Positions 1 through 64,000 of a DNA stretch of 64,000 nt are shown in pieces. Origin of the DNA: Rhodohalobacter mucosus (GTDB lineage Bacteria > Bacteroidota > Rhodothermia > Balneolales > Balneolaceae). The notes under the pieces are model-generated. The model worked only from the letters and a program-made list of their open reading frames with translations. It searched no databases and had not been told where the DNA came from. The position numbers and the translations under genes were made by a program. Each line of letters begins with the position of its first letter. Position 1 is the stretch's first letter. The stretch is taken from the NCBI RefSeq assembly GCF_003150675.1, contig NZ_QGGB01000005.1:248001-312000 (forward strand), in the 5' to 3' direction.

Positions 1-2574
1 TACCGTAAACTCGAGCTGACCGATATCCGGTTCTGCATCCAGAAAAGCCAGCTGGGTTGAATCCGGTTCTATAACATAGTCGCCCGGCGGAATTTCATAA
101 GCGTAGAAGCTCCCATCCGAAAATGTGCGCAGCTCCTGTTCGTACGGTTCAACTCCTTCCGGTACATTCACCTGACGCATAAACAGCCGAAGCCCGCCCA
201 ATCCCGTTTGCGTGCCGTTATCAAGAGTTCGATTAATGACTCCTTCCACGATTCCGGAGGTGTAGAAAGGTACATCAATCACTTTATACTGGTTCGGATC
301 CGTGATGATGGAAAAGTTTTCAAGCTCGGGGACCAGCAGCGGATTGGTAATCACAGATTTATTGATCGTCAGATTATACTGCCTGTAGGGCTGCAGCTGT
401 GACAGATAGTGTATGCTGTCTTTTGAAACGGGGATGCCGCCTGCCCGATCAATACGGACGGCATTCTGGGGTATCAGTTCATCAGAATCGGGCTCAAACG
501 TACCGCTGTTATTGTGATCAACAAACAGGCGCACGGCCGTTCCCGACCGGCCTACCTGTTGTCTGTTGGTAAACAGTGTATTTTTGTTTGACGGATCGTA
601 TCCAATGGATCCGCGAAGGCTTTGCGTAAATGCGGATGCTGTACGTGTTGAGCGAACGGTGGTAACCGAACGGATGGAGCTGAAATCAACCGTAAAGCCA
701 AACCTGAAAAGGTTAAAGTCTCCCGTAAAATTTCGTCCCATTGAAATTTGCAGCCTTCCCGTCTGACGTATATTCCGGCTGATCTGTATTTCCGCGTCCT
801 CAATCTGTGAAAAAGCAGGCAGATAGTTGGTTTGTGCCCTCAAAAAAACACCCCGCAAAAGGGTGGGTACCGTACGGCTTCTCGACACGTTGTAGGTGGC
901 CGATGCTGTAACCCTTGCAACAGGTGAACTGCTGAAGCTGAAACTGCCCACCTGCGTGTCGCGGTAGCCCAGGCGCAGATTCGCCCTGCCCACGCGGGTG
1001 TTCAGGTCTACCCTGTAGCGTGATACGGATGAGAGTTCCCTGTTCTCGTTCGAAAGGTTGAAGCGGACAAAGAGCGGAAGGTTTCTTATTTCGAACGGTA
1101 CAAACAGGTTGGTTCTCCAGGCGGAATTATTCCGTGCCGGATTGTAGATGCCTCCGTCTCTGTTGAACCGCGTATAATCGAGGCTGATGCTCGCATTGGA
1201 AGGGTAGATCACGCTGCCGGAGGCCCTGTAAAAAGCCTGGCTGGCTGCCTCAACCGAAATGAGATAATTGTCAAACAGACGGGAAGAGAGTCCGGCCTTG
1301 AGGGTGGGCAAACCGTCATGAAAATCCTCAAAATACTCCACGCCTGCAAGAGCTGAGAAACGGTTGGTGAGGCCGGCGGTGACATCCGCTCTCGACATGA
1401 ACCCGCGGTCTGTGGATCCCGCAATGGGATTGTCAAGCCGTCCTGCATCTACGGTGTAGTTTATCTCTCCCGGAGGCAAAAAATTGAAGGGCACCTGCAG
1501 CCTTACATCGCGGGTGGATACCTGCCCGGTAGGGTTATAAACACGTATGCTGTAGTTGGAGGCTCCGTAGGTGATGGGTACCATGAACCTGTACTGTCCT
1601 GTTTCATCCGCCATTACATAATCGACCAGTGAATTGTTGCGGTAGAGTTCTACCTCCGAACCGGGTTCCACGATGCCGTTAAATGCGGTTTCACCATAGA
1701 GAAAACGGGGCTCCAGAGGCTCATTGGTCAGTTTTACCCCGGTGTAGGAAACAGGCAGCAGGCCAAGTGAGGTGGTCTGACCCGCGGTAACGGAGCTGAT
1801 CAACTCATTGTCCAGTATGCCGTAACGCCATCTTAGCCCGCTGGACCGGATGGCTGTGGTGTTTTCGGACACGTTGCCAAAAATGGTTCCCTGTAAGTCA
1901 CCCCCAATAAGCTCCGTTCCCAGGCTGGTATTATATAGAAAACTGCTTCCAAGGTCGTTGTAGCTTCCGGTCAGGTTGTAATCAAAATAACCGCCGTAAA
2001 AGCTCTGTTTGTTTCGGCCGAACTGAAGGGGAAAAAAATCACGCCGAAGTTCCCGCTGAGTCCTGAGCATGCGTTCACGCCGTCTTTCCCTTTCAAGCTG
2101 AGCAACAACCGGCATGGTATCATCTGATTCAAGAGTGAGCACCAGATTATTGAAATCGATCATAAACTCCATATCAAAAAGTTCATAAAAGATTTCAGGG
2201 CTCAGATAGTACCCAAGATCCGACATAATGTAGTCGTCGGCCGTTAGCTGCAGGGTACGGTCATTGAACTCTGCAGTGCGGGTGCGGCTGTCGAGCTGAA
2301 TGAGGTATTGTCCGCGACCGATAAAATTGCCGGAAAGCTGCATCCGGCCGGTGTCCACATTCAGGTCGATGGAGAGTGCAGAAAACAGATCGGATACCGA
2401 AAGGTAGAACCGGTCCTGGTAATAAATGGAGGATACAAAGGTGTTAACAACGCCTTCGTGGCGAAATTGCAGAAAAACTTCCTGATCTGCTGTTTGCGCC
2501 GATAGTTTCCCGGGGGGCGGCAGCAATGCACAGAGAGATATTAGGAGCAGTATCAGGATGCATTTTTTGTTCAC
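1..2574 (-). CDS. Outer-membrane usher-like protein of a chaperone-usher locus (partial, C-terminus beyond left edge)
   Basis: The frame is open for 858 codons from a GTG at 2574 to the window edge, so the C-terminus is missing. The GTG overlaps the chaperone stop as GTGA, which fixes the start. The N-terminus is a signal peptide (hydrophobic stretch ILILLLISLCALLPPP, then SAQTA). An N-terminal usher-like domain (about 30-170) is followed by beta-rich barrel sequence. Around residues 290-350 there is a plug-like segment with ETAFNGIVEPGSEVELYRNN, matching the usual usher pattern. Near residues 670-690 FVDHNNSGTFEPDSDE resembles a calcium-binding SdrD-type beta repeat, and the visible end looks like a carboxypeptidase-regulatory-type beta-sandwich. 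Ushers thread chaperone-bound subunits through the outer membrane. The function follows from fold-like motifs and the adjacent chaperone; I did not recognise a named subfamily. Confidence 0.8.
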   Translation of the reverse strand, partial: MNKKCILILLLISLCALLPPPGKLSAQTADQEVFLQFRHEGVVNTFVSSIYYQDRFYLSVSDLFSALSIDLNVDTGRMQLSGNFIGRGQYLIQLDSRTRTAEFNDRTLQLTADDYIMSDLGYYLSPEIFYELFDMEFMIDFNNLVLTLESDDTMPVVAQLERERRRERMLRTQRELRRDFFPLQFGRNKQSFYGGYFDYNLTGSYNDLGSSFLYNTSLGTELIGGDLQGTIFGNVSENTTAIRSSGLRWRYGILDNELISSVTAGQTTSLGLLPVSYTGVKLTNEPLEPRFLYGETAFNGIVEPGSEVELYRNNSLVDYVMADETGQYRFMVPITYGASNYSIRVYNPTGQVSTRDVRLQVPFNFLPPGEINYTVDAGRLDNPIAGSTDRGFMSRADVTAGLTNRFSALAGVEYFEDFHDGLPTLKAGLSSRLFDNYLISVEAASQAFYRASGSVIYPSNASISLDYTRFNRDGGIYNPARNNSAWRTNLFVPFEIRNLPLFVRFNLSNENRELSSVSRYRVDLNTRVGRANLRLGYRDTQVGSFSFSSSPVARVTASATYNVSRSRTVPTLLRGVFLRAQTNYLPAFSQIEDAEIQISRNIRQTGRLQISMGRNFTGDFNLFRFGFTVDFSSIRSVTTVRSTRTASAFTQSLRGSIGYDPSNKNTLFTNRQQVGRSGTAVRLFVDHNNSGTFEPDSDELIPQNAVRIDRAGGIPVSKDSIHYLSQLQPYRQYNLTINKSVITNPLLVPELENFSIITDPNQYKVIDVPFYTSGIVEGVINRTLDNGTQTGLGGLRLFMRQVNVPEGVEPYEQELRTFSDGSFYAYEIPPGDYVIEPDSTQLAFLDAEPDIGQLEFTV

Positions 2575-3401
2575 TCAATCGTAAAGGAGGTTGTTTCGCT
2601 GACGTCGGGTATCTGAATGAGGTTTTGTGATGCAATATCGTTTCTGGACGACTCAAATGTGGTGTTGATGGTGTATTCACCTGCGGGAAGCGCAGTGATA
2701 TCAAACTCCACTCGCTGCATGGTATTAAAATATACGGATGTAGAGGATCGCCGTGAATTGACCTCTTCTCCCCTGGAATTTAAAATCCGGGTATTGACGC
2801 TGCCGATAAAGGGAGCATTTCCGGTACGTTCCACATCGGTAAGTATGATGAGCTGACCGTCTTCAATAGATGTTGTGATATCATTGATAGTCAAACCCGT
2901 GCTTACATCACCGTGCTGTACGAGTACGGAGGTTACCTGATCGATCTGGAAGGAAACCTGTGCGGAAACCTGTCCCTCTTCCACATCGCCGATAGGAGGC
3001 GTAAGCTGGTTTGAGGAGACCCTCATACGGGTCCAGTACATACCCGGGTCGGAGTTCTGAGGTACACGGCCAACCAGCCTGATGGTCTGACGCTGGTCGG
3101 GCTGCAGTACAAACGTGGTTGGGAAGGCCCTCAGGTAGGGCACCAGGGAGTAGAGTTCTTCAGCAGCAGCATCCTCGTAATTGAGATAAACCCTGCCGGT
3201 TTCATCCGTAGCCGGGTAGGCAAATTCGAAAGAGAGGCGCACCTCCACTGCGCTGGCAGATGGATTGGAAACATAGAAAGAGCCCACCTTGCTGTTTTTA
3301 TCGAGAAAAACTGCGGTTGGCGATATGGTAACCTGAGCCTGGGTCGTAAAGGCCGCAATAGCAAAAATTGCGGTCAGCAGAGAAACTTTGAGTGGTTTCA
3401 T
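2571..3401 (-). CDS. Periplasmic PapD-like chaperone
   Basis: The 276-aa product starts with a signal peptide (MKPLKVSLLTAIFAIAAFTTQA, cut before QVTISP). An N-terminal immunoglobulin-like domain follows, with the typical opening ISPTAVFLDKNSKVGSFYVSNPS, a middle RAFPTTFVLQPDQRQTIRLV resembling the chaperone FGS/G1 strand region, and a C-terminal beta domain ending SFTIE. Such chaperones complete the fold of fibre subunits by donating a strand and hand them to the usher. The gene overlaps the usher start by four bases and lies 95 bp after the subunit gene, separated from it by a terminator. It is longer than typical PapD proteins (about 220-240 aa). Family assignment is good; partner assignment rests on neighbourhood. 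Confidence 0.8.
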   Translation of the reverse strand: MKPLKVSLLTAIFAIAAFTTQAQVTISPTAVFLDKNSKVGSFYVSNPSASAVEVRLSFEFAYPATDETGRVYLNYEDAAAEELYSLVPYLRAFPTTFVLQPDQRQTIRLVGRVPQNSDPGMYWTRMRVSSNQLTPPIGDVEEGQVSAQVSFQIDQVTSVLVQHGDVSTGLTINDITTSIEDGQLIILTDVERTGNAPFIGSVNTRILNSRGEEVNSRRSSTSVYFNTMQRVEFDITALPAGEYTINTTFESSRNDIASQNLIQIPDVSETTSFTIE

Positions 3402-3443
3402 TAACCTGTCTGTTGATTAACGATGATAGGAGAGTATAATAAT

Positions 3444-3474
3444 AAAAAAAGCCCCATGAAATAATGGGGCTTTG
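3444..3474 (-). terminator. Intrinsic terminator after the major subunit gene
   Basis: On the minus strand the sequence reads AAGCCCCAT, a six-base loop, ATGGGGCTT, then a T-run. This is a perfect nine-base-pair stem 20 bp after the stop of the 166-aa subunit gene. It separates that gene from the chaperone and usher genes, so they would be made only by readthrough or from another promoter. Confidence 0.85.
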
Positions 3475-3495
3475 AATAATCAATCTGTTTTTAAC

Positions 3496-3996
3496 TTACA
3501 GGTATTCAATAGCTACTGTAAGTGTTGCACTGTAGACACCATTAGCTTGCGTGATGGGTGTTGTAAAGCTACCGCCAACCCAAATAAAGTACTCTCCGGT
3601 TGTTGCATCAAGTGTGACGTTTCCACCACCACCGCCAAGGTTACCTTCTGCGGCTGTTCCCTGATCATCTGCATCATTACCTACATAAGCCAGACTCGCT
3701 GTGATATCGTCGCCGGCTCCTGTAAGCGTCAGAGATGCCGGTGCAGTCACAACTACGGTTTGACCTGCTGTACCTTGTAATGCAAGTTTACCTGCGTCAA
3801 CAGAAGTTGTTTGATCTACGGTTGCAGTTGCTCCCGCACTAACTGTACCGAAAGCAAGGTCGTTTTGATTAGCAATGGTTAAACTACCTTCAATCGTAGC
3901 GCTAACTGCGACATCGGCGCTGGTTGAAGTTTGAGCATAAATATTTCCGACTCCGAAAAGGAGAAGTGCTGTGAAGATGATTCCTAATTTTTTCAT
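3496..3996 (-). CDS. DUF4402-type secreted fibre subunit, probable major subunit
   Basis: The 166-aa product has a clean signal peptide (MKKLGIIFTALLLFGVGNIYA, then QTSTSADVAV). The mature part is small, rich in Ala, Thr, Gly and Val, and nearly free of Lys, Arg, Cys and aromatic residues, as in self-assembling surface subunits. The C-terminal part has GEYFIWVGG and ends with an alternating strand (ATLTVAIEYL), a DUF4402 hallmark that could serve as the strand recognised by the chaperone. The gene appears to be its own transcription unit: a promoter-like element and hairpin lie upstream and a strong terminator follows. This fits a product needed in large amounts. DUF4402 has no settled function; the fibre role is inferred from the chaperone and usher next door. 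Confidence 0.75.
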   Translation of the reverse strand: MKKLGIIFTALLLFGVGNIYAQTSTSADVAVSATIEGSLTIANQNDLAFGTVSAGATATVDQTTSVDAGKLALQGTAGQTVVVTAPASLTLTGAGDDITASLAYVGNDADDQGTAAEGNLGGGGGNVTLDATTGEYFIWVGGSFTTPITQANGVYSATLTVAIEYL

Positions 3997-4046
3997 TGTT
4001 TTATTGTGTTGAGTTAGTAAAAGCCGTTAGCAATAATGGGGTATTT

Positions 4047-4074
4047 CACATTCATTCTTTTTTTTCTGAATGTG
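4047..4074 (-). other. 5' leader hairpin of the major subunit mRNA
   Basis: CACATTCA and TGAATGTG form an eight-base-pair inverted repeat with an A/T-rich 12-base loop. It lies at or just after the expected transcription start of the 166-aa subunit gene. No T-run follows on either strand, so it is not a standard terminator. A role in protecting the 5' end of an abundant mRNA is inference. Confidence 0.5.
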
Positions 4075-4077
4075 TGA

Positions 4078-4109
4078 TAAAGATACATTCAGACCCGGTA
4101 GTGTTACAA
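4078..4109 (-). promoter_or_regulatory. Candidate Bacteroidota-type promoter of the major subunit gene
   Basis: On the minus strand a TTG is followed after 21 bases by TATCTTTA, one mismatch from the TAnnTTTG -7 element known from Bacteroidota. Transcription would start near 4070, giving a leader of about 75 bases. The match is by eye. Confidence 0.4.
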
Positions 4110-4139
4110 GTTAAAAGGTTTTAATTAAGGCCCTCTAAC

Positions 4140-4664
4140 TTATTCATACACAACGCTAAGCACAACCTCACCCGTATATACCCCCGAGGGAACCATGCCA
4201 AGTTCAATACTTCCATATACATAAAGGAATACGCTGGTCCATGCAGACTGCGGGTTTTGGGGCGGCGGATCCAGCGTAATATACCGCTCAAAACCCGTTA
4301 AAGGTACGCTCTGCCGGTAATCATCCACGCCATTTTGGGTGTAGTTAACCTGTAAATTGAGCGGAATTGAAGCCATTCTGCCCAATTCCTGATGTACAAG
4401 CTCGCTTGAAGGATCAAGTGAAATAATCAAATTTTGTGCGTTAAGCGTACGTATCTGGAACACACCCATGGTGGGTGAACCAAGCGGTATTTGCTGAAAA
4501 CCGGTGCCTGCAACGATCTGTCCGAAGTCAAGAGACCGATTCACTGTAGTCTCCACCCGCGGTTCCACATCCAGCTCAATTGTGAAAGACTGTGCCGCAC
4601 TGTTACCTGCAATTATCAGGAACAGAACTACAAGGATGGATATGGATTTAAAAGGGTGTTTCAA
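4140..4664 (-). CDS. Secreted minor fibre subunit-like protein
   Basis: The 174-aa product has a signal peptide (KSISILVVLFLIIAGNSAAQ) followed by an all-beta sequence. Its C-terminal block, FLYVYGSIELGMVPSGVYTG ending in EVVLSVVYE, has the same layout as the end of the neighbouring 224-aa protein (YLYLYGDIDVGNVLAGFYTG), so the two form a pair distinct from the two EYFIWVGG-type subunits. The front half (SLDFGQIVAGTGFQQIPLG) resembles the FGxIxAG segment of DUF4402-like proteins. It lies 10 bp after the 224-aa gene in one transcription unit. It probably encodes a minor, tip or adaptor subunit, by analogy with chaperone-usher loci. Confidence 0.6.
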   Translation of the reverse strand: MKHPFKSISILVVLFLIIAGNSAAQSFTIELDVEPRVETTVNRSLDFGQIVAGTGFQQIPLGSPTMGVFQIRTLNAQNLIISLDPSSELVHQELGRMASIPLNLQVNYTQNGVDDYRQSVPLTGFERYITLDPPPQNPQSAWTSVFLYVYGSIELGMVPSGVYTGEVVLSVVYE

Positions 4665-4674
4665 TGGTGATGGA

Positions 4675-5349
4675 TTACTGGTATTCCACGGTTATGGTAA
4701 TGTTTCCCGTATAGAACCCTGCGAGTACATTGCCTACGTCAATATCACCATAGAGGTACAGGTATGCTGATTCTTCCACAAGGCTTTGATCAAACTGGCC
4801 GGTAGGGGGTGTGGGTGGCGGACCCGGTGGCTGCGACTGCCGGGTAAGAATGGGGAACCTGGCGTTTCCGATATTGCTTCCCGAAACAGGGATGAAAACG
4901 GCATCAGAGATGTTATTTTGCCCGTTGTTGGCATAGGCTGCCCGAAGGGTGAAAGGGATGCTGCGCTGCGGATCGCCGGAGTTGGCTGGATCGCCGTCAA
5001 GAAGCAGTTCTCCGTCACCTATCAGTTCCACACCAACATCCAGATATTTGACGCCGATGATGGAGAGCACGTAGGAGTCAATCAGCTCAACCTGGTAGAT
5101 GCCACCGTTTGAAAGTACCGGATCTTCAAATGTAAGGTCACCCAGTGAAATGTTCTCGATCGTGATGGTATAATTGCCAAAACGCCCGAATTCAATCTCC
5201 TGTGAAAAGGATTCTGCAGCAGTGCCCAAAAAAAGCAGCAGGCCCGCAATCCACCGCAGATTCGGCCTGAGAGTTGCCGCAAAGAGAGCCTGAAGCCGGG
5301 AGTTGATGCGGCGGGGTTGTGTTCGGGTATGTTTCTCTTGTTGCTGCAA
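4675..5349 (-). CDS. Secreted minor fibre subunit-like protein with proline-rich insert
   Basis: The 224-aa reading frame has no ATG or GTG upstream of its signal sequence; the only start between the preceding in-frame stop and the hydrophobic core is TTG at 5349. The N-region is long and basic (RTQPRRINSRLQ) before the hydrophobic stretch WIAGLLLFLGTAAESFSQ. The body is beta-rich, carries a short linker with PPGPPPTPP near residue 180, and ends YLYLYGDIDVGNVLAGFYTG then ITITVEYQ, paralleling the 174-aa protein. A weak four-base-pair hairpin with T-run (5381-5394) lies before it and may attenuate transcription. Function is inferred from neighbours only. Confidence 0.55.
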   Translation of the reverse strand: MQQQEKHTRTQPRRINSRLQALFAATLRPNLRWIAGLLLFLGTAAESFSQEIEFGRFGNYTITIENISLGDLTFEDPVLSNGGIYQVELIDSYVLSIIGVKYLDVGVELIGDGELLLDGDPANSGDPQRSIPFTLRAAYANNGQNNISDAVFIPVSGSNIGNARFPILTRQSQPPGPPPTPPTGQFDQSLVEESAYLYLYGDIDVGNVLAGFYTGNITITVEYQ

Positions 5350-5397
5350 ATGTGTGGTGATCCTGGTTTGATCTTAAAAAAGCCTGACGCGGCTGAC

Positions 5398-5895
5398 CTA
5401 AATGTACTCGATTTCTATCGTAAACTCACCCATGTACGTGCCGGGTTCTGCAGTTGACAGATCGGCAAAGCCGCCTACCCAGATAAAATACTCGCCGTCA
5501 TTGTTAAATGTAAGGTCTCTGACCTCCTGTGAGAGGATTTCAGCTGTATCCTGAACATCGACAATGTTGCCCGCTACAGTATAGGTAAAGATAATGGTTC
5601 CCGGTCCGTTTGCATTATCCAACACCCGTTCCTGCAGGTAATCGATTTGAAATTCGGCATTCGGTGTGCCCCGTGCAATCATTTTTCCCGCTCGCGGACT
5701 TGTAACGGGATTTACCGTAACAACAGAGTTTTCCCTCTCGATGTTATCAAAATCGATGGTCTGGATGGTGATGGTCTCAACAGCACCGTTCACAATAGCG
5801 GTGACGTTAATATTCACCTGCCTATCATCCTGGGCATGCAATAAGCCGGTGCAGCCAATCAATAAAAAGGCTGCAAGCAGTAATTTCCTGATCAT
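5398..5895 (-). CDS. DUF4402-type secreted subunit
   Basis: The 165-aa product has a signal peptide (MIRKLLLAAFLLIGCTGLLHA) cut before QDDRQVNINV. The mature protein carries the same C-terminal block as the 166-aa subunit (GEYFIWVGG, then EPGTYMGEFTIEIEYI) and a central AGKMIARGTPNAEFQI resembling the DUF4402 core. It is the first gene of the locus, 127 bp from menE, and is transcribed away from the menaquinone genes in the same direction. A second DUF4402 subunit suggests either an alternative main subunit or a base/adaptor component; the sequence does not decide between these. Confidence 0.65.
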   Translation of the reverse strand: MIRKLLLAAFLLIGCTGLLHAQDDRQVNINVTAIVNGAVETITIQTIDFDNIERENSVVTVNPVTSPRAGKMIARGTPNAEFQIDYLQERVLDNANGPGTIIFTYTVAGNIVDVQDTAEILSQEVRDLTFNNDGEYFIWVGGFADLSTAEPGTYMGEFTIEIEYI

Positions 5896-6021
5896 GGGGT
5901 AGTGGTGAAAAGACCGGTCAGGGCCTCTGTTTTCACTTTCTGTGACTTTATAACGCTAAAATCGAAAAAAGGAACTGGCATAGCCAATTAAGCTTTTATA
6001 ATGAAGATACGTCATTTAAGT

Positions 6022-7518
6022 TCAATATTCTCCTTGCACAAGTGACGTATAAATGCCCTGGAGCTCGGATCGCTTGATCTTGCCCAGATCCGTTTTTGGA
6101 AGCTCCTTAACAATATGAATCTCTTTCGGCACCTGAAAATCATATAATTTTCTGCCCAGTTCTTTTTTTAGTGATGCTGGATCTGTTAACTCTTTATCTC
6201 CCGTAACCATTGCGATCACGCGCTGCCCCCATTCAGGGTCCGGTACTCCAATAACGGCCGATTCGGCAACTCCCTTGAGCCCGTTCAGAACCGACTCAAC
6301 ATAAAAGGGATTTACGTTTTCACCGCCCGTAACGATCAAGTCGGTGCGTCGGGATCCGATAAATAGCTGTTTGTATCTGTTAAGGTGTCCGTAATCGCCG
6401 GTACAAAACCAGCCATCATCGTCAAAAACTCCGGCATTCAGTGACTCATCCGTGTACCCGTCAAAAACCTGCGGTCCGATCAGCCAGATAACTCCTTCTT
6501 CAATCGCGGGAAGAACCTTTCCTTCTTCATTTCTGATTTCGATCTGATTGGGCGGAAAAATATCGCCCACACTCGACTTGGGATAGTAGGTACCGCTTGG
6601 CCTCAGAATCGGGTTTGCAGCAATTTGTGCGCACGTTTCCGTCATGCCATAGCTTGATACGACCGGTATGCCGCGGGTTACTGCAGCATCTATGAAAGCA
6701 GGCGGTATGCGTCCGCCTCCCAACAGAATTGCTTTAAAATCAGCATGGGTTGTAAAGAGGTGATCTTCCATTAATCGCATCAGCATGGTGGGAACCAGCG
6801 AAGCAGCCTCAAAGAGTGGGTTTTCAGACAAAAAGGTTCGAACCGCATCAGCATCAAACCGATCCATCCGGAACAGTGCGGAATGGTATAAAAGCGTGCG
6901 GTAGATGATGGAGATTCCACCAATGTGGTTCAGGGGAAGGCAGAGAAGCCAGTAGGCATTGGGAGAAGGTTTTACGTTCGATTCGGACGCAAAGGCTGCA
7001 AACAGTACTTGTCTTCGTTTCAGGGGTACAATTTTCGGGGATCCGGTGGTGCCGGATGTCAGAAAATAGCCTGCAATATCTCCCGGATCAGCAAGGGTAA
7101 ATTTTTCGGGGGTCCAGTATGCCTCCCGCTCCATCCATGTAGTTTCTGTTTGAACCACGTCCAGGCCGTGTGTGCCGGATAGAGTGGATGCGGAGTCTCC
7201 GGTTTCAAGAATACAGGCCGGTTTGATATGCTCCAGTACCCGGTCCAGGTCTTTGGAGGGCATATCCCTTCTGAGAACCAGGTACGGAATATTTAACAGA
7301 AAGAGGGAGGCAATGCTGAAAACCAGTCTGTCCGAGCTGTCAGCGAACAGTAAAACAGGCCTTTTTTCACTGACCTCAACATCTGCAAGACGCTCGCGAA
7401 GACGCAGGGCAAAGTGAAAGAGATGGGTATAGTCATAGATCCGGTGTTCCGAAGCCATGAAGTGAAGGTCGGGGTCGGGCGGGTGATACTCGGGAAGAGG
7501 TTGTGATTTCCCGTTCAT
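6022..7518 (-). CDS. menE: o-Succinylbenzoate-CoA ligase
   Basis: This 498-aa adenylate-forming enzyme activates o-succinylbenzoate with ATP and CoA in menaquinone synthesis. Visible motifs are the phosphate-binding loop TSGTTGSPK (about residue 155), SYGMTETCAQ (about 290), the TGDYGHL hinge region (about 370) and the C-terminal catalytic lysine block PKTDLGKIKRSEL. General acyl-CoA ligases share these motifs, so the specific call rests on the gene lying one base after menC and downstream of menA. The start follows the menC stop directly. Confidence 0.88.
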   Translation of the reverse strand: MNGKSQPLPEYHPPDPDLHFMASEHRIYDYTHLFHFALRLRERLADVEVSEKRPVLLFADSSDRLVFSIASLFLLNIPYLVLRRDMPSKDLDRVLEHIKPACILETGDSASTLSGTHGLDVVQTETTWMEREAYWTPEKFTLADPGDIAGYFLTSGTTGSPKIVPLKRRQVLFAAFASESNVKPSPNAYWLLCLPLNHIGGISIIYRTLLYHSALFRMDRFDADAVRTFLSENPLFEAASLVPTMLMRLMEDHLFTTHADFKAILLGGGRIPPAFIDAAVTRGIPVVSSYGMTETCAQIAANPILRPSGTYYPKSSVGDIFPPNQIEIRNEEGKVLPAIEEGVIWLIGPQVFDGYTDESLNAGVFDDDGWFCTGDYGHLNRYKQLFIGSRRTDLIVTGGENVNPFYVESVLNGLKGVAESAVIGVPDPEWGQRVIAMVTGDKELTDPASLKKELGRKLYDFQVPKEIHIVKELPKTDLGKIKRSELQGIYTSLVQGEY

Positions 7519-7519
7519 G

Positions 7520-8599
7520 TCAATCTGTTTTATGGATCAAATTTGGGTCGATATCCGCCAGTGTACAGGGGTTGAACGGAGATGAAAGGTTCAGGATGCC
7601 GTTTTCGGCTTCACGTAAAGGAAACAGATCCTTTTCAAAAAGCCTGCCCGTGTCAAGTCCGTGTGCCAGGCCGGGGTCTCCCGTTATTGCTGCCATGGAT
7701 TGAACCATGGACCGGCCAACTGCCGATTCGAGTGCTGTGGTTACAACCACTCTATGTAGAGGACCTCTGTTTGCAGAAATTGTTTCAGAGATCCTGAAAA
7801 TATTACCCAGAAGGGTCGGTTTAATAATCAAAACAATACCGGGAAGGGCTTTAAGAGCGGTTTCCAGCGTTGCCATATCTGACAGGCTTTCGTCCAGTGC
7901 AATGGGTATGGGTGATTTTTGAACCAGTTCACGGTAATCGTTTGCCGATTCTACGGAGATGGGCTCTTCGATATACTCTACATTCAAATCTGTAAAGAGG
8001 CCGGTTATGGAGAGCGCATCCGAAACCGGCCAGCTTTGATTGGCATCAATGCGGAACGTCATTGACGGATACTTTTTCACTGCTTCCCTTAAAGCGGAAG
8101 CAAGAGTCTCCGGATCGGGAGTGGATTTTATTTTAACGGTCCGGAATCCCCTGGCATGGTGAGCAGCAATGTCTGAGATGATATCATCGTACTCTCCGAT
8201 TCCGGTCACTGCATTCACCTTAACCTGATGACGGAACGGCTGCGCAAACAGTTCATCACGAGCTGCAAGCCCTGATTTAAGGAGGGTGGATGCACCCAGG
8301 CTGCTGAGCGCGAATTTGGCAGAAGCCGGGAGCGGGATCTCGCGAAGCAGGTTGTCTAACCCGGTTAATGTGAATGGGGTTGACAGGAGTGCTTCGAGGG
8401 TTTCTTTCTGATCGATCAGCTGCTGTATCGTTTTATCAAGTGATTCGTCGGAGAAACCGGGAAGGGGAGAGGCCTCTGAGAGTCCTGTAAAGGAGTCGGT
8501 TTCCAGCTGAAGGAGCACTCCCTCACGATCGGTGAATGTGCCCCCGGGAGTTACAAACGGTTTGTGAAAAGGTAAACGGTATCGGTAGAACGTAAGCAT
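7520..8599 (-). CDS. menC: o-Succinylbenzoate synthase
   Basis: This 359-aa enolase-superfamily enzyme dehydrates SHCHC to o-succinylbenzoate. The catalytic layout is intact: TVKIKS (the KxK general acid/base pair), DANQSW and EEPI (metal ligands Asp and Glu), ALDES (third metal ligand) and IIKPTLLG (second catalytic Lys). The N-terminal capping domain starts with FYRYRLPFHKPFVTPGG, usual for MenC. It lies between menA and menE in a compact three-gene operon; menF, menD, menH and menB are not in the window. Confidence 0.9.
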   Translation of the reverse strand: MLTFYRYRLPFHKPFVTPGGTFTDREGVLLQLETDSFTGLSEASPLPGFSDESLDKTIQQLIDQKETLEALLSTPFTLTGLDNLLREIPLPASAKFALSSLGASTLLKSGLAARDELFAQPFRHQVKVNAVTGIGEYDDIISDIAAHHARGFRTVKIKSTPDPETLASALREAVKKYPSMTFRIDANQSWPVSDALSITGLFTDLNVEYIEEPISVESANDYRELVQKSPIPIALDESLSDMATLETALKALPGIVLIIKPTLLGNIFRISETISANRGPLHRVVVTTALESAVGRSMVQSMAAITGDPGLAHGLDTGRLFEKDLFPLREAENGILNLSSPFNPCTLADIDPNLIHKTD

Positions 8600-8617
8600 G
8601 GGGCGAATTTCATTACC

Positions 8618-9502
8618 TTACAGGAGAATACCGGCAGCGAACAGTACCCCGTATAGTATCATCAGCTGGGATGTACGCTCCAGTGTTTTGTTAAGCAACC
8701 GCTTATCCTCATTAAAAAGCACCTGCCGGATGAGCAGTGCCGCAAACGGAAGGCTGAGTACCGGCAGAAATATGGTTGCCGTGTAGCCGTAGAAATAATA
8801 CATAACCAAAGGAGCGAGGTATGCAAAGCCGGCCATGAGAATATATTCAGATTTGAGCCAGTTCTCACCTAAAAGCACTCCCAGGGTTCGTTTTCCGCTG
8901 ATTTTGTCCTGCTCCACATCTCTCAGATTATTCACAACCAGGATATTAACGCAGAGCGCCCCTATCGGAATGGATGCAATGAGTGAATCAGAGCTCCACT
9001 GAAGGGCATTAACATAATATGTAGCGGTTACGGCCACGAGGCCGAAAAAGATAAAAACAAAGATATCACCCAGCCCATTGTATCCGAGAGGATAGGGTCC
9101 GCCGGTGTAGAGAATGCCGAAGAGCAGTGAAAGCAGGCCGACAACCAGGATGATCCAGCCTCCAATCCATACCAGATAGAGGCCTGCAACAAATGAGACC
9201 AGCATAACCAGGATGACTGCCCGAAGCATCTGTTTGGGCTGAATAAGACCTGCAGATGTAGCTCTTTCAAAACCGATGCGGTCGGGTGTGTCGGCACCTT
9301 TGATGAAGTCGAAGTAGTCGTTGGCGAAGTTGGTTCCTATCTGAATACCGAATGCACAGAAGAGTGCAACCAGGCTTGTATCCCACCTGAACAGACCGTC
9401 ACTGAAGGCCAGGGCGGATCCGGTCATGACCGGTACCAATGCTGCCGCGAGGGTCTGCGGACGAGCTGCGCGCAGCCAGTTGAGAATTTTTTGTCTGTTC
9501 AA
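8618..9502 (-). CDS. menA: 1,4-Dihydroxy-2-naphthoate polyprenyltransferase
   Basis: This 294-aa UbiA-family membrane enzyme attaches the polyprenyl tail to DHNA, giving demethylmenaquinone. The two prenyl-diphosphate/magnesium motifs are visible: NDYFDFIKGAD (about residue 62) and RDVEQDKISGKRTL (about 190), with about eight hydrophobic segments between and after them. The early ARPQTLAAALVPV is typical of MenA. It is first in menA-menC-menE, reads divergently from glnN, and shares the 256-bp spacer 9503-9758 with it. I see no clear promoter for the menA side. Confidence 0.9.
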   Translation of the reverse strand: MNRQKILNWLRAARPQTLAAALVPVMTGSALAFSDGLFRWDTSLVALFCAFGIQIGTNFANDYFDFIKGADTPDRIGFERATSAGLIQPKQMLRAVILVMLVSFVAGLYLVWIGGWIILVVGLLSLLFGILYTGGPYPLGYNGLGDIFVFIFFGLVAVTATYYVNALQWSSDSLIASIPIGALCVNILVVNNLRDVEQDKISGKRTLGVLLGENWLKSEYILMAGFAYLAPLVMYYFYGYTATIFLPVLSLPFAALLIRQVLFNEDKRLLNKTLERTSQLMILYGVLFAAGILL

Positions 9503-9716
9503 AAGAAAAAAAGGTGAATTTGTGTGGGTAACCTTGAAGCTCTGAAGATACTGAATATGTGTTCTCCTTAAAAAGTTCAGCAGATAGTTAAATATACAGA
9601 AAGAGATTAGGGTTGGGAGCAGTTGGTAGCGCTTTTAAGTAAAAAAATTAAACCAAATAAGACTTTTTATAGATTTAATTAACTGTTAATAATTTTTTCT
9701 CTTAAATGTTTTAATT

Positions 9717-9739
9717 CATCAGGAGTCCTGATATCTTTG
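9717..9739 (+). promoter_or_regulatory. Candidate TAnnTTTG promoter of glnN
   Basis: TATCTTTG at 9732-9739 matches the Bacteroidota -7 element exactly, in an A/T-rich stretch ending 19 bases before the first ATG of glnN. A weak upstream T-rich element lies near 9710-9715. The short leader this implies slightly favours the second ATG of glnN as the start. Confidence 0.45.
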
Positions 9740-9758
9740 CTCTGTTCATAAACCAGAA

Positions 9759-11960
9759 ATGTTAAACAACGTTCACAGATCCATGTCACAGACAATACGC
9801 CGATACGATACATTGGCAGCAGCCCGGTCATACAAACCGGTTATCAACGGAGATTTCAAACAAGCACATGTAACCGAGGTATTCGGTGAATTCACCCTTA
9901 ATCTTGACGGACTCAAAGAGAGGCTTCCCAAAACTGTATGGAAGGAGCTAAAGAATACGATTGAAGACGGGCAACAGCTTAACCCGTCAGTTGCCGATGC
10001 TGTGGCTCTGGCGATGAAGGAGTGGGCTACCGAAATGGGAGCTTCCCACTTCACGCACTGGTTCCAGCCGCTAACGGGGGCCACTGCTGAAAAACACGAC
10101 AGTTTTATTACACCAAACCAGGGTGGAGGAGCAATTTCCGAGTTTTCGGGTAAAGACCTGATTCAGGGCGAGCCGGATGCATCCAGTTTCCCCAGCGGCG
10201 GTCTTCGTCCCACATTTGAAGCGCGGGGATACACGGCATGGGATCCGACCTCCCCGGTATTTCTGATCGAAAATCAGAATGGCAAGTATCTCTGTATACC
10301 CACCGCATTTGCATCTTGGACCGGAGAAGCGCTCGATCACAAGACACCGCTGCTTCGTTCAATCGAAGCCCTCGACAAGCAGGCAAAGCGCGCACTTGCA
10401 CTATTCGGTGTAGACAGTAAGAGAGTTACCTCAACCGTTGGTTGCGAGCAGGAGTATTTTCTGATTGATCAGGAGTTCTTTTATCGGCGCCCGGACCTGA
10501 TGACCTCCGGACGTACCCTGATGGGTGCGAAACCTCCAAGGGGCCAGGAGCTGGATGACCACTATTTCGGGTCGATACCCGACAGGGTGCTTTCGTTCAT
10601 GCTTGAAGCGGAAACAGAGCTGTACAAGCTGGGTATTCCGGTCAAGACAAGACACAATGAGGTTGCACCGGGTCAGTTTGAAATAGCGCCGATGTTTGAA
10701 AACTGCAACATTGCGGCCGACCATCAGCAGCTTACCATGATCGTTCTCAAAAAAATTGCCAAGAATTACGGTTTTGAGTGCCTGCTGCACGAAAAACCAT
10801 TCGACGGACTGAACGGAAGCGGCAAGCACCTGAACTGGTCAATGAGCACCAAGGAAGGACTGAACCTGCTGGAACCGGGTGACAGTCCGCATGAAAACAT
10901 GCAGTTCCTCTTCTTCTTTTCAGCGGTTCTTCGTGCGGTGTACAAACATCAGGATCTTCTGAGGGTCTCGATCGCACACGCCGGCAATGACCACAGGCTG
11001 GGTGCAAACGAAGCCCCGCCCGCCATTATCTCGGCATATGTAGGAGAGCAGCTTGAGGATATTATCAATCAGCTGTTGAACGGCGGCCTCAAAAAGTCGA
11101 TGAAGAGCGGCCTGATGGGACTCGGAACCCCTGTTCTCCCCACGCTTCCGAAGCATGCAGGCGACCGTAACCGGACTTCACCCTTTGCGTTCACCGGAAA
11201 TAAGTTTGAGTTCCGCGCGGTAGGATCCAGCCAATCCGTTTCATTCCCGATTGTTGTTCTCAACACGATTGTTGCTGAAGCAATAGATGAGCTTTGCGAG
11301 AGTCTTGAGAAGAAAATGAAGAAGAAGAAACTGGAAATGTCTCTGAAAGAAGTTCTGGTAGAATCTCTGAAGGAAACACATGACATTGTTTTTAACGGAG
11401 ACGGGTACTCAGACGACTGGCAAAAAGAGGCCAAGAAGCGGGGTCTGCTGAACCTCAAAACTACAGCTGACGCCCTTCCCACTCTCACCAGCAAGAAAAA
11501 TGTGAAGCTCTTTGAGAAATACAAAGTGCTGAATGACAGGGAGGTACACTCGCGCCTCGAAATTTGGGCGGAGCAGTATGTAACCAACCTGACAATTGAG
11601 GTGGATACAACGGAAGCGATGGCCAGAACCATGGTGTTTCCGGCAGCTGTCAGGTATCTGAATGAACTGGCTGCAGCGGTTAAAGAGACAAAATCGCTGA
11701 AAATGAAAAACAGCGGATCTGAGAAAATGCTGAAAACCGTTAACTCTGCCCTCAATGATCTTAGCGACGCGCTGGACAACCTGAAGAAAACCCAGGAAAA
11801 ACTGAAAGGCGGAGACATCATTGATCAGTGCAAGGAGTATCGTGACTACGTGATACCTGCAATGACAAAAGTGAGGGATGCAGTTGATTTCCTTGAAAGA
11901 TATACGGCGGATGATTACTGGCCGCTGCCCATCTATCGGGAAATGCTGTTCGTCAAGTAG
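9759..11960 (+). CDS. glnN: Glutamine synthetase type III
   Basis: This 733-aa enzyme makes glutamine from glutamate, ammonia and ATP. The length fits the GSIII class (about 700-730 aa), much longer than GSI or GSII. Motifs seen are GCEQEYF (about residue 228; metal/glutamate site), [14 protein letters not shown] (about 300), [10 protein letters not shown] (about 357; ATP-loop region) and the C-terminal helical region with many Lys and Glu residues. A second ATG nine codons in (MSQTIRRYD) is an alternative start. The gene is monocistronic: it has its own promoter candidate and a terminator after the stop. GSIII is common in Bacteroidota and cyanobacteria. Confidence 0.95.
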
Positions 11961-11993
11961 CCGTCAACGGTATACAATGCAACGCATAATTTA

Positions 11994-12030
11994 AAGGTCT
12001 TCCGCTTCATGGCGGGAGGCCTTTTTTTAT
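11994..12030 (+). terminator. Intrinsic terminator of glnN
   Basis: AAGGTCTTCCGC and GGCGGGAGGCCTT form an imperfect GC-rich stem followed by a run of seven T, 33 bp after the glnN stop. Confidence 0.8.
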
Positions 12031-12110
12031 TGTCTTCAGGCAACTCATATTTGATTCTGACCGGCATACTCCCTTACTTCCTGTTTCAGAAAAAATAGAG
12101 TGACAGATCA

Positions 12111-13241
12111 TTGAATATTCTTGCAGTAGAACCTTTTTACAGCGGTTCGCATAAAGCCTTTCTGACGGGTTTAAAGGAGCATTCGCGCCATACCATAATT
12201 CCGATCAACCTTGACTACAAGAGGTGGAAGTGGAGAATGCATGGCGATTCTGTGAAACTGGCTGAGATGACAAGTCATGTCAGTGAACCTGTTGACCTGC
12301 TGCTAATCAGCAGTATGACCAATCTGCCCGCTTTTTTGGCGCTTACCAATCCCCGTTTTGCTCACACACCGAAGGCTATGGTGATGCATGAAAACCAGTT
12401 AACGCAGCCGCTGCCTGAAGGAGAGGAGAGAGACCTCACATACTGTTATATCAACTATCTGAGCATGCTTACGGCCGACAAGCTGCTCTTCTCTTCAGAG
12501 TTCCACATGAAGGATCTTCTGGAGGCACTCCCCGTATTTTTGGAAAATTTTCCGAATGATAAATCCTACAACACCATCGATAAGATCCGTGCAAAAAGCA
12601 TGGTCATGTATCCGGGCCTTGACCTGAGCGTGTTCGATGAGCAACCCGATACCCGTGCACAAAACAAACGCCCCGTTATTGTTTGGAATCAGCGGTGGCA
12701 GTTCGACCGGAACCCGGCCATGTTTTTTAAAGTACTGAACCGGTTAAATGATATTGACCTTGAATTCGATCTCATTCTGGCAGGTGATTCACAGCACCAG
12801 AAACCGGAGGAGTTTGAAAAAGCGTGGAAGAGGTTTGGAGATCAAATCACACATTTCGGGTATGTGGACAATGTTGAAAGCTACAGTAAATTGCTTCATT
12901 CAGGGGATATTGTTGTCTCAACCGCCACCTACGAATTCTTCTGCGTTGCTATCATGGAAGCTGTTTATTGCGGCTGTCATCCCCTCGTACCCAACAGGCT
13001 GCACTATCCGGAATTGATTCCAAAAAGCCTGCATAAGCCCCTTCTTCACGCTCCCGTTCTTTATGACACCGAAGATGATCTGTTTCGAATCATGAAAGAT
13101 CTTTTGACGGGCAAGTCGAAACCACTGCCAAAGTCGTCGCTTCAAAATATCAACAAGCACCTTGACAGGAGCCGCATGATTGACCGGTACGATGACCTTT
13201 TTGATGAACTTCAGAAAGAGGAAAGTGTAGCGGCTTTTTGA
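12111..13241 (+). CDS. DUF3524 glycosyltransferase, tRNA-queuosine alpha-mannosyltransferase-like
   Basis: The 376-aa product begins with ILAVEPFYSGSHKAFL and then YKRWKWRMHG, signatures of the DUF3524/GTDC1 family. In animals the GTDC1 member is known as QTMAN, the enzyme that mannosylates queuosine in tRNA-Asp. The C-terminal half has a GT-B layout: PVIVWNQRWQFDRNP, a HFGYVDNVESY segment, and a donor-site block SGDIVVSTATYEFFCVAIMEA. The start is TTG at 12111; no in-frame ATG precedes it. It stands alone between glnN and dnaB, so context says little. Family assignment is firm; the tRNA substrate in bacteria is inferred. Confidence 0.8.
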   Translation: MNILAVEPFYSGSHKAFLTGLKEHSRHTIIPINLDYKRWKWRMHGDSVKLAEMTSHVSEPVDLLLISSMTNLPAFLALTNPRFAHTPKAMVMHENQLTQPLPEGEERDLTYCYINYLSMLTADKLLFSSEFHMKDLLEALPVFLENFPNDKSYNTIDKIRAKSMVMYPGLDLSVFDEQPDTRAQNKRPVIVWNQRWQFDRNPAMFFKVLNRLNDIDLEFDLILAGDSQHQKPEEFEKAWKRFGDQITHFGYVDNVESYSKLLHSGDIVVSTATYEFFCVAIMEAVYCGCHPLVPNRLHYPELIPKSLHKPLLHAPVLYDTEDDLFRIMKDLLTGKSKPLPKSSLQNINKHLDRSRMIDRYDDLFDELQKEESVAAF

Positions 13242-13263
13242 CTGATTGACTCACCCCTGTACA

Positions 13264-13386
13264 CTTCTCTGCTTTCCGCCGGCTGGCGAATCGCAAAGAG
13301 GGGGAACTTCGCAATCGGATAACGGCAAGATCCTAAGGTCTTTGGGAAATTTGGGTTAGGAGTTCCCCCATATGCCTGCAGAGAGG
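13264..13386. repeat. Nested imperfect inverted repeat between convergent genes
   Basis: GGGGGAACT (13300-13308) pairs with AGTTCCCCC (13361-13369), and CTTCTCTGC (13264-13272) pairs with GCAGAGAGG (13378-13386). The element fills the spacer between the ends of the glycosyltransferase and dnaB genes. It could terminate transcription from both sides or be a small non-autonomous element; it resembles the G-rich palindromes of the met operon spacers. Confidence 0.5.
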
Positions 13387-13401
13387 GGACATGAACGAGT
13401 C

Positions 13402-14919
13402 CTAAAAAGGCGCCTCGTCATCACCTTCGCCGGGATTGAATGGCGGGAGGGGAGGTGCGGAACCGGATTCATCGAGATAGCCGTCCTGCCCGGGATTGTT
13501 CATCGGGTCTGTTTCGACGCGTGAAAGTTTTTCGAATCGTGCGTACTGTTTCACAAAGTACATTCGGGTGTTGCCCACGGGTCCGTTACGCTGTTTCCCA
13601 ATAATCAATTCCGCAAGGCCGTTCGTGGATTCGCCCTCCGCTGTTGTGGTAATGCCGTAGTACTCCGGACGATAGAGGAAGCAGACCACATCGGCATCCT
13701 GCTCAATCGATCCGGATTCACGCAGGTCGCTCAGCTGAGGTCGCTTATCGCCGCCACGCTGCTCAACCTGTCGGCTAAGCTGTGAAAGCGCAATCACCGG
13801 TACATTCAGTTCTTTGGCCAGTGCCTTGAGGCCCCTCGAGATGGTGGCGATTTCCTGTTCACGATTTCCGAAATCCTTTGAACTGGCAGTCATCAGCTGC
13901 AGATAATCAACTACAATCAGACCGATGTTGTGCTCACTTTTCAGGCGTCTGCATTTGGTGCGCATCTCCATTACGCTCAGGCTGGGCGTATCGTCAATGA
14001 AAATGTTTGCTGTAAAAAGACGGCTTGCAGCGTCAATCAGCCGCTTAAAATCCTCATCTTTCAGCCGGCCGGTCCTGGCAGATTGTGCATCAATGCGCGC
14101 CTCCATGGTAAGGAACCGCTGAACGAGCTGCTGGGCCGACATTTCAAGGCTGAAAATGGCCACATTGGTCTGCATGTTTTCGTCCGGATGAAGTGCCGCA
14201 TTGCGTGCAGCCGTAAGCGTAAATGCTGTTTTACCCATTGAGGGACGTGCAGCAATAATGATCAGGTCGCCAGGCTGCCACCCGGAGGTGTAGTCGTCTA
14301 CATCGAGACCGGCGGGGACGCCTGTAACACCGGATGGTTTTCCCCTGAGATCTTCCAGATAGGCCAGGGTGTCTTTCAGTACATCCCCGATCTTGGTGGC
14401 GTTTGCGCGCGACTTGGTATTGGAAATATCGAAAATTCGCTGTTCCGCATGATCCAGCACGTCAAATGCCTCTGTGGTGGTGTCGTAGGCGTCTTTAATG
14501 ATGTCGTTGCAGTTCAGGATCAGATTCCGCTTGATCGCTTTCTCTGCGATAATCTGAGCGTGGTACTCAATGCTGGCTGCTGAGCTGACCGAACGAGTGA
14601 GATCTGCCAGGTAACCTCCGCCGCCTACCGCATCAAGCAGGTTTTTATCGCGAAGCTCGTTTTCAACGGTAATCAGATCCAGGGGATTGTCGCGCTCGTA
14701 CAGATCATAGAGCGTCTCAAAAATATGGCGATGGGCCGGCTTGTAGAAATCTTCAGATTTCAGCATCTGAAGGGCGATTGTAGCCGCTTCATGCTCGATA
14801 AGCATGGAACCCAGAACGGCCTCTTCAATTTCAACCGCCTGGGGAGGCACACGGCCGCCGTCGTGCGGAGACTGACCTGCAGATTGTCGCTGAGAATTGG
14901 AACCGTTTTGACCTGGCAT
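13402..14919 (-). CDS. dnaB: Replicative DNA helicase
   Basis: This 505-aa hexameric helicase unwinds DNA at the replication fork. The N-terminal domain starts near PPQAVEIEEAVLGSMLIE. The RecA-like domain has Walker A ARPSMGKTAFTL (about 228), Walker B VVDYLQLM (about 345), KALAKELNVPVIALSQLSR, and the arginine-finger region KQRNGPVG. No intein or insertion is visible. The tail is acidic and proline-rich (PPLPPFNPGEGDDEAPF). It is transcribed alone, after the ion-channel gene. Confidence 0.96.
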   Translation of the reverse strand: MPGQNGSNSQRQSAGQSPHDGGRVPPQAVEIEEAVLGSMLIEHEAATIALQMLKSEDFYKPAHRHIFETLYDLYERDNPLDLITVENELRDKNLLDAVGGGGYLADLTRSVSSAASIEYHAQIIAEKAIKRNLILNCNDIIKDAYDTTTEAFDVLDHAEQRIFDISNTKSRANATKIGDVLKDTLAYLEDLRGKPSGVTGVPAGLDVDDYTSGWQPGDLIIIAARPSMGKTAFTLTAARNAALHPDENMQTNVAIFSLEMSAQQLVQRFLTMEARIDAQSARTGRLKDEDFKRLIDAASRLFTANIFIDDTPSLSVMEMRTKCRRLKSEHNIGLIVVDYLQLMTASSKDFGNREQEIATISRGLKALAKELNVPVIALSQLSRQVEQRGGDKRPQLSDLRESGSIEQDADVVCFLYRPEYYGITTTAEGESTNGLAELIIGKQRNGPVGNTRMYFVKQYARFEKLSRVETDPMNNPGQDGYLDESGSAPPLPPFNPGEGDDEAPF

Positions 14920-15097
14920 GCTTTACTTCAGTAAGTCATTCAAAATATAGCTAGTCAGCAGTTTTATGAGCATTCATGAGGCCTTAAGTTGCAACATGAA
15001 GGGGTATAAAAGCAGTACTGATTCGGATCTCTAAAGTAATAAATGTGTGCCGATTTTCGGAGTACGAAATTGTGAAATTTTCCGTGCATCAGAGCTT

Positions 15098-17068
15098 TCA
15101 GACAGAACTCAGTACAACCAGCCTGGAAGAGTTTGTCAGTTGAAATGATTGACTGCGTTCCGGGTTCATGGAAAGGATGCGTGAATTTGTGGATGATCGG
15201 CTGCCGGTGAATAAGCCCAGGGCTATTTCATTGTGTGCGCCTGCAGTCTGCTGAATCTCTGAAAAAGTGGTTGTGGCGTCTTTCATACCGTAATCTTCGG
15301 GGTTTCTGAATATAATTTCAGCTCCTCCGGCTGTAAATAGTTCACTGTATACTGTATTCAATTCACGTCGCATGGCTATGGTTGCCAGAAGGTTACTCAG
15401 TATCAGCGGACCTACAATCATTTCAGCCCTGAATTTTCGGATCAGAATTTCATTGTTGGGGTCAACAAGCTCCAGGATCATACGCGGACGCCGTTCTGCC
15501 TTTTCAAGGATCTCTTCAAGAAGGGTGTACCCAACAATGGTTCTTGCATCGGCTTCTTCATCTGCAGAGAGTTTATCACTGCTAACAAGAAGAATATTAT
15601 CAAATTTTTCAGGCTGCAGGTTTCTGAGCTCCATTTCACGAATATAATCGGCTTTTACCTGTTTGCAACTCACTTTGTCTGAACCTGCTTCAACCAGAGC
15701 AATTTCCCGCTCCCTTTCTTCTACCGGCCGAACAGAGGCAATGGTTATGTTGAATGCCTCCTCTTTGTACGTGCCGAGTTCTTTTACCAAAGCTGGCAGA
15801 TGATGGTTCCAGCCCAGAATGAGCAGGTTGGTTTCCCTGCCGGTATCCCCGGGCTCAGGTGATGAAATAGTATCTTCAGTTCGGACCCGGATGCTCGATT
15901 CACTTGAAGGTGTGGCCTTATATGTCCATTCCGATTCGTCCAGATTTTTGGAAAGTAAAATAAGTCTGTCGTTATCTTGTATCACAAAATCAGCCGAAGG
16001 GTTTAAAATCGGTTCATATGTGCCATTCTGCGGACGCACTACTCCAAGCAGGATGGATTTTGTGAAATGACGGCTTACTTCCTGAAAGGGTTTGTTGGCC
16101 GTCTCATCAAATTCACGGGCGTATAAATTATTGTTTGCACTGTGCGATAAGAGTTCGTTATAAATGACAGACAGGCCGTAATGTCTGATGTTCTGTGCAA
16201 TCAGCCTGCTGATGATTGTGTCGCTGGATATGATTTCCATAGGCCCCGAGTAGGCCCGTTTCGCAGCACTCAGTTTATTTTCATTCTGCAGTTCAGCGAC
16301 CACATAGGGCATATGCATTGCTTGCCCGCTTTCAACTTCAGCATTGATGGAGAGCAGGGTCTTTATGGTCTCTACATCGGGTGTAATCAGTTCTCTGTCT
16401 TCATAGGATTGGCTGGGTATGATGATGGCTGCAGCATTGGCACAATCCACCCGCTTAAGGTGCTCCCTGTCGATGGCCTCCCCGGAACGCAGAATAATCT
16501 GGCTGGCCTGCCGTCCGATTAGTTCATGATCTCTGAGGTCCTGATGACGTTCGGGAGTTACGTCGTCGGATAGTATAATAAGTTTCAATGAGCGGGCACC
16601 GTGCCGTTTCAGAAACTTTTTAACCCTTGCTGCAGAGTGATGCAATTCGGCGGCGATATGAATGGAACGGTTTGTCCACCCAAGGATAACCACGTGTCTC
16701 GATGCGGTGACACGGGTGAGTCCTTGTTCCAGGCTTCTGATTTTTCGGTTGAGCCAGGTTGCGATAATAGCTATAAGCGAGCCGACAAAAACAACGTTGC
16801 CTGCGATGGTGAGGAACGTGGAAACGACCCGTCGCCAGATGCCTTCATCATCCCCCAGGTAGCCGGTGTCTGATAGCCTCAGAAAAGCCCACCAAAGGCT
16901 GTCTTCGAAGGTTACCGCATCATCTGAAGGGAGTACCAGAAGTGCGCCAAGGATGGAGATGAGCCCAAGCAATGCAGCGATGAACAGTAGCTGTACATGT
17001 GTACCCTTTACAAATTGCCTTTCCAGGAAAAAATTGAATCGCTCTTTGAGACGGAGGTACGGTTTCAT
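15098..17068 (-). CDS. CASTOR/POLLUX-type ion channel with RCK domains
   Basis: The 656-aa product has an N-terminal membrane part (residues about 20-110): a hydrophobic helix LLFIAALLGLISILGALLVL, a pore region WWAFLRLSDTGYLGDDEG, and a second helix VVSTFLTIAGNVVFVGSLIA. A large soluble part follows, with two TrkA/RCK-like nucleotide-binding folds (HVVILGWTNRSIHIAAEL at about 126; NLLILGWNHHLPALVKELG at about 410). This is the architecture of CASTOR/POLLUX, the nuclear-envelope cation channels of plants, which have bacterial relatives. The pore motif SDTGYLGDD replaces the classical GYG filter, so simple potassium selectivity should not be assumed. It lies alone, 178 bp before dnaB. Confidence 0.8.
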   Translation of the reverse strand: MKPYLRLKERFNFFLERQFVKGTHVQLLFIAALLGLISILGALLVLPSDDAVTFEDSLWWAFLRLSDTGYLGDDEGIWRRVVSTFLTIAGNVVFVGSLIAIIATWLNRKIRSLEQGLTRVTASRHVVILGWTNRSIHIAAELHHSAARVKKFLKRHGARSLKLIILSDDVTPERHQDLRDHELIGRQASQIILRSGEAIDREHLKRVDCANAAAIIIPSQSYEDRELITPDVETIKTLLSINAEVESGQAMHMPYVVAELQNENKLSAAKRAYSGPMEIISSDTIISRLIAQNIRHYGLSVIYNELLSHSANNNLYAREFDETANKPFQEVSRHFTKSILLGVVRPQNGTYEPILNPSADFVIQDNDRLILLSKNLDESEWTYKATPSSESSIRVRTEDTISSPEPGDTGRETNLLILGWNHHLPALVKELGTYKEEAFNITIASVRPVEEREREIALVEAGSDKVSCKQVKADYIREMELRNLQPEKFDNILLVSSDKLSADEEADARTIVGYTLLEEILEKAERRPRMILELVDPNNEILIRKFRAEMIVGPLILSNLLATIAMRRELNTVYSELFTAGGAEIIFRNPEDYGMKDATTTFSEIQQTAGAHNEIALGLFTGSRSSTNSRILSMNPERSQSFQLTNSSRLVVLSSV

Positions 17069-17284
17069 TTGTTAGCCATTGAATTTCTGGATATCCGGTT
17101 AAACAGGCACACAATTCGAATATAATGATAATCAGACACTGAATGGGTTTTCAGTCTGTTTAATGAGTTTATGGAGATGAGTCGAATCGATCTTCGAGAA
17201 TGGAATCGGTTATCTGGTGATTGCGCGCCCTCAGCGCATGGGGGCGTTCCCGTGTCACTCGCGATGCAGGAAAGATCAGTGCTG

Positions 17285-17312
17285 CCAATATTCAACACCT
17301 ACGGTGTTGGGA
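17285..17312 (-). repeat. Dispersed palindromic repeat copy
   Basis: The minus strand reads CCCAACACCGTAGGTGTTGA then ATATTGG. The same sequence, with one change in the palindrome centre, occurs at 33535-33560 and 33880-33905. The rest of the gene-free stretch 17069-17544 holds only degenerate short repeats (GTTCATG/GATGAGCGATG type, about 17385-17412 and 17480-17510); I see no gene in it. Confidence 0.55.
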
Positions 17313-17544
17313 AGAAACATTATGAATATTTCAAATTGGCCCAATCCTTCTGAGATCAGATAGATTATATCTCCAGGGGATATCTTCATGGTTCATAGTT
17401 CATGGTTCATGCTGCAGGACTCAGCCGCAAGCTGCAGGGTCAATTGAAGACGACACTCATGATTCCAAAAACTTCTCACATCATTCATCGCTCATCGTTT
17501 TTCGTCCATCAACAACTGAATAAATAACCTGAGATTTACATAAA

Positions 17545-17579
17545 AGAAAAGGAGCCTCCGGTCAAAGAGACTCCTTTTT
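17545..17579 (-). terminator. Intrinsic terminator at the end of the dcw cluster
   Basis: On the minus strand AAAAGGAGTCTC, a short loop, and its complement ending CTCCTTTT form a 12-base-pair stem followed by CTTTT. It lies 115 bp after the ftsZ stop. Confidence 0.7.
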
Positions 17580-17693
17580 GATTTAGCAATCTATAGAGCA
17601 GACACGGGAGTATCTGCCTATGTGTGTGTAAGAGCAATCAGACAGACGGGCTTCACACAGTGCACCGTCTGCTGCAGACTGACATGCAGACCG

Positions 17694-19025
17694 TTAATCC
17701 ATAATTTTTCTGAGGAAAGCCGGCTGCTCGGTATCCCGCTTATCGATTCTTTCAGGGCGGTTATTAAGCACAGAGTCATCATTGCTTGCTTTTCTGCGCT
17801 CCTGATGTATCGATTCGCTGAAATCATCATCGGCCTGTACTTCCTCTTCAGTCCGCATGTATTTCAGGTCGCGGCGATGGATAGCCGGTGAATCCAGGTT
17901 TTTGAGATTTTTTTCACCCTTATAGAACGGTCCGTCACTTACGCTGTGACGTCTCGCAATTTCACTTGCGCGCGGCAGTTCCGTACTTTTGGGTTTGCTT
18001 GTTGGCTTATTGATCCGGTTTGGAGCAACTTTTGCCTGGTTTTGATCCTTGCTCAGCTCAAAACCGGTGGCAATCACCGTTACGCGGAGTTCCTCATCAA
18101 ACGACTCATCCAGCACCGTACCCAGGATGATCTCGGCATCGTCACCTGCTTCCTGCTGAATAATGCTGGTAGCCGTGGTGGTTTCACGCATACCCAGATT
18201 GGAGCCCGCTGATATGTTCACCAGTACGTTACGGGCACCGCGGATGCTCACACCGTCGAGCAGGGGGGAGTTGATCGCCTCCCGGGCAGCGATTTCCGCA
18301 CGGTCCGGCCCGTTTGCAGTAGCCGATCCCATAATTGCGGCCCCTCCGTCCATCATGGTCGTTCGCACATCGGCGAAGTCAAGGTTGATGAGGCCCGGCA
18401 TCAGGATCAGGTCGGAGATACCTCGAGTGGCATTGTAAAGTACTTCATTTGCCTGCTCGAAAGCCTCCATCAGGGAGGTATTTTCATCCGCGATATCGAG
18501 AAGCCTCTCATTTGGAATCACGATTACGGTATCACAGTTTTTCTTCAGCTCGGTGATGCCTTCCAATGCATATTTCATGCGTACTTTGCCCTCGCAGTGG
18601 AATGGAGTGGTAACGATGCCCACCGTAAGGATGCCTTTGCGTTTGGCAATACCTGCAACAACGGGAGCGCCGCCGGTGCCTGTACCGCCGCCCATTCCGG
18701 CTGTAATAAATATCATATCTGCCGAATCAACCGCTTCATCCAGGTCGTGCCGGTTCTCCTCCACGGCTTCCCTGCCTATCTCCGGGCGTGCGCCCGCACC
18801 AAGGCCCGATGTGAGGTTAGAGCCCACCTGTACGGTGATATCGGCCATATTGTTTTTAAGGGCCTGTGCGTCTGTATTGAGAGCGATATACTCAACACTG
18901 TCGAGGCCTTTCCTAATCATGTTGTTAACGGCATTTCCGCCGCCGCCTCCAACACCGATCACTTTTATTTTCGCATTATCCTGACCTTTTTCGTCAAAGC
19001 TAAAGCGTGTATTTGCGTAGTCCAT
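17694..19025 (-). CDS. ftsZ: Cell division GTPase FtsZ
   Basis: This 443-aa tubulin-like GTPase polymerises into the division ring. Motifs: GVGGGGGNAVNNMI (residue about 25), the tubulin signature GGGTGTGGAPV (about 115), and NLDFADVRTTM in the T7 loop (about 215). A poorly conserved linker from about 320 leads to the C-terminal peptide PAFLRKIMD, the usual docking site for FtsA. It is the last dcw gene, 84 bp after ftsA, and is followed by a terminator. Confidence 0.97.
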   Translation of the reverse strand: MDYANTRFSFDEKGQDNAKIKVIGVGGGGGNAVNNMIRKGLDSVEYIALNTDAQALKNNMADITVQVGSNLTSGLGAGARPEIGREAVEENRHDLDEAVDSADMIFITAGMGGGTGTGGAPVVAGIAKRKGILTVGIVTTPFHCEGKVRMKYALEGITELKKNCDTVIVIPNERLLDIADENTSLMEAFEQANEVLYNATRGISDLILMPGLINLDFADVRTTMMDGGAAIMGSATANGPDRAEIAAREAINSPLLDGVSIRGARNVLVNISAGSNLGMRETTTATSIIQQEAGDDAEIILGTVLDESFDEELRVTVIATGFELSKDQNQAKVAPNRINKPTSKPKSTELPRASEIARRHSVSDGPFYKGEKNLKNLDSPAIHRRDLKYMRTEEEVQADDDFSESIHQERRKASNDDSVLNNRPERIDKRDTEQPAFLRKIMD

Positions 19026-19109
19026 AATATTACCTGTTTTGATTGCTAATAGTTATTGTCTGCAGATTGCTGTGTTTGTTATTGATATATTTTCCGGAGA
19101 AAATCATTG

Positions 19110-20378
19110 CTAAAGTTCCTTGAACCAGCTTTTCATCCGGTCGGTGATGTTATTCATCACCTTCTCCACACCCGAGCCTTTCGATGAGGATGGAACCATA
19201 GCCTGGCTTTCCATACCACCCGTCTTCAGCGCGTGAAGAACCAAACCGACACTGGTTGCGTACATGGGGTTATTCACTTCTTCGGTGAGTCCGCCCGCCA
19301 GGCCCAGCGGTTTGCCGATCTTGGCATCCATGCCGAGTACTTCATTGGCCAGGGGACAGATGTTTCTGATCAGGGATCCGCCACCCGTCAGAACGATACC
19401 GGCACTGAGTGAATCCGCATAGCCGCTGCGTTTCACCTCGATGGCAATAATTTCAAGGATCTCTTCCATGCGGGCCTGAATTATCTTTGCCAGTATGCTC
19501 TTGGTAATCTCTTTGGGGGGTCTGCCCGCAATTCCGGGAATGGTGATCGACTCGTCTTCCTCTATCATATCGACGAAGCATTCACCATGCTGCTGTTTCA
19601 GTTTTTCGGCTTGGTCGTCGAGCACGCTGAGCCCCATCCGTATATCATCGGTCACTTTTTTTCCGGCTATGGCGATCACGGCTGTGTGACGGATGGTGTT
19701 GTCCTGAAAAACAGCCAGGTCTGTTGTGCCGCCGCCGATATCGACGAGTACCACGCCGGCCTCCTTCTCTTCATCGTCGAGAACGGCGTAGGAGCTTGCC
19801 AGCGGTTCCAGGATAATATCTGCAACCTGGAAACCGGCCCTTTCCACGCACCGATAGAGATTCTTGGCGGCGGATACCAGTCCGGTAATGATATGCACCT
19901 CGGCTTCCATTCTCATACCGCTCATGCCAACGGGGTCGCTGATGCCGTCCTGTCCGTCCACCACAAATTCCTGCGGAATGACGTGAAGAATCTGCTGGTC
20001 GGGCGGCAGCATGATGCGCTGGCAGTCTTCCAGAAGACGTTCCACATCCTGAACCGTAATCTCTTTATCCCGGTTGTTGATGGTGATCACACCCTTGCTT
20101 CGGATGCTTCGAATATGGTCGCCCGCAATCCCCACATTGACGGAGTTCACCTCTATGCCGGAGGCAAGCTGTGCCTGCTCAACGGCCGTTTTAATGGCAT
20201 TCACCGTTTTATCGATATTTACAACAACCCCTCGGTTCAGGCCTTCACTGGCTGCCTTGCCAACGCCCAGAATATGGATGCGGTCGCGGTCATCAATCGA
20301 TGCGACTACGGCACAAACTTTTGTCGTACCGATATCGAGCCCAACTACGATGCGTTCATTTTCATTTTCCATTTCCAT
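19110..20378 (-). CDS. ftsA: Cell division protein FtsA
   Basis: The 422-aa actin-like ATPase tethers FtsZ filaments to the membrane. Seen: the phosphate-1 loop VVGLDIGTTKVCAVVA, the SHS2-type 1C insertion (residues about 85-170), phosphate-2 VVLVDIGGGTTDLAVF (about 210), the adenosine motif IVLTGGGSLI (about 345), and a C-terminal amphipathic helix MNNITDRMKSWFKEL fitted to bind membrane. It lies between ftsQ and ftsZ, as usual. Confidence 0.96.
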   Translation of the reverse strand: MEMENENERIVVGLDIGTTKVCAVVASIDDRDRIHILGVGKAASEGLNRGVVVNIDKTVNAIKTAVEQAQLASGIEVNSVNVGIAGDHIRSIRSKGVITINNRDKEITVQDVERLLEDCQRIMLPPDQQILHVIPQEFVVDGQDGISDPVGMSGMRMEAEVHIITGLVSAAKNLYRCVERAGFQVADIILEPLASSYAVLDDEEKEAGVVLVDIGGGTTDLAVFQDNTIRHTAVIAIAGKKVTDDIRMGLSVLDDQAEKLKQQHGECFVDMIEEDESITIPGIAGRPPKEITKSILAKIIQARMEEILEIIAIEVKRSGYADSLSAGIVLTGGGSLIRNICPLANEVLGMDAKIGKPLGLAGGLTEEVNNPMYATSVGLVLHALKTGGMESQAMVPSSSKGSGVEKVMNNITDRMKSWFKEL

Positions 20379-20423
20379 AGTACCACCTTCTGCTAATATT
20401 GATTGCTAAATATCAATGTTTGT

Positions 20424-21185
20424 TTACGATTGCTGTGTAACAATTTGGTTGCGGAACCGCAGGTCAATCAGTCTGAAACTGTCGATTCCTTCATGTGTAA
20501 TGACGTCTGTATAAAAGAGCTCCCAGTGTGCCAGGCGCTCAGAAAATTGTTCGTGTCCAAATACAAGTTTCACCCCGTTTTCATGGCTCAGCGCAACAAC
20601 GCCTTCATTCTCATTCCAGGCCAGTTCGCTCAGGGTTGACCAGTTTACCGTACTTTTTTTCGCTTCAGTCAGAAATGACTCCATCTCATTCCATGCTTTA
20701 CCGCTCAGTGAGTCGCCGGGGGTGGATGTGCGAAAACCGTATACCAGTGGAACGTCTTTTGCCTTGCCCGGAACAACGGGCAGCAAAATTCCATCTTCCG
20801 ATACATACATCCTCTCGGAGCCGTCCACAATAAGGCCCATGGGCTCATATTCATTGATAATAAAGGTGAGCCTGCCCCTGAAATTCATGCTTACACTGAT
20901 TTCATTTACGTAGGGGAGAGGCCGGATGGTGTCAAACAAAATTGTATAGTCTACACTGTCGGCGAGTTCGTTCACCGGTGAAACCGGCTCGATGGCATCA
21001 GCAAGGTCTTCGGAATCCGTGTAGTAGTTGCCGCTGAAATCAACTGCATGGATCCGGGTATTCTGTTCCAGGTAGAAGCCCGCAATTACCGCAAGGCCCG
21101 CAATAAAGCACACCGCAGCCAACCAGCTCATCAGGTTGAGCGGCAGGGATCGTTGTTTAGCACTATGTGATTTTTTTGCGGTCAC
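20424..21185 (-). CDS. ftsQ: Cell division protein FtsQ
   Basis: The 253-aa bitopic protein has a basic cytoplasmic tail (about 20 residues), one membrane helix (LAAVCFIAGLAVIAGFYL) and a periplasmic POTRA-like domain starting IHAVDFSGNYYTDSEDLADAI. It links early and late divisome proteins. Its GTG start overlaps the murC stop as GTGA, supporting translational coupling. Sequence conservation in FtsQ is low, so the name also rests on position between murC and ftsA. Confidence 0.9.
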   Translation of the reverse strand: MTAKKSHSAKQRSLPLNLMSWLAAVCFIAGLAVIAGFYLEQNTRIHAVDFSGNYYTDSEDLADAIEPVSPVNELADSVDYTILFDTIRPLPYVNEISVSMNFRGRLTFIINEYEPMGLIVDGSERMYVSEDGILLPVVPGKAKDVPLVYGFRTSTPGDSLSGKAWNEMESFLTEAKKSTVNWSTLSELAWNENEGVVALSHENGVKLVFGHEQFSERLAHWELFYTDVITHEGIDSFRLIDLRFRNQIVTQQS

Positions 21186-22597
21186 GATGTACTTTCTTTC
21201 ATCTGTTTTACAAATTCTTCACCGTACGTATAGATATCGCCGGCACCCATGGTTATCACGATATCACCTTCTTTTACAATCTCTTTCAGTTTCGTCGGGA
21301 GTCCGGTTTTATCCTGTACATAATGAACATCCCTATGGCCGTAGGTTTTGGCCGTATCGGCAATCAGCTTTCCGTTTACGCCTTCGATGGGTTTCTCCCT
21401 GGAGGGATACACATCCGTAACAACAAGAACCTCGGCATCAAAGAAAGAGAGCCCGAACTCCTGGTACATCTGCTGCGTGCGGGAGTAGAGGTGAGGCTGA
21501 AATACGGCTACAATTCTACGGTCTTTCCACCCGTCCCGGGCTGCTGCAATAGTGGCCTGAACTTCGGTGGGATGGTGGGCGTAGTCGTCAATTACCAATA
21601 CTCCCCGGTCGTCCATTTTCTGCTGAAATCTTCTGAAAACTCCCCGAAAACGCTCCAGGCCGGACCTTATATCACTGAAATCCATTCCCAGTTCCAGTCC
21701 GATAGCAATGGCCGCCAGCGAATTTTTGATGTTGTGTTCACCGGGAGCTTTCAGCTCTACTTCTCCCAGAACGTTGTCTTCAAAAAGCACTGTAAACCGG
21801 CTGTTGAACCCGTCCTGTCGCACATTGATGGCGCGCACCTGTGCCTGCGGGGTAAATCCGTAACTGATGGTGCGTCGTTTGATTTCGGGCAGTATGCTGC
21901 GAACCGTGGGGTTGTCGAGGCAAACAATAACCACTCCGTAAAAGGGTACCTTATTGGCAAACTGGATGAATGCATTGCAGACATCTTCAAGATCCTTGTA
22001 AATATCGAGGTGCTCAGCTTCGATGTTGGTGATCACAGCCATTGAGGGAGATAGGCGCAGAAAGGTGCGGTCAAATTCATCCGCTTCTACAATAATGATG
22101 TCACCTTTGCCTACTACCGCGTTGGTTTTGTCAAAGCTGTGCACGCGTCCGCCAACGACAATGGTGGGATCGTAATTGCCGTCCTGAACAACGTGTCCTG
22201 CAAGAGTAGTGGTAGTGGTTTTGCCATGGGTGCCTGCAACCCCGATGCCGTACTTCATACGCATCAGTTCGGCAAGCATTTCGGAACGCTTGATGACGGG
22301 AATCTGCTTTTCAAGCGCGGCGCGGGTTTCCTCATTTTCGTCGGCTTTAACAGCGCTTGTGTAAACAACCACATCGGCACCTTCAATATGGGATGCATCA
22401 TGCCCCCTGAAAATTTTGGCTCCCAGTTCTTCAAGCCGTGCGGTGGTCTCACTCAGGCTGCTGTCGGAACCCGTTACGCTGTATCCTCTTAAAAGCAGTA
22501 TTTCCGCGATCCCGCTCATACCGATCCCGCCGATCCCTACCATGTGGATCTGTCGGGTGCGGCCAAATACGGGTTGTGTCTGAATTTTATTGCTCAT
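21182..22597 (-). CDS. murC: UDP-N-acetylmuramate-L-alanine ligase
   Basis: The 471-aa Mur ligase adds L-Ala to UDP-MurNAc. It starts with the UDP-binding fold IHMVGIGGIGMSGIAEILL, then the ATP loop GVAGTHGKTTTTTLAGHV (about 115), the central block EADEFDRTFLRLSP, and the C-terminal DDYAHHPTEVQATI (about 345), all typical of MurC. The ATG overlaps the murG stop (ATGA). It belongs to the dcw peptidoglycan precursor genes. Confidence 0.96.
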   Translation of the reverse strand: MSNKIQTQPVFGRTRQIHMVGIGGIGMSGIAEILLLRGYSVTGSDSSLSETTARLEELGAKIFRGHDASHIEGADVVVYTSAVKADENEETRAALEKQIPVIKRSEMLAELMRMKYGIGVAGTHGKTTTTTLAGHVVQDGNYDPTIVVGGRVHSFDKTNAVVGKGDIIIVEADEFDRTFLRLSPSMAVITNIEAEHLDIYKDLEDVCNAFIQFANKVPFYGVVIVCLDNPTVRSILPEIKRRTISYGFTPQAQVRAINVRQDGFNSRFTVLFEDNVLGEVELKAPGEHNIKNSLAAIAIGLELGMDFSDIRSGLERFRGVFRRFQQKMDDRGVLVIDDYAHHPTEVQATIAAARDGWKDRRIVAVFQPHLYSRTQQMYQEFGLSFFDAEVLVVTDVYPSREKPIEGVNGKLIADTAKTYGHRDVHYVQDKTGLPTKLKEIVKEGDIVITMGAGDIYTYGEEFVKQMKESTS

Positions 22598-23754
22598 TGC
22601 GTTTCCTTACCGGCTAGTGTGAAAATTTCTTTTGCTATGACCTTTGCCGCATCAGGCCTGGCCAGAGATTTCATGGCCTTCCTCATTTCTGTAAGTGCCT
22701 CGTCATCAAAGATTCTTTTTTTGATGACCTGACTCAGATTTTCTGACAAATTCTCCTCTCTGAGCTCTTCAGCGGCCCCGGCCTGTACCATGGCGCTTGC
22801 ATTTTTTGCCTGATGATTTCCCGCTACATTGGGTGAGGGCACCAGTATAGCAGGCATCCCCAAAAGCATCAGTTCACTGCATGTGCTTGCGCCGGCGCGG
22901 GTCAGCACAAGATCGGCTGAACCGTAGGCAGCGGGCATATTATCAATGTAGGGCAGGAGCCTGAGGTTGGGATAATCTTTGTTCTCCAATTCACTGCTGA
23001 GTTCACTGTGGTATTTTTCGCCGCACTGCCAGATAATCTGCAAATCGAGGCAGTCGTGAAGCTCTTCAAGATTTTCTTTCATGGCACTGTTGATGGCCCG
23101 AGCACCACCGCTTCCTCCCAGGACAAGCAGCACTTTTTTGCTGCCTGAAAATCCAAACATTTCAAGCGACTCCTCTTTGCTGACGGCCGAGAGCCGTTTT
23201 CGAACGGGATTGCCTGAAAGAATTACTTTGTCACCCGGAAGATGCTCTTCAGCCTGTTCAAAAGCGGTAAAGATGGCTGCAGCGTGTTTGGCCAGCATTC
23301 TGTTCGTAACACCGGGGTAACTGTTCTGCTCCTGAAGCACAACCGGTATATTCATTTTGGATGCAACCCACCCAATCGGGCCTGATGCAAAACCGCCGCA
23401 CGCCACTACCACATCCGGTGCAAACGAATTCAGTATCGAATAACTTTGAATCAGGCTTACCGAAAGCTTTACCGGGAAAAGAAGATTTTGAGGTGTCAGC
23501 CTTCTGTGAAAAGCACTGATCCAGATGCTTCTGATCTCGTAACCCGCTTTTGGAACGGTTTGCCACTCCATGCGGTCGCGCGTTCCAACAAAAAGAATTT
23601 CTGCGGAGGGATGCATTTTCTTAACGGCATCCGCAATGGCGATAGCAGGGTATACATGACCACCCGTGCCACCGGCTGCCAGCAATACCCGAATGGGAGT
23701 GCCGGCAGCGGTGAGGGTGTCTGTAGATGATATGTCCATTGCAGCTGTTGTCAT
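22594..23754 (-). CDS. murG: UDP-GlcNAc:undecaprenyl-PP-MurNAc-pentapeptide GlcNAc transferase
   Basis: This 386-aa GT28 enzyme makes lipid II on the inner membrane face. The N-terminal loop VLLAAGGTGGHVYPAIAIAD and the C-terminal donor site (LVLTRAGASTCSELMLLGMPAILVPSP, residues about 290-315) are intact, as is the membrane-associating SFAPDVVVACGGFASGP region. About 18 residues precede the usual start of the fold, so a later start is possible. Confidence 0.95.
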   Translation of the reverse strand: MTTAAMDISSTDTLTAAGTPIRVLLAAGGTGGHVYPAIAIADAVKKMHPSAEILFVGTRDRMEWQTVPKAGYEIRSIWISAFHRRLTPQNLLFPVKLSVSLIQSYSILNSFAPDVVVACGGFASGPIGWVASKMNIPVVLQEQNSYPGVTNRMLAKHAAAIFTAFEQAEEHLPGDKVILSGNPVRKRLSAVSKEESLEMFGFSGSKKVLLVLGGSGGARAINSAMKENLEELHDCLDLQIIWQCGEKYHSELSSELENKDYPNLRLLPYIDNMPAAYGSADLVLTRAGASTCSELMLLGMPAILVPSPNVAGNHQAKNASAMVQAGAAEELREENLSENLSQVIKKRIFDDEALTEMRKAMKSLARPDAAKVIAKEIFTLAGKETQ

Positions 23755-23763
23755 AGGTTACGG

Positions 23764-24957
23764 TCAGCCGTTATAAAATCTGTTTTGAATCTGGCGGTTG
23801 TACTTCGAAATGTTGAGCAGAATGCCAACCATTACGCCGGCAAAAAGCATGCTGGTGCCTCCATAGGAGATAAAGGGCATCGGGAGGCCTGTTACTGGAA
23901 AAAGTCCTGTCGCAACGGCTGCATTCACAAATCCATACAGTGTAATCATGAGGGTGGCGCCCAGGGCCATAAGGGTACCGAGCGCATCCGGAGCCTGACG
24001 CGCAATAAACGCGACGCCGCGTATGAGGATCACCACAAAAATGATCATCAGGCCAAACGATCCGATCATGCCGTACTCTTCCGCGATGATGGCAAAAATA
24101 AAGTCGTTATAGGGTGCGGGCAGAAAATCACGCTGCGTACTCTTCCCGATTCCAACCCCCATCAGCTGTCCGCGGGCAATGGCGATGTGCGCCTGCTGGG
24201 CCTGATAGCCTTCAGCCGACTCGAGTTCAGTGCTGTTGATCTCGGTGATTTGGGAGACATACTGCGTAATGCGGCTCTGACGCTCCGGTGAACTCATAAT
24301 CAGGGAGGATGCCCCGATAACGCCGATCAAAGCCAACCCGGCAATTTGTATTGTGCTTATTCGACCCACAAACATCATAAAAATACAGATTCCCATCAGA
24401 AGTGCTGCACTGCTCAGATCTTCCAGACCGATGAGCAGACAGGTGGCGCCTACCCAGATCAGTATGGGAAGAAATGCGCGCTTGAAATCCTTGATGTAAC
24501 CCTGCTTCTCGTGCAGAAGAACGGCTACATGTATGATCAGTGCCACGGCTGCAAAAGAGGACGGTTGAAAGGAAAAGCCACCAATCGACAGTGCCCGCCT
24601 AGCTCCAAAAACAAGATCACCGTATATCATAACCGCAAAAAGCAGAAGCCAGCTGAATATCACGGCGATACGGCTGAACCGTGCAAGAACGGTGTAGCTC
24701 ATTTTCGATACCAGTATCATGGCGATAAACGCAATTGCAAGCTTCACCATGTGACCTGCTACCAGTGCACCAGCTGTGGTTCCGTGCATCTGCGCGAAGT
24801 ACGCAATCGATGAGTAGACCGCCATGGCACCGAACATCATCAGCACAAAAACGCATACCAGGATTACGCGGTCGCTGCCCTGCACGGGAGTATCCAGCTC
24901 TTCCTTCGTCGTGCCGAAGATGGACCCTACTTTGCTATTTGGTGTGGTATAGTGCAA
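23764..24957 (-). CDS. ftsW: Lipid II polymerase FtsW (SEDS family)
   Basis: This 397-aa protein has about ten hydrophobic helices and SEDS signatures: GARRALSIGGFSFQPSSFAA near residue 120 and the late block TGLFPVTGLPMPFISYGGTS. SEDS proteins polymerise glycan strands with a class B PBP, here FtsI. It is separated from murD by 71 bp of low-complexity TTGT-rich DNA, the only notable gap in the mraZ-murC run. Confidence 0.94.
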   Translation of the reverse strand: MHYTTPNSKVGSIFGTTKEELDTPVQGSDRVILVCVFVLMMFGAMAVYSSIAYFAQMHGTTAGALVAGHMVKLAIAFIAMILVSKMSYTVLARFSRIAVIFSWLLLFAVMIYGDLVFGARRALSIGGFSFQPSSFAAVALIIHVAVLLHEKQGYIKDFKRAFLPILIWVGATCLLIGLEDLSSAALLMGICIFMMFVGRISTIQIAGLALIGVIGASSLIMSSPERQSRITQYVSQITEINSTELESAEGYQAQQAHIAIARGQLMGVGIGKSTQRDFLPAPYNDFIFAIIAEEYGMIGSFGLMIIFVVILIRGVAFIARQAPDALGTLMALGATLMITLYGFVNAAVATGLFPVTGLPMPFISYGGTSMLFAGVMVGILLNISKYNRQIQNRFYNG

Positions 24958-25028
24958 GTTTAGTTGTTAGTTGTCAGTGGTTGGTTGTCTGTTGTCTGGC
25001 GTCTCAAATCTGTCTTTCGCCTTTTCAC

Positions 25029-26390
25029 TTATAATTCAAGTACGGCTTCCTTAAACACGTCTCCGCGGTGTTCATAATTTTCAAACATGTCGAATGACGC
25101 ACATGCAGGGCTCAGAAGCACGATTTCGCCCCGTTTTGCGCTTTTACGTGCCAGCTTAACCGCTTCTTTCATGCTGTCTGCCTCTACCAGGTTGGGCACC
25201 GCCTGGCCAAGCTGTGACCGGATAGCCTCTCTGGCCTCACCGATAGAGATAATGGTGTGGACCTTTTCGCGGACCTGTGATTCCAGTTCTTTATAATTAT
25301 TGCCTTTATCGCGGCCGCCCAAAATCAGTGTCATCGGTTCGTGAAAGCTGTCGAGCGCATACCAGGCCGCATTGATATTGGTTGCCTTGCTGTCATTGAT
25401 GTAGCGTACACCGTCGAGTGTTCGAACGGCTTCCAGCCTGTGGGCAACGCCTTCAAAGCTCATCAGGCTTTCACGGATATATTCATTGCTGATTTCAGAT
25501 GCGCGTGCCGCCAGCGCAGTAGCCATGCTGTTGTATAAATTGTGTTTTCCGGGAAGTGCTAGATCCTGTATCTGCATGAGGTTATCCGTCTGATTGTTGA
25601 TTTTAAGTATCAGGTGTCCGTCTTTAATCCAGGCACCGGCCGGCAGTTCTGATATCGCAGAAAATCCAAGCATTTTGGGCGCGTTATCCCGCTCTGAAAG
25701 TTGTCGGGCGAATTTTCTGAGTACCGGGTCGTCGTGATTGTAGATGAACCAGTTTTTTCTGGTTTGGTTTTTTGTAATGGAAAATTTGGAGGCCGCGTAG
25801 AGGTCAAATGATTTCTGGTACCGGTCCAGGTGATCCGGAGTGATATTCAAAATCATGCTCACATCCGGATGAAATGTATCGATGTGGTCGAGCTGAAAAC
25901 TGCTCACCTCAAGCAGTGCATACCGGTCGGGAGACGTCTTTTCAACTTCTTCCGAGAATGCGCGGCCAATATTGCCGGCAAGTACATAGTCAAGCCCGGC
26001 TGTTTTCCAGGTGTGTGCCATCCAGCTGGTAACGGATGTTTTTCCGTTGGTTCCGGTAACGGCCACAATCGGGGAACGGTTAAACCAGCTTGCAACCTCA
26101 ATTTCAGAAAAAATATCCCTGTTCTTTTCGCGATAGCTATTGGCTATGGGAGACTGGGAGGGGACGCCGGGACTCAGTACCAGAAATTCACCCTGCATCG
26201 CTTTCTCACTGTGAACTCCCGATTCGAAGGGGATGTTCTCACGTTCAAGCCGTTCAATTACGGAGTGATCAATGTCGGCGTAATCGGTCAGAAAGGGTTC
26301 AGCACCATGGTTCTTTAGCAAAATGGACACGGCCACACCGCTTCTGGCAGCTCCGGCAATAACGATATGTTTTCCAGCTACATCCATCAT
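25029..26390 (-). CDS. murD: UDP-N-acetylmuramoylalanine-D-glutamate ligase
   Basis: This Mur ligase adds D-Glu to the precursor. The open frame extends 28 codons further upstream inside mraY, but the ATG at 26390 overlaps the mraY stop as ATGA and directly precedes VAGKHIVIAGAARSGVAVS, so I place the start there (about 453 aa). The ATP loop is VTGTNGKTSVTSW; later blocks DHLDRYQ, INDSKATNINAAWYAL and LILGGRDKG are typical of MurD. Confidence 0.95.
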   Translation of the reverse strand: MMDVAGKHIVIAGAARSGVAVSILLKNHGAEPFLTDYADIDHSVIERLERENIPFESGVHSEKAMQGEFLVLSPGVPSQSPIANSYREKNRDIFSEIEVASWFNRSPIVAVTGTNGKTSVTSWMAHTWKTAGLDYVLAGNIGRAFSEEVEKTSPDRYALLEVSSFQLDHIDTFHPDVSMILNITPDHLDRYQKSFDLYAASKFSITKNQTRKNWFIYNHDDPVLRKFARQLSERDNAPKMLGFSAISELPAGAWIKDGHLILKINNQTDNLMQIQDLALPGKHNLYNSMATALAARASEISNEYIRESLMSFEGVAHRLEAVRTLDGVRYINDSKATNINAAWYALDSFHEPMTLILGGRDKGNNYKELESQVREKVHTIISIGEAREAIRSQLGQAVPNLVEADSMKEAVKLARKSAKRGEIVLLSPACASFDMFENYEHRGDVFKEAVLEL

Positions 26391-27523
26391 CGCAGTTTGA
26401 GGGTTAAGAGGCTGATGATTCCAAGCAGAATGGCAACGATCCAGAACCGTACAACGATTTTGGATTCGGGCCAACCCTGTTTCTCAAAATGATGGTGGAT
26501 GGGCGTCATAAGAAAGATGCGCCTGCCAATGCCTGTTTTGGTTCTGGTATATCTGAACCAGGTTGTCTGTATGATGACCGACAGTGTCTCGACCATAAAA
26601 ATTCCGCAAATAATGGGCAGCAGAAGCTCTTTGTGGATCATGAGCGCCAATGCACCCAGTGCGCCTCCCAGGGCCAATGAACCCGTATCGCCCATAAAAA
26701 CGGACGCGGGATGGGAGTTATACCATAGAAAACCGAGGCAACCGCCTACCATGGAGGCGGCAAAAATAGTGAGCTCGCCGGAGCCGGGCAGATACATGAT
26801 ATTCAGAAACCCGGAAAAGTCAACGCGGCCGGATACGTAGGCAAAAATTCCAAGAATAAGGCCTGCTATGGCAGATGTTCCGGATAACAGTCCGTCAAGT
26901 CCGTCCGTAAGATTAGCCGAGTTACTTACTGCAGTGATAATAAAAATGACAAGGGGGATATAGATCAGCCATCCGATCGATTCGCCCAGAAAGGCGTAGT
27001 CGATATTTACATTTTTCAGAAAGGGAACCGTCGATAACGTGTTAAACTCCTGAAAATCAGGCCAGAAGTAGAGCGTTGCACCAAGCACAAGTCCTACAAA
27101 GACCTGTCCGCCAATTTTCAGCCACCCGTGAAGGCCGGATTTATCCCGTTTTACTACTTTAATATAGTCATCTACAAAACCCACGATACCCAGAATTAGC
27201 GTTACGAAAACGATCATCCACGTATAGATGCTGTAAAGATTCATCCAGAGAAGGGCGGGTATCACAATGGCGAGGATGATGATCACTCCGCCCATTGTGG
27301 GAGTATTCGCTTTGCTGAGATGGGTATCCAGGCCGATATCTTCCCGAATCACCTCACCAAGCTGCATTCTTTTAAGCCAGTTGATGATATTCTTGCCGAT
27401 AATGAGGCTGATAATCAGGGCCGTGGCGGCGGCAAAGGCCGTACGGGTGGTAATAAAATCGACGGCCCCGAACCCGGGCAGGTCGTACATCTCGTCAAGC
27501 CAGTTCATCAGATGATACAGCAT
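26387..27523 (-). CDS. mraY: Phospho-MurNAc-pentapeptide transferase
   Basis: This integral membrane enzyme makes lipid I. Aspartate-rich motifs are present: VGFVDDYIKVVKRDKSGL (residue about 115), SANLTDGLDGLLSG (about 205), and the cytoplasmic MTPIHHHFEKQGWPESK near the end. About ten membrane helices are visible. A TTG lies one codon earlier, but the ATG at 27523 overlaps the murE stop as TGATG and is preferred. Confidence 0.96.
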   Translation of the reverse strand: MLYHLMNWLDEMYDLPGFGAVDFITTRTAFAAATALIISLIIGKNIINWLKRMQLGEVIREDIGLDTHLSKANTPTMGGVIIILAIVIPALLWMNLYSIYTWMIVFVTLILGIVGFVDDYIKVVKRDKSGLHGWLKIGGQVFVGLVLGATLYFWPDFQEFNTLSTVPFLKNVNIDYAFLGESIGWLIYIPLVIFIITAVSNSANLTDGLDGLLSGTSAIAGLILGIFAYVSGRVDFSGFLNIMYLPGSGELTIFAASMVGGCLGFLWYNSHPASVFMGDTGSLALGGALGALALMIHKELLLPIICGIFMVETLSVIIQTTWFRYTRTKTGIGRRIFLMTPIHHHFEKQGWPESKIVVRFWIVAILLGIISLLTLKLR

Positions 27524-29013
27524 CAATATACCTCGCTGTTTTTAATCTGACCCCGTTTCCAGGAGAGTGCAGTGCTTGCTTCTTCCCGGTCATCAAAATG
27601 AACGCGGTTTCCGTTGATCTCCTGGTAGGTTTCATGGCCTTTGCCCGCAATCAGGATAATGTCATTGCCGTCCGAATCGGATATCACCGTGTGAATGGCG
27701 TCTTTCCGTGATGTTACGGTGTTGTAGCTATATCCGTCCGAGAAGCCGGTAACAACCTCATGTATAATGGCATCGGGATCCTCTGATCTGGGGTTATCCG
27801 AAGTAACCGTAACGTGGTCTGCATATTTTTCGGCAACGGCGGCCATTTTGGGACGCTTGGTCCGGTCGCGGTCGCCGCCGCAGCCAAAGATTACGGTAAG
27901 TTGCTGGTCTGAACTTTTAAGTCCTGCCAGTGTGGAAGCCACATTTTCGAGTGCATCGGGAGTATGTGCATAATCCACAAAGATGATGGGCAGGTCGGGA
28001 TCATCGCCATTTATGGAAACTCTCTCCATTCTGCCTTCGGCACCCTTGCATTTGCTCAGCTGTTCGGCGACGGTTCTGCCGTCAAATCCCAGTGAGGTGC
28101 AGATAATGAGCGCCTGTACAATATTTGACGCATTAAACTGGCCGACCAGGGGAGAGTGGATCTTAACGCCTTCAACGCCGACAATGGTCACTTCTGCCGA
28201 TGCTTCCTCGACAATTGCATTGATCAGCGCACTTCCCCTCAGAGAGATGTCCAGCACCTTGGCCTGCGTATCATCAACCATAAAACCCGCATATCGGTCG
28301 TCTGCGTTGATAACCGCCCAGCTGGTATCGCTCAGATTATCAAAAAGTATTTTTTTTGTAGCCGCATACTCTTCCATGGAAGAGTGGTAATCGAGGTGAT
28401 CGTGCGAAAGATTTGTAAAGGCAGCCACTTCAAAGTCTATGCCGATAACGCGTCCCTGGTGAAGTGCATGGGAGGATACTTCCATAACCAGGTAGGTGCA
28501 GCCGGCTTTCACCATTTTATTCATATCGTCGGCTAGCTCAATGGGATCCGCCGTGGTAAGCCGGCTCTCCATCTCTTCGTCATTGATTCGTTTGGATACG
28601 GTGCCCAGCAGCGCAGCCGGTTGATTCAGATAGCGCAGTGCTTGCCACACGAGCGTTGCAACGGTAGTTTTCCCGTTAGTTCCCGTAATTCCAATGATTC
28701 TGAGTTTTTTAGCGGGATCACCGGCCATTTTCTGAGCCAGCGGCGACAGAAGATTTCGGGTGTTTTGAACTACAATCACCGCTACATTCTCCTTCTGCAC
28801 ATCAAATTCCTCTTCAGTGATCAGAACGGAGGCTCCCCGCTCCAGCGCATCCTCCAGGTAGGAGTGGCCGTCGACCTGAAGACCGCGAATTGCAATAAAA
28901 ATATCGCCCTGCTTCACACTGCGCGAATCATTTCGCAGATTCCCAAGGGTTTCAGGGGCACGGCCCTGAACCGACATGGGGTTGCAGAATGATATGAGTT
29001 CGCTATAGGTCAT
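27523..29013 (-). CDS. murE: UDP-MurNAc-tripeptide synthetase
   Basis: The 496-aa Mur ligase adds the third amino acid of the stem peptide. It has RNDSRSVKQGDIFIAIRG at the front, the ATP loop GITGTNGKTTVATLVWQ (about 115), and TVTSDNPRSEDP near residue 410. The DNPR motif is the known marker for meso-diaminopimelate rather than lysine, so the peptidoglycan is predicted to be of the DAP type. It sits between ftsI (8 bp gap) and mraY. Confidence 0.95.
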   Translation of the reverse strand: MTYSELISFCNPMSVQGRAPETLGNLRNDSRSVKQGDIFIAIRGLQVDGHSYLEDALERGASVLITEEEFDVQKENVAVIVVQNTRNLLSPLAQKMAGDPAKKLRIIGITGTNGKTTVATLVWQALRYLNQPAALLGTVSKRINDEEMESRLTTADPIELADDMNKMVKAGCTYLVMEVSSHALHQGRVIGIDFEVAAFTNLSHDHLDYHSSMEEYAATKKILFDNLSDTSWAVINADDRYAGFMVDDTQAKVLDISLRGSALINAIVEEASAEVTIVGVEGVKIHSPLVGQFNASNIVQALIICTSLGFDGRTVAEQLSKCKGAEGRMERVSINGDDPDLPIIFVDYAHTPDALENVASTLAGLKSSDQQLTVIFGCGGDRDRTKRPKMAAVAEKYADHVTVTSDNPRSEDPDAIIHEVVTGFSDGYSYNTVTSRKDAIHTVISDSDGNDIILIAGKGHETYQEINGNRVHFDDREEASTALSWKRGQIKNSEVY

Positions 29014-29021
29014 CTTACTGA

Positions 29022-31169
29022 TTAATTCGATGCAATGGTTGCGGCTTCCGTCATTGGCTTTGCCAGCCCCCTTACGGTTACAGTTCGCCCCTGCCGCATA
29101 AGATCGCCTTCCCGGGGAAACTGTGAGTAAATGGTTCCTGAACCTATTGTTTCAATATCGAGCCCGGAACTCAGCAGGAGGGTTGTAGCCTGCCTCATGT
29201 TCATGCCTCTCAGGTTGGGAATCATGGCATACCCGTCCGGTATGGAATCCGGGGCTACTTCTCCCAACTTCAGATTCAACAATGTGTTTCCGTCAATTTT
29301 TTCACCGGCGGCGGGCGATTGTTCCACAACATAGGATCCGCTGCCCGATACCCTTGCCGGTATACCGGAATCCCGAAGCAACTCTTTTGCATGGTCAGCC
29401 TGCAGCCAGGTGATATTGGGAACAACGGTTTGCTCACGGTTCAGTGTTATCCGGTTGCCGGGCAACCTTCTGTAAAGTCTGTTATCGAGACCCGCAATAC
29501 GCGTAGAAATCTCACGGAAAATGGATCCTGCTGTAAACCCTCCGTAAATGCTGGTTCTGGGTTCGTCCAGAATCACCAGGATAACGTAGGCCGGATCCTC
29601 TGCCGGGAAAAATCCTGCAAAAGAGGCCCTGTATTTTGCCTGGTAGCGGCCGTCGATCAGTTTCTGTGCCGTCCCGGTTTTGCCTGCGATATCCAGACCC
29701 TGTACGGAGGCCCATTCTGCGGTTCCGGAGTCGCTGACCACCTCGCGGAACACGGGCAGCAGTTTTTCTATGGTCTCTTTTTTGGCAATTGTGCGGACAG
29801 GATCAGGTTTCGTCTGCCTGACTATATTTCCGTACTCATCTGTGATTTTATCAACAATATAAGGCCGCATCATTATACCTTCATTTGCAAAAGCGGCATA
29901 GGCCTGTGCAAGCTGCATGGGGGTTACCTGTACCTCATAACCGATCGACATCCAGGGAAGCGTAACACCGCTCCATTCGAACGGACGCTGGAGTTTTCCT
30001 CCCGGTTCGTTGGGAAGGTCGATATTGGTTGGCGTGCCGAAACCCATGTTCCTGGCATACTGATAAAACAGGTTCGGTTCCAGGCGCATTGCAAGCTCGG
30101 ATGTAGCTATATTCGATGATTTGGCGATCACTCCGGTGAAGTCAAGGTTACCCAGCGGATCATGATCACGCATCATCTGCCCATTGATTATTTTACGTCC
30201 GTTTTCCGGCGTTTCGAAGATCTCATCGCTGTCAAATATGTCCTGCTCAACAGCTGCAACAGCGGTTACCAGCTTAAAGGTGGATCCGGGTTCAATCAGA
30301 TCGGAAACGGCAAAATTTCTGCGGTTGATACTGGATTCACCGGCGGGAGAGTTGGGGTCGTAGGTGGGATAATTGGCCATCGCCTTGACAGCGCCTGTTT
30401 TTGGGTCCATCACGATTACGGAGCCGTAATTGGCCATATGCCGTTCAATCCCTGATTCCAGTTCTTCTTCGGCAATCGCCTGTATATACGCGTCCATGGT
30501 GGTATGGAGCGAATGCCCCTGCCTGGGCAGCTTGCGGGGTGCGCCAACATAGGCGAAAATACGGTTGCTGCGGTCTTTTCGTACCTGCTGAAGGCCGTTC
30601 TGGCCCTTCAGGATGTCGTTGTAGCTCGATTCAAGACCGGTCATCCCTTCAATATTGTGGTTTACGAAACCCAGGATATGGGCAGACAGCGATCCGAAGT
30701 TGTAGCTGCGCTTGTATTCCTCTTCCAGGATCACTCCCCGAACGCTCAGTTCGCGAAGGTCTTCATACGCACTTACCCCAACGCTTCGCTCGAGTACGAT
30801 GTAGCGGTTGCCGGGTGTTGCCTGGCGGATTCGGTTGCTGTACCATGAAGCAGGGCGGCCGGTATGATCGCTGAGCACATCGGCAACCTGCTTCAGTTGA
30901 TCGCGGGTTGTTCCGGGTGCATAGGGGTCGACAGCTACCTTATAAATAACCTGATTTGTTGCGAGGAGGGAGCCGTTTGCATCATAAATATTACCGCGCT
31001 GGGCGGGAATGGAGATGGTTTCGATAGCCTGGGAGCTCCAGAGTTCCTGCAGTTCATCCCCTTCGAGTACGTTAAGCCGTAAAATTTGCACAAGAATGGC
31101 AGTGGGGAGCAGCAGGAGAAGCCCCAGCATAAAAAACATACGCCCCATCATCACTGTGCGTTCGTTCAT
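29022..31169 (-). CDS. ftsI: Division transpeptidase (class B PBP) with PASTA domains
   Basis: The 715-aa class B penicillin-binding protein cross-links septal peptidoglycan. It has an N-terminal membrane helix (MGRMFFMLGLLLLLPTAIL), a pedestal domain, and a transpeptidase domain with the active site EPGSTFKLVTAV, SSNIATSEL (SxN) and AGKTGTAQ (KTG). Two PASTA repeats follow (from about residues 575 and 645, VVPNITWLQADHAKELL and AMIPNLRGMNMRQATTLLL), more like Firmicutes PBP2x/SpoVD than E. coli FtsI. It lies 7 bp after ftsL. Confidence 0.94.
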   Translation of the reverse strand: MNERTVMMGRMFFMLGLLLLLPTAILVQILRLNVLEGDELQELWSSQAIETISIPAQRGNIYDANGSLLATNQVIYKVAVDPYAPGTTRDQLKQVADVLSDHTGRPASWYSNRIRQATPGNRYIVLERSVGVSAYEDLRELSVRGVILEEEYKRSYNFGSLSAHILGFVNHNIEGMTGLESSYNDILKGQNGLQQVRKDRSNRIFAYVGAPRKLPRQGHSLHTTMDAYIQAIAEEELESGIERHMANYGSVIVMDPKTGAVKAMANYPTYDPNSPAGESSINRRNFAVSDLIEPGSTFKLVTAVAAVEQDIFDSDEIFETPENGRKIINGQMMRDHDPLGNLDFTGVIAKSSNIATSELAMRLEPNLFYQYARNMGFGTPTNIDLPNEPGGKLQRPFEWSGVTLPWMSIGYEVQVTPMQLAQAYAAFANEGIMMRPYIVDKITDEYGNIVRQTKPDPVRTIAKKETIEKLLPVFREVVSDSGTAEWASVQGLDIAGKTGTAQKLIDGRYQAKYRASFAGFFPAEDPAYVILVILDEPRTSIYGGFTAGSIFREISTRIAGLDNRLYRRLPGNRITLNREQTVVPNITWLQADHAKELLRDSGIPARVSGSGSYVVEQSPAAGEKIDGNTLLNLKLGEVAPDSIPDGYAMIPNLRGMNMRQATTLLLSSGLDIETIGSGTIYSQFPREGDLMRQGRTVTVRGLAKPMTEAATIASN

Positions 31170-31176
31170 TCAAAAT

Positions 31177-31629
31177 TTACGGTTTAAGGTGAATGATCTG
31201 GTCGGCGGGACCCGCGTTTACGAATCCCTTTTCCTGCGCTTTCTGGTAGATCTCTTTGGGACCTACCAGGCGGTCGTAAGCCAGACGCTGCTCGTTGTAG
31301 AGGCGCATGGCTTTGTTGTAATCGGCTTCGAGCTTCTGTACTTCCAGCAAGGTCTGCTGTGTACTGAAAACGTGACCGATATAGAGAATCCCGCAAACTC
31401 CGATCAAGAAGCTTGCGAGAATTACCTTCCAGGGGGTAAAAGCCGGAAGGGTCCTTTTCTTTTTAGGGGTATCCTGATGTATGCGTCTTCCATGCGTTGG
31501 GGAAGAGCCGCCTGTAATAGGTCCTTTTTGAAAAATGGTTTTTCGCTTGCGCTGTGCCGGCGTTCCGCCCGACAACACCCTGCGATTGGGTTTTACCTGT
31601 TTCTTTGTCTGTGGAGAGGTTACGAGCAT
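31177..31629 (-). CDS. ftsL: FtsL-like divisome protein
   Basis: This 150-aa protein has a long basic cytoplasmic tail (about 70 residues, rich in Lys/Arg), one membrane helix (WKVILASFLIGVCGILYIGHV) and a coiled-coil periplasmic part (EVQKLEADYNKAMRLYNEQR). That is the FtsL layout, and the position between rsmH and ftsI is canonical. The sequence itself is weakly conserved. The ATG overlaps the rsmH stop as TAATG. Confidence 0.8.
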   Translation of the reverse strand: MLVTSPQTKKQVKPNRRVLSGGTPAQRKRKTIFQKGPITGGSSPTHGRRIHQDTPKKKRTLPAFTPWKVILASFLIGVCGILYIGHVFSTQQTLLEVQKLEADYNKAMRLYNEQRLAYDRLVGPKEIYQKAQEKGFVNAGPADQIIHLKP

Positions 31630-32555
31630 TATGCTGTATCCTCCCCGGTTTTCTCCGCAACCCTCATTTTGGCGCTTCTGGCCGCCGGATTCCGCTCAAT
31701 CTCTTCCTCGGAAGGCACAATGATGTGCCGGGTGATCATCCGTATGGGCGACAACGGGTTGCCGTAAAAGTCTTTTTCAACCTTACCCTCAAAATTTCCG
31801 CTTCTGAAGAAATTCTTCACCAGACGGTCTTCCAGGGAGTGGTAGGAGATCGCAACGATGCGTCCGCCGGGTCTGAGCAGTTCGAGCGAAGCTTTCAGTA
31901 CCTGCTTCAGCACGTCCAGCTCTCTGTTCACCTCAATGCGAATGCCCTGAAATACGCGGGCTACCGATTTGATGGTATGCCGGCCGTAAACAACATTCTC
32001 AATGGCGTTTCGCAGCTCACCGGTGGTTTCAATGGGACGCTGCGCAATGATTTCGCGAGCAATTTCACGGCTCAGCCGTTCCTCACCGTAGTGAAAAATA
32101 ACGTCGCGCAGTTTTTCGTACGGATAGTCGTTCACTACCTGATAGGCGGAAACGCCGCTCATATCGCTCATGCGCATATCGAGCGGACCATCGTGCTGAA
32201 AACTGAACCCGCGTTCGGGATCCCTGATCTGGTGGGTTGAAACGCCCAGATCGAGCAGGATGCCGTCAATCTTACCATGATGCTCAGCCGGAATAAGTGT
32301 TGAGAGATAACCGAAGTTTCCCGTTACCGGTACAAAACGATCATCATCGCCGATATTCAGGGCAGCCGCCTCATGGGCTTCGCTGTCCTGATCCACACCA
32401 TATAATACGCCATTGCCGTCGAGGCGCAACAAAATTTCCTTGCTGTGTCCGCCGCCGCCAAGGGTGCCGTCTATATAAATACCGCTGGTGTCCGTAACCA
32501 GGTGATCGACTGACGCCTGGAGCAGAACGGGGATATGGGGATGATATGTGGTCAT
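31629..32555 (-). CDS. rsmH: 16S rRNA (cytosine-1402-N4)-methyltransferase
   Basis: This SAM-dependent enzyme methylates C1402 of 16S rRNA. The SAM site IDGTLGGGGHSKEILLRL, then LLDLGVSTHQIRDPERGFSF and the late GGRIVAISYHSLEDRLVKNFF are typical. The frame opens nine codons earlier inside mraZ, but the ATG at 32555 has an ideal Shine-Dalgarno (AAGGAG, six bases before it) and starts just past the mraZ stop, so I use it. Confidence 0.95.
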   Translation of the reverse strand: MTTYHPHIPVLLQASVDHLVTDTSGIYIDGTLGGGGHSKEILLRLDGNGVLYGVDQDSEAHEAAALNIGDDDRFVPVTGNFGYLSTLIPAEHHGKIDGILLDLGVSTHQIRDPERGFSFQHDGPLDMRMSDMSGVSAYQVVNDYPYEKLRDVIFHYGEERLSREIAREIIAQRPIETTGELRNAIENVVYGRHTIKSVARVFQGIRIEVNRELDVLKQVLKASLELLRPGGRIVAISYHSLEDRLVKNFFRSGNFEGKVEKDFYGNPLSPIRMITRHIIVPSEEEIERNPAARSAKMRVAEKTGEDTA

Positions 32556-32556
32556 C

Positions 32557-33021
32557 TTAATCTCCTTCAGCATCTCCGTCACCCATTACCTGTTCCATAA
32601 CATCCAGGTACGATTCAAAATCCTGTTCGTCATCCTGCATCGTGAGTTTTTCAGGAGCCCAGATCTCAATCAGCTCACCGCTGCCAATAAAAATGGCCGT
32701 CTCGGAGATACCCGACCACTCTTTCAGGTGGCCCGGCAGGGAGATGCGGTTTTGCTTGTCGAGGGTGATATCCTCGGCATAGCGTAATAAATTTCGTTTG
32801 ATGAGCCGGCCTTTGCGGGAGAAGCTGTTCAGTTCGTCCAGGCGTTCCTCTACCTTTTCCCATTCATCCTGGGGATAGAGATGGAGACAGGAATCCTGGC
32901 CGCGGAGCAGGGTAAAACGCTCCTGGGCGTCGGCGCTGACAGCTTTACGCAACTTGGCCGGAAAAGCAACGCGGCCCTTGTTGTCTACGCTGTGTTCATA
33001 TTCCCCTTTAAAACTTGGCAC
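32557..33021 (-). CDS. mraZ: Transcriptional regulator MraZ
   Basis: This 154-aa protein has two SpoVT/AbrB-like half domains: FKGEYEHSVDNKGRVAFPAK at the start, and NLLRYAEDITLDKQNRISLP from about residue 75. Each has the DxxGR-type motif (DNKGR, DKQNR). MraZ is known to repress its own operon by binding TGGGN repeats, and such repeats lie upstream here. The start is GTG at 33021. It leads the dcw cluster. Confidence 0.94.
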   Translation of the reverse strand: MPSFKGEYEHSVDNKGRVAFPAKLRKAVSADAQERFTLLRGQDSCLHLYPQDEWEKVEERLDELNSFSRKGRLIKRNLLRYAEDITLDKQNRISLPGHLKEWSGISETAIFIGSGELIEIWAPEKLTMQDDEQDFESYLDVMEQVMGDGDAEGD

Positions 33022-33106
33022 GGATTAGTTGATCCTGGTCTGTGATTGCTAAAACTTCCCGGGAGCTGTTGGTTCGTTGAATGGTCGGGAATCTTGCTAA
33101 TTAATT

Positions 33107-33131
33107 CCCCACTACTCCCCACATCGTCCCA
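33107..33131 (-). promoter_or_regulatory. MraZ operator (three TGGGN boxes, exact 10-bp period)
   Basis: The minus strand reads TGGGA, five bases, TGGGG, five bases, TGGGG (boxes at 33127-33131, 33117-33121, 33107-33111). This is the known MraZ binding layout. The boxes start directly after the -10 element of the promoter below. Confidence 0.8.
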
Positions 33132-33132
33132 C

Positions 33133-33162
33133 AAAGTAGGTTATTGTTCCCATATATGTCAA
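33133..33162 (-). promoter_or_regulatory. dcw cluster promoter (TTGACA-18-TACTTT)
   Basis: On the minus strand a perfect -35 TTGACA (33157-33162) is followed after 18 bases by TACTTT (33133-33138). The start would fall about 33126, inside the MraZ boxes, leaving a leader of about 105 bases before mraZ. Confidence 0.7.
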
Positions 33163-33271
33163 GAAAAAATGCAAGGAATGCAAATAAATTTTTAAATGCG
33201 ATTTATTTATGTTGCATAAAAGTGTCTAAAAAGTGCTTTAAAGCCCTATTGAAGAGAATTTTTTGACAAAG

Positions 33272-33297
33272 TGGGTGAACGGTGGGGAGTAGTGGGA
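33272..33297 (+). promoter_or_regulatory. Second TGGGN box cluster, opposite orientation
   Basis: TGGGT (33272-33276), TGGGG (33283-33287) and TGGGA (33293-33297) lie on the plus strand about 110 bp upstream of the dcw -35 element, with 11- and 10-bp periods. Only one of the spacings is the five-base MraZ spacer, so binding is uncertain. Confidence 0.45.
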
Positions 33298-33319
33298 GGG
33301 AAAGGCTTGCGATGAGCGA

Positions 33320-34036
33320 TGAGTGATGGACGATGGACGATGGGCGATGAGCGATACGTAGCCTGAAGCCTGCGGCATCAGGGTTTGTTGAAGATCCATC
33401 CCGGTTTGGTAATTGGAGATCCGTCGATTTCGCTCGGGATGACAATGCGAGAGGAAAGTCAGTGGCGGTGCATAAAATCAGGTCTAGTTCATTCGATTAT
33501 CCGGCGCCGAGAGGGCAGGAGGGCAAATCTTGAACCCAACACCGGAGGTGTTGAATATTTATAGCCCCGGGTAAAACCCGGGGTGTGTATGTGCCAATAT
33601 TCCAACCCCGAGCCCTGATGTTGATCAAAGCCTGGATGTGTATCGAGGGGGTTCCGGGAATGATTTATGATGGATGATGGGCGATGAGTGATGAGCGATG
33701 TGAAGCTAGAAGTCTTGCGGCATTAGGGTTTGTTGAAGATCCATCCCGGTTTGGTAATTGGAGATCCCTCGACTTCGGTCGGGATGACAATGCGTGAGGA
33801 AAGTCAGTGGCGGTGCATAAAATCAGGTGTAGTTCATTCGATTATCCGGCGCCGAGAGGGCAGGAGGGCAAATCTTGAACCCAACACCGGAGGTATTGAA
33901 TATTTATAGACCCGGGTAAAACCCGGGGTGTGTATGTGCCAATATTCCAACCCCGAGCCCTGATGTTGATCAAAGCCTGGATGTGTATCGAGGGGGTTCC
34001 GGGAATGATTTGTGATGGACGATGGGTGATGAGTTA
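33320..34036. repeat. 345-bp tandem duplication in the mraZ upstream region
   Basis: Two nearly identical copies lie head to tail with an exact 345-base offset (for example GGGAATGATTT at 33656 and 34001). Only scattered substitutions are visible. Each copy holds a degenerate GATGRGYGATG stretch, a TTCGGTCGGGATGACAATG-like segment, the palindrome ACACCGGAGGTGT, and the hairpin CCCCGGGTAAAACCCGGGG. No plausible gene is seen from 33022 to 34285; the short frames there are repeat-derived. The far side (34037-34285) holds further degenerate short repeats. Confidence 0.85.
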
Positions 34037-34285
34037 AGAGTAGTGAGTATTAAGACATCAGACGTTAAACGTGAGACGGGTGAGTGATCTCTGATTGGAG
34101 ATTGTTGATTGTCGATCTCAGAGAAATTTCCAATACTGCACCCCTTGGTCAATGAAGCTTTCCTGATCTACAAAGCTTCAGCGTAGTAGATAGCGTAGTT
34201 GACTGCTGCGTGCAGTTCACTTCTTGGGAATCGCCTTCGGCTCGGAGCGCAGTCCCGATCCTTCGGAATACCCTGCACCCTGCAC

Positions 34286-37200
34286 CTACGCGGCCCGAAT
34301 AATCCGTCTCGCCCAAATACTGATATCATCCAGAATAACATAGATAGAGGGCAGAACAATCAGCGTCACAACTGTAGAAAATGTGAGACCGCCAACAATG
34401 GCCCTGGCCATCGGAAAGTAGGGGGGGCCTTCACCACCGATTTGGGTGGTGCCCAGGCAGAGGGGGATCAGGCCAAGAACGGTCGTCGCAGCCGTCATCA
34501 GAATGGGACGCATCCGGTCTTTTCCGCCCTGAATCACCGCATCGCGTCTGGACAGGCCTTCACCCCGCAGGTGGTTGATATGGTCGATCAATACGATGCC
34601 GTTATTCACCACAATTCCCATCAGAATCAGAATTCCGATAAAGGCCATCAAGTCAAAATTAGTGCCGGTAATAAAGAAAAACCAGAAGATGCCCACCACA
34701 CCAAATAGAATGCAGGACAATACACTCGTGGGGTACAAAAGGGATTCAAAGAGCGATGCCATGATCAGATAGATCAGAAAAAAAGCGATAGCAATATTGA
34801 AAAGCATCACGTTCATTGCTTCCAGGTCGTTGCCAAAACTGCGTCCGTAGCTCCATGAGTACCCGGCGGGATAGACCATTTGGTCCATCACTCCGGAAAT
34901 TTTTCCCCTCGCCTCATCGGAGGTGATCCCTTCCAGGTTGATGGCAATACCCAGCGAGGTTTTGCGGTTTTCACGGAAGATGCGCCCTGATCCGGGACTC
35001 TGCTCAAAAGTGGCCAGCGTGGCCAGTTTTACGGTCTGGTCGTCACCCACGGATATGGGCAGATCTTTGAGATCATCCAGCGTCTGCCGGTTTACATCCT
35101 GAAACGCCAGAACCACGTCAATTTCACTTTCCGGTCCGCGGATTCGCTGAACCGTCTGCCCCCGCATGGCGCCCGATACCATATTGGCAACGGCTCCCGA
35201 TGTGAGCCCGAAATTCCGTGCCCGGTTATGATCCACGGTGAGCCGCACTTCATCGCTGCCTGATTCGGCTTCCGACCTAACATCCGCAAAACCTTCCATC
35301 TGGCCAAGACGCCACTCTACCTGCTCTGCAAGTTCTTCCAGCACATCCATCGACTCACCCTGCACAAATACCCGGACCTGTTCACCGCCGCTACGGTTGA
35401 TATACTCAAAAGCGGGCTCGCCAATGGCGATTTCCGGAAGATTTGCTTCAATCTCCTCCTTGATCCGGGTGACAGACTTTTCGGCATCATCGTCCGCTAT
35501 CAGGTTGATGGACGAATTCGCGTATTCAGGCTGGTAGTAGGTATAAACGGATTCAATCTCAAACTTTTCCTGGTTGCTGTAAAGGTACCCCTCAATGCGA
35601 TCAACGGACTCTTTGACCGTTTCAAGGGTGTAGGCTGAATTCAGGTTATACTGCAGCTCCAGTTTCCGCTCCTCAACGCGCGGGAACATATCAACACTCA
35701 TCATGGAAAGCGGAATCGCACCGCTGAAAAAGAGCAGCGTGATCAGTACAACGGAGAGTTTTCTTCGCTCGAGCAGCCATCCCAGCAAAGCGGAATATTT
35801 ATCCGACATGTTGTCGATGGCAGTCTGCTTTTCAGACTTTTTGGGAGGTTTAATATTTGATGTAAGAAGCGGGATCACCGTAAGGGAGATCACAAGGGAC
35901 GCAATCAGCGAAATGATGATCGCCATACCGATATAGTACATGTGCTGGGAAACAAAGCTCTCATTCACCACATTTGGAAGGAACACGATGATGGACGTAA
36001 GCGTACCGGCGGTGACGGCAACGGCCACCTGTTTTGTTCCGAGGGCGGCTGCTTTTTTGGGATCCTTCAGCTGCCGCTGATAGCGATGGATATTCTCCGT
36101 GACCACAACGGCATTATCCACCAGCATACCGATGGCCAGCATCAGGCCCGTCATGGACAGAATGTTGAGGCTGATATCCAGGAAAAAGAAGAATCCCAGT
36201 GTAACGATGATTGAAAACGGCACGGCAGTGGCGACGATCATGGTCGTGCCGGCGTGTCTCAAAAAGATGTAGAGAACGAGGAGCGAGAAGAGGGCGCCGA
36301 TCATGCCCGCATTGAAGAGTTCGCGAAGAGAGCTCAGAATACCGTCTGCCTGGTTAAACATCTGATAGATCTCAATACCCTGCATTTCCGGCCGGTCACC
36401 AATTTCATCGATTTCGGCAAGAACAAGATCCACTACCTCAACCGTATTGGCCGTGGACTCTTTGGTAATGTCAAGGCCCACCGCATATTTCCGGTCAAGG
36501 TGCCGGGCATAATTCCGTTCCGGAGTGGTGTAGGTTACGGTCGCAACATCTTTTACCCGGATATTGTTATCGGCAATAATAATATTCTCGATATCTTCTA
36601 CGCCCTGCAGATCACCCATCGGACGCACCATATATCGGAGTCCAGCATCGGTAATTTTTCCTGCTGACACAGAGAAGTTAGCCTGGCTGATTGTACTGCT
36701 GAGCTCATTGAGGTTGATGCCGTATGCGGTGATGCGGGCCGGATCCAGTTCAACCCGTATCTCCCGTTTCTCAACACCATACAGCGTTACCTGGCCAACA
36801 CCCGGAATACGTTCAATACGCTGTTTGAGATTGCGGTTGAGGAGTTCATACGCATTCGACAGGTCCCGGTCGCTGGAGATCCGCAGCTGAAGGGTAGGGG
36901 CATCGCCATCCTGAAATTTATTGATTGAATAGTACTCGAAATCATCAGGCAGCTGGTTTCTAATGCTCTCGATCTTCTCTTTTATCTCAATGGCCTTCAG
37001 GTTGATGTCGGTTCCCTGCTTGAAAATGACAACCACACCCGCATTGTCCTCCCCTGAGTTTGAATTGATGCGGTCAACACCGCTCAATGTGGCAAGAACC
37101 TCCTCAATGGGCCGTGCAATGGTTTCATTGGTCTCGGTAGGCGTGGAGTTTGGGTATGGAAGATCAATAAAAGCCCCCGGAAACGTAATATTGGGCATAA

Positions 37201-37306
37201 ACTCGAGTGGCACCAGCCGTGTCGCAATAATGCCTACCACCACCAGGCTCACGAATACCATGAGGGTGGTGACGGGGCGGCGCAGCGAAAGATCTGTTAT
37301 GTGCAT
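34286..37306 (-). CDS. RND efflux permease (second of two)
   Basis: This 1006-aa inner-membrane proton-driven exporter has the twelve-helix RND layout with two large periplasmic loops. The TM4 region reads AIGMLVDNAVVVTENI, with DN where AcrB has the DD proton-relay pair. The TM10 region reads GIVVNNGIVLIDHIN, with N where AcrB has a key lysine. It ends the operon adaptor-permease-permease, 10 bp after the first permease. No outer-membrane TolC-like partner is in the window. Substrate is unknown. Confidence 0.9.
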   Translation of the reverse strand: MHITDLSLRRPVTTLMVFVSLVVVGIIATRLVPLEFMPNITFPGAFIDLPYPNSTPTETNETIARPIEEVLATLSGVDRINSNSGEDNAGVVVIFKQGTDINLKAIEIKEKIESIRNQLPDDFEYYSINKFQDGDAPTLQLRISSDRDLSNAYELLNRNLKQRIERIPGVGQVTLYGVEKREIRVELDPARITAYGINLNELSSTISQANFSVSAGKITDAGLRYMVRPMGDLQGVEDIENIIIADNNIRVKDVATVTYTTPERNYARHLDRKYAVGLDITKESTANTVEVVDLVLAEIDEIGDRPEMQGIEIYQMFNQADGILSSLRELFNAGMIGALFSLLVLYIFLRHAGTTMIVATAVPFSIIVTLGFFFFLDISLNILSMTGLMLAIGMLVDNAVVVTENIHRYQRQLKDPKKAAALGTKQVAVAVTAGTLTSIIVFLPNVVNESFVSQHMYYIGMAIIISLIASLVISLTVIPLLTSNIKPPKKSEKQTAIDNMSDKYSALLGWLLERRKLSVVLITLLFFSGAIPLSMMSVDMFPRVEERKLELQYNLNSAYTLETVKESVDRIEGYLYSNQEKFEIESVYTYYQPEYANSSINLIADDDAEKSVTRIKEEIEANLPEIAIGEPAFEYINRSGGEQVRVFVQGESMDVLEELAEQVEWRLGQMEGFADVRSEAESGSDEVRLTVDHNRARNFGLTSGAVANMVSGAMRGQTVQRIRGPESEIDVVLAFQDVNRQTLDDLKDLPISVGDDQTVKLATLATFEQSPGSGRIFRENRKTSLGIAINLEGITSDEARGKISGVMDQMVYPAGYSWSYGRSFGNDLEAMNVMLFNIAIAFFLIYLIMASLFESLLYPTSVLSCILFGVVGIFWFFFITGTNFDLMAFIGILILMGIVVNNGIVLIDHINHLRGEGLSRRDAVIQGGKDRMRPILMTAATTVLGLIPLCLGTTQIGGEGPPYFPMARAIVGGLTFSTVVTLIVLPSIYVILDDISIWARRIIRAA

Positions 37307-37316
37307 GGTGCCCTTC

Positions 37317-40300
37317 CTAGGCTGTTTCCGTTCCGTTTACAGTATCGGTGTCCGTACCCGTAGGATACTGCTTGCGATCCACGATGGCGTACATCACCGG
37401 AATAACAACCAGCGTGAGCAGTGTCGATACCAGCAATCCGCCGATGACCGTGATACCCATGGGTGCACGCAATTCGGCACCATCGCCAAAGCCGATCGCC
37501 AGCGGCAGCAGGCCAAGCGTTGTCGTGAGGGTGGTCATTAAAATGGGACGCAGCCTTGACTTCCCGCCCTCCATAATGGCTTCAATCTTTTCGGTTCCCT
37601 TCCTTCTCATCTGGTTGATCAGGTCGATCAGGACGATGGCGTTGTTAACAACGATACCGGCCAGCAGAATCAGCCCGATAAAGACCACAACGCTGATTGT
37701 ACTGCCGGTAACATAGAGAGCGAGAATCGCTCCGACCAGCGCCAGCGGGATAGAGAACAGAATAATGAACGGGTGCAGCAGGGATTCGAACTGGGACGCC
37801 ATCACCAGGTACACCAGGAAGATGGCCAGGGAGAGAGCAAAAAGCAGGGAACGGAACGAGTCGGACATCTCCTCGTTCTGTCCGCCAATATCCGCAAATA
37901 CACCGGCCGGCATGGCTGTTTCCGATAAGATGCTCTGTACCTCACCGGCAGCCTCACCCAGATCGCCATAGCTCAGGTTGGCAGACACAACGGCAACACG
38001 CTGCTGGGAAACACGTCTGATTTCGCCCGGCCCGTTTGCAATTTCAACGCTTGCAATGGCACTGAGCGGGATTGGTCTGTCGCTTCCGGGATTTACAATC
38101 AACCGTGTGATTTCGTCGATGGATGCACGGTCTGACTCCCGGGCCCGGACGAGCACATCGATTTTCCGGTCTCTCCAGGAGTACCGGGTGGCTACATCAC
38201 CGCGCACATTACTCACCACACGGTCTGCCACTTCGTGCACCTGCAGCCCGAAAGCAGCGGCCCGGTCACGATCAAAATGGATCTGAAGTTCGGGACTTCC
38301 CGTTTCCATGGTGTTTTTTACATCCGCGAAGCGGTCGTTGGCCGACAGCCGGGCAGCAACGGCATCGCTGGCTCGTTTGAGGTCATTCAGGTCAAAACCG
38401 CTGATCTCAATTTCAATCGGTGTCTTGAAGCTGAAGAGTTCAGGCCGGCCAAACTTGTACTGAAGGCCCGGTATCTGACCCAGGGAAGCACGCATCTTCT
38501 CCATGGTATGCTCTTCCTCGGCGGAGGTTGCACCGGAAGCGAGCGTCACATTTAACTGTCCCCAGTTTTCGCCGCCCTGGTTCGGGTTGGCGTCCATCCG
38601 GTTCCCGGTTCCTGCAACAGCGAACGTGGTGCGAACGTCGTCATACGACCTGACAGATTCCTGAACGGTTCTGAGTGCACGATCGGTCTGCTCGATCGGG
38701 GTGCCGGGAGGGAGCTGGAACTCCACGGAGAATTCTCCCTGGGATAGCTGCGGAATGAGCTCAACGCCGATCCGGGGCACCAGGGCAATGGAACCGGCAA
38801 AGATGATCAGAGCGGAGGTTAAAACAACGGCTTTGTGATTCAATGACCAGTTCAGCAGCGAGGTGTACCGCTTCTCGGTGAATTTGTAACTCTTGTCGAA
38901 AGCATACACAAATGGCGAAAAAAGGGTACGAGTGATGGTCGATACCCATCGTGCGATAAATTTAAACAGTTTTGTAAACGCTGTGGGCACGGTGTAAAAC
39001 AGAAACATCCTCACTGCCCGCAGGCCGCGCCCCAACCGTGTCCGGGGTTCTTTCAGGTCCAGCGGATCAAGCGTTTTTTTGTCCCCGCCGATGGATGAGA
39101 GCATGGGGATCAGGGTGATGGCGACAACCAGGGATGCCAGAAGTGAGAATGTCACAGTGAGCGCCTGATCCCGGAAAAGCTGACCCGCAATTCCCTGAAC
39201 AAAAACAAGCGGAAAAAAGACAGCGATGGTGGTCAGAGTGGATGCAATCACGGCCATACCCACTTCACCGGCTCCCTCGCGGGCCGCTTCCACGATGCCC
39301 TTGCCCTGTTCACGGTGGCGCGCAATATTTTCAAGTACCACGATGGAGTTATCCACCAGCATCCCGATGCCCAGCGCGATACCGCCAAGCGACATGATAT
39401 TCAGCGAGATGTCGTTGCCGTACATCAGGTTGAAAGTGGCGATGATGGATACCGGAATGGAGACCGATATAATGACGGTGGTCCAGAAATTGCGGAGGAA
39501 AAAATAGAGAACCAGCACGGCCAGTATACCCCCGATGATCCCTGCATTCCTTACCTCATTCACCGCCGATGAGATAAATACGGATTGATCATACACCTTT
39601 ACGAGCTTCATGCCGGCGGGCAGAATGGATTGAATGGCTGCCATGCGTTCATTTACCGCGTTGGCAACGGCTACGGTATTGGCATCGCCCTCTTTATAGA
39701 TGGCGATCTCTACGGCTTCGGCACCGTTCAGTCGTGTGATCGCCTCCCTCTCTTTATAGGATTGAACCACATCCGCTACATCTTTCAAATAGATCACGTT
39801 ACCGGAATCGCTCGCGACAACCACATTTCGAATCTGATCTACCGTTTGAAATTCATTCAGCGTTCGAACCAGGTACTGTTGTGCGCCCTCCTCCAGCCGA
39901 CCTCCCGAGAGGTTCACATTCTCGGCCGAGAGAATCTGTGCGACAGACTCAATCGGAATATTCAGGTAGGAGAGCCTCTGCTGATCGATATTCACCTGAA
40001 TCTCCTCTTCGAGTCCCCCGCTTATCTTTACAGAGGCGACGCCCTGAGCGGATTCCAGGTTTTTCTTCAGCTCTTCATCACCCAGTACCCGCAGACCCTT
40101 CAGACGCGATATGGCATCGGGACTTGAAAGGTCCTGCTGTGAAGCAAAATCAAATGGGGATACCTGCTCTTCTTCCTCAGGAAAATCATTGTCATAGTAG
40201 AGAGCGTAGCGCAGAATCGGCTCGAGCGTGGGATCAAACCGGAGTGTAACCGGCTTCTCAGCGTCAAGCGGAAGGTTAACCGCATCCAGCTTGGCCATTA

Positions 40301-40622
40301 CGTCCAGATTGGCGAAGCTCATGTCCGTCCCCCAGGCAAACTCAAGCACCACATCCGACTGACCGGCGCGTGAGATGGATCGAACCTGCTGAACGCCTTT
40401 TACCACACCCACAGCCTCCTCAATGGGTTTGGTAATCAGGTTTTCAACTTCAACGGGAGCGGCACCCTCAAAATCGGTTCGGACGGTAAGGGTAGGGTAG
40501 CTGAGCTCGGGAAGAAGGTTAACGTTCAGGCGGGAGAGGGAAACCATCCCAAACAGGATGACGCCCACGGTGAACATAGCAATGGTTACTTTCCGGCGGA
40601 TGGATATGTCAATGAGTTTCAT
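37317..40622 (-). CDS. RND efflux permease (first of two)
   Basis: This 1101-aa RND protein starts with KLIDISIRRKVTIAMFTVGV, typical of the first helix. The TM4 motif is GIGMLVDNSIVVLENIARH and the TM10 motif GIVVNNAIVLIDLIN, again DN and NN in place of the AcrB DD and KN pairs. It is about 50-100 residues longer than usual because of a basic segment in the middle (residues about 520-600) that would sit on the cytoplasmic side before TM7. It differs clearly from the neighbouring 1006-aa permease, so the two may form a heteromeric pump as in MdtBC; that is inference. Confidence 0.9.
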   Translation of the reverse strand: MKLIDISIRRKVTIAMFTVGVILFGMVSLSRLNVNLLPELSYPTLTVRTDFEGAAPVEVENLITKPIEEAVGVVKGVQQVRSISRAGQSDVVLEFAWGTDMSFANLDVMAKLDAVNLPLDAEKPVTLRFDPTLEPILRYALYYDNDFPEEEEQVSPFDFASQQDLSSPDAISRLKGLRVLGDEELKKNLESAQGVASVKISGGLEEEIQVNIDQQRLSYLNIPIESVAQILSAENVNLSGGRLEEGAQQYLVRTLNEFQTVDQIRNVVVASDSGNVIYLKDVADVVQSYKEREAITRLNGAEAVEIAIYKEGDANTVAVANAVNERMAAIQSILPAGMKLVKVYDQSVFISSAVNEVRNAGIIGGILAVLVLYFFLRNFWTTVIISVSIPVSIIATFNLMYGNDISLNIMSLGGIALGIGMLVDNSIVVLENIARHREQGKGIVEAAREGAGEVGMAVIASTLTTIAVFFPLVFVQGIAGQLFRDQALTVTFSLLASLVVAITLIPMLSSIGGDKKTLDPLDLKEPRTRLGRGLRAVRMFLFYTVPTAFTKLFKFIARWVSTITRTLFSPFVYAFDKSYKFTEKRYTSLLNWSLNHKAVVLTSALIIFAGSIALVPRIGVELIPQLSQGEFSVEFQLPPGTPIEQTDRALRTVQESVRSYDDVRTTFAVAGTGNRMDANPNQGGENWGQLNVTLASGATSAEEEHTMEKMRASLGQIPGLQYKFGRPELFSFKTPIEIEISGFDLNDLKRASDAVAARLSANDRFADVKNTMETGSPELQIHFDRDRAAAFGLQVHEVADRVVSNVRGDVATRYSWRDRKIDVLVRARESDRASIDEITRLIVNPGSDRPIPLSAIASVEIANGPGEIRRVSQQRVAVVSANLSYGDLGEAAGEVQSILSETAMPAGVFADIGGQNEEMSDSFRSLLFALSLAIFLVYLVMASQFESLLHPFIILFSIPLALVGAILALYVTGSTISVVVFIGLILLAGIVVNNAIVLIDLINQMRRKGTEKIEAIMEGGKSRLRPILMTTLTTTLGLLPLAIGFGDGAELRAPMGITVIGGLLVSTLLTLVVIPVMYAIVDRKQYPTGTDTDTVNGTETA

Positions 40623-40636
40623 AAGTTATCCGCTTC

Positions 40637-41692
40637 CTATATACGATCAATAACGCTGACTCTGGAGCTGTCCTGCAGGCTTGTCTGGCCGATGGTTACA
40701 ACCATCTCACCGTCATCCAGTCCCCCGATTACTTCCACGTTCGATCCGTTGGTGTACCCGGTCTGGATCGATTTTTTAAACGCGAGCGAATCCCGTATCA
40801 CAAATACACTGTTTGAGAGATCCTCCGATATGACGGCCGATTTGGGGATCATCCGGGTGTTTTGGCGCGTGTCGTACACAATCTTAACCCGTGCAAACAT
40901 GCCGGGCCGCAGCTGACCCTGTGTCTCGTCAACATAGATGGTCACTTTAAACGTACCGGTTTCTGAATCCACAACCGGGCTGGTCCGCTCCACATGGCCA
41001 ACAAATGTTTCGCCCGGGATAGCGTCGGCACGGAGCTCCACCCGCTGATCTTTCTTAATTTTTGACATCTCATGTTCGGGAACGTGAAGAATTGCCTGCA
41101 GCGGACTAAAGTCGGATACGCGATAGAGCTGCTGGTCAATCGTCACCATATTCCCACTTTTTACGTATCGCATGGAGATGACGCCAGAGATGGGAGAACG
41201 TACTGAGGTATGCTCAAGGTTGAGGACGGCAAGGTCGTAGGTCGCTTTCTGCGACTCATATTCAAACTTAGCGTTTTGATATACCTCTGCAGCAATCAGC
41301 TCGCGTTCAAACAGGCTCTTGTTTCGCTGATACTCGCTTTCAAGCCGGTCGAGGGTGGCTTTGGCTCGATTGACCTCTATCTGATACTGATCATCTTCGA
41401 TTTTGGCGATAACCTGTCCGGCCTGAACCCGGTCGCCCTCTTCCACATGAAGCGTTTCGATGATGCCGCGGACTTTTGAAACCACCGTGGCTTCCTGCTC
41501 GGCGTCGAGCGTAGCGGTATTGGAGTAGTAGGCTGAGATGTCGCCCCGGCTAACGGATGATACCTCAACCGGGATAATCGGAATGTCATCTTCCGTGTTG
41601 TCTTCAGTGTTTCCGTTGCTGCTGCAGGCCTGAAGGGTAAAGAGTGCGCCCAGCAGCAGGGCCAAAGAGAGGAGATTCCTGGTAAACGTCAT
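40637..41692 (-). CDS. RND periplasmic adaptor lipoprotein (HlyD/AcrA family)
   Basis: The 351-aa product has a lipoprotein signal (LALLLGALFTLQACSS, lipidated Cys at about 23). Next come a lipoyl-type half (KVRGIIETLHVEEGDRVQAG, about 68), a short coiled-coil hairpin (about 95-140), the second lipoyl half (EHTSVRSPISGVISMRYVKS), then beta-barrel and membrane-proximal domains. It bridges the permeases to an outer-membrane channel. It is the first gene of the operon, 14 bp before the first permease. Confidence 0.9.
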   Translation of the reverse strand: MTFTRNLLSLALLLGALFTLQACSSNGNTEDNTEDDIPIIPVEVSSVSRGDISAYYSNTATLDAEQEATVVSKVRGIIETLHVEEGDRVQAGQVIAKIEDDQYQIEVNRAKATLDRLESEYQRNKSLFERELIAAEVYQNAKFEYESQKATYDLAVLNLEHTSVRSPISGVISMRYVKSGNMVTIDQQLYRVSDFSPLQAILHVPEHEMSKIKKDQRVELRADAIPGETFVGHVERTSPVVDSETGTFKVTIYVDETQGQLRPGMFARVKIVYDTRQNTRMIPKSAVISEDLSNSVFVIRDSLAFKKSIQTGYTNGSNVEVIGGLDDGEMVVTIGQTSLQDSSRVSVIDRI

Positions 41693-41944
41693 GTGAGTAC
41701 TATTGAATTTAAATCATAATCTGGATCCTGTAACGCGTCATGGTACGAGACGACGACATGTTTGTTACAGGAGCAGTTCAACCTTACCCACAGATCTGTT
41801 TAAAAGAGCAGCGTGAGGCTGTATGTCCGCTGCCAAGCTTCCCTGAAACAGAAGGATGAGAGCACCAAAAACTCATTAAAGAAGTGAAAATCCCCGGAAA
41901 ATTGGTTTTGGAATCCCGAATACGAAAAATCAGGTGCATACATT

Positions 41945-42070
41945 TATGCACAGAAAAGCGGGAGATTTTTACTATTCTGAGGTTTGGTGATCGAAAGGTG
42001 GGGCCTTTCTCCCCGGTTAACTGAGCAGGTGGAGGTATGATGGCCGCCTTTGACATTTTCAGCTCAAAAC
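41945..42070 (+). pseudogene. Decayed duplicate of the small membrane protein gene at 42194
   Basis: Translated in the right frame from 42004 the plus strand reads PFSPVN, stop, AGGGMMAAFDIFSSK. This aligns with PFVAVNFAEGGMQAVFDIFKS at the end of the intact 100-aa protein, with the TGA replacing a Phe codon and the normal stop lost. Nucleotide similarity extends upstream (TTGGTGAT, about 41992) and downstream into the 3' flank (ACACCCAGC, then CCAAATnCC and CACTTTAA). The 5' half of the gene is not recognisable. The offset between copies is about 435 bp. The rest of 41693-42193 holds nothing I can support. Confidence 0.65.
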
Positions 42071-42193
42071 ACCCAGCAACCAAACACTCCCGACGGAAAG
42101 ATTCATTTTGAACCCGTGCCTTCATCCGATTGCCAAATGCCCTCAATCCAACACATTGACAAGTAAACACATAAGCACTTTAATACGGTACAA

Positions 42194-42496
42194 ATGTTTA
42201 AAAAACCGGTAAAACCAAAAAAGGCATCCTTACTGTTTACGCTTCTGATCGCGATCACTGCGTATTTGGGCTCACAGGCCTCTCCTGTATTTGGATATTA
42301 TGTCGCACTGCTAACCATGGTTGCATTGATTCTGGCTTCCTATACAAATTCATTCTGGCCCTCGAAAGAGAAAGCGGAAAATCCGCTTGTTTTTTCCCTT
42401 TTCTGGGGATTGGTGATTGGAGGATTGGTTCCTTTCGTTGCAGTCAACTTCGCAGAGGGTGGGATGCAGGCCGTTTTTGACATATTTAAATCATAA
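42194..42496 (+). CDS. Small hydrophobic membrane protein of unknown function
   Basis: The 100-aa product has a short basic start (MFKKPVKPKKA), two membrane helices (LLFTLLIAITAYLG; YYVALLTMVALILASY), a polar loop with WPSKEKAENP, and a third hydrophobic segment (LFWGLVIGGLVPFVAVNF). I do not recognise the family. A decayed copy lies immediately upstream and a Dabb lipoprotein gene 102 bp downstream. Confidence 0.6.
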   Translation: MFKKPVKPKKASLLFTLLIAITAYLGSQASPVFGYYVALLTMVALILASYTNSFWPSKEKAENPLVFSLFWGLVIGGLVPFVAVNFAEGGMQAVFDIFKS

Positions 42497-42597
42497 CACC
42501 CAGCCATCTCTCCATCCAACATAATTTTATGGCTCAACCCATCAATGTATTCCCAAATACCGGCAACCCAAACACCCCAACACTTTAAATAATCGTT

Positions 42598-43020
42598 ATG
42601 AAACCCACCACTCACCTACTGATTCTGTCGTCTTTCATACTCCTGAGCTGTAATTCCGGGTCAGGTTCCGCAGAAACCGATTCAACTGAAGAAATCAATA
42701 CCGTCATCGAAGAAACCCGGCAGCTGCGGCATGTGGTTCTTTTTGAATTCACCGAAACATCAACTACTGAAGATATTGAGCGCATCGAAGAGGCCTTTGC
42801 AGCCCTGCCTTCGCAGATTGACGTGATCCGGGATTTTGAATGGGGAATCAACAACAGTCCCGAAGGGCTCGATCAAGGCTTTACCCACTGCTTTATCGTG
42901 ACCTTCGACAGTGAGGAGGGACGGGACATCTACCTGCCGCACCCCGCTCACCAGGCCTTTGTGGAGATCCTGAGCCCGCACCTGGAGGATGTACTGGTGG
43001 TGGATTATTGGGCGAGGTGA
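42598..43020 (+). CDS. Dabb-family (stress-responsive alpha/beta barrel) lipoprotein
   Basis: This 140-aa protein has a lipoprotein signal (LLILSSFILLSCNSG, Cys at about 19) and an acidic linker. A Dabb domain of about 95 residues then starts at LRHVVLFEFTETSTTEDIER and has the typical FEWGINNSPEGLDQGFTHCF and YLPHPAHQAFVEILSPHL blocks. Dabb proteins form dimeric ferredoxin-like barrels; their roles vary and are mostly unknown. Export as a lipoprotein is common for this family in Bacteroidota-like genomes. Confidence 0.85.
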   Translation: MKPTTHLLILSSFILLSCNSGSGSAETDSTEEINTVIEETRQLRHVVLFEFTETSTTEDIERIEEAFAALPSQIDVIRDFEWGINNSPEGLDQGFTHCFIVTFDSEEGRDIYLPHPAHQAFVEILSPHLEDVLVVDYWAR

Positions 43021-43456
43021 AGTGAGTAGATGGGTTGATTTCAATTACGAATAGACGAACCTGAGGATATTTTATTTAACTCTTTTATCTGTCCTGCAGT
43101 CATTTTATGTAACCAAAACCCGATCTTGTTTGCCATTAAAGGCATTCTAAACTTTTATTTAACTGGTTTATACGGTTTTCCGAAATTCCGAAATTGTATA
43201 ATTATATGTTATTGTACTTAATCTAAGATCTTTAAGATATAAAATGATGTCTTGTGATAGTGAATATCCTCATAGAGCCGTGTGTAAGAAGGTCTTCTAA
43301 CCTCAAGTAATTTTTTCTATTGAATAACCACCCAAAGTGCAGTCAAATTTTAGTATTCTCTTTTAAGACTATTCATTTAATCTGAACCGAGTAAACGGTG
43401 CCTTCAGGCGAATGGGCCATCAATCCATGTGATCCCTCTTTTCTAACGGCAAAATA

Positions 43457-43969
43457 TTGAATCTGCTTGCCTTGCATGCATCTATAAATTATTATGGAGA
43501 CACAATAAGTGGCGTAAGAGCCGGTACGGGAATGTCAGGCGTCCATAACTTAGCAACTCTAAACCCAGCCATCATGTTTTTGGATTCTGATTTCTATTAC
43601 ATATTCGGACCGGCCCTGCTCGTTGCGATCATTCTTGCAATGGGGTTCAGGTTTTGGGAAGGCAGGAAAGAGAGTGAACTGGAAAAAGCAATATCCGAGC
43701 TTAAGATCAATATCGTTTTGATCGGCTTTCTATCCATCGTACTGTGGTTTATGCTCCCCTCAACGCCTTCATTGCATACATTTGGTTTTCCTGAAACCAT
43801 ACATGAAATCCAGTCGAACGAACAGCTGCTTGATTATCCGCAGGGACAAAGCAGTGCGATTATTCGCACAACACAAGTGGTCCAGTGGTTTATATTCCTG
43901 TTCGTCTGGGGGCTTTTAACCACACTTTATTCTGTCATGAAAGCACTGGGAAACAGGAGAGAGGCATAG
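43457..43969 (+). CDS. Membrane protein of unknown function
   Basis: The 170-aa reading frame starts at a TTG; internal ATGs at residues 25 (MSGVHNL) and 39 (MFLDSDF) are other possible starts. Three hydrophobic segments are visible: YIFGPALLVAIILAMGF, NIVLIGFLSIVLWFMLP and VVQWFIFLFVWGLLTTLYSV. No motif I can name. The 436-bp stretch before it (43021-43456) is A/T-rich and holds no gene or clear signal that I can see. Confidence 0.5.
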   Translation: MNLLALHASINYYGDTISGVRAGTGMSGVHNLATLNPAIMFLDSDFYYIFGPALLVAIILAMGFRFWEGRKESELEKAISELKINIVLIGFLSIVLWFMLPSTPSLHTFGFPETIHEIQSNEQLLDYPQGQSSAIIRTTQVVQWFIFLFVWGLLTTLYSVMKALGNRREA

Positions 43970-44125
43970 AAATAGAATAAACAGTCGACAATGCATGATT
44001 CCATCCATTTCAGTGCTTACCTGTTTTTTTACTACTGCCATTACGTCTTTGTAGGTTGTTGTCGTGTGGATTATGGTGATCTTTCCGTAAACCTGCCATT
44101 CCATAAACGGCTTACCTGATAACCG

Positions 44126-45250
44126 ATGAACAGACAGTACTCATTCATTATCGTTCTGTCACTCCTGAGCTGGATCATGGTATCGTGCCAGGGATTTGAG
44201 CAGCATATTGAAAGAAGTCCATCCAATAATGACTTTACGGATCGTGTTGACTCACTGGTCATCAGTACAATGAACCGGTATAACATTCCGGGGCTTGCCA
44301 TTGGACTGGTATCCGGCGATTCAATCAGGTACGCAAAGGGGTATGGAATAAAAACGATTCAGGATACGCTTCCGGTGACGGAATTTTCAAATTTTCATAC
44401 GGCATCCATCAGCAAGCTGATTACGGCGCAGGCCATCATGATGCTGGTTGAAGAGAATAGGATTTCCCTGGATGATCGGTTGCCGGCACGGGTTCCCAAT
44501 TTGAGGTACAGTGACAAACGGGTGGAAGAGATAACGATCCGGCAGCTGCTGAACCACACCTCGGGGCTGCCCGATGTTTCCAGCTATGAGTGGGGAAATA
44601 ATCATCAGTCCGACCGGAGTCTGGAGCAGTATGTTCTGAGCCTGAACCTGAAACCCGAAATGGACCCTTCCTCTCAATATCACTACAGTAATCTGGCATA
44701 CAACATCCTGGGCTATGTTATCGAAAGAGTAACCGGAACGTCATTTGAACTCTATGTGAAAGAACATATTCTTGACCCGAATGGAATGAGCGGCAGTGAT
44801 TTCAGATATTATCTGATTCCCGACTCGCTGAGAACATCTCCTCACTCAAAAAATTGGCTCACCGGAAATGTTTATGTTCGGAAAACATATCCCTATACCA
44901 GAGAGCACGGCGCAAGCAGTACGCTGAATTCATCAGCATCGGATTTGAGCAAGTGGATGATTTCGTTCATGGAATCGATGATTGCAAATAACGGTGAGAA
45001 CGTGTTTACACAGATGACCCAGCCGGATTTTCGTGCCTATCCGTACATTGGTTTGGGATTTCAATTGGGCACCCTGGAATCCCGGGCAACCATTGGCCAC
45101 TATGGGGGCGATAAGGGGTACAGGAGCTACCTGCTGATGATACCGGAAGAAGAGACAGGATTGGTACTGTTAGCCAACTGCGATTACAATGAAGATTTCA
45201 GGCAGGAGATACTGCACCCGCTTGCCGGACTTATGCTAAAGAATAACTAA
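44126..45250 (+). CDS. Serine hydrolase of the beta-lactamase/class C family (lipoprotein)
   Basis: The 374-aa product has a lipoprotein signal (VLSLLSWIMVSCQG). The class C beta-lactamase-like core has the nucleophile motif TASISKLITAQ (SxxK, about residue 92), the YSN triad (YHYSNLAYNILGY, about 192) and a late HYGGDKGYRS in place of the KTG box (about 313). This pattern fits esterases or D-aminopeptidase/DD-peptidase-like enzymes in the envelope more than true beta-lactamases. Substrate unknown. It lies alone on the plus strand. Confidence 0.82.
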   Translation: MNRQYSFIIVLSLLSWIMVSCQGFEQHIERSPSNNDFTDRVDSLVISTMNRYNIPGLAIGLVSGDSIRYAKGYGIKTIQDTLPVTEFSNFHTASISKLITAQAIMMLVEENRISLDDRLPARVPNLRYSDKRVEEITIRQLLNHTSGLPDVSSYEWGNNHQSDRSLEQYVLSLNLKPEMDPSSQYHYSNLAYNILGYVIERVTGTSFELYVKEHILDPNGMSGSDFRYYLIPDSLRTSPHSKNWLTGNVYVRKTYPYTREHGASSTLNSSASDLSKWMISFMESMIANNGENVFTQMTQPDFRAYPYIGLGFQLGTLESRATIGHYGGDKGYRSYLLMIPEEETGLVLLANCDYNEDFRQEILHPLAGLMLKNN

Positions 45251-45354
45251 ATTAAAAAACGGGTAACCCATTGGATAGGATATCCGCCGGCACCCCGCAG
45301 CCGACATCTCGTTGTGAAGCAGAGGAAAACATGTTAACAAGGTGATATCAAGTG

Positions 45355-45816
45355 ATGAAAAAAATGAACAATAACATCAGAAAGGCTGTACCTAAAGACC
45401 TCAATCGGTGTACCGAAATCCGCGGGTTAACACGGGATAATCCGATTGACAGAGCGACACTAATAGCAATCGGAGTTACGGAAGAAGCATGGGCTATAAA
45501 ACTAGAGAAGGGTGAATATATCGGTGTAGTTGCCGAAGAAAAGGGAGAAATCGTTGGTTATTGTTTCGGTGATACGCAAACAGGGGAGATCCTGGTTTTG
45601 GCTTTGCTTCCAAAGTACGAAGGTGCTGGTTTGGGGCGTCATTTGTTGTCCAAAGTTATGGAAGAGTTATTTTCTGCAGGACTCTCTGAACTGTGGCTTG
45701 CGGCTTCATCTGACCCACAAATCAGAGCATATGGCTTTTACAGACATCTGGGATGGCAGCCATCAAATACATATGACGATAATGGGGATGAGATACTCAC
45801 ATATTTTAAGATATAA
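45355..45816 (+). CDS. GNAT N-acetyltransferase
   Basis: The frame opens at a GTG directly before the ATG at 45355; the ATG is preferred, with AAGGTG upstream. The product of about 153 aa has the GNAT acetyl-CoA loop LALLPKYEGAGLGRHLLSKV and the late SDPQIRAYGFYRHLGWQ motif. Substrate is unknown. The protein resembles stand-alone GNAT enzymes rather than ribosomal RimI. Confidence 0.8.
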   Translation: MKKMNNNIRKAVPKDLNRCTEIRGLTRDNPIDRATLIAIGVTEEAWAIKLEKGEYIGVVAEEKGEIVGYCFGDTQTGEILVLALLPKYEGAGLGRHLLSKVMEELFSAGLSELWLAASSDPQIRAYGFYRHLGWQPSNTYDDNGDEILTYFKI

Positions 45817-45922
45817 AGCCAATTCGATAGCAGCACGATTGGGCAGATAGAGAGTATTATAATCACGCAGCCAAGTGGAATCCTGCTTCCAAAAACGATC
45901 CTATCCCGGTTCCTGCAATAAC

Positions 45923-47008
45923 TCAACGGATTTTCAATACATCCGCCAGCACCCCCGCGGCGGTCACCTCCTTGCCGGCTCCGGGTCCCTGAATAATGAG
46001 GGGCTGATCCTTATACCGCCGGCTTTTGATCTGAATGAGATTGGTGGTGCCGGTGAGCAGGCCAATGGGTGATCCCTTGGGCACTTCCACCAAACCTACG
46101 CGCACGGTTCCGTTTTTCAGAACACCCTCATAGCGCAGGGTGCTTCCGCGGCTTAGAACCGGCTCCATGCGCTCTTTCCACTCCTCATCCGCTTCATGCA
46201 GGCGTTCCAGAAAGTCGGAAGCATCCACATCCTTTAGTGAAGGGGGGATGAGCGATTCCACCTTGATGTCGCTGCTCTCCAGCCGGAGTCCGCAGATGCG
46301 GGCCAGGATCAAAAACTTGCGGGCCACATCCTCGCCCGAGAGGTCATCACGCGGGTCGGGCTCCGCATAGCCGAGCGACCGTGCCTTGATTACGGCCTTG
46401 CTGAACGGCTCGCCCTTGTCGAGCTGTGAAAAGAGATAGGTCATCGTGCCTGAAAGAACGCCGGTGATCTCCAGGATTTCGTCACCCGACTCAATAAGGC
46501 TTTTCACCGTTCGGATCACGGGCAGTCCGGCGCCCACGTTGGTTTCATATCGGAACTCTGTGTCGTTTCTGCGCGCCAGTTCGTGCAGCTCGTCGAACTG
46601 CCCTTGGCTGCGGGTGTTGGCGATCTTACTGGGTGTTACCACATGAATGCCGAGGGAAAGGAGGGTGGCGTAGAGCTCCGCAACCTCACGGCTTCCGGAT
46701 GTATCCACAAAGATCACGCATCCTGCTTCATAGTTTGCCAGTTTCCGGATAATGTCGTTCCAGTTCTTCTGTTCTCCCTTCCAGAGGTTAAGATCCCCGG
46801 AGCGGTCGTCATATGGCTCTTCCTCCGGGTTGAGCCACCGAACATGTCGTGAGTTGCACAGGCCGATTACGCGGCATGACGCGTTGCCGGCCACTTGCCG
46901 TAGAAACGTCTCACCGACAGCGCCTACGCCCGCCACAAAAATGTATTTGGCTGGTTGGGGGATTCTTGCGATCTCTGTTGAATAAGCGATTGCCTCGGAT
47001 GGGCTCAT
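45923..47008 (-). CDS. Homoserine dehydrogenase
   Basis: The 361-aa product has an NAD(P)-binding start FVAGVGAVGETFLRQVAG and the core FVDTSGSREVAELY, VVTPSKIANT, ETNVGAGLPVIRTVKSLIESGD, ILSGTMTYLFSQL-like block and ARSLGYAEPDPRDDLSGEDVARK, as in the C-terminal half of ThrA/MetL. There is no aspartokinase or ACT domain. It makes homoserine from aspartate semialdehyde, feeding MetX. It is the last gene after the SAM riboswitch, so methionine should control it. Confidence 0.92.
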   Translation of the reverse strand: MSPSEAIAYSTEIARIPQPAKYIFVAGVGAVGETFLRQVAGNASCRVIGLCNSRHVRWLNPEEEPYDDRSGDLNLWKGEQKNWNDIIRKLANYEAGCVIFVDTSGSREVAELYATLLSLGIHVVTPSKIANTRSQGQFDELHELARRNDTEFRYETNVGAGLPVIRTVKSLIESGDEILEITGVLSGTMTYLFSQLDKGEPFSKAVIKARSLGYAEPDPRDDLSGEDVARKFLILARICGLRLESSDIKVESLIPPSLKDVDASDFLERLHEADEEWKERMEPVLSRGSTLRYEGVLKNGTVRVGLVEVPKGSPIGLLTGTTNLIQIKSRRYKDQPLIIQGPGAGKEVTAAGVLADVLKIR

Positions 47009-47118
47009 GATTGTGTGATGTTTATCTAAATGTGAGTTGCAATAAGGACTGAAAGTGAAAAGTCCCCTCCTTTGTAAGGAGGGGAGATTCCTTAGCCGAA
47101 TTTCTAACTCGATTAATG

Positions 47119-48198
47119 TTACTTTGCATTAATTGGTGCTGATTTAAGCGATTCCTTAAACTCCCGAATCACCTCATTCATCTGCTCCCACTCGATCAGG
47201 AACGCGTCGTGGCCGAAATCGGAGGTGATTTTGGAGAAGCGTCCGTTTGGCAGGAGGGATGCAAGTTCTTTCTGTTCGGGAACGGGATAGAGGTGATCGG
47301 AGTCGATTCCGATCACCTGCACGGGGATCTTTACCCGGCCCAGCACTTCCTCAAACGAGCCGCGATTGCGCGATACATCGTGTGTATCCATCGCTTTGGT
47401 GAGGATGATGTAGGAGAGCGCGTCGAACCGTTTGGCCAGTTTTTGCCCCTGGTAGTTCAGGTATGACTCCACCTGGAACTGTCCGTCCTCGTTCTGCAGC
47501 TTGCGTCCGAACTTTCGGTTGTAGTCCTCAGGCGTGCGGTATGTGATCATCGCCATCATTCTCGCGGCCGCGATGCCTCCCGCCGGACCCTTTTCCCGGT
47601 CATAAAAACCGCCTTTCCAGTCGGCGTCGCCCATAATGGCCGCGCGCTGTGCATGGCTGATCCCGATCGCCCAGGGGGTGTGCGCCTTGCCCATGGCCAT
47701 CAGTATGGCCGACCGCACCCGTTCGTCCAGAATGCAGAACTCCAGTGCCTGCATACCGCCCAGTGATCCGCCCAGAACGCGTTTGATTCCCTTGACTCCC
47801 AGCTGATCGAGCAGCTGCATCTGGAACCGCACCATGTCGCGTATGGTGATCTCCGGAAAGCCGCCGCGCCAGGGCTCACCGCTTTCGGGGTTCACGGACC
47901 ATGGCCCCAGCGACCCGTAGCAGCTGCCCGGCACGTTTATGCAGACGATGAAATCCTCCTCCGGATCGGCGGCACAGCCCGGACCGATCAGTCCCGGAAA
48001 CCATTCGTCGGCCGCTGCATGACCCGTCAGCGCATGGCAGATCACCACCGCATTGTCGGCGCTCTCGTTGAGCTCGCCCCACGTTTTGTACGCGGCCTCC
48101 GCCCGCTTAAACCGGTGCCCCGACTCGGTGATGAAGGGCTTATTAAGTGTTGTAATGGTAATTCCCTGGTTCATAGTCATTAACTGATTTTTTTTCAC
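47119..48198 (-). CDS. metX: Homoserine O-acetyltransferase
   Basis: This 359-aa alpha/beta-hydrolase activates homoserine for direct sulfhydrylation. The nucleophile elbow is GGSLGGMQALEF (about residue 145), with VCHALTGHAAADEWF, IDSDHLYPVPEQ (Asp) and DFGHDAFLIEWEQM (His) completing the triad. Similar succinyltransferases exist; the partner metY favours acetyl. The first ten residues before ITITTLNKPFITESG may not be translated. Confidence 0.92.
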   Translation of the reverse strand: MKKNQLMTMNQGITITTLNKPFITESGHRFKRAEAAYKTWGELNESADNAVVICHALTGHAAADEWFPGLIGPGCAADPEEDFIVCINVPGSCYGSLGPWSVNPESGEPWRGGFPEITIRDMVRFQMQLLDQLGVKGIKRVLGGSLGGMQALEFCILDERVRSAILMAMGKAHTPWAIGISHAQRAAIMGDADWKGGFYDREKGPAGGIAAARMMAMITYRTPEDYNRKFGRKLQNEDGQFQVESYLNYQGQKLAKRFDALSYIILTKAMDTHDVSRNRGSFEEVLGRVKIPVQVIGIDSDHLYPVPEQKELASLLPNGRFSKITSDFGHDAFLIEWEQMNEVIREFKESLKSAPINAK

Positions 48199-48431
48199 CG
48201 CGGAGACGCGGAGTAAAAATTATTTTGCCACAGAGGCACGGAAACGGAAGCTTTATAATCTGTGACTATTTTCTCCCCTTCTTCTCAAGAAGGGGATTAA
48301 GGGGTGGATGATTTACATGTCTTGAACCACCCCCGGCCCCTCCTTAAAAAGGAGGGGAGTGTAGTCGCCATTGACGGAATAACTTTCTTTTCCGTGCTTC
48401 CGTGGCTACTCTTCTCCGCGTCTCTGCGGTG
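48196..48431. repeat. Long imperfect inverted repeat between metY and metX
   Basis: The left arm (48196-48250) has CACCGCGGAGACGCGGAG and GCCACAGAGGCACGGAAA. The right arm (48387-48431) carries their complements with a few changes and a shorter middle. Inside lie two more palindromes (CCCCTTCTTCTCAAGAAGGGG; CCCCTCCTTAAAAAGGAGGGG). The layout resembles a non-autonomous mobile element or dispersed palindrome. It sits in the spacer of a co-directional gene pair. Confidence 0.75.
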
Positions 48432-48443
48432 ATAACTTTCATG

Positions 48444-49868
<1,425 letters not shown>

Positions 49869-49899
49869 TTATTGTTAAAAATGGTTTGGATTTAAAAGT

Positions 49900-50090
49900 C
49901 CCCTCTGGAGAGGGGACAGGTGAAAACAAAAAGGCGCAGCCTGTTTTGTTGAACGAGGGGTGTGTAGTGTGGGGCTAAGGTGGGTGATTGTTCATCAGAA
50001 CCAACTCAACGCTCCGGAAACACACCCCTGTGTTTCGGAAGACGCACTGCATGCGCTTTCTCAATTCTGTCCCCTCTGGAGAGGGGACGG
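49900..50090. repeat. G/C-rich palindrome pair in the metY leader
   Basis: GTCCCCTCTGGAGAGGGGAC occurs at about 49901-49920 and again at 50069-50088. Related palindromes are in the hom-metX spacer (about 47075-47096) and within the metY-metX element. The stretch 49776-50092 holds no gene. Confidence 0.7.
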
Positions 50091-50092
50091 CG

Positions 50093-50155
50093 CAAAAAAA
50101 AAGCCTCTTCCGAAAATCCGGGAATCCGTGGCGGGAAAGATTTTCAGAAGAGGCT
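50093..50155 (-). terminator. SAM riboswitch expression-platform terminator
   Basis: On the minus strand AGCCTCTTCTGAAAATC and GATTTTCGGAAGAGGCT form a 17-base-pair stem with a 20-base loop, followed by nine T. It lies about 38 bases after the aptamer. Ligand-bound aptamer would leave this stem free to stop transcription before metY. Confidence 0.85.
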
Positions 50156-50192
50156 TGTCGGTTGCTGTAAAAAAACAGCAGAGGTGCCTGAT

Positions 50193-50326
50193 CTCTCATC
50201 TTTCCCTGCTTTGATAAACGTATGGTTTTATCAAAGCGGGCAGGATTTAGCACCTGACCCCCGAACGCATTCGGGGCGGTTGCTAAGGTTTCACAGGGCC
50301 TGTCCCTCCACCTTTCTGGATAAGAG
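50193..50326 (-). ncRNA. SAM-I (S-box) riboswitch
   Basis: The minus strand from 50326 reads CTCTTATCCAGAAAGGTGGA, GGGACAGGCCC, TGTGAAACCTTAGCAACC, then a GCCCCGAATGCGTTCGGGGG-like P3 hairpin, AGGTGCTAAATCCTGC, a P4 hairpin, and GGGAAAGATGAGAG. P1 closes as CTCTTAT with ATGAGAG. All the conserved S-box blocks are present in order. It controls metY-metX-hom by SAM-dependent termination. Confidence 0.96.
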
Positions 50327-50346
50327 TTCATTAAAAACAAAGAACG

Positions 50347-50363
50347 TGTTCGGTTACCGAACA
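50347..50363. promoter_or_regulatory. Palindrome just upstream of the riboswitch
   Basis: TGTTCGGT and ACCGAACA flank a single central T. It lies 20 bases before the aptamer, where the promoter must be, between the thiolase terminator and the riboswitch. An operator is possible; no core promoter element was clear. Confidence 0.4.
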
Positions 50364-50364
50364 T

Positions 50365-50395
50365 GAAAAAAGCCCTGCAGCATTCCTGAGGGCTT
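50365..50395 (-). terminator. Intrinsic terminator between thiolase and met operon
   Basis: On the minus strand AAGCCCT, a 12-base loop, and AGGGCTTTTTT form a stem with T-run. It is about 230 bp after the thiolase stop and isolates the met operon. Confidence 0.7.
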
Positions 50396-50406
50396 CAACT
50401 ATCTTT

Positions 50407-50497
50407 ATGAAAAATGGTCACACCCTCATTGTTATGTGTACAAACACATACAACAGCTACAGCAGGGAATTGAATAATATGTGACCGGATTTTTCAT
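50407..50497. repeat. Nested inverted repeat in the thiolase-met spacer
   Basis: ATGAAAAATGGTCACA (50407-50422) pairs with TGTGACCGGATTTTTCAT (50480-50497) except for a two-base bulge. Between them is the smaller palindrome TATGTGTACAAACACATA (50433-50450). The function is unknown. Confidence 0.55.
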
Positions 50498-50623
50498 TGA
50501 TCAAATAATACGATTCTTTTATCGGATCATGCAAGATTTTTTTTGAAACGTTAGAATTCATCCGATTGGTATGGTATCAACGGTTCGAATAACTGATTTC
50601 TGAACGTCAATACACGGTCTTCA

Positions 50624-51829
50624 TCAGACCCGCTCAATAATGGTGGCATATCCCTGGCCCACTCCGATGCAGAGGGTGACCAGTGCGTATTTTTTCTTCT
50701 GTTTATGCAGTTCAATGGCAGCTGTCTGCAGGATGCGCGTGCCGCTCATACCAAGGGGGTGGCCGAGTGCAATGGCGCCGCCGTTCGGGTTGATACGCAT
50801 ATCATTGTCCTGAAGCCCCATTTTGCGGGTGCAGGCCAGTGCCTGTGCAGCAAAAGCTTCGTTCAGCTCGATGATATCCATATCGTCAAGCGATAGCCCT
50901 GCCTTATTGAGCGCGATTTCTGAGGCGAAAACCGGACCAATACCCATAATGCGTGGTTCTACGCCTGCTACTCCCGAAGCCACGATGCGCGCGAGGGGTT
51001 TCAATTGGTTGTCTTTGACTCCCTTCTCGGATGCAATCAGCATGGCAGCGGCACCGTCGTTCAGTCCGGAAGAGTTGCCCGCGGTTACGCTTCCGTCTTT
51101 TTTGAAAGCGGGACGCAGTCCGGCCAGCACATCGGTCGTGGTTCCTGCACGAATAAATTCATCCATGTCAAAAACAACCGGATCTTTTTTCCGCTGCGGT
51201 ATTTCAACTGCTGCGATCTCTTCCCCAAGCCGTCCGGATTCTCGCGCAGCGGCCGCTTTTTTCTGCGACCATGCCGCAAATTTGTCCTGATCCTCCCTGG
51301 AAATTCCGTACAGCTCCACAAGGTTTTCGGCCGTGTTGCCCATGCCCTCGGTTCCATAGAGCTCCTCCATTTTCGGGTTGATAAACCGCCATCCAAAGCT
51401 GGAGTCGTGCATCTCAGCATCGTTGCCAAACGGCCTGGATACCTTGGAAATAACCCAGGGTCCGCGGGTCATGTGCTCCACACCGCCGCTGATAAACAGG
51501 TCGCCGTCGCCCGCTGCTATGGCGCGGTGTGCATGAATCACGGCCGACATCCCCGATGCGCATAAGCGGTTTACCGTTTCGCCCGGTACCGTAAAGGGCA
51601 GGCCGGCAAGGAGCAGCGCCATACGCGCCACATTCCGGTTGTCTTCGCCCGCCTGGTTCGCGCATCCCATAATTACATCGTTTATGAGCTCCGGCTCCAG
51701 TGCATGGTTCCTTTTCATCAGTTCACGGATCACATGAGCAGCCAGGTCATCCGTTCGAACCGGCGAAAGCGTGCCACGAAAATTACCGATGGGAGTTCGA
51801 ATGGCGTCGATGATAAAGGAATCTGGCAT
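50624..51829 (-). CDS. Acetyl-CoA acyltransferase (thiolase), 3-oxoadipyl-CoA thiolase-like
   Basis: The 401-aa thiolase has the nucleophile Cys in VNRLCASGMSAVIHAHRAI (about residue 90), NPNGGAIALGHPLGMSGTRI (about 350) and the second catalytic Cys in VTLCIGVGQGYATIIERV. The early GCANQAGEDNRNVARMALLL is typical of the PcaF/PaaJ subgroup, but fatty-acid thiolases look similar, and no aromatic-degradation gene lies nearby. It is last in a run of minus-strand genes, 141 bp after the OstA-like gene. Confidence 0.9.
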   Translation of the reverse strand: MPDSFIIDAIRTPIGNFRGTLSPVRTDDLAAHVIRELMKRNHALEPELINDVIMGCANQAGEDNRNVARMALLLAGLPFTVPGETVNRLCASGMSAVIHAHRAIAAGDGDLFISGGVEHMTRGPWVISKVSRPFGNDAEMHDSSFGWRFINPKMEELYGTEGMGNTAENLVELYGISREDQDKFAAWSQKKAAAARESGRLGEEIAAVEIPQRKKDPVVFDMDEFIRAGTTTDVLAGLRPAFKKDGSVTAGNSSGLNDGAAAMLIASEKGVKDNQLKPLARIVASGVAGVEPRIMGIGPVFASEIALNKAGLSLDDMDIIELNEAFAAQALACTRKMGLQDNDMRINPNGGAIALGHPLGMSGTRILQTAAIELHKQKKKYALVTLCIGVGQGYATIIERV

Positions 51830-51970
51830 ATTGCTGGTTGTTTGTTGTTTGTTGTTTGTTGTTTTTAAAACCTCATAAGGTGCTAATAAAATTGATTATA
51901 AACTGATAAAAAAACCATTTTTCCCGCCATCGGCAATCAGCCACTATCAATCACCTGTCGCAATGACAAA

Positions 51971-53386
51971 TCAGTCCTCATCTTCCGCTTCACTAAGATA
52001 TCGCTCATACCTCGGCGGAAACTCAAACAGCGGTTCATCCGGAATTTGGGGTAACCGCGGCAGCTGCAGCATGGGTCTGTATGGTTTGAGGCCGGGGTCC
52101 CAGCGAAAATTGCTCAGTTTGCGGTCAACATTGGCGGGATCTTCCGGCAGCCAGGAACCGTCCGGATTTTCTTCTGCCTTGAAAAAGTCAAACTCCCCGT
52201 CTCTGAAAAAGAGGGTGGAGGATCCGTTTGCAATCAGTTCTATCAGCCCGTCGGGCTCCTCGTTTTCATCCTTGATGTGGAAAATGATTTCAGAGTTGTT
52301 GAATACGATGATTCGCTCAACGGATCCGTCTTCAAAATGGGCGTGAAGCGTGTCGCCGGTCATCTGGTGAAGACGCCGGGTGAGGGAGTCTTCCTGTACC
52401 GCAATGGGCCTCGGATGCGAGGATAGAAAACGGATATCATCGTCTTCCATCTCCACTTCAATCACAGGACCGGTAAGCTGAATATTTTTTTGCCATAAAA
52501 CAGGGTTGGATCGCAGAACAAACCGCTCAGCCGAGTTGTCGTAATTGGCCGTATCGCCCACGGCCGAAAATTCATTCGACCAGATCCGCACATTCTCAAA
52601 TGCATCCATGGTTGATACTGAATCGTTTTCCATCAGCTCAATTTTTTTGGCCAGCAGGTGTGTGGTATCGGCCTCGCTTTCGCTGATATCGAGAAGCCAT
52701 GCATCGTTGCCGGTTAGCAGCCGGTAGCCGCTTGAGTCCGCATAGAGATAGTCGCCCTTAAAGGTTACGTTGTCCTCAAAATCCTGCGCGTAGACGCGCC
52801 CGAAGAGCTCATAGAGATCAGTTGACCGATTCATAAACAGGGAATCGGCCTCCAGGTACTGTGTGGAGTCGGCCAGCTGCACATTGCCCCGGAAAATGGC
52901 GCTGTCGGCCTGCTGATAGTACAGGCCGGACTCTGCAACTAGGGCGCCCCGGTCATCCTCGAACCGTACGGGCGACAAAAAAAAGGTGATATCTCGGGGC
53001 ATACTCACGTCCATGGCCTGGCTAAAAAGCCTGTTGTTATCTGACTCCACAACAACACGCCCCCGCAATTCACTGTAATCGGTGAACGTATTGTGGTAGA
53101 GCGTGTCGGCCCAGATAATCTCATTTTCCGTTTCAATCTGGATATTGTAAGCCTGTATGCGGTTCTGAGCGGCAAACTGGTAGACGCTGTCGGCGTACAT
53201 GGTACGGTTGTCGATGGAGAGTATAACGTTATCCAGAAACCTGGTTACGGTCTGTCCGTCAATAATGGACGTCTGCAGTATGTCGGCATCAATTATCGTC
53301 ACGCTGTTTTGTGCCGCTGCCGGTACCGGAATAAGAAACACCAGAATCAGGCCGAATAGATGGTATCGTGGTTTCCTGTGAGTCAT
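51971..53386 (-). CDS. OstA/LptA-like periplasmic protein
   Basis: The 471-aa product has a signal peptide (FGLILVFLIPVPAAAQ). A repetitive beta-strand body of OstA type follows, with recurring units of the form DADxxQ, YADSVYQF, WADTLYHN, LEADSLFMN and YLYADSSGYRL. LptA-like domains form a beta-jellyroll bridge carrying lipopolysaccharide across the periplasm. This protein is about 2.5 times longer than E. coli LptA, suggesting several jellyroll modules; the tail is proline- and acid-rich. Its ATG overlaps the end of lptC by four bases, supporting a shared role. Confidence 0.8.
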   Translation of the reverse strand: MTHRKPRYHLFGLILVFLIPVPAAAQNSVTIIDADILQTSIIDGQTVTRFLDNVILSIDNRTMYADSVYQFAAQNRIQAYNIQIETENEIIWADTLYHNTFTDYSELRGRVVVESDNNRLFSQAMDVSMPRDITFFLSPVRFEDDRGALVAESGLYYQQADSAIFRGNVQLADSTQYLEADSLFMNRSTDLYELFGRVYAQDFEDNVTFKGDYLYADSSGYRLLTGNDAWLLDISESEADTTHLLAKKIELMENDSVSTMDAFENVRIWSNEFSAVGDTANYDNSAERFVLRSNPVLWQKNIQLTGPVIEVEMEDDDIRFLSSHPRPIAVQEDSLTRRLHQMTGDTLHAHFEDGSVERIIVFNNSEIIFHIKDENEEPDGLIELIANGSSTLFFRDGEFDFFKAEENPDGSWLPEDPANVDRKLSNFRWDPGLKPYRPMLQLPRLPQIPDEPLFEFPPRYERYLSEAEDED

Positions 53387-53955
53387 TGCAGTCTGGATCT
53401 GCCGCCCGGTTCAGGTATGGTGTATTCTGAAAGATCGGTAAGGCCATAAAAACCCCTGCCGGTGATGCTGTCAGTGGGAGTAATGATGGTGACGAACCGG
53501 TAGGACGAGATGCTGTCGGTTTTTTGCGACCACATCAGGTAATCCGAAAAGAGCTGCCGGTCGGTGTTGGTTCGTACGGAAACCGAATCAAAAAGCTCAA
53601 ATTCGCTGCTCCTTTCCTTGTACACAGCGCGGTTGCTCCAGGCCTCGGTCTCAACGCTGCCCAGCGAATCAAACAGCTGCACATAAACCGGGCCTGCGAT
53701 GTGTGTCTCCTTTCGGTCGCGTGTTCTGTATCCCACGGCGTAACTTCCTTCAAGCCTCATGCGTGCCCTGCCTTCCTGCATCAGCATCATTTCGACATCC
53801 CAGCTCTCGGTTGTAAAGACCAGCGAGTCGTTCAGCGAACTGCGAACCTGTTGCGCATCATATTCAGAGAGGTCTGCGCAGGCTCCGAACAGAAGGAGGG
53901 AAATAACCGGCACAGGCAGCAGTTTACGCAGTGCCAAAAAAGCGGTCGCCTGCAT
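53383..53955 (-). CDS. lptC: LptC-like LPS export lipoprotein
   Basis: The product has a lipoprotein signal (KLLPVPVISLLLFGACAD) and a beta-rich LptC fold (residues with VFTTESWDVEMMLMQEGRA, then LEGSYAV and the late SYRFVTIITPTDSITGRGF). The open frame extends into upp; the likely start is the ATG at 53955 or the TTG at 53937, both overlapping the upp 3' end by 14-32 bases. LptC hands lipopolysaccharide from the ABC transporter to LptA. The pair with the OstA-like gene supports the call. Confidence 0.75.
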   Translation of the reverse strand: MQATAFLALRKLLPVPVISLLLFGACADLSEYDAQQVRSSLNDSLVFTTESWDVEMMLMQEGRARMRLEGSYAVGYRTRDRKETHIAGPVYVQLFDSLGSVETEAWSNRAVYKERSSEFELFDSVSVRTNTDRQLFSDYLMWSQKTDSISSYRFVTIITPTDSITGRGFYGLTDLSEYTIPEPGGRSRLQ

Positions 53956-54577
53956 CGCCCAGACCCGGTACGATGAATGCATCTTCATTAAGTTTTTCGT
54001 CAACCGCTGCAGTGATAATCGGGACATCGGGATGTGTACTGTTGATTCTTTTGAGTCCTTCTGGAGCACAAATTAACGAAATAAAGAGAATGTTTTTTGC
54101 ACCATGTTTTTTCAGGTACGAAATGGCATCATCAGCGCTTCCGCCGGTTGCAAGCATAGGATCCACAACGAGCGTCAATCCCTGATCAATGCCGTCGGGG
54201 ATGTTCGAGTAATAGTCAACGGGCTTGTGTGTAGTTTCGTCTCTGTACATGCCAAGATGGCCTACATGAGCATCCGGAACAAAATCGATGATGGCATCTG
54301 CAAGACTTAATCCCGCCCGCAGAATGGGGATCACAAATATGCTTGTGTCAATTTCAAAGCCTTCCGTTTCAGTAACGGGCGTTTCAATGCGGGTTGTGCG
54401 GAGCGGTAACCCTTTAAGTGCATAGTATGCCAGAATGGTGGCTATTCTGGCCATGGCAGCCCGAAAGCCTGCGGTACTGGTCTCTTTTTTTCGCAGAATG
54501 GAGAGGTCGCGCGCCACCAGCGGGTGGTCGATTATCGTTACGTTTTCGTGTTCGTAATCGCGTTTTAACTCCGCCAT
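53924..54577 (-). CDS. upp: Uracil phosphoribosyltransferase
   Basis: The 217-aa salvage enzyme makes UMP from uracil and PRPP. Motifs: SILRKKETSTAGFRAAMAR near the front, VPILRAGLSLADAIIDFVPD, HLGMYRDETTHKPVDYYSN, and the PRPP loop VVDPMLATGGSADDAI. The C-terminus GDAGDRFFGTA is the usual ending of UPRTases. Its 3' end overlaps lptC. Confidence 0.96.
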   Translation of the reverse strand: MAELKRDYEHENVTIIDHPLVARDLSILRKKETSTAGFRAAMARIATILAYYALKGLPLRTTRIETPVTETEGFEIDTSIFVIPILRAGLSLADAIIDFVPDAHVGHLGMYRDETTHKPVDYYSNIPDGIDQGLTLVVDPMLATGGSADDAISYLKKHGAKNILFISLICAPEGLKRINSTHPDVPIITAAVDEKLNEDAFIVPGLGDAGDRFFGTA

Positions 54578-54665
54578 ACTCTAAAAACAGGTAAATGTAT
54601 TCGAAATGGAATTGAAATTAACGATGGAAAGGGTCCGCACCTTCATCAGTGACGAACCCGCCAAC

Positions 54666-56288
54666 TCACACCTCCGTATTTTCGAAGTAGGTTTTGGTCA
54701 TATTGTAAACCACTCCGGAAAGGGCAAACAGTGCGATAATATTGAAAAACGCCATTAGTCCGAGCATCACGTCTCCAAAAGCCCAGACGGTGGTAAGCGC
54801 AACCGTGGCCCCGAAAAAGTGCATCAGAACAAATGCGATGCGGTACCAGAAGATAGACTTGAATCCGAAAAGGTACTGCGCAGCACGGTCGCCATAGTAG
54901 CTCCAGCTGATGGATGTGGAAATGGCAAACAGCAGTACGGCAAATGTTACCACAAATCCGCCGCCCGGAAATAGGGGCGCGAGGCCAATCTCAAAGGCCC
55001 TGGATGTAAGCGGAGCACCATTTTCGATCACACCTCCGTATATACGCTCCTGCTGACCTCCCGTTTCAAGAACAATGACGGGTTCCGTTCCGATGTTCTC
55101 GATGGTTCCTGTAAAGAGAGTGGTTCTGGCTTCATCGGCAAACATCGTATCGACGGGTACATTGTAGCGAAGCATGGCACCGTTAACGGGCAGGCCCTCC
55201 TCAAAAAGAAGCGTATTGCCGTTATCCTCAACGGTGTAGGATATCACACCGTCTGCGGGGTCGACGGATGCAGGATGAAACTGATCCCAGGCGCCGGTTG
55301 AAACAATGACCAATCCGGTGATGGTACAGATGATAAGCGTGTCAATGAAGGGTTCGAGCAGTGCTACCACGCCCTCCCGAACGGGTTGATCTGTTTTTGC
55401 CGCAGAGTGAGCAATCGGAGCAGAACCCTGTCCGGCCTCATTAGAGAAAAGGCCTCGCTGCACACCATAGCTGAGTGTAAAAATAAAAGCACCGGATCCA
55501 ACACCCAAAACACCGGCCTGCGGATTAAATGCGTTGCTTAAAATTACCCAGAATGAAGGCAGTATCTGGTCGAAGTTCAGCAACAGAATCAACAGCCCGC
55601 CCAGAACATAGAGGGTAGCCATAAAGGGTACAAGGCGGGCCGTTACATATCCGATCCGCTTGATTCCGCCGAGAATCACCGCACCCACAAGGCTGGCGGT
55701 GACAAGACCCGTAATCCAAAATGGAATTTCAAAATCACTGTTCATTACATCGGCTACGGTATTGGCCTGAACGGCGTTGCCGGTTAAAAAAGCACAGATT
55801 GCTGCAGAGATGGAGAACGCTATGGCAAGCCATTTCCAGTTGGGGCCGAGACCTTTCTCAATATAGTACATGGGTCCTCCCGACACGCTGCCGTCCGGAT
55901 TGTTGACCCTGAATTTCTGTGCTAGCGAAACTTCCGTATACTTGATCGCCATACCCAATACGGCCGTAATCCACATCCAGAAGAGAGCTCCGGGGCCGCC
56001 AAAATGAATGGCCAGTGCCACACCGGCAATGTTCCCGATACCGACCGTGGCTGACAATGCCGTTGTGAGAGCCTGAAAATGGTTGATATCCCCTTCATCT
56101 TCAGGGTCATCATAATGACCGGTTACAACCTTGATGCCGTGCCTGAATTGCCGTATTTGAATAAAACCGAGACGGATAGTAATAAAAATACCGTAGGAGA
56201 GAAGGATGACCACCATGGCGGGCATCGCTTCCGGTGTATTCCAGATAAGGTTTACAAGCCAGTTAATGACGCTTTCAAATAGTTCCAT
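54666..56288 (-). CDS. Amino-acid:sodium symporter (AGCS/DAACS-type alanine or glycine)
   Basis: This 540-aa transporter has the AGCS signatures SATVGIGNIAGVALAIHFGGPGA (about 80), GGPMYYIEKGLGPNWKW (about 140), LSYGVQRGLFSNEAGQGSAP (about 275) and STSISWSYYGDRAAQYLFG. About eleven membrane helices are visible. It is longer than the usual 450-aa family member because of a roughly 90-residue hydrophilic, beta-rich insert after TGAWDQ (residues about 335-425). The insert lies in a loop that is short in most relatives and probably faces the periplasm. Alanine or glycine is the likely substrate by family. Confidence 0.88.
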   Translation of the reverse strand: MELFESVINWLVNLIWNTPEAMPAMVVILLSYGIFITIRLGFIQIRQFRHGIKVVTGHYDDPEDEGDINHFQALTTALSATVGIGNIAGVALAIHFGGPGALFWMWITAVLGMAIKYTEVSLAQKFRVNNPDGSVSGGPMYYIEKGLGPNWKWLAIAFSISAAICAFLTGNAVQANTVADVMNSDFEIPFWITGLVTASLVGAVILGGIKRIGYVTARLVPFMATLYVLGGLLILLLNFDQILPSFWVILSNAFNPQAGVLGVGSGAFIFTLSYGVQRGLFSNEAGQGSAPIAHSAAKTDQPVREGVVALLEPFIDTLIICTITGLVIVSTGAWDQFHPASVDPADGVISYTVEDNGNTLLFEEGLPVNGAMLRYNVPVDTMFADEARTTLFTGTIENIGTEPVIVLETGGQQERIYGGVIENGAPLTSRAFEIGLAPLFPGGGFVVTFAVLLFAISTSISWSYYGDRAAQYLFGFKSIFWYRIAFVLMHFFGATVALTTVWAFGDVMLGLMAFFNIIALFALSGVVYNMTKTYFENTEV

Positions 56289-56489
56289 GCAGAAGGTTCG
56301 TTATCTATTAACTATTAAGGGTCGAATGTATAAAACATTTCGCATAATTTTTGTGAAAAATAGACAAAGAGTGAACGATTGAATTTTAATTTCACTTTAT
56401 TGGTGCTGAAGATAGAAAAAGTAAAGCAGTCTTCAGTTAATCCGGGACACCCGGTAAAATCAAAATAAAGCGACTAAGACAACAGAGTT

Positions 56490-56774
56490 ATGACGAAAGC
56501 TGATATAGTAGACGTAATCTCATCTGCGACAGGAATTACCAAAGTTGAGACCGAAGCCGTTGTAAAAGGATTTCTCGATACGGTTATAGACGCCATGAAA
56601 AGGGGTGAAAATATCGAACTGCGAGGATTCGGCAGTTTCAAGGTAGTTAAGAGGGCCCAGCGTGTTGCGCGAAATCCCAAAACCAATGAAGAAGTGATTG
56701 TACCCGAGCAGTATGTCCCCATGCTCAAAGTGTCGAAAGATTTCAAGGAAGCTGTAAATAAATCCCACAGCTGA
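56490..56774 (+). CDS. HU/IHF-family DNA-binding protein
   Basis: This 94-aa nucleoid protein matches the HU length. It has TKADIVDVISSATGITKVE at the start, IELRGFGSFKVVKRAQRVAR (beta-arm base), and NPKTNEEVIVP in the DNA-contacting arm, then a terminal helix. HU and IHF subunits cannot be told apart here. The spacer to the symporter gene (56289-56489) is divergent and A/T-rich. Confidence 0.93.
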   Translation: MTKADIVDVISSATGITKVETEAVVKGFLDTVIDAMKRGENIELRGFGSFKVVKRAQRVARNPKTNEEVIVPEQYVPMLKVSKDFKEAVNKSHS

Positions 56775-56849
56775 AGCAACCGGGTAACGTGCTGCCTGCC
56801 TGGCTGAACGGATCGTGCGTTTCAGAATACATTTCTGTAGCTTCTCTGC

Positions 56850-58685
56850 ATGATCCGCACAAAATACACCTGCATTTTGCTGCTGCTCACTTTTTTGGTG
56901 TCCTGCAGCACCATTCCCGATTCGGATTATTACGAATCGGACGGAATCCTGTCAATAAAAACAGGCGCTGAAAGTGCCCCGCCGGGATGGTTTGCCGAAC
57001 CTCTCGACCTCACTCACTCTTTGGTTTACAGGGGCCAAATCAACGAACATGATCCTTCATTTCAATTCCGGTTCTATCTTCAGAATCCTGGAACCTATCG
57101 CCTGTCGCTTCTTTCGGCCTATCTATCTGAAGAGAGCGCAGAAAACGTGTCGATTACCATATCCGGGCCGGACGGTTTTCTGGCCGGCAGCGTTTCGATG
57201 GCCCCTCCAGTTTCACGCATACCCTATTGGATAAGCATTGGATCGACCGGTGAGCCGGCCTCCGTATCTCTGGAGAAACCCGGAATCTATACGATCCGGA
57301 TCAGTCATGCGGCAAGAAGTGGACTTGTTATCGATGCACTGCAGCTTACCCTGAATAATGAACATCCTCCTGAGGGAATGGGATATCCGGAAACCCGGCA
57401 GCCCGACTCGGAGCCCCGCTTCAAGAAAAGGGAGCAGGTTGTTGCCATACCTCCTTCAACCGCATTCGGGGTTATCGCCGATTCAGCGGTTATGGACGAA
57501 ATCACCGGAACGGTTCCCGATGAAAGGCTTGAGGAAGTGCTTATACGAACGCACGGGTCTGAACCCGGTTCAGTCAGCCGGCTTGAGCATCTGAAAAATA
57601 GTTTTATTGAAAGCATAGAAAGAGAAGATGACAGGGGATTTGTGCTGCACCCTGCATCCGGGATTGGGAATCCTGAGTTTAAGAAATATCCCGCGCTTTG
57701 GTTTACGGGTGGCCTGACTGAATTTGAAGAGCTACAGCGTCAGCTCACGTATCTGAGTGATCCGTCTATCCCAGCCTACGAAATCCCCTTTTTTGCACCG
57801 ATGCCCGAATGGCTCACTGACAACAAGGATAGTGATAGTGAAAGCGAGGTTACGGGTGAACTGCTGCTGCGCTGGGTTCAGTTGAGCATGTTGAGTCCAG
57901 TTATGGTACTGCCCCTAAATGAGCGGGATCAGGTGGATCGGCTTGCGGACCGGGACCGTGCCGATATAAGGGAAGCGGTGCGTTTACGGAGAAACCTATT
58001 TCCGTTCATCTACAGTTATACATTGAGGGCCAGAACGTCGGGTGTCAGGACCGTAACAGCGGCCGACAGCCATGATGGCGCTATCCGTTACGGAGAGGAA
58101 CTTTTCGCTGTGCCCGTATCGGCGAGCGGCACGGATCGATTGCCCGTTCATTTTCCGGAGGGTGACTGGTACTCGTGGTGGGACGGGCAACGATTTGAAG
58201 GCGGGCAGACCTGGCTGATCGACGTATTCAGAAACCGTCTGCCTCTTTTTGTGAAAGCGGGAAGTATTATTCCGCAGCGCACGGAGGGACTTCCCGTAAA
58301 CCGGGATACAAACGAAACTCTTACGGTAGATGTCTTTGCGGGAGGCGTAAGTTCATTCAGGCTTTATGAAGACGACGGAACAACTCTCGACTACAGGGAA
58401 GGTGAATTTTCCACCACGGCATTTCGCTGGTTTGAGCAGGAGGGAAGGGCTACATTCAACATCGGTGCAATGGTCTGGGGCAGAGGAGAGGAGTACAGAA
58501 CCGATACCCGGTACCTGCTCAGGTTCCGGTATCTGAGGCCGCCTTTGGGGGTAACGGCAAATGGTGATGAGTTATCTGAAGGCATGGATACAGGAGAGTG
58601 GTATTACGATGAGCAGCTGCAGGCGGTAGTATTAGACTGGAAGCAGTCCAGCAGCAGGCGAACGGAGTTTGAATTCGTATGGTGA
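56850..58685 (+). CDS. GH31-derived lipoprotein lacking catalytic residues (probable pseudoenzyme)
   Basis: The 611-aa product has a lipoprotein signal (ILLLLTFLVSCSTI, Cys at about 19) and an N-terminal beta-sandwich (about 45-180) resembling a carbohydrate-binding module. From about 255 it follows the second half of a GH31 barrel: GFVLHPASG, ALWFTGGLTEF where GH31 has WxGD (acid/base Asp replaced by Gly), EIPFF in place of DIGGF, LLLRWVQLSMLSPVMVLP, and RRNLFPFIYSYTLRART. The GH31 C-terminal sandwiches follow (FPEGDWYSWWDG, FVKAGSIIPQ, RLYEDDGTTLDY). The first half of the barrel with the nucleophile WxDMNE motif is missing. It may bind a glycan at the outer membrane; activity is unlikely. 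Confidence 0.72.
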   Translation: MIRTKYTCILLLLTFLVSCSTIPDSDYYESDGILSIKTGAESAPPGWFAEPLDLTHSLVYRGQINEHDPSFQFRFYLQNPGTYRLSLLSAYLSEESAENVSITISGPDGFLAGSVSMAPPVSRIPYWISIGSTGEPASVSLEKPGIYTIRISHAARSGLVIDALQLTLNNEHPPEGMGYPETRQPDSEPRFKKREQVVAIPPSTAFGVIADSAVMDEITGTVPDERLEEVLIRTHGSEPGSVSRLEHLKNSFIESIEREDDRGFVLHPASGIGNPEFKKYPALWFTGGLTEFEELQRQLTYLSDPSIPAYEIPFFAPMPEWLTDNKDSDSESEVTGELLLRWVQLSMLSPVMVLPLNERDQVDRLADRDRADIREAVRLRRNLFPFIYSYTLRARTSGVRTVTAADSHDGAIRYGEELFAVPVSASGTDRLPVHFPEGDWYSWWDGQRFEGGQTWLIDVFRNRLPLFVKAGSIIPQRTEGLPVNRDTNETLTVDVFAGGVSSFRLYEDDGTTLDYREGEFSTTAFRWFEQEGRATFNIGAMVWGRGEEYRTDTRYLLRFRYLRPPLGVTANGDELSEGMDTGEWYYDEQLQAVVLDWKQSSSRRTEFEFVW

Positions 58686-58914
58686 GGAGAACAGAGGGGC
58701 GGATTGTATCGACTCAGGAGCAAAAAAAGCGTGCGGATTGAGCGCTCTCAGGGGAAAGTTGAATAAAAAATTCATAGAAATTCGTAATGAAAAGCCAATC
58801 GAGCCCTCTTATGGTATAGAAAGAAGATTCAATCTTTTTTGATGTTGACAAAATGATCAGTTTTAAATAGCGTTTAAGAGCTATTACCACTGATTATCAT
58901 CAACGGAGGTCGAT

Positions 58915-59637
58915 ATGAATGAAAAGTCACAGCTTTCGCTGGATCTTTTTACCAGGGTTCAGGATGATCTTGAAAAAAGACGGTATCTCATTCTGGGCGA
59001 ACTTAAAGAGATCTCTTCCCGCTTTCAGTACTACAAAATATACCCGCATCTGAGTGAGCTTGTAGAGCTGCGTAATACGCTTGCGGATATCATCAGCCGT
59101 CTGCAGGATCTCAGAAATAAATTTCCGAAACGGATCGGGAAAATTGACTGGGTGAACCGAACGATTGAGCATGAAGTGGTTTTTGTGGACGGTACGGATT
59201 TGTCGGCAGTTCAGGATCTCATTATCTGGGCGCTTCCCAGGATTGAAAAAGTGATTGAGGAGGGGGCTGCCATTCATGAATTTGTTGAAAGGGAACTTTC
59301 GGTGGAGCAGGTGGGCATACTGCCCAATTACAGGGAAGAAGGATATTTTTTTCTGCCCGACAATAAAAAGAGACTGTTGAACCTCTTTCGCTTTGAGGTA
59401 TCCATTTTTCAAAGTTCGGATGACCGTTACAGGGCGTTAAAAACAACCTACATGAAATCATTGAAGCAGGGAGGAGCCCTACGGTCGCCGGGCTCCATCA
59501 AGCTCGATCTGATCCGCGAAGTGAAAGAGCTGCCCAATCCGGCCACGTACTCGTTTAACACACAGCTCGATTTCTCATTTAGTCATACCATTCTGCCGGT
59601 TGCCAAGCGAAAGCTGATGCAGACGATCTATCACTGA
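58915..59637 (+). CDS. Conserved-looking protein of unknown function
   Basis: This 240-aa soluble protein has a good ribosome-binding site (GGAGG seven bases before the ATG). Helical segments dominate (LFTRVQDDLEKRRYLILGEL, LVELRNTLADIISRLQDLR). Later sequence has a WVNRTIEHEVVFVDG strand pair and ends with FSFSHTILPVAKRKLMQTIYH. No signal peptide, membrane helix or named motif is seen. It lies between the GH31-like gene and purine nucleoside phosphorylase. The 229 bp before it contains a weak palindrome near 58700-58770 only. Confidence 0.65.
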   Translation: MNEKSQLSLDLFTRVQDDLEKRRYLILGELKEISSRFQYYKIYPHLSELVELRNTLADIISRLQDLRNKFPKRIGKIDWVNRTIEHEVVFVDGTDLSAVQDLIIWALPRIEKVIEEGAAIHEFVERELSVEQVGILPNYREEGYFFLPDNKKRLLNLFRFEVSIFQSSDDRYRALKTTYMKSLKQGGALRSPGSIKLDLIREVKELPNPATYSFNTQLDFSFSHTILPVAKRKLMQTIYH

Positions 59638-59764
59638 GGCAGAAGAGGAGTTGTGATGGACGATGTGTGATGAGCGATGGTTGAAGTTTCCTGGTCAAAG
59701 AAATTCACCCTTTATGGAACCTGCTTCATGCAGTTTGCAGTCCCAAGACTTCGGGGGCAGCCGC

Positions 59765-60559
59765 TCAAAGCTTCTCAATCAAAACGGAAACAAGCCGCGC
59801 AAAGTCTTCTTTCCGCGCTTCAGCTGCTTCTTTAACTTCTGAGTGATCCAGCTTTTTAGCCGATACACCAGCTGCCATGTTGGTAACAAGCGATATGGCA
59901 GTAGTCCGTATTCCCAGACGGGAAGCCTCGCTTAGCTCCGGAGCCGTACTCATTCCCACAACATCCGCACCAAGAGTTCGAAATGCGCGGATTTCGGCCT
60001 TGCTCTCATAATTGGGCCCTTTCAGATAGATGTAGGTACCACGCTGAACCTCCAGGCCGATTTCGGCGGCCAGGGCTCTCACACGATCGGCAACAGGGTA
60101 AAGATTGTACCTGAATGGTTCGGAGGGTGAAGCAGCAATACCATGAAAAAGACGGATGATATCATCAATTACCATCAGATCGCCAACGCTGAAACGGGTA
60201 TTTATGGCTCCGGCCGCATTAGAGATAATAAGTTTTTCAGCTTCGAAAACATGCGCCAGGTGTACCGGTAAAACGGTTCTTGAGAATGGATGCCCCTCGT
60301 AGTGATGAAAGCGTCCTGAAAACGCAATGACCTCTTTACCATGTAGTCTTCCGCGGAAAAGTTCACCCGTATGGCCCTGAACGGAGGTCTCCGGAAAGCC
60401 GGGAATTTCTGAATAGGGGATAGACTCAGGTTCGTCCAGGTTCTCCGTAAAATCGCCCAGACCCGACCCCAGTATTACTGCACTGTCAACTTTCTCGGGA
60501 AAGCCATGGCCTGTCAGGAACAGGTGGATTTGTTCGGTTGATACCTGATTGCTTTTCAT
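59765..60559 (-). CDS. Purine nucleoside phosphorylase (trimeric, class I)
   Basis: The 264-aa enzyme splits inosine and guanosine into base and ribose-1-phosphate. Motifs: VILGSGLGDFTENL, PETSVQGHTGELFRGRL, SGRFHHYEGHP, IISNAAGAIN, and KGPNYESKAEIRAFRTLGAD followed by VGMSTAPE. The ATG overlaps the MBL gene stop (ATGA). It joins phoH and rpe in a mixed-function operon. Confidence 0.94.
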   Translation of the reverse strand: MKSNQVSTEQIHLFLTGHGFPEKVDSAVILGSGLGDFTENLDEPESIPYSEIPGFPETSVQGHTGELFRGRLHGKEVIAFSGRFHHYEGHPFSRTVLPVHLAHVFEAEKLIISNAAGAINTRFSVGDLMVIDDIIRLFHGIAASPSEPFRYNLYPVADRVRALAAEIGLEVQRGTYIYLKGPNYESKAEIRAFRTLGADVVGMSTAPELSEASRLGIRTTAISLVTNMAAGVSAKKLDHSEVKEAAEARKEDFARLVSVLIEKL

Positions 60560-61395
60560 GATACAAAGGGTTCGATGGTGTATCCCTTTTTGGGGTCGTG
60601 GCCGGTTAACCTGAAAATCGGAGAATCCGTTTCGTGATAGGCCATTATGGCATAGCCTTCATCGAATGCCTTTTTCTGAAGCTCTTCGCGCATCTTCATG
60701 CTTTGTTTGGGATTAAAGTCGTATTTGGCCGCATAGCTGCGGTTGATGGCCCCTTTCGAGCCAATCACGTCGCCCGCCATCATATACTTATGATTCCCGT
60801 TTTCGTAATAGAGTGCGTAGTGATGCTCCGTGTGGCCGCCAATCCGTTCCACACGCAGATGATCAACAGGCGACTCACTTTCTCCCAGAAACCGGACGGA
60901 ATCCATTGTTTGCAGAAAGTAGAAAAACTCCTGTTCGATATCTCGATTTTTCTCAATGTTTGCTTCCAGCTTGTTCCATCCGTCTTCTGACACCCATACA
61001 GACGCTTCCGGAAAAGTTCTCTCCCAATAGCCGCTGCTGCGATGGGCGAGACCTCCCATGTGATCGAAATGCAGATGAGAAATAAAGATATCGGTTACTT
61101 CAAAATCGGATACGCCGTGTTCATCCAGATTGCTCAGGATCGTATCGATGTGCGTGCTTTCGCCGAAAAGATCACCGAGACCCGCATCAAAAAGAATATT
61201 CCGTTTGCCCTCCCGAATTAAAAACGGATTGATGGAGAGTTTAAGGGCCCCTTTTTGAGGTTTGTCGTTCTTTCCGATTCTGTTAAAATTATTGTCTTTT
61301 GCTACTGAAAAAGTACCCTCGTAGAGAGGGTGAACGGATATGTCACTCATTTTCTGCTTTGCGTTTAAACGCTGAATTTCTGTTTGATTAACCAC
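60556..61395 (-). CDS. Metallo-beta-lactamase-fold hydrolase
   Basis: The 279-aa product has the dinuclear zinc motif FISHLHFDHMGGL (about residue 107), GGHTEHHYALYYEN with the third His, MMAGDVIGSKG with the bridging Asp, and a late AIMAYHETDSP. An internal ATG (MSDISVHPLYEG, residue 16) may be the real start. The family includes lactonases and many uncharacterised enzymes. Substrate unknown. It is 14 bp after phoH. Confidence 0.85.
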   Translation of the reverse strand: MVNQTEIQRLNAKQKMSDISVHPLYEGTFSVAKDNNFNRIGKNDKPQKGALKLSINPFLIREGKRNILFDAGLGDLFGESTHIDTILSNLDEHGVSDFEVTDIFISHLHFDHMGGLAHRSSGYWERTFPEASVWVSEDGWNKLEANIEKNRDIEQEFFYFLQTMDSVRFLGESESPVDHLRVERIGGHTEHHYALYYENGNHKYMMAGDVIGSKGAINRSYAAKYDFNPKQSMKMREELQKKAFDEGYAIMAYHETDSPIFRLTGHDPKKGYTIEPFVS

Positions 61396-61409
61396 AACTC
61401 CGGACCGGC

Positions 61410-62384
61410 TCAGCGTTTTTTATCCTCAAATTTTTCGTAGGCGTCTATGATGTCGCGAACAAGTTTGTGGCGAACAACATCCGTCTGATCCAGATACACG
61501 AAGGAGATTCCGTCTATATCCTTCAATATCTTCTGAATGGAAATTAGGCCCGATTCCTGCTTTTTGGGAAGGTCGGTCTGCGTGATATCACCTGTAATAA
61601 TTGCCCTGCTGTTAAACCCGATCCGGGTCAGAAACATCTTCATCTGAGTGTTGGTGGCATTCTGTGCCTCATCCAGGATCACAAAAGCGTTGTTCAGCGT
61701 ACGGCCCCGCATATAGGCAAGCGGTGCGATTTCGATGATATTTTTTGCAAGCTGAAACTCCAGTTTGTCAAACTCAATCATCTCTTCAAGCGCGTCGTAG
61801 AGGGGCCTTAGATAGGGATCAATTTTCTCTTTCAGATCACCCGGCAGAAAACCCAGATTTTCACCAGCTTCAACTGCAGGACGGGCAAGGATGATCTTTT
61901 TTACTTTGCGGTCTTTGAGAGCGCGCACGGCAAGGGCTACCGAAGTATAGGTTTTTCCCGTACCCGCCGGGCCGATTGCAAAGAGGATATCGTTTCGCTC
62001 GGAGGCTTTCACAATATTCAGCTGACCGGCTGTTTTTGCAGTCACAGCATCTCCGGTGTGTGTATGCAGTATAATATCGCCCGTATCCTCTGCAAATGTC
62101 TCGCGTATGCCGCGATCGCCCGATTTCCCCCTCGATTCCGATCTGTTGGCCAGTGCCAGAAGGGTGGTAACATCCCCCGGGTTCACGTCGCCGCTTCGCC
62201 GGGCAACGGAGATCATTTCCCCGATAATTTCTTTAATCGCTTCCACCTCGGCTGCAGGTCCCATGATCTTAATCCTGTTTCCGCGGGCAGTTATTTTTGT
62301 AGCCGGAAAAGCTTTGTCAAGATGCTTCAGGTGCTCGTCACCAAAACCCAGAATAACAACCGGTTCAATATTATCAATGAAAAT
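61410..62384 (-). CDS. phoH: PhoH family protein (start codon unusual)
   Basis: The ATP-binding protein has Walker A AIGPAGTGKTYTSVALA and Walker B FVILDEAQNATN, with the PhoH C-terminal block KMFLTRIGFNSRAIITGDITQTDLP. The first ATG (62264) would cut off a conserved N-terminal domain: the same frame continues upstream as IFIDNIEPVVILGFGDEHLK and KITARGNRIKIMG, typical of PhoH. No in-frame ATG, GTG or TTG exists between that ATG and the stop at 62457. I place the start at an ATT (62384), but ATC (62417) or ATA (62453) are possible. Function in PhoH proteins is poorly known. Confidence 0.85.
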   Translation of the reverse strand: MFIDNIEPVVILGFGDEHLKHLDKAFPATKITARGNRIKIMGPAAEVEAIKEIIGEMISVARRSGDVNPGDVTTLLALANRSESRGKSGDRGIRETFAEDTGDIILHTHTGDAVTAKTAGQLNIVKASERNDILFAIGPAGTGKTYTSVALAVRALKDRKVKKIILARPAVEAGENLGFLPGDLKEKIDPYLRPLYDALEEMIEFDKLEFQLAKNIIEIAPLAYMRGRTLNNAFVILDEAQNATNTQMKMFLTRIGFNSRAIITGDITQTDLPKKQESGLISIQKILKDIDGISFVYLDQTDVVRHKLVRDIIDAYEKFEDKKR

Positions 62385-62485
62385 GGTTTCTTCAGCTAAT
62401 TGGTGTGATGTTTCGATATGCGTATTGGATTTTACTGGTTTAAAAAGGTGTATTCGTTAAAATAACGGTTTATTGTGAAGAGTAG

Positions 62486-63190
62486 TTAAACGGTTTTTTC
62501 CGATGATTTGATCGCTGAATTCCGGAGTTCTGCTATTCTGCCGGGAATGTCGTCCGCTTTGAATATGCTGCTTCCCGCAACAAGTATATCCACACCCGCC
62601 TGCACAAGTTTTCCTGCGTTCTTTAACCCCACGCCTCCGTCCACCTCAATAAGAAATTCTGCATTCTCCTCGCTCCGCATGGCGCCAAGTTCGGCTATTT
62701 TCCGGTAGCTCGATTCAATGAATGCCTGACCGCCAAATCCGGGGTTTACGCTCATAATCAGTACCAGGTCTACATAAGCCAGTATGGGACGCAGCAACTC
62801 GGCGGATGTTGCAGGGTTTATCACAACGCCGGTCATGCAGCCCAGTGACCTGATTGCGTCGATGGTTCTGTGCAGATGGGGACAGGTTTCGTAGTGTACG
62901 GAAATGAGATCGGCGCCTGCATCTGCAAAATCCTCCAGATAGCGATCAGGATCCTCAATCATCAGGTGAACATCCAGAAAGGCTTCGGGCTGGGATTCCC
63001 GAACCGCCGCCACAATTCCCGGGCCATAGCTGATATTTGGCACAAAATGTCCGTCCATTATATCGCAGTGAAACCATCGTATATCAGCGTCGGCACAGGT
63101 TTGAAGCTCCTCGCCAAGCCTTGAAAAGTCAGCGGCGAGAATGGAAGGTGCAAGTATGGGCAGGTCAAAATTCATCTGTTCAGCGTTCAT
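62486..63190 (-). CDS. rpe: Ribulose-phosphate 3-epimerase
   Basis: The 234-aa TIM-barrel enzyme interconverts ribulose-5-P and xylulose-5-P. Motifs: LAPSILAADFSRLGEEL, WFHCDIMDGHFVPNISYGP (metal His/Asp), DVHLMIEDPDRY, VLIMSVNPGFGGQAFIE and EVDGGVGLKNAGKLVQAG. The ATG at 63190 overlaps the PASTA gene end by 11 bases; another ATG five codons later (63175) is also possible. Confidence 0.95.
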   Translation of the reverse strand: MNAEQMNFDLPILAPSILAADFSRLGEELQTCADADIRWFHCDIMDGHFVPNISYGPGIVAAVRESQPEAFLDVHLMIEDPDRYLEDFADAGADLISVHYETCPHLHRTIDAIRSLGCMTGVVINPATSAELLRPILAYVDLVLIMSVNPGFGGQAFIESSYRKIAELGAMRSEENAEFLIEVDGGVGLKNAGKLVQAGVDILVAGSSIFKADDIPGRIAELRNSAIKSSEKTV

Positions 63191-64000
63191 TTTGTTTGTT
63201 GTCGTTCCCTTCCTCGCCGTCCGGGTTTATACCGGGCGGATTCACCGCTGTTGAGTCGTCGACAATGGCTCCGGTTTCGGATTCTTCCCTTGCGTCAAAA
63301 CGCTCTGAAATCACAAGCTGAAGTTCTGTACCTTCGGTAAGCTGTTCTGCGACGGGGCGGGCTGATAAAACGGTATTTGGAGTTGTTTCCCTGTCGGGCT
63401 GAAAACGCACTTCACCCACTCGCAGGCCCGAACTCAGAATCAATCGCTGTGCTTCCGAATAGCTTAATCCGACAACCTCCGGAACGTCAACCATGCGGGT
63501 GCCTAAACCGTCACTCACAACCAGGTTCACCACGGTACCCCGCGCAACCGTATCCCCCGCAGCAACAGATTGCCGCATAATGGTGTTTCTGAACCGGGAG
63601 GATTCATAGCTGATGGTTCCTACCGTTAAACCGTGATTTCTGAGCTGTATTTCGGCGTTTCTGTACGACATATTCACCACGTCGGGTACTTCGGTCATCG
63701 GTGTTTCAGCCGTATTGACCGTGAGATAGATCTTGCGATTCGGCTTTACCAGCACCCTGGCACTGGGCGACTGATCAATGATATAGTCGGCGGGATAGGC
63801 GGCGTTGGCTCTGCGGTCCATCACCTCAAAGCGCAGACCACGGCTCGTAAGCAGTTCTTCTGCTTCTGAAAGAGAGATTTTTGTGACATCGGGTACCGTG
63901 ATACCCTCGTTGTAATTGGTATACATGGGCATCACGATATAGTTCATGAGTGCCACTATGAGTGCACCGGCAACTGCGATGCCGGTCAGTGAAAGCCAGA
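63180..64000 (-). CDS. PASTA-domain membrane protein (partial, N-terminus beyond right edge)
   Basis: The frame remains open to the window edge, so an ATG or GTG inside (63956) is not the true start. The visible part begins with a membrane helix (LTGIAVAGALIVALMNYIVM). Three PASTA repeats follow (GITVPDVTKISLSEAEELL, TEVPDVVNMSYRNAEIQL, VDVPEVVGLSYSEAQRLIL) and an acidic disordered tail. PASTA domains bind peptidoglycan fragments. There is no kinase domain in view; small PASTA anchors without kinase are known in this phylum. Confidence 0.85.
   Translation of the reverse strand, partial: WLSLTGIAVAGALIVALMNYIVMPMYTNYNEGITVPDVTKISLSEAEELLTSRGLRFEVMDRRANAAYPADYIIDQSPSARVLVKPNRKIYLTVNTAETPMTEVPDVVNMSYRNAEIQLRNHGLTVGTISYESSRFRNTIMRQSVAAGDTVARGTVVNLVVSDGLGTRMVDVPEVVGLSYSEAQRLILSSGLRVGEVRFQPDRETTPNTVLSARPVAEQLTEGTELQLVISERFDAREESETGAIVDDSTAVNPPGINPDGEEGNDNKQNER

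Follow-up and report, generated by a model that had tools for sequence, protein, structure and literature searches.

The gene at positions 56850 to 58685 of the window (the whole 64,000-nucleotide stretch of Rhodohalobacter mucosus DNA that was analysed) encodes a predicted lipoprotein whose derivation from a GH31 enzyme, as the first-pass annotation proposed, is supported by comparison of its clade with intact cousins, and which by its sequence is catalytically dead: a pseudoglycosidase, descended from an active-type glycosidase, with the catalytic residues gone. The pseudoglycosidase concept is already known, and what is unusual here is the graded series to which the protein belongs: it begins with a full barrel that has both catalytic residues, passes through a full-length dead barrel and ends at half a barrel and less, and its dead forms stay at a single chromosomal site and are under purifying selection. 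With such a series one could ask which GH31 parts are able to serve a non-catalytic role, and how far a TIM barrel can be cut down in a protein that still folds. No GH31 half-barrel series was found in the literature searched (limited and open-access, mostly titles and the starts of abstracts), nor did anything in the open-access literature searched join GH31 with pseudoenzymes. The explanation that I favor, and to which I would give an even chance of being right, is a lipid-anchored envelope protein of GH31 descent that is non-catalytic and probably glycan-binding. The features on which the argument draws are as follows.

51971..54069, minus strand: LptC-like and OstA/LptA-like genes, conserved neighbors (PF06835, PF13100; synteny)
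53924..54577, minus strand: uracil phosphoribosyltransferase gene (upp), conserved neighbor (PF14681; synteny)
54666..56288, minus strand: Na:alanine symporter gene, conserved neighbor (PF01235; synteny)
56490..56774, plus strand: HU DNA-binding protein gene, directly upstream, conserved neighbor (PF00216; synteny)
56850..58685, plus strand: pseudo-GH31 lipoprotein gene, 611 aa, frame intact, orthologues found
56850..56906, plus strand: predicted signal peptide and lipobox (LVSC), residues 1-19, read from the sequence
56922..57359, plus strand: N-terminal beta-sandwich, GH115_C-like, residues 25-170 (strands of the predicted model; weak PF17829 matches in the family)
57447..57473, plus strand: barrel strand 1 motif IPPSTAFGV, residues 200-208, aligning with LPPYWAFGV of an intact cousin
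57474..57623, plus strand: remnant of the deleted barrel strands 2-4, residues 209-258 (alignment; low pLDDT; dN/dS highest in most relative pairs)
57630..58049, plus strand: barrel strands 5-8 and helices, residues 261-400 (PF01055 tail; R262, R341, Q344, R380 and Y388 kept)
58050..58283, plus strand: proximal C-terminal GH31 sandwich, residues 401-478 (PF21365; high pLDDT)
58317..58682, plus strand: distal C-terminal sandwich (DUF5110) and tail, residues 490-611 (PF17137; clade-specific fixed R504, R526, G539)

The frame is open from the ATG at 56850 to the stop codon at 58683-58685, confirming the 611 intact codons first reported, and a scan for promoters and terminators found nothing above shuffles. 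When all 3.9 Mb of the genome were searched with the barrel family, the encoded protein was the sole GH31 barrel match. The C-terminal half of a barrel followed by two sandwiches, already recognized in the first reading, is borne out by Pfam: Glyco_hydro_31_3rd matches at residues 409-474 (E 2.3e-11) and DUF5110 at residues 490-540 (E 1.1e-14), and since PF21365 and PF17137 are both above cut-off, both GH31 C-terminal sandwiches are present. The barrel family PF01055 is matched by its tail only (E 1.4e-5, residues 261-389, corresponding to profile positions 209-327 of 328), and a complete (beta/alpha)8 GH31 barrel is thus not found. At the other end, the LVSC lipobox gives the protein the lipoprotein signal looked for in a surface glycan-binding protein (as a predicted lipoprotein), its Cys stands at the same place in every relative with a complete N-terminus, and Cys19 would be the lipidated residue.

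What has been lost becomes clear from alignment with the intact cousins, which have at least 185 positions between barrel strands 1 and 5. Only 63 of 185 are left in the window protein, the nucleophile Asp column in strand 4 is deleted, and the acid/base site WxGD reads WFTGG, with an Asp there in none of the 27 clade proteins, which supports the loss of this Asp proposed in the first reading; a recognizable nucleophile Asp survives in L018, L025 and L028 only, and perhaps in L004. Of the initial statement that the half carrying the nucleophile was gone, the absence of the nucleophile and of most of the strand 1-5 stretch holds, but strand 1 (IPPSTAFG) is still there. The notion that DIGGF had turned into EIPFF has to be withdrawn: in intact cousins YEAPF directly precedes AHDAGGY. 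EIPFF therefore corresponds to the conserved YExPF, and the motif that became APMPEW is DAGGY itself. Across the clade the erosion is graded, the long forms (657-717 aa) having 108-146 positions between strands 1 and 5 and a recognizable barrel, and the short forms (574-638 aa) keeping 37-94 of 185: 63-94 in general, and no more than 37-39 in L017, L019 and L020.

Structure prediction leads to the same picture. AlphaFold2 models, based on five family members and GH31 fragments with few full-length sequences, gave a mean pLDDT of 77.3 for the window protein, with the strands of the N-terminal sandwich mostly at 80-93 over residues 70-170, values below 50 at residues 177-197 and 223-246, and low confidence for strands 1 and 5. 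The model has no full barrel, the strands of barrel positions 2-4 being missing, and it still superposes on GH31 enzymes: the top 50 Foldseek matches were all GH31 structures, and VIA-align 2 gave Z 33.3 against 7f7q (rmsd 2.8 A over 403 residues) and Z 28-33 against the other listed GH31 entries. The model of the long-form relative L033 has strands along the entire barrel region (Z 35.7 against 7knc, rmsd 3.2 A, 437 residues). With the GH31 glycosidases FjDex31A dextranase (6JR6), CjAgd31B (4B9Y) and Xac1773 (7KMP), the window protein shares barrel strands 5-8, both C-terminal sandwiches and the EDDG motif region, but unlike them it is without the nucleophile, the acid/base and strands 2-4, and it has a GH115_C-like N-terminal domain and a predicted lipid anchor.

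That N-terminal domain did not come in to replace the missing half of the barrel, as the first-pass annotation had supposed of it and the lipoprotein signal. Intact cousins occur in G107 (another family of the order), in G303 and G497 (another family), in G248 (a third family) and in G034 (another genus of the same family, with the gene split over two contigs), and in the alignment each of the five shows Asp at the two catalytic positions; by Pfam the full barrel spans PF01055 positions 3-327, 3-328 and 2-328 (of 328) in G107, G303 and G248, respectively. In G107, G303 and G497 the sandwich stands ahead of an intact barrel (it is absent in G248 and G034), in the same order of sandwich, barrel and two sandwiches as in the window protein, and G107 also has a lipobox. 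The sandwich is therefore ancestral and the barrel was eroded in place, and a swap of half the barrel for the sandwich can be rejected. All intact cousins also have the PPxWAFGVLYGGY and KYPTKW-type motifs at the same places as the window protein, from which they differ in possessing the full barrel and both Asp. As to the identity of the sandwich, PF17829 (GH115_C) matches 16 of 25 family members weakly (best E 3.2e-6; 23.9 bits against a cut-off of 24.1 in one full-length relative) and does not match the window copy, and a PDB profile search with the domain reached only E 0.38 at best. Separately, in L232:8487-10262 and in L170/L162 a GH31 barrel with both catalytic Asp lies right behind the signal region, without the N-terminal sandwich.

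Some match to the window protein was found in 49 of 92 genomes of the same family, and orthologues with the same N-terminal domain were found in two genera only: that of the window, where 23 of 28 species have the gene if the window is counted, and a sister genus, with 4 species. The 26 orthologues all lack the acid/base Asp, and none of the 27 reading frames, two of which are cut by contig ends, has an internal stop, when neutral drift would lead one to expect about 5-27 stops per close pair. Counting estimates of dN/dS, taken from pairs of relatives as the window copy is too diverged for a pairwise value, are 0.09-0.20 in close pairs (synonymous-saturated pairs left aside). By domain, five pairs were usable, and in four of them the strand 1-5 segment has the highest value (0.21-0.46; in L017/L020 it is 0.12), the domains outside it lying at 0.05-0.23. 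These estimates show purifying selection on the remaining parts of the pseudo-GH31, in keeping with the first impression of a gene that is selected and not decaying; a frameshifted or decaying gene is rejected. The clade has 95 columns with a conservation of 85% or more. The enzymes share 55 of these, 31 are mixed, and 9 are new in that the enzymes lack them; four of the nine (R504, F525, R526 and G539) fall in the distal sandwich. As only 8 enzyme rows were compared, this pattern is a lead and not a test, and shared ancestry and the small number of enzyme sequences may account for part of it.

In every orthologue locus long enough to test, the gene lies directly downstream of HU on the same strand (75-215 bp where measured), beside the Na:alanine symporter, upp and the LptC/LptA-like genes. 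The HU-symporter neighborhood also exists in genomes without the pseudo-GH31, and the site is for this reason a fixed address and not evidence of function. Two minor points concern the neighbors in the window: as listed, the LptC-like ORF (53383-54069) and the upp ORF (53924-54577) share 146 bases, and LptC probably starts further in; and a 240-aa ORF downstream of the pseudo-GH31 on the same strand (58915-59637) matches nothing in Pfam at E 1e-4, nor do the compared neighborhoods contain a copy of it.

The genomic links to glycan degradation do not point to alpha-glucan: those of some lineages are with beta-glucan genes (GH16, GH3), and that of another is with GH125. Unlike the window, the G107 locus holds its intact cousin together with LacI, GH16, GH3 and an MFS transporter, and that of G303 lies beside GH125. 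Within the window's genus, GH16 follows the pseudo-GH31 gene in G053 and GH3 does so in G054, and the window's own genome has GH16-GH3 on a different contig, in the company of GH30, GH17-like genes and a transporter. That beta-glucan-type cluster (L219 and L220 on contig C7: two GH16, GH30, three GH17-like genes, an MFS_2 transporter and GH3) is joined to PD40/peptidase, RNase R-like and TamB-like genes that elsewhere follow the pseudo-GH31, a gene order which suggests that a rearrangement split the old neighborhood. At the thresholds used, GH3 occurs in 12, GH16 in 8 and the pseudo-GH31 in 23 of the 28 genomes of the genus; the pseudo-GH31 is not dependent on GH16 or GH3, because it is found in many genomes where neither was found, and a strict tie to beta-glucan degradation is rejected. 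One GH3 relative, L242 (G059:C219:8124-9389), has a TAA inside the matched stretch and may be a pseudogene or reflect the end of an assembly. At L230:7963-11549 an intact GH31 cousin, which also has the N-terminal sandwich, adjoins a GH125 alpha-mannosidase gene, and the ancestral substrate may therefore not be a glucan.

How might such a protein work? The lipobox would direct export, followed by anchoring in the outer membrane; no hydrolysis would be expected; and the three sandwiches and the residual half-barrel would form a non-catalytic binding platform, most likely for glycan, with a newly evolved putative site (R504/R526/G539) in the distal C-terminal sandwich. Descent, domain content and precedent point to glycan as the ligand, and the GH16 or GH3 genes that several relatives have next to the gene or elsewhere in its locus speak for it too, although an inherited sugar pocket is doubtful because the active-site cleft is largely destroyed. 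The precedent (PMC7828330) is that pseudoglycosidases such as YKL-39 keep glycan binding; YKL-39, klotho and CyRPA are, like the pseudo-GH31, non-catalytic glycosidase descendants, but they belong to other GH families, and in the pseudo-GH31 part of the barrel itself is deleted. The surface glycan-binding proteins of beta-glucan loci (PMC7157763) share with it the state of a lipoprotein now or formerly beside GH16 and GH3, whereas the pseudo-GH31 is GH31-derived, is kept where the GH16/GH3 pair was not found and has no SusC/SusD-like gene beside it in the window, the neighbors being HU, the symporter, upp, lptC and lptA.

The main rival, which I consider possible but distinctly less probable, keeps the same pseudoenzyme and gives up the glycan: it would have been exapted as a protein-protein scaffold or an accessory of envelope assembly. 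The newly fixed residues lie in the distal sandwich and not in the old cleft, the gene outlives the GH16/GH3 pair, and its site beside housekeeping genes is stable, all of which would suit a scaffold. So would the example of 4F2hc, whose GH13-like ectodomain stabilizes amino-acid transporters (PMC8537225); the ectodomains of 4F2hc and rBAT resemble the pseudo-GH31 as membrane-anchored glucosidase-like domains without proven activity, 4F2hc likewise being without catalytic residues, and differ from it in belonging to GH13, in their complete barrel and in having a transporter as partner. The pseudo-GH31, however, has no known partner, and synteny names none since the same neighbors occur in relatives without the gene.

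That the gene is a relic on its way out, under residual selection only and with a barrel shrinking stepwise towards loss, is unlikely: 27 intact frames, dN/dS of 0.09-0.20 and the strong conservation of the sandwiches and of the second barrel half all speak against it, even though the proteins shorten progressively from 717 to 574 aa and some genomes have no orthologue. G051 (86% complete) and G060 have no match to the window protein at all, G065, G067 and G068 have generic GH31 matches only, and in four of these five a GH16 or c6 gene comes directly after HU; G060, G065, G067 and G068 are of high completeness, with GH16 or the next housekeeping gene in that place (GH16 alone in G065, G067 and G068). 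Still more improbable is a protein that remains an enzyme, its residual barrel relying on other carboxylates or on different chemistry; one could cite for it the conservation of R262 (strand 5) and other second-half barrel residues, and the nucleophile Asp kept in L018, but no carboxylate is conserved clade-wide at either catalytic position, and the short forms are without strands 2-4.

Returning to the binding platform, the number of times the barrel collapsed bears on its history. In the best tree, built without the eroded columns, short forms fall into three groups with long forms between them, which implies three collapses, given that strands once deleted are not easily regained; the number is uncertain because a single clade of all short forms is not rejected (p-AU 0.063). 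A tentative idea, which I would sooner bet against than for, is that the catalytic TIM-barrel half was lost three separate times in the same gene, and that the gene, its site and its outer domains were kept because a new binding site had by then arisen in the distal sandwich of the early pseudoenzyme, leaving the half-barrel as a dispensable spacer. By unordered parsimony the changes number two, and the branch leading to the window copy is long, at 1.1 changes per column.
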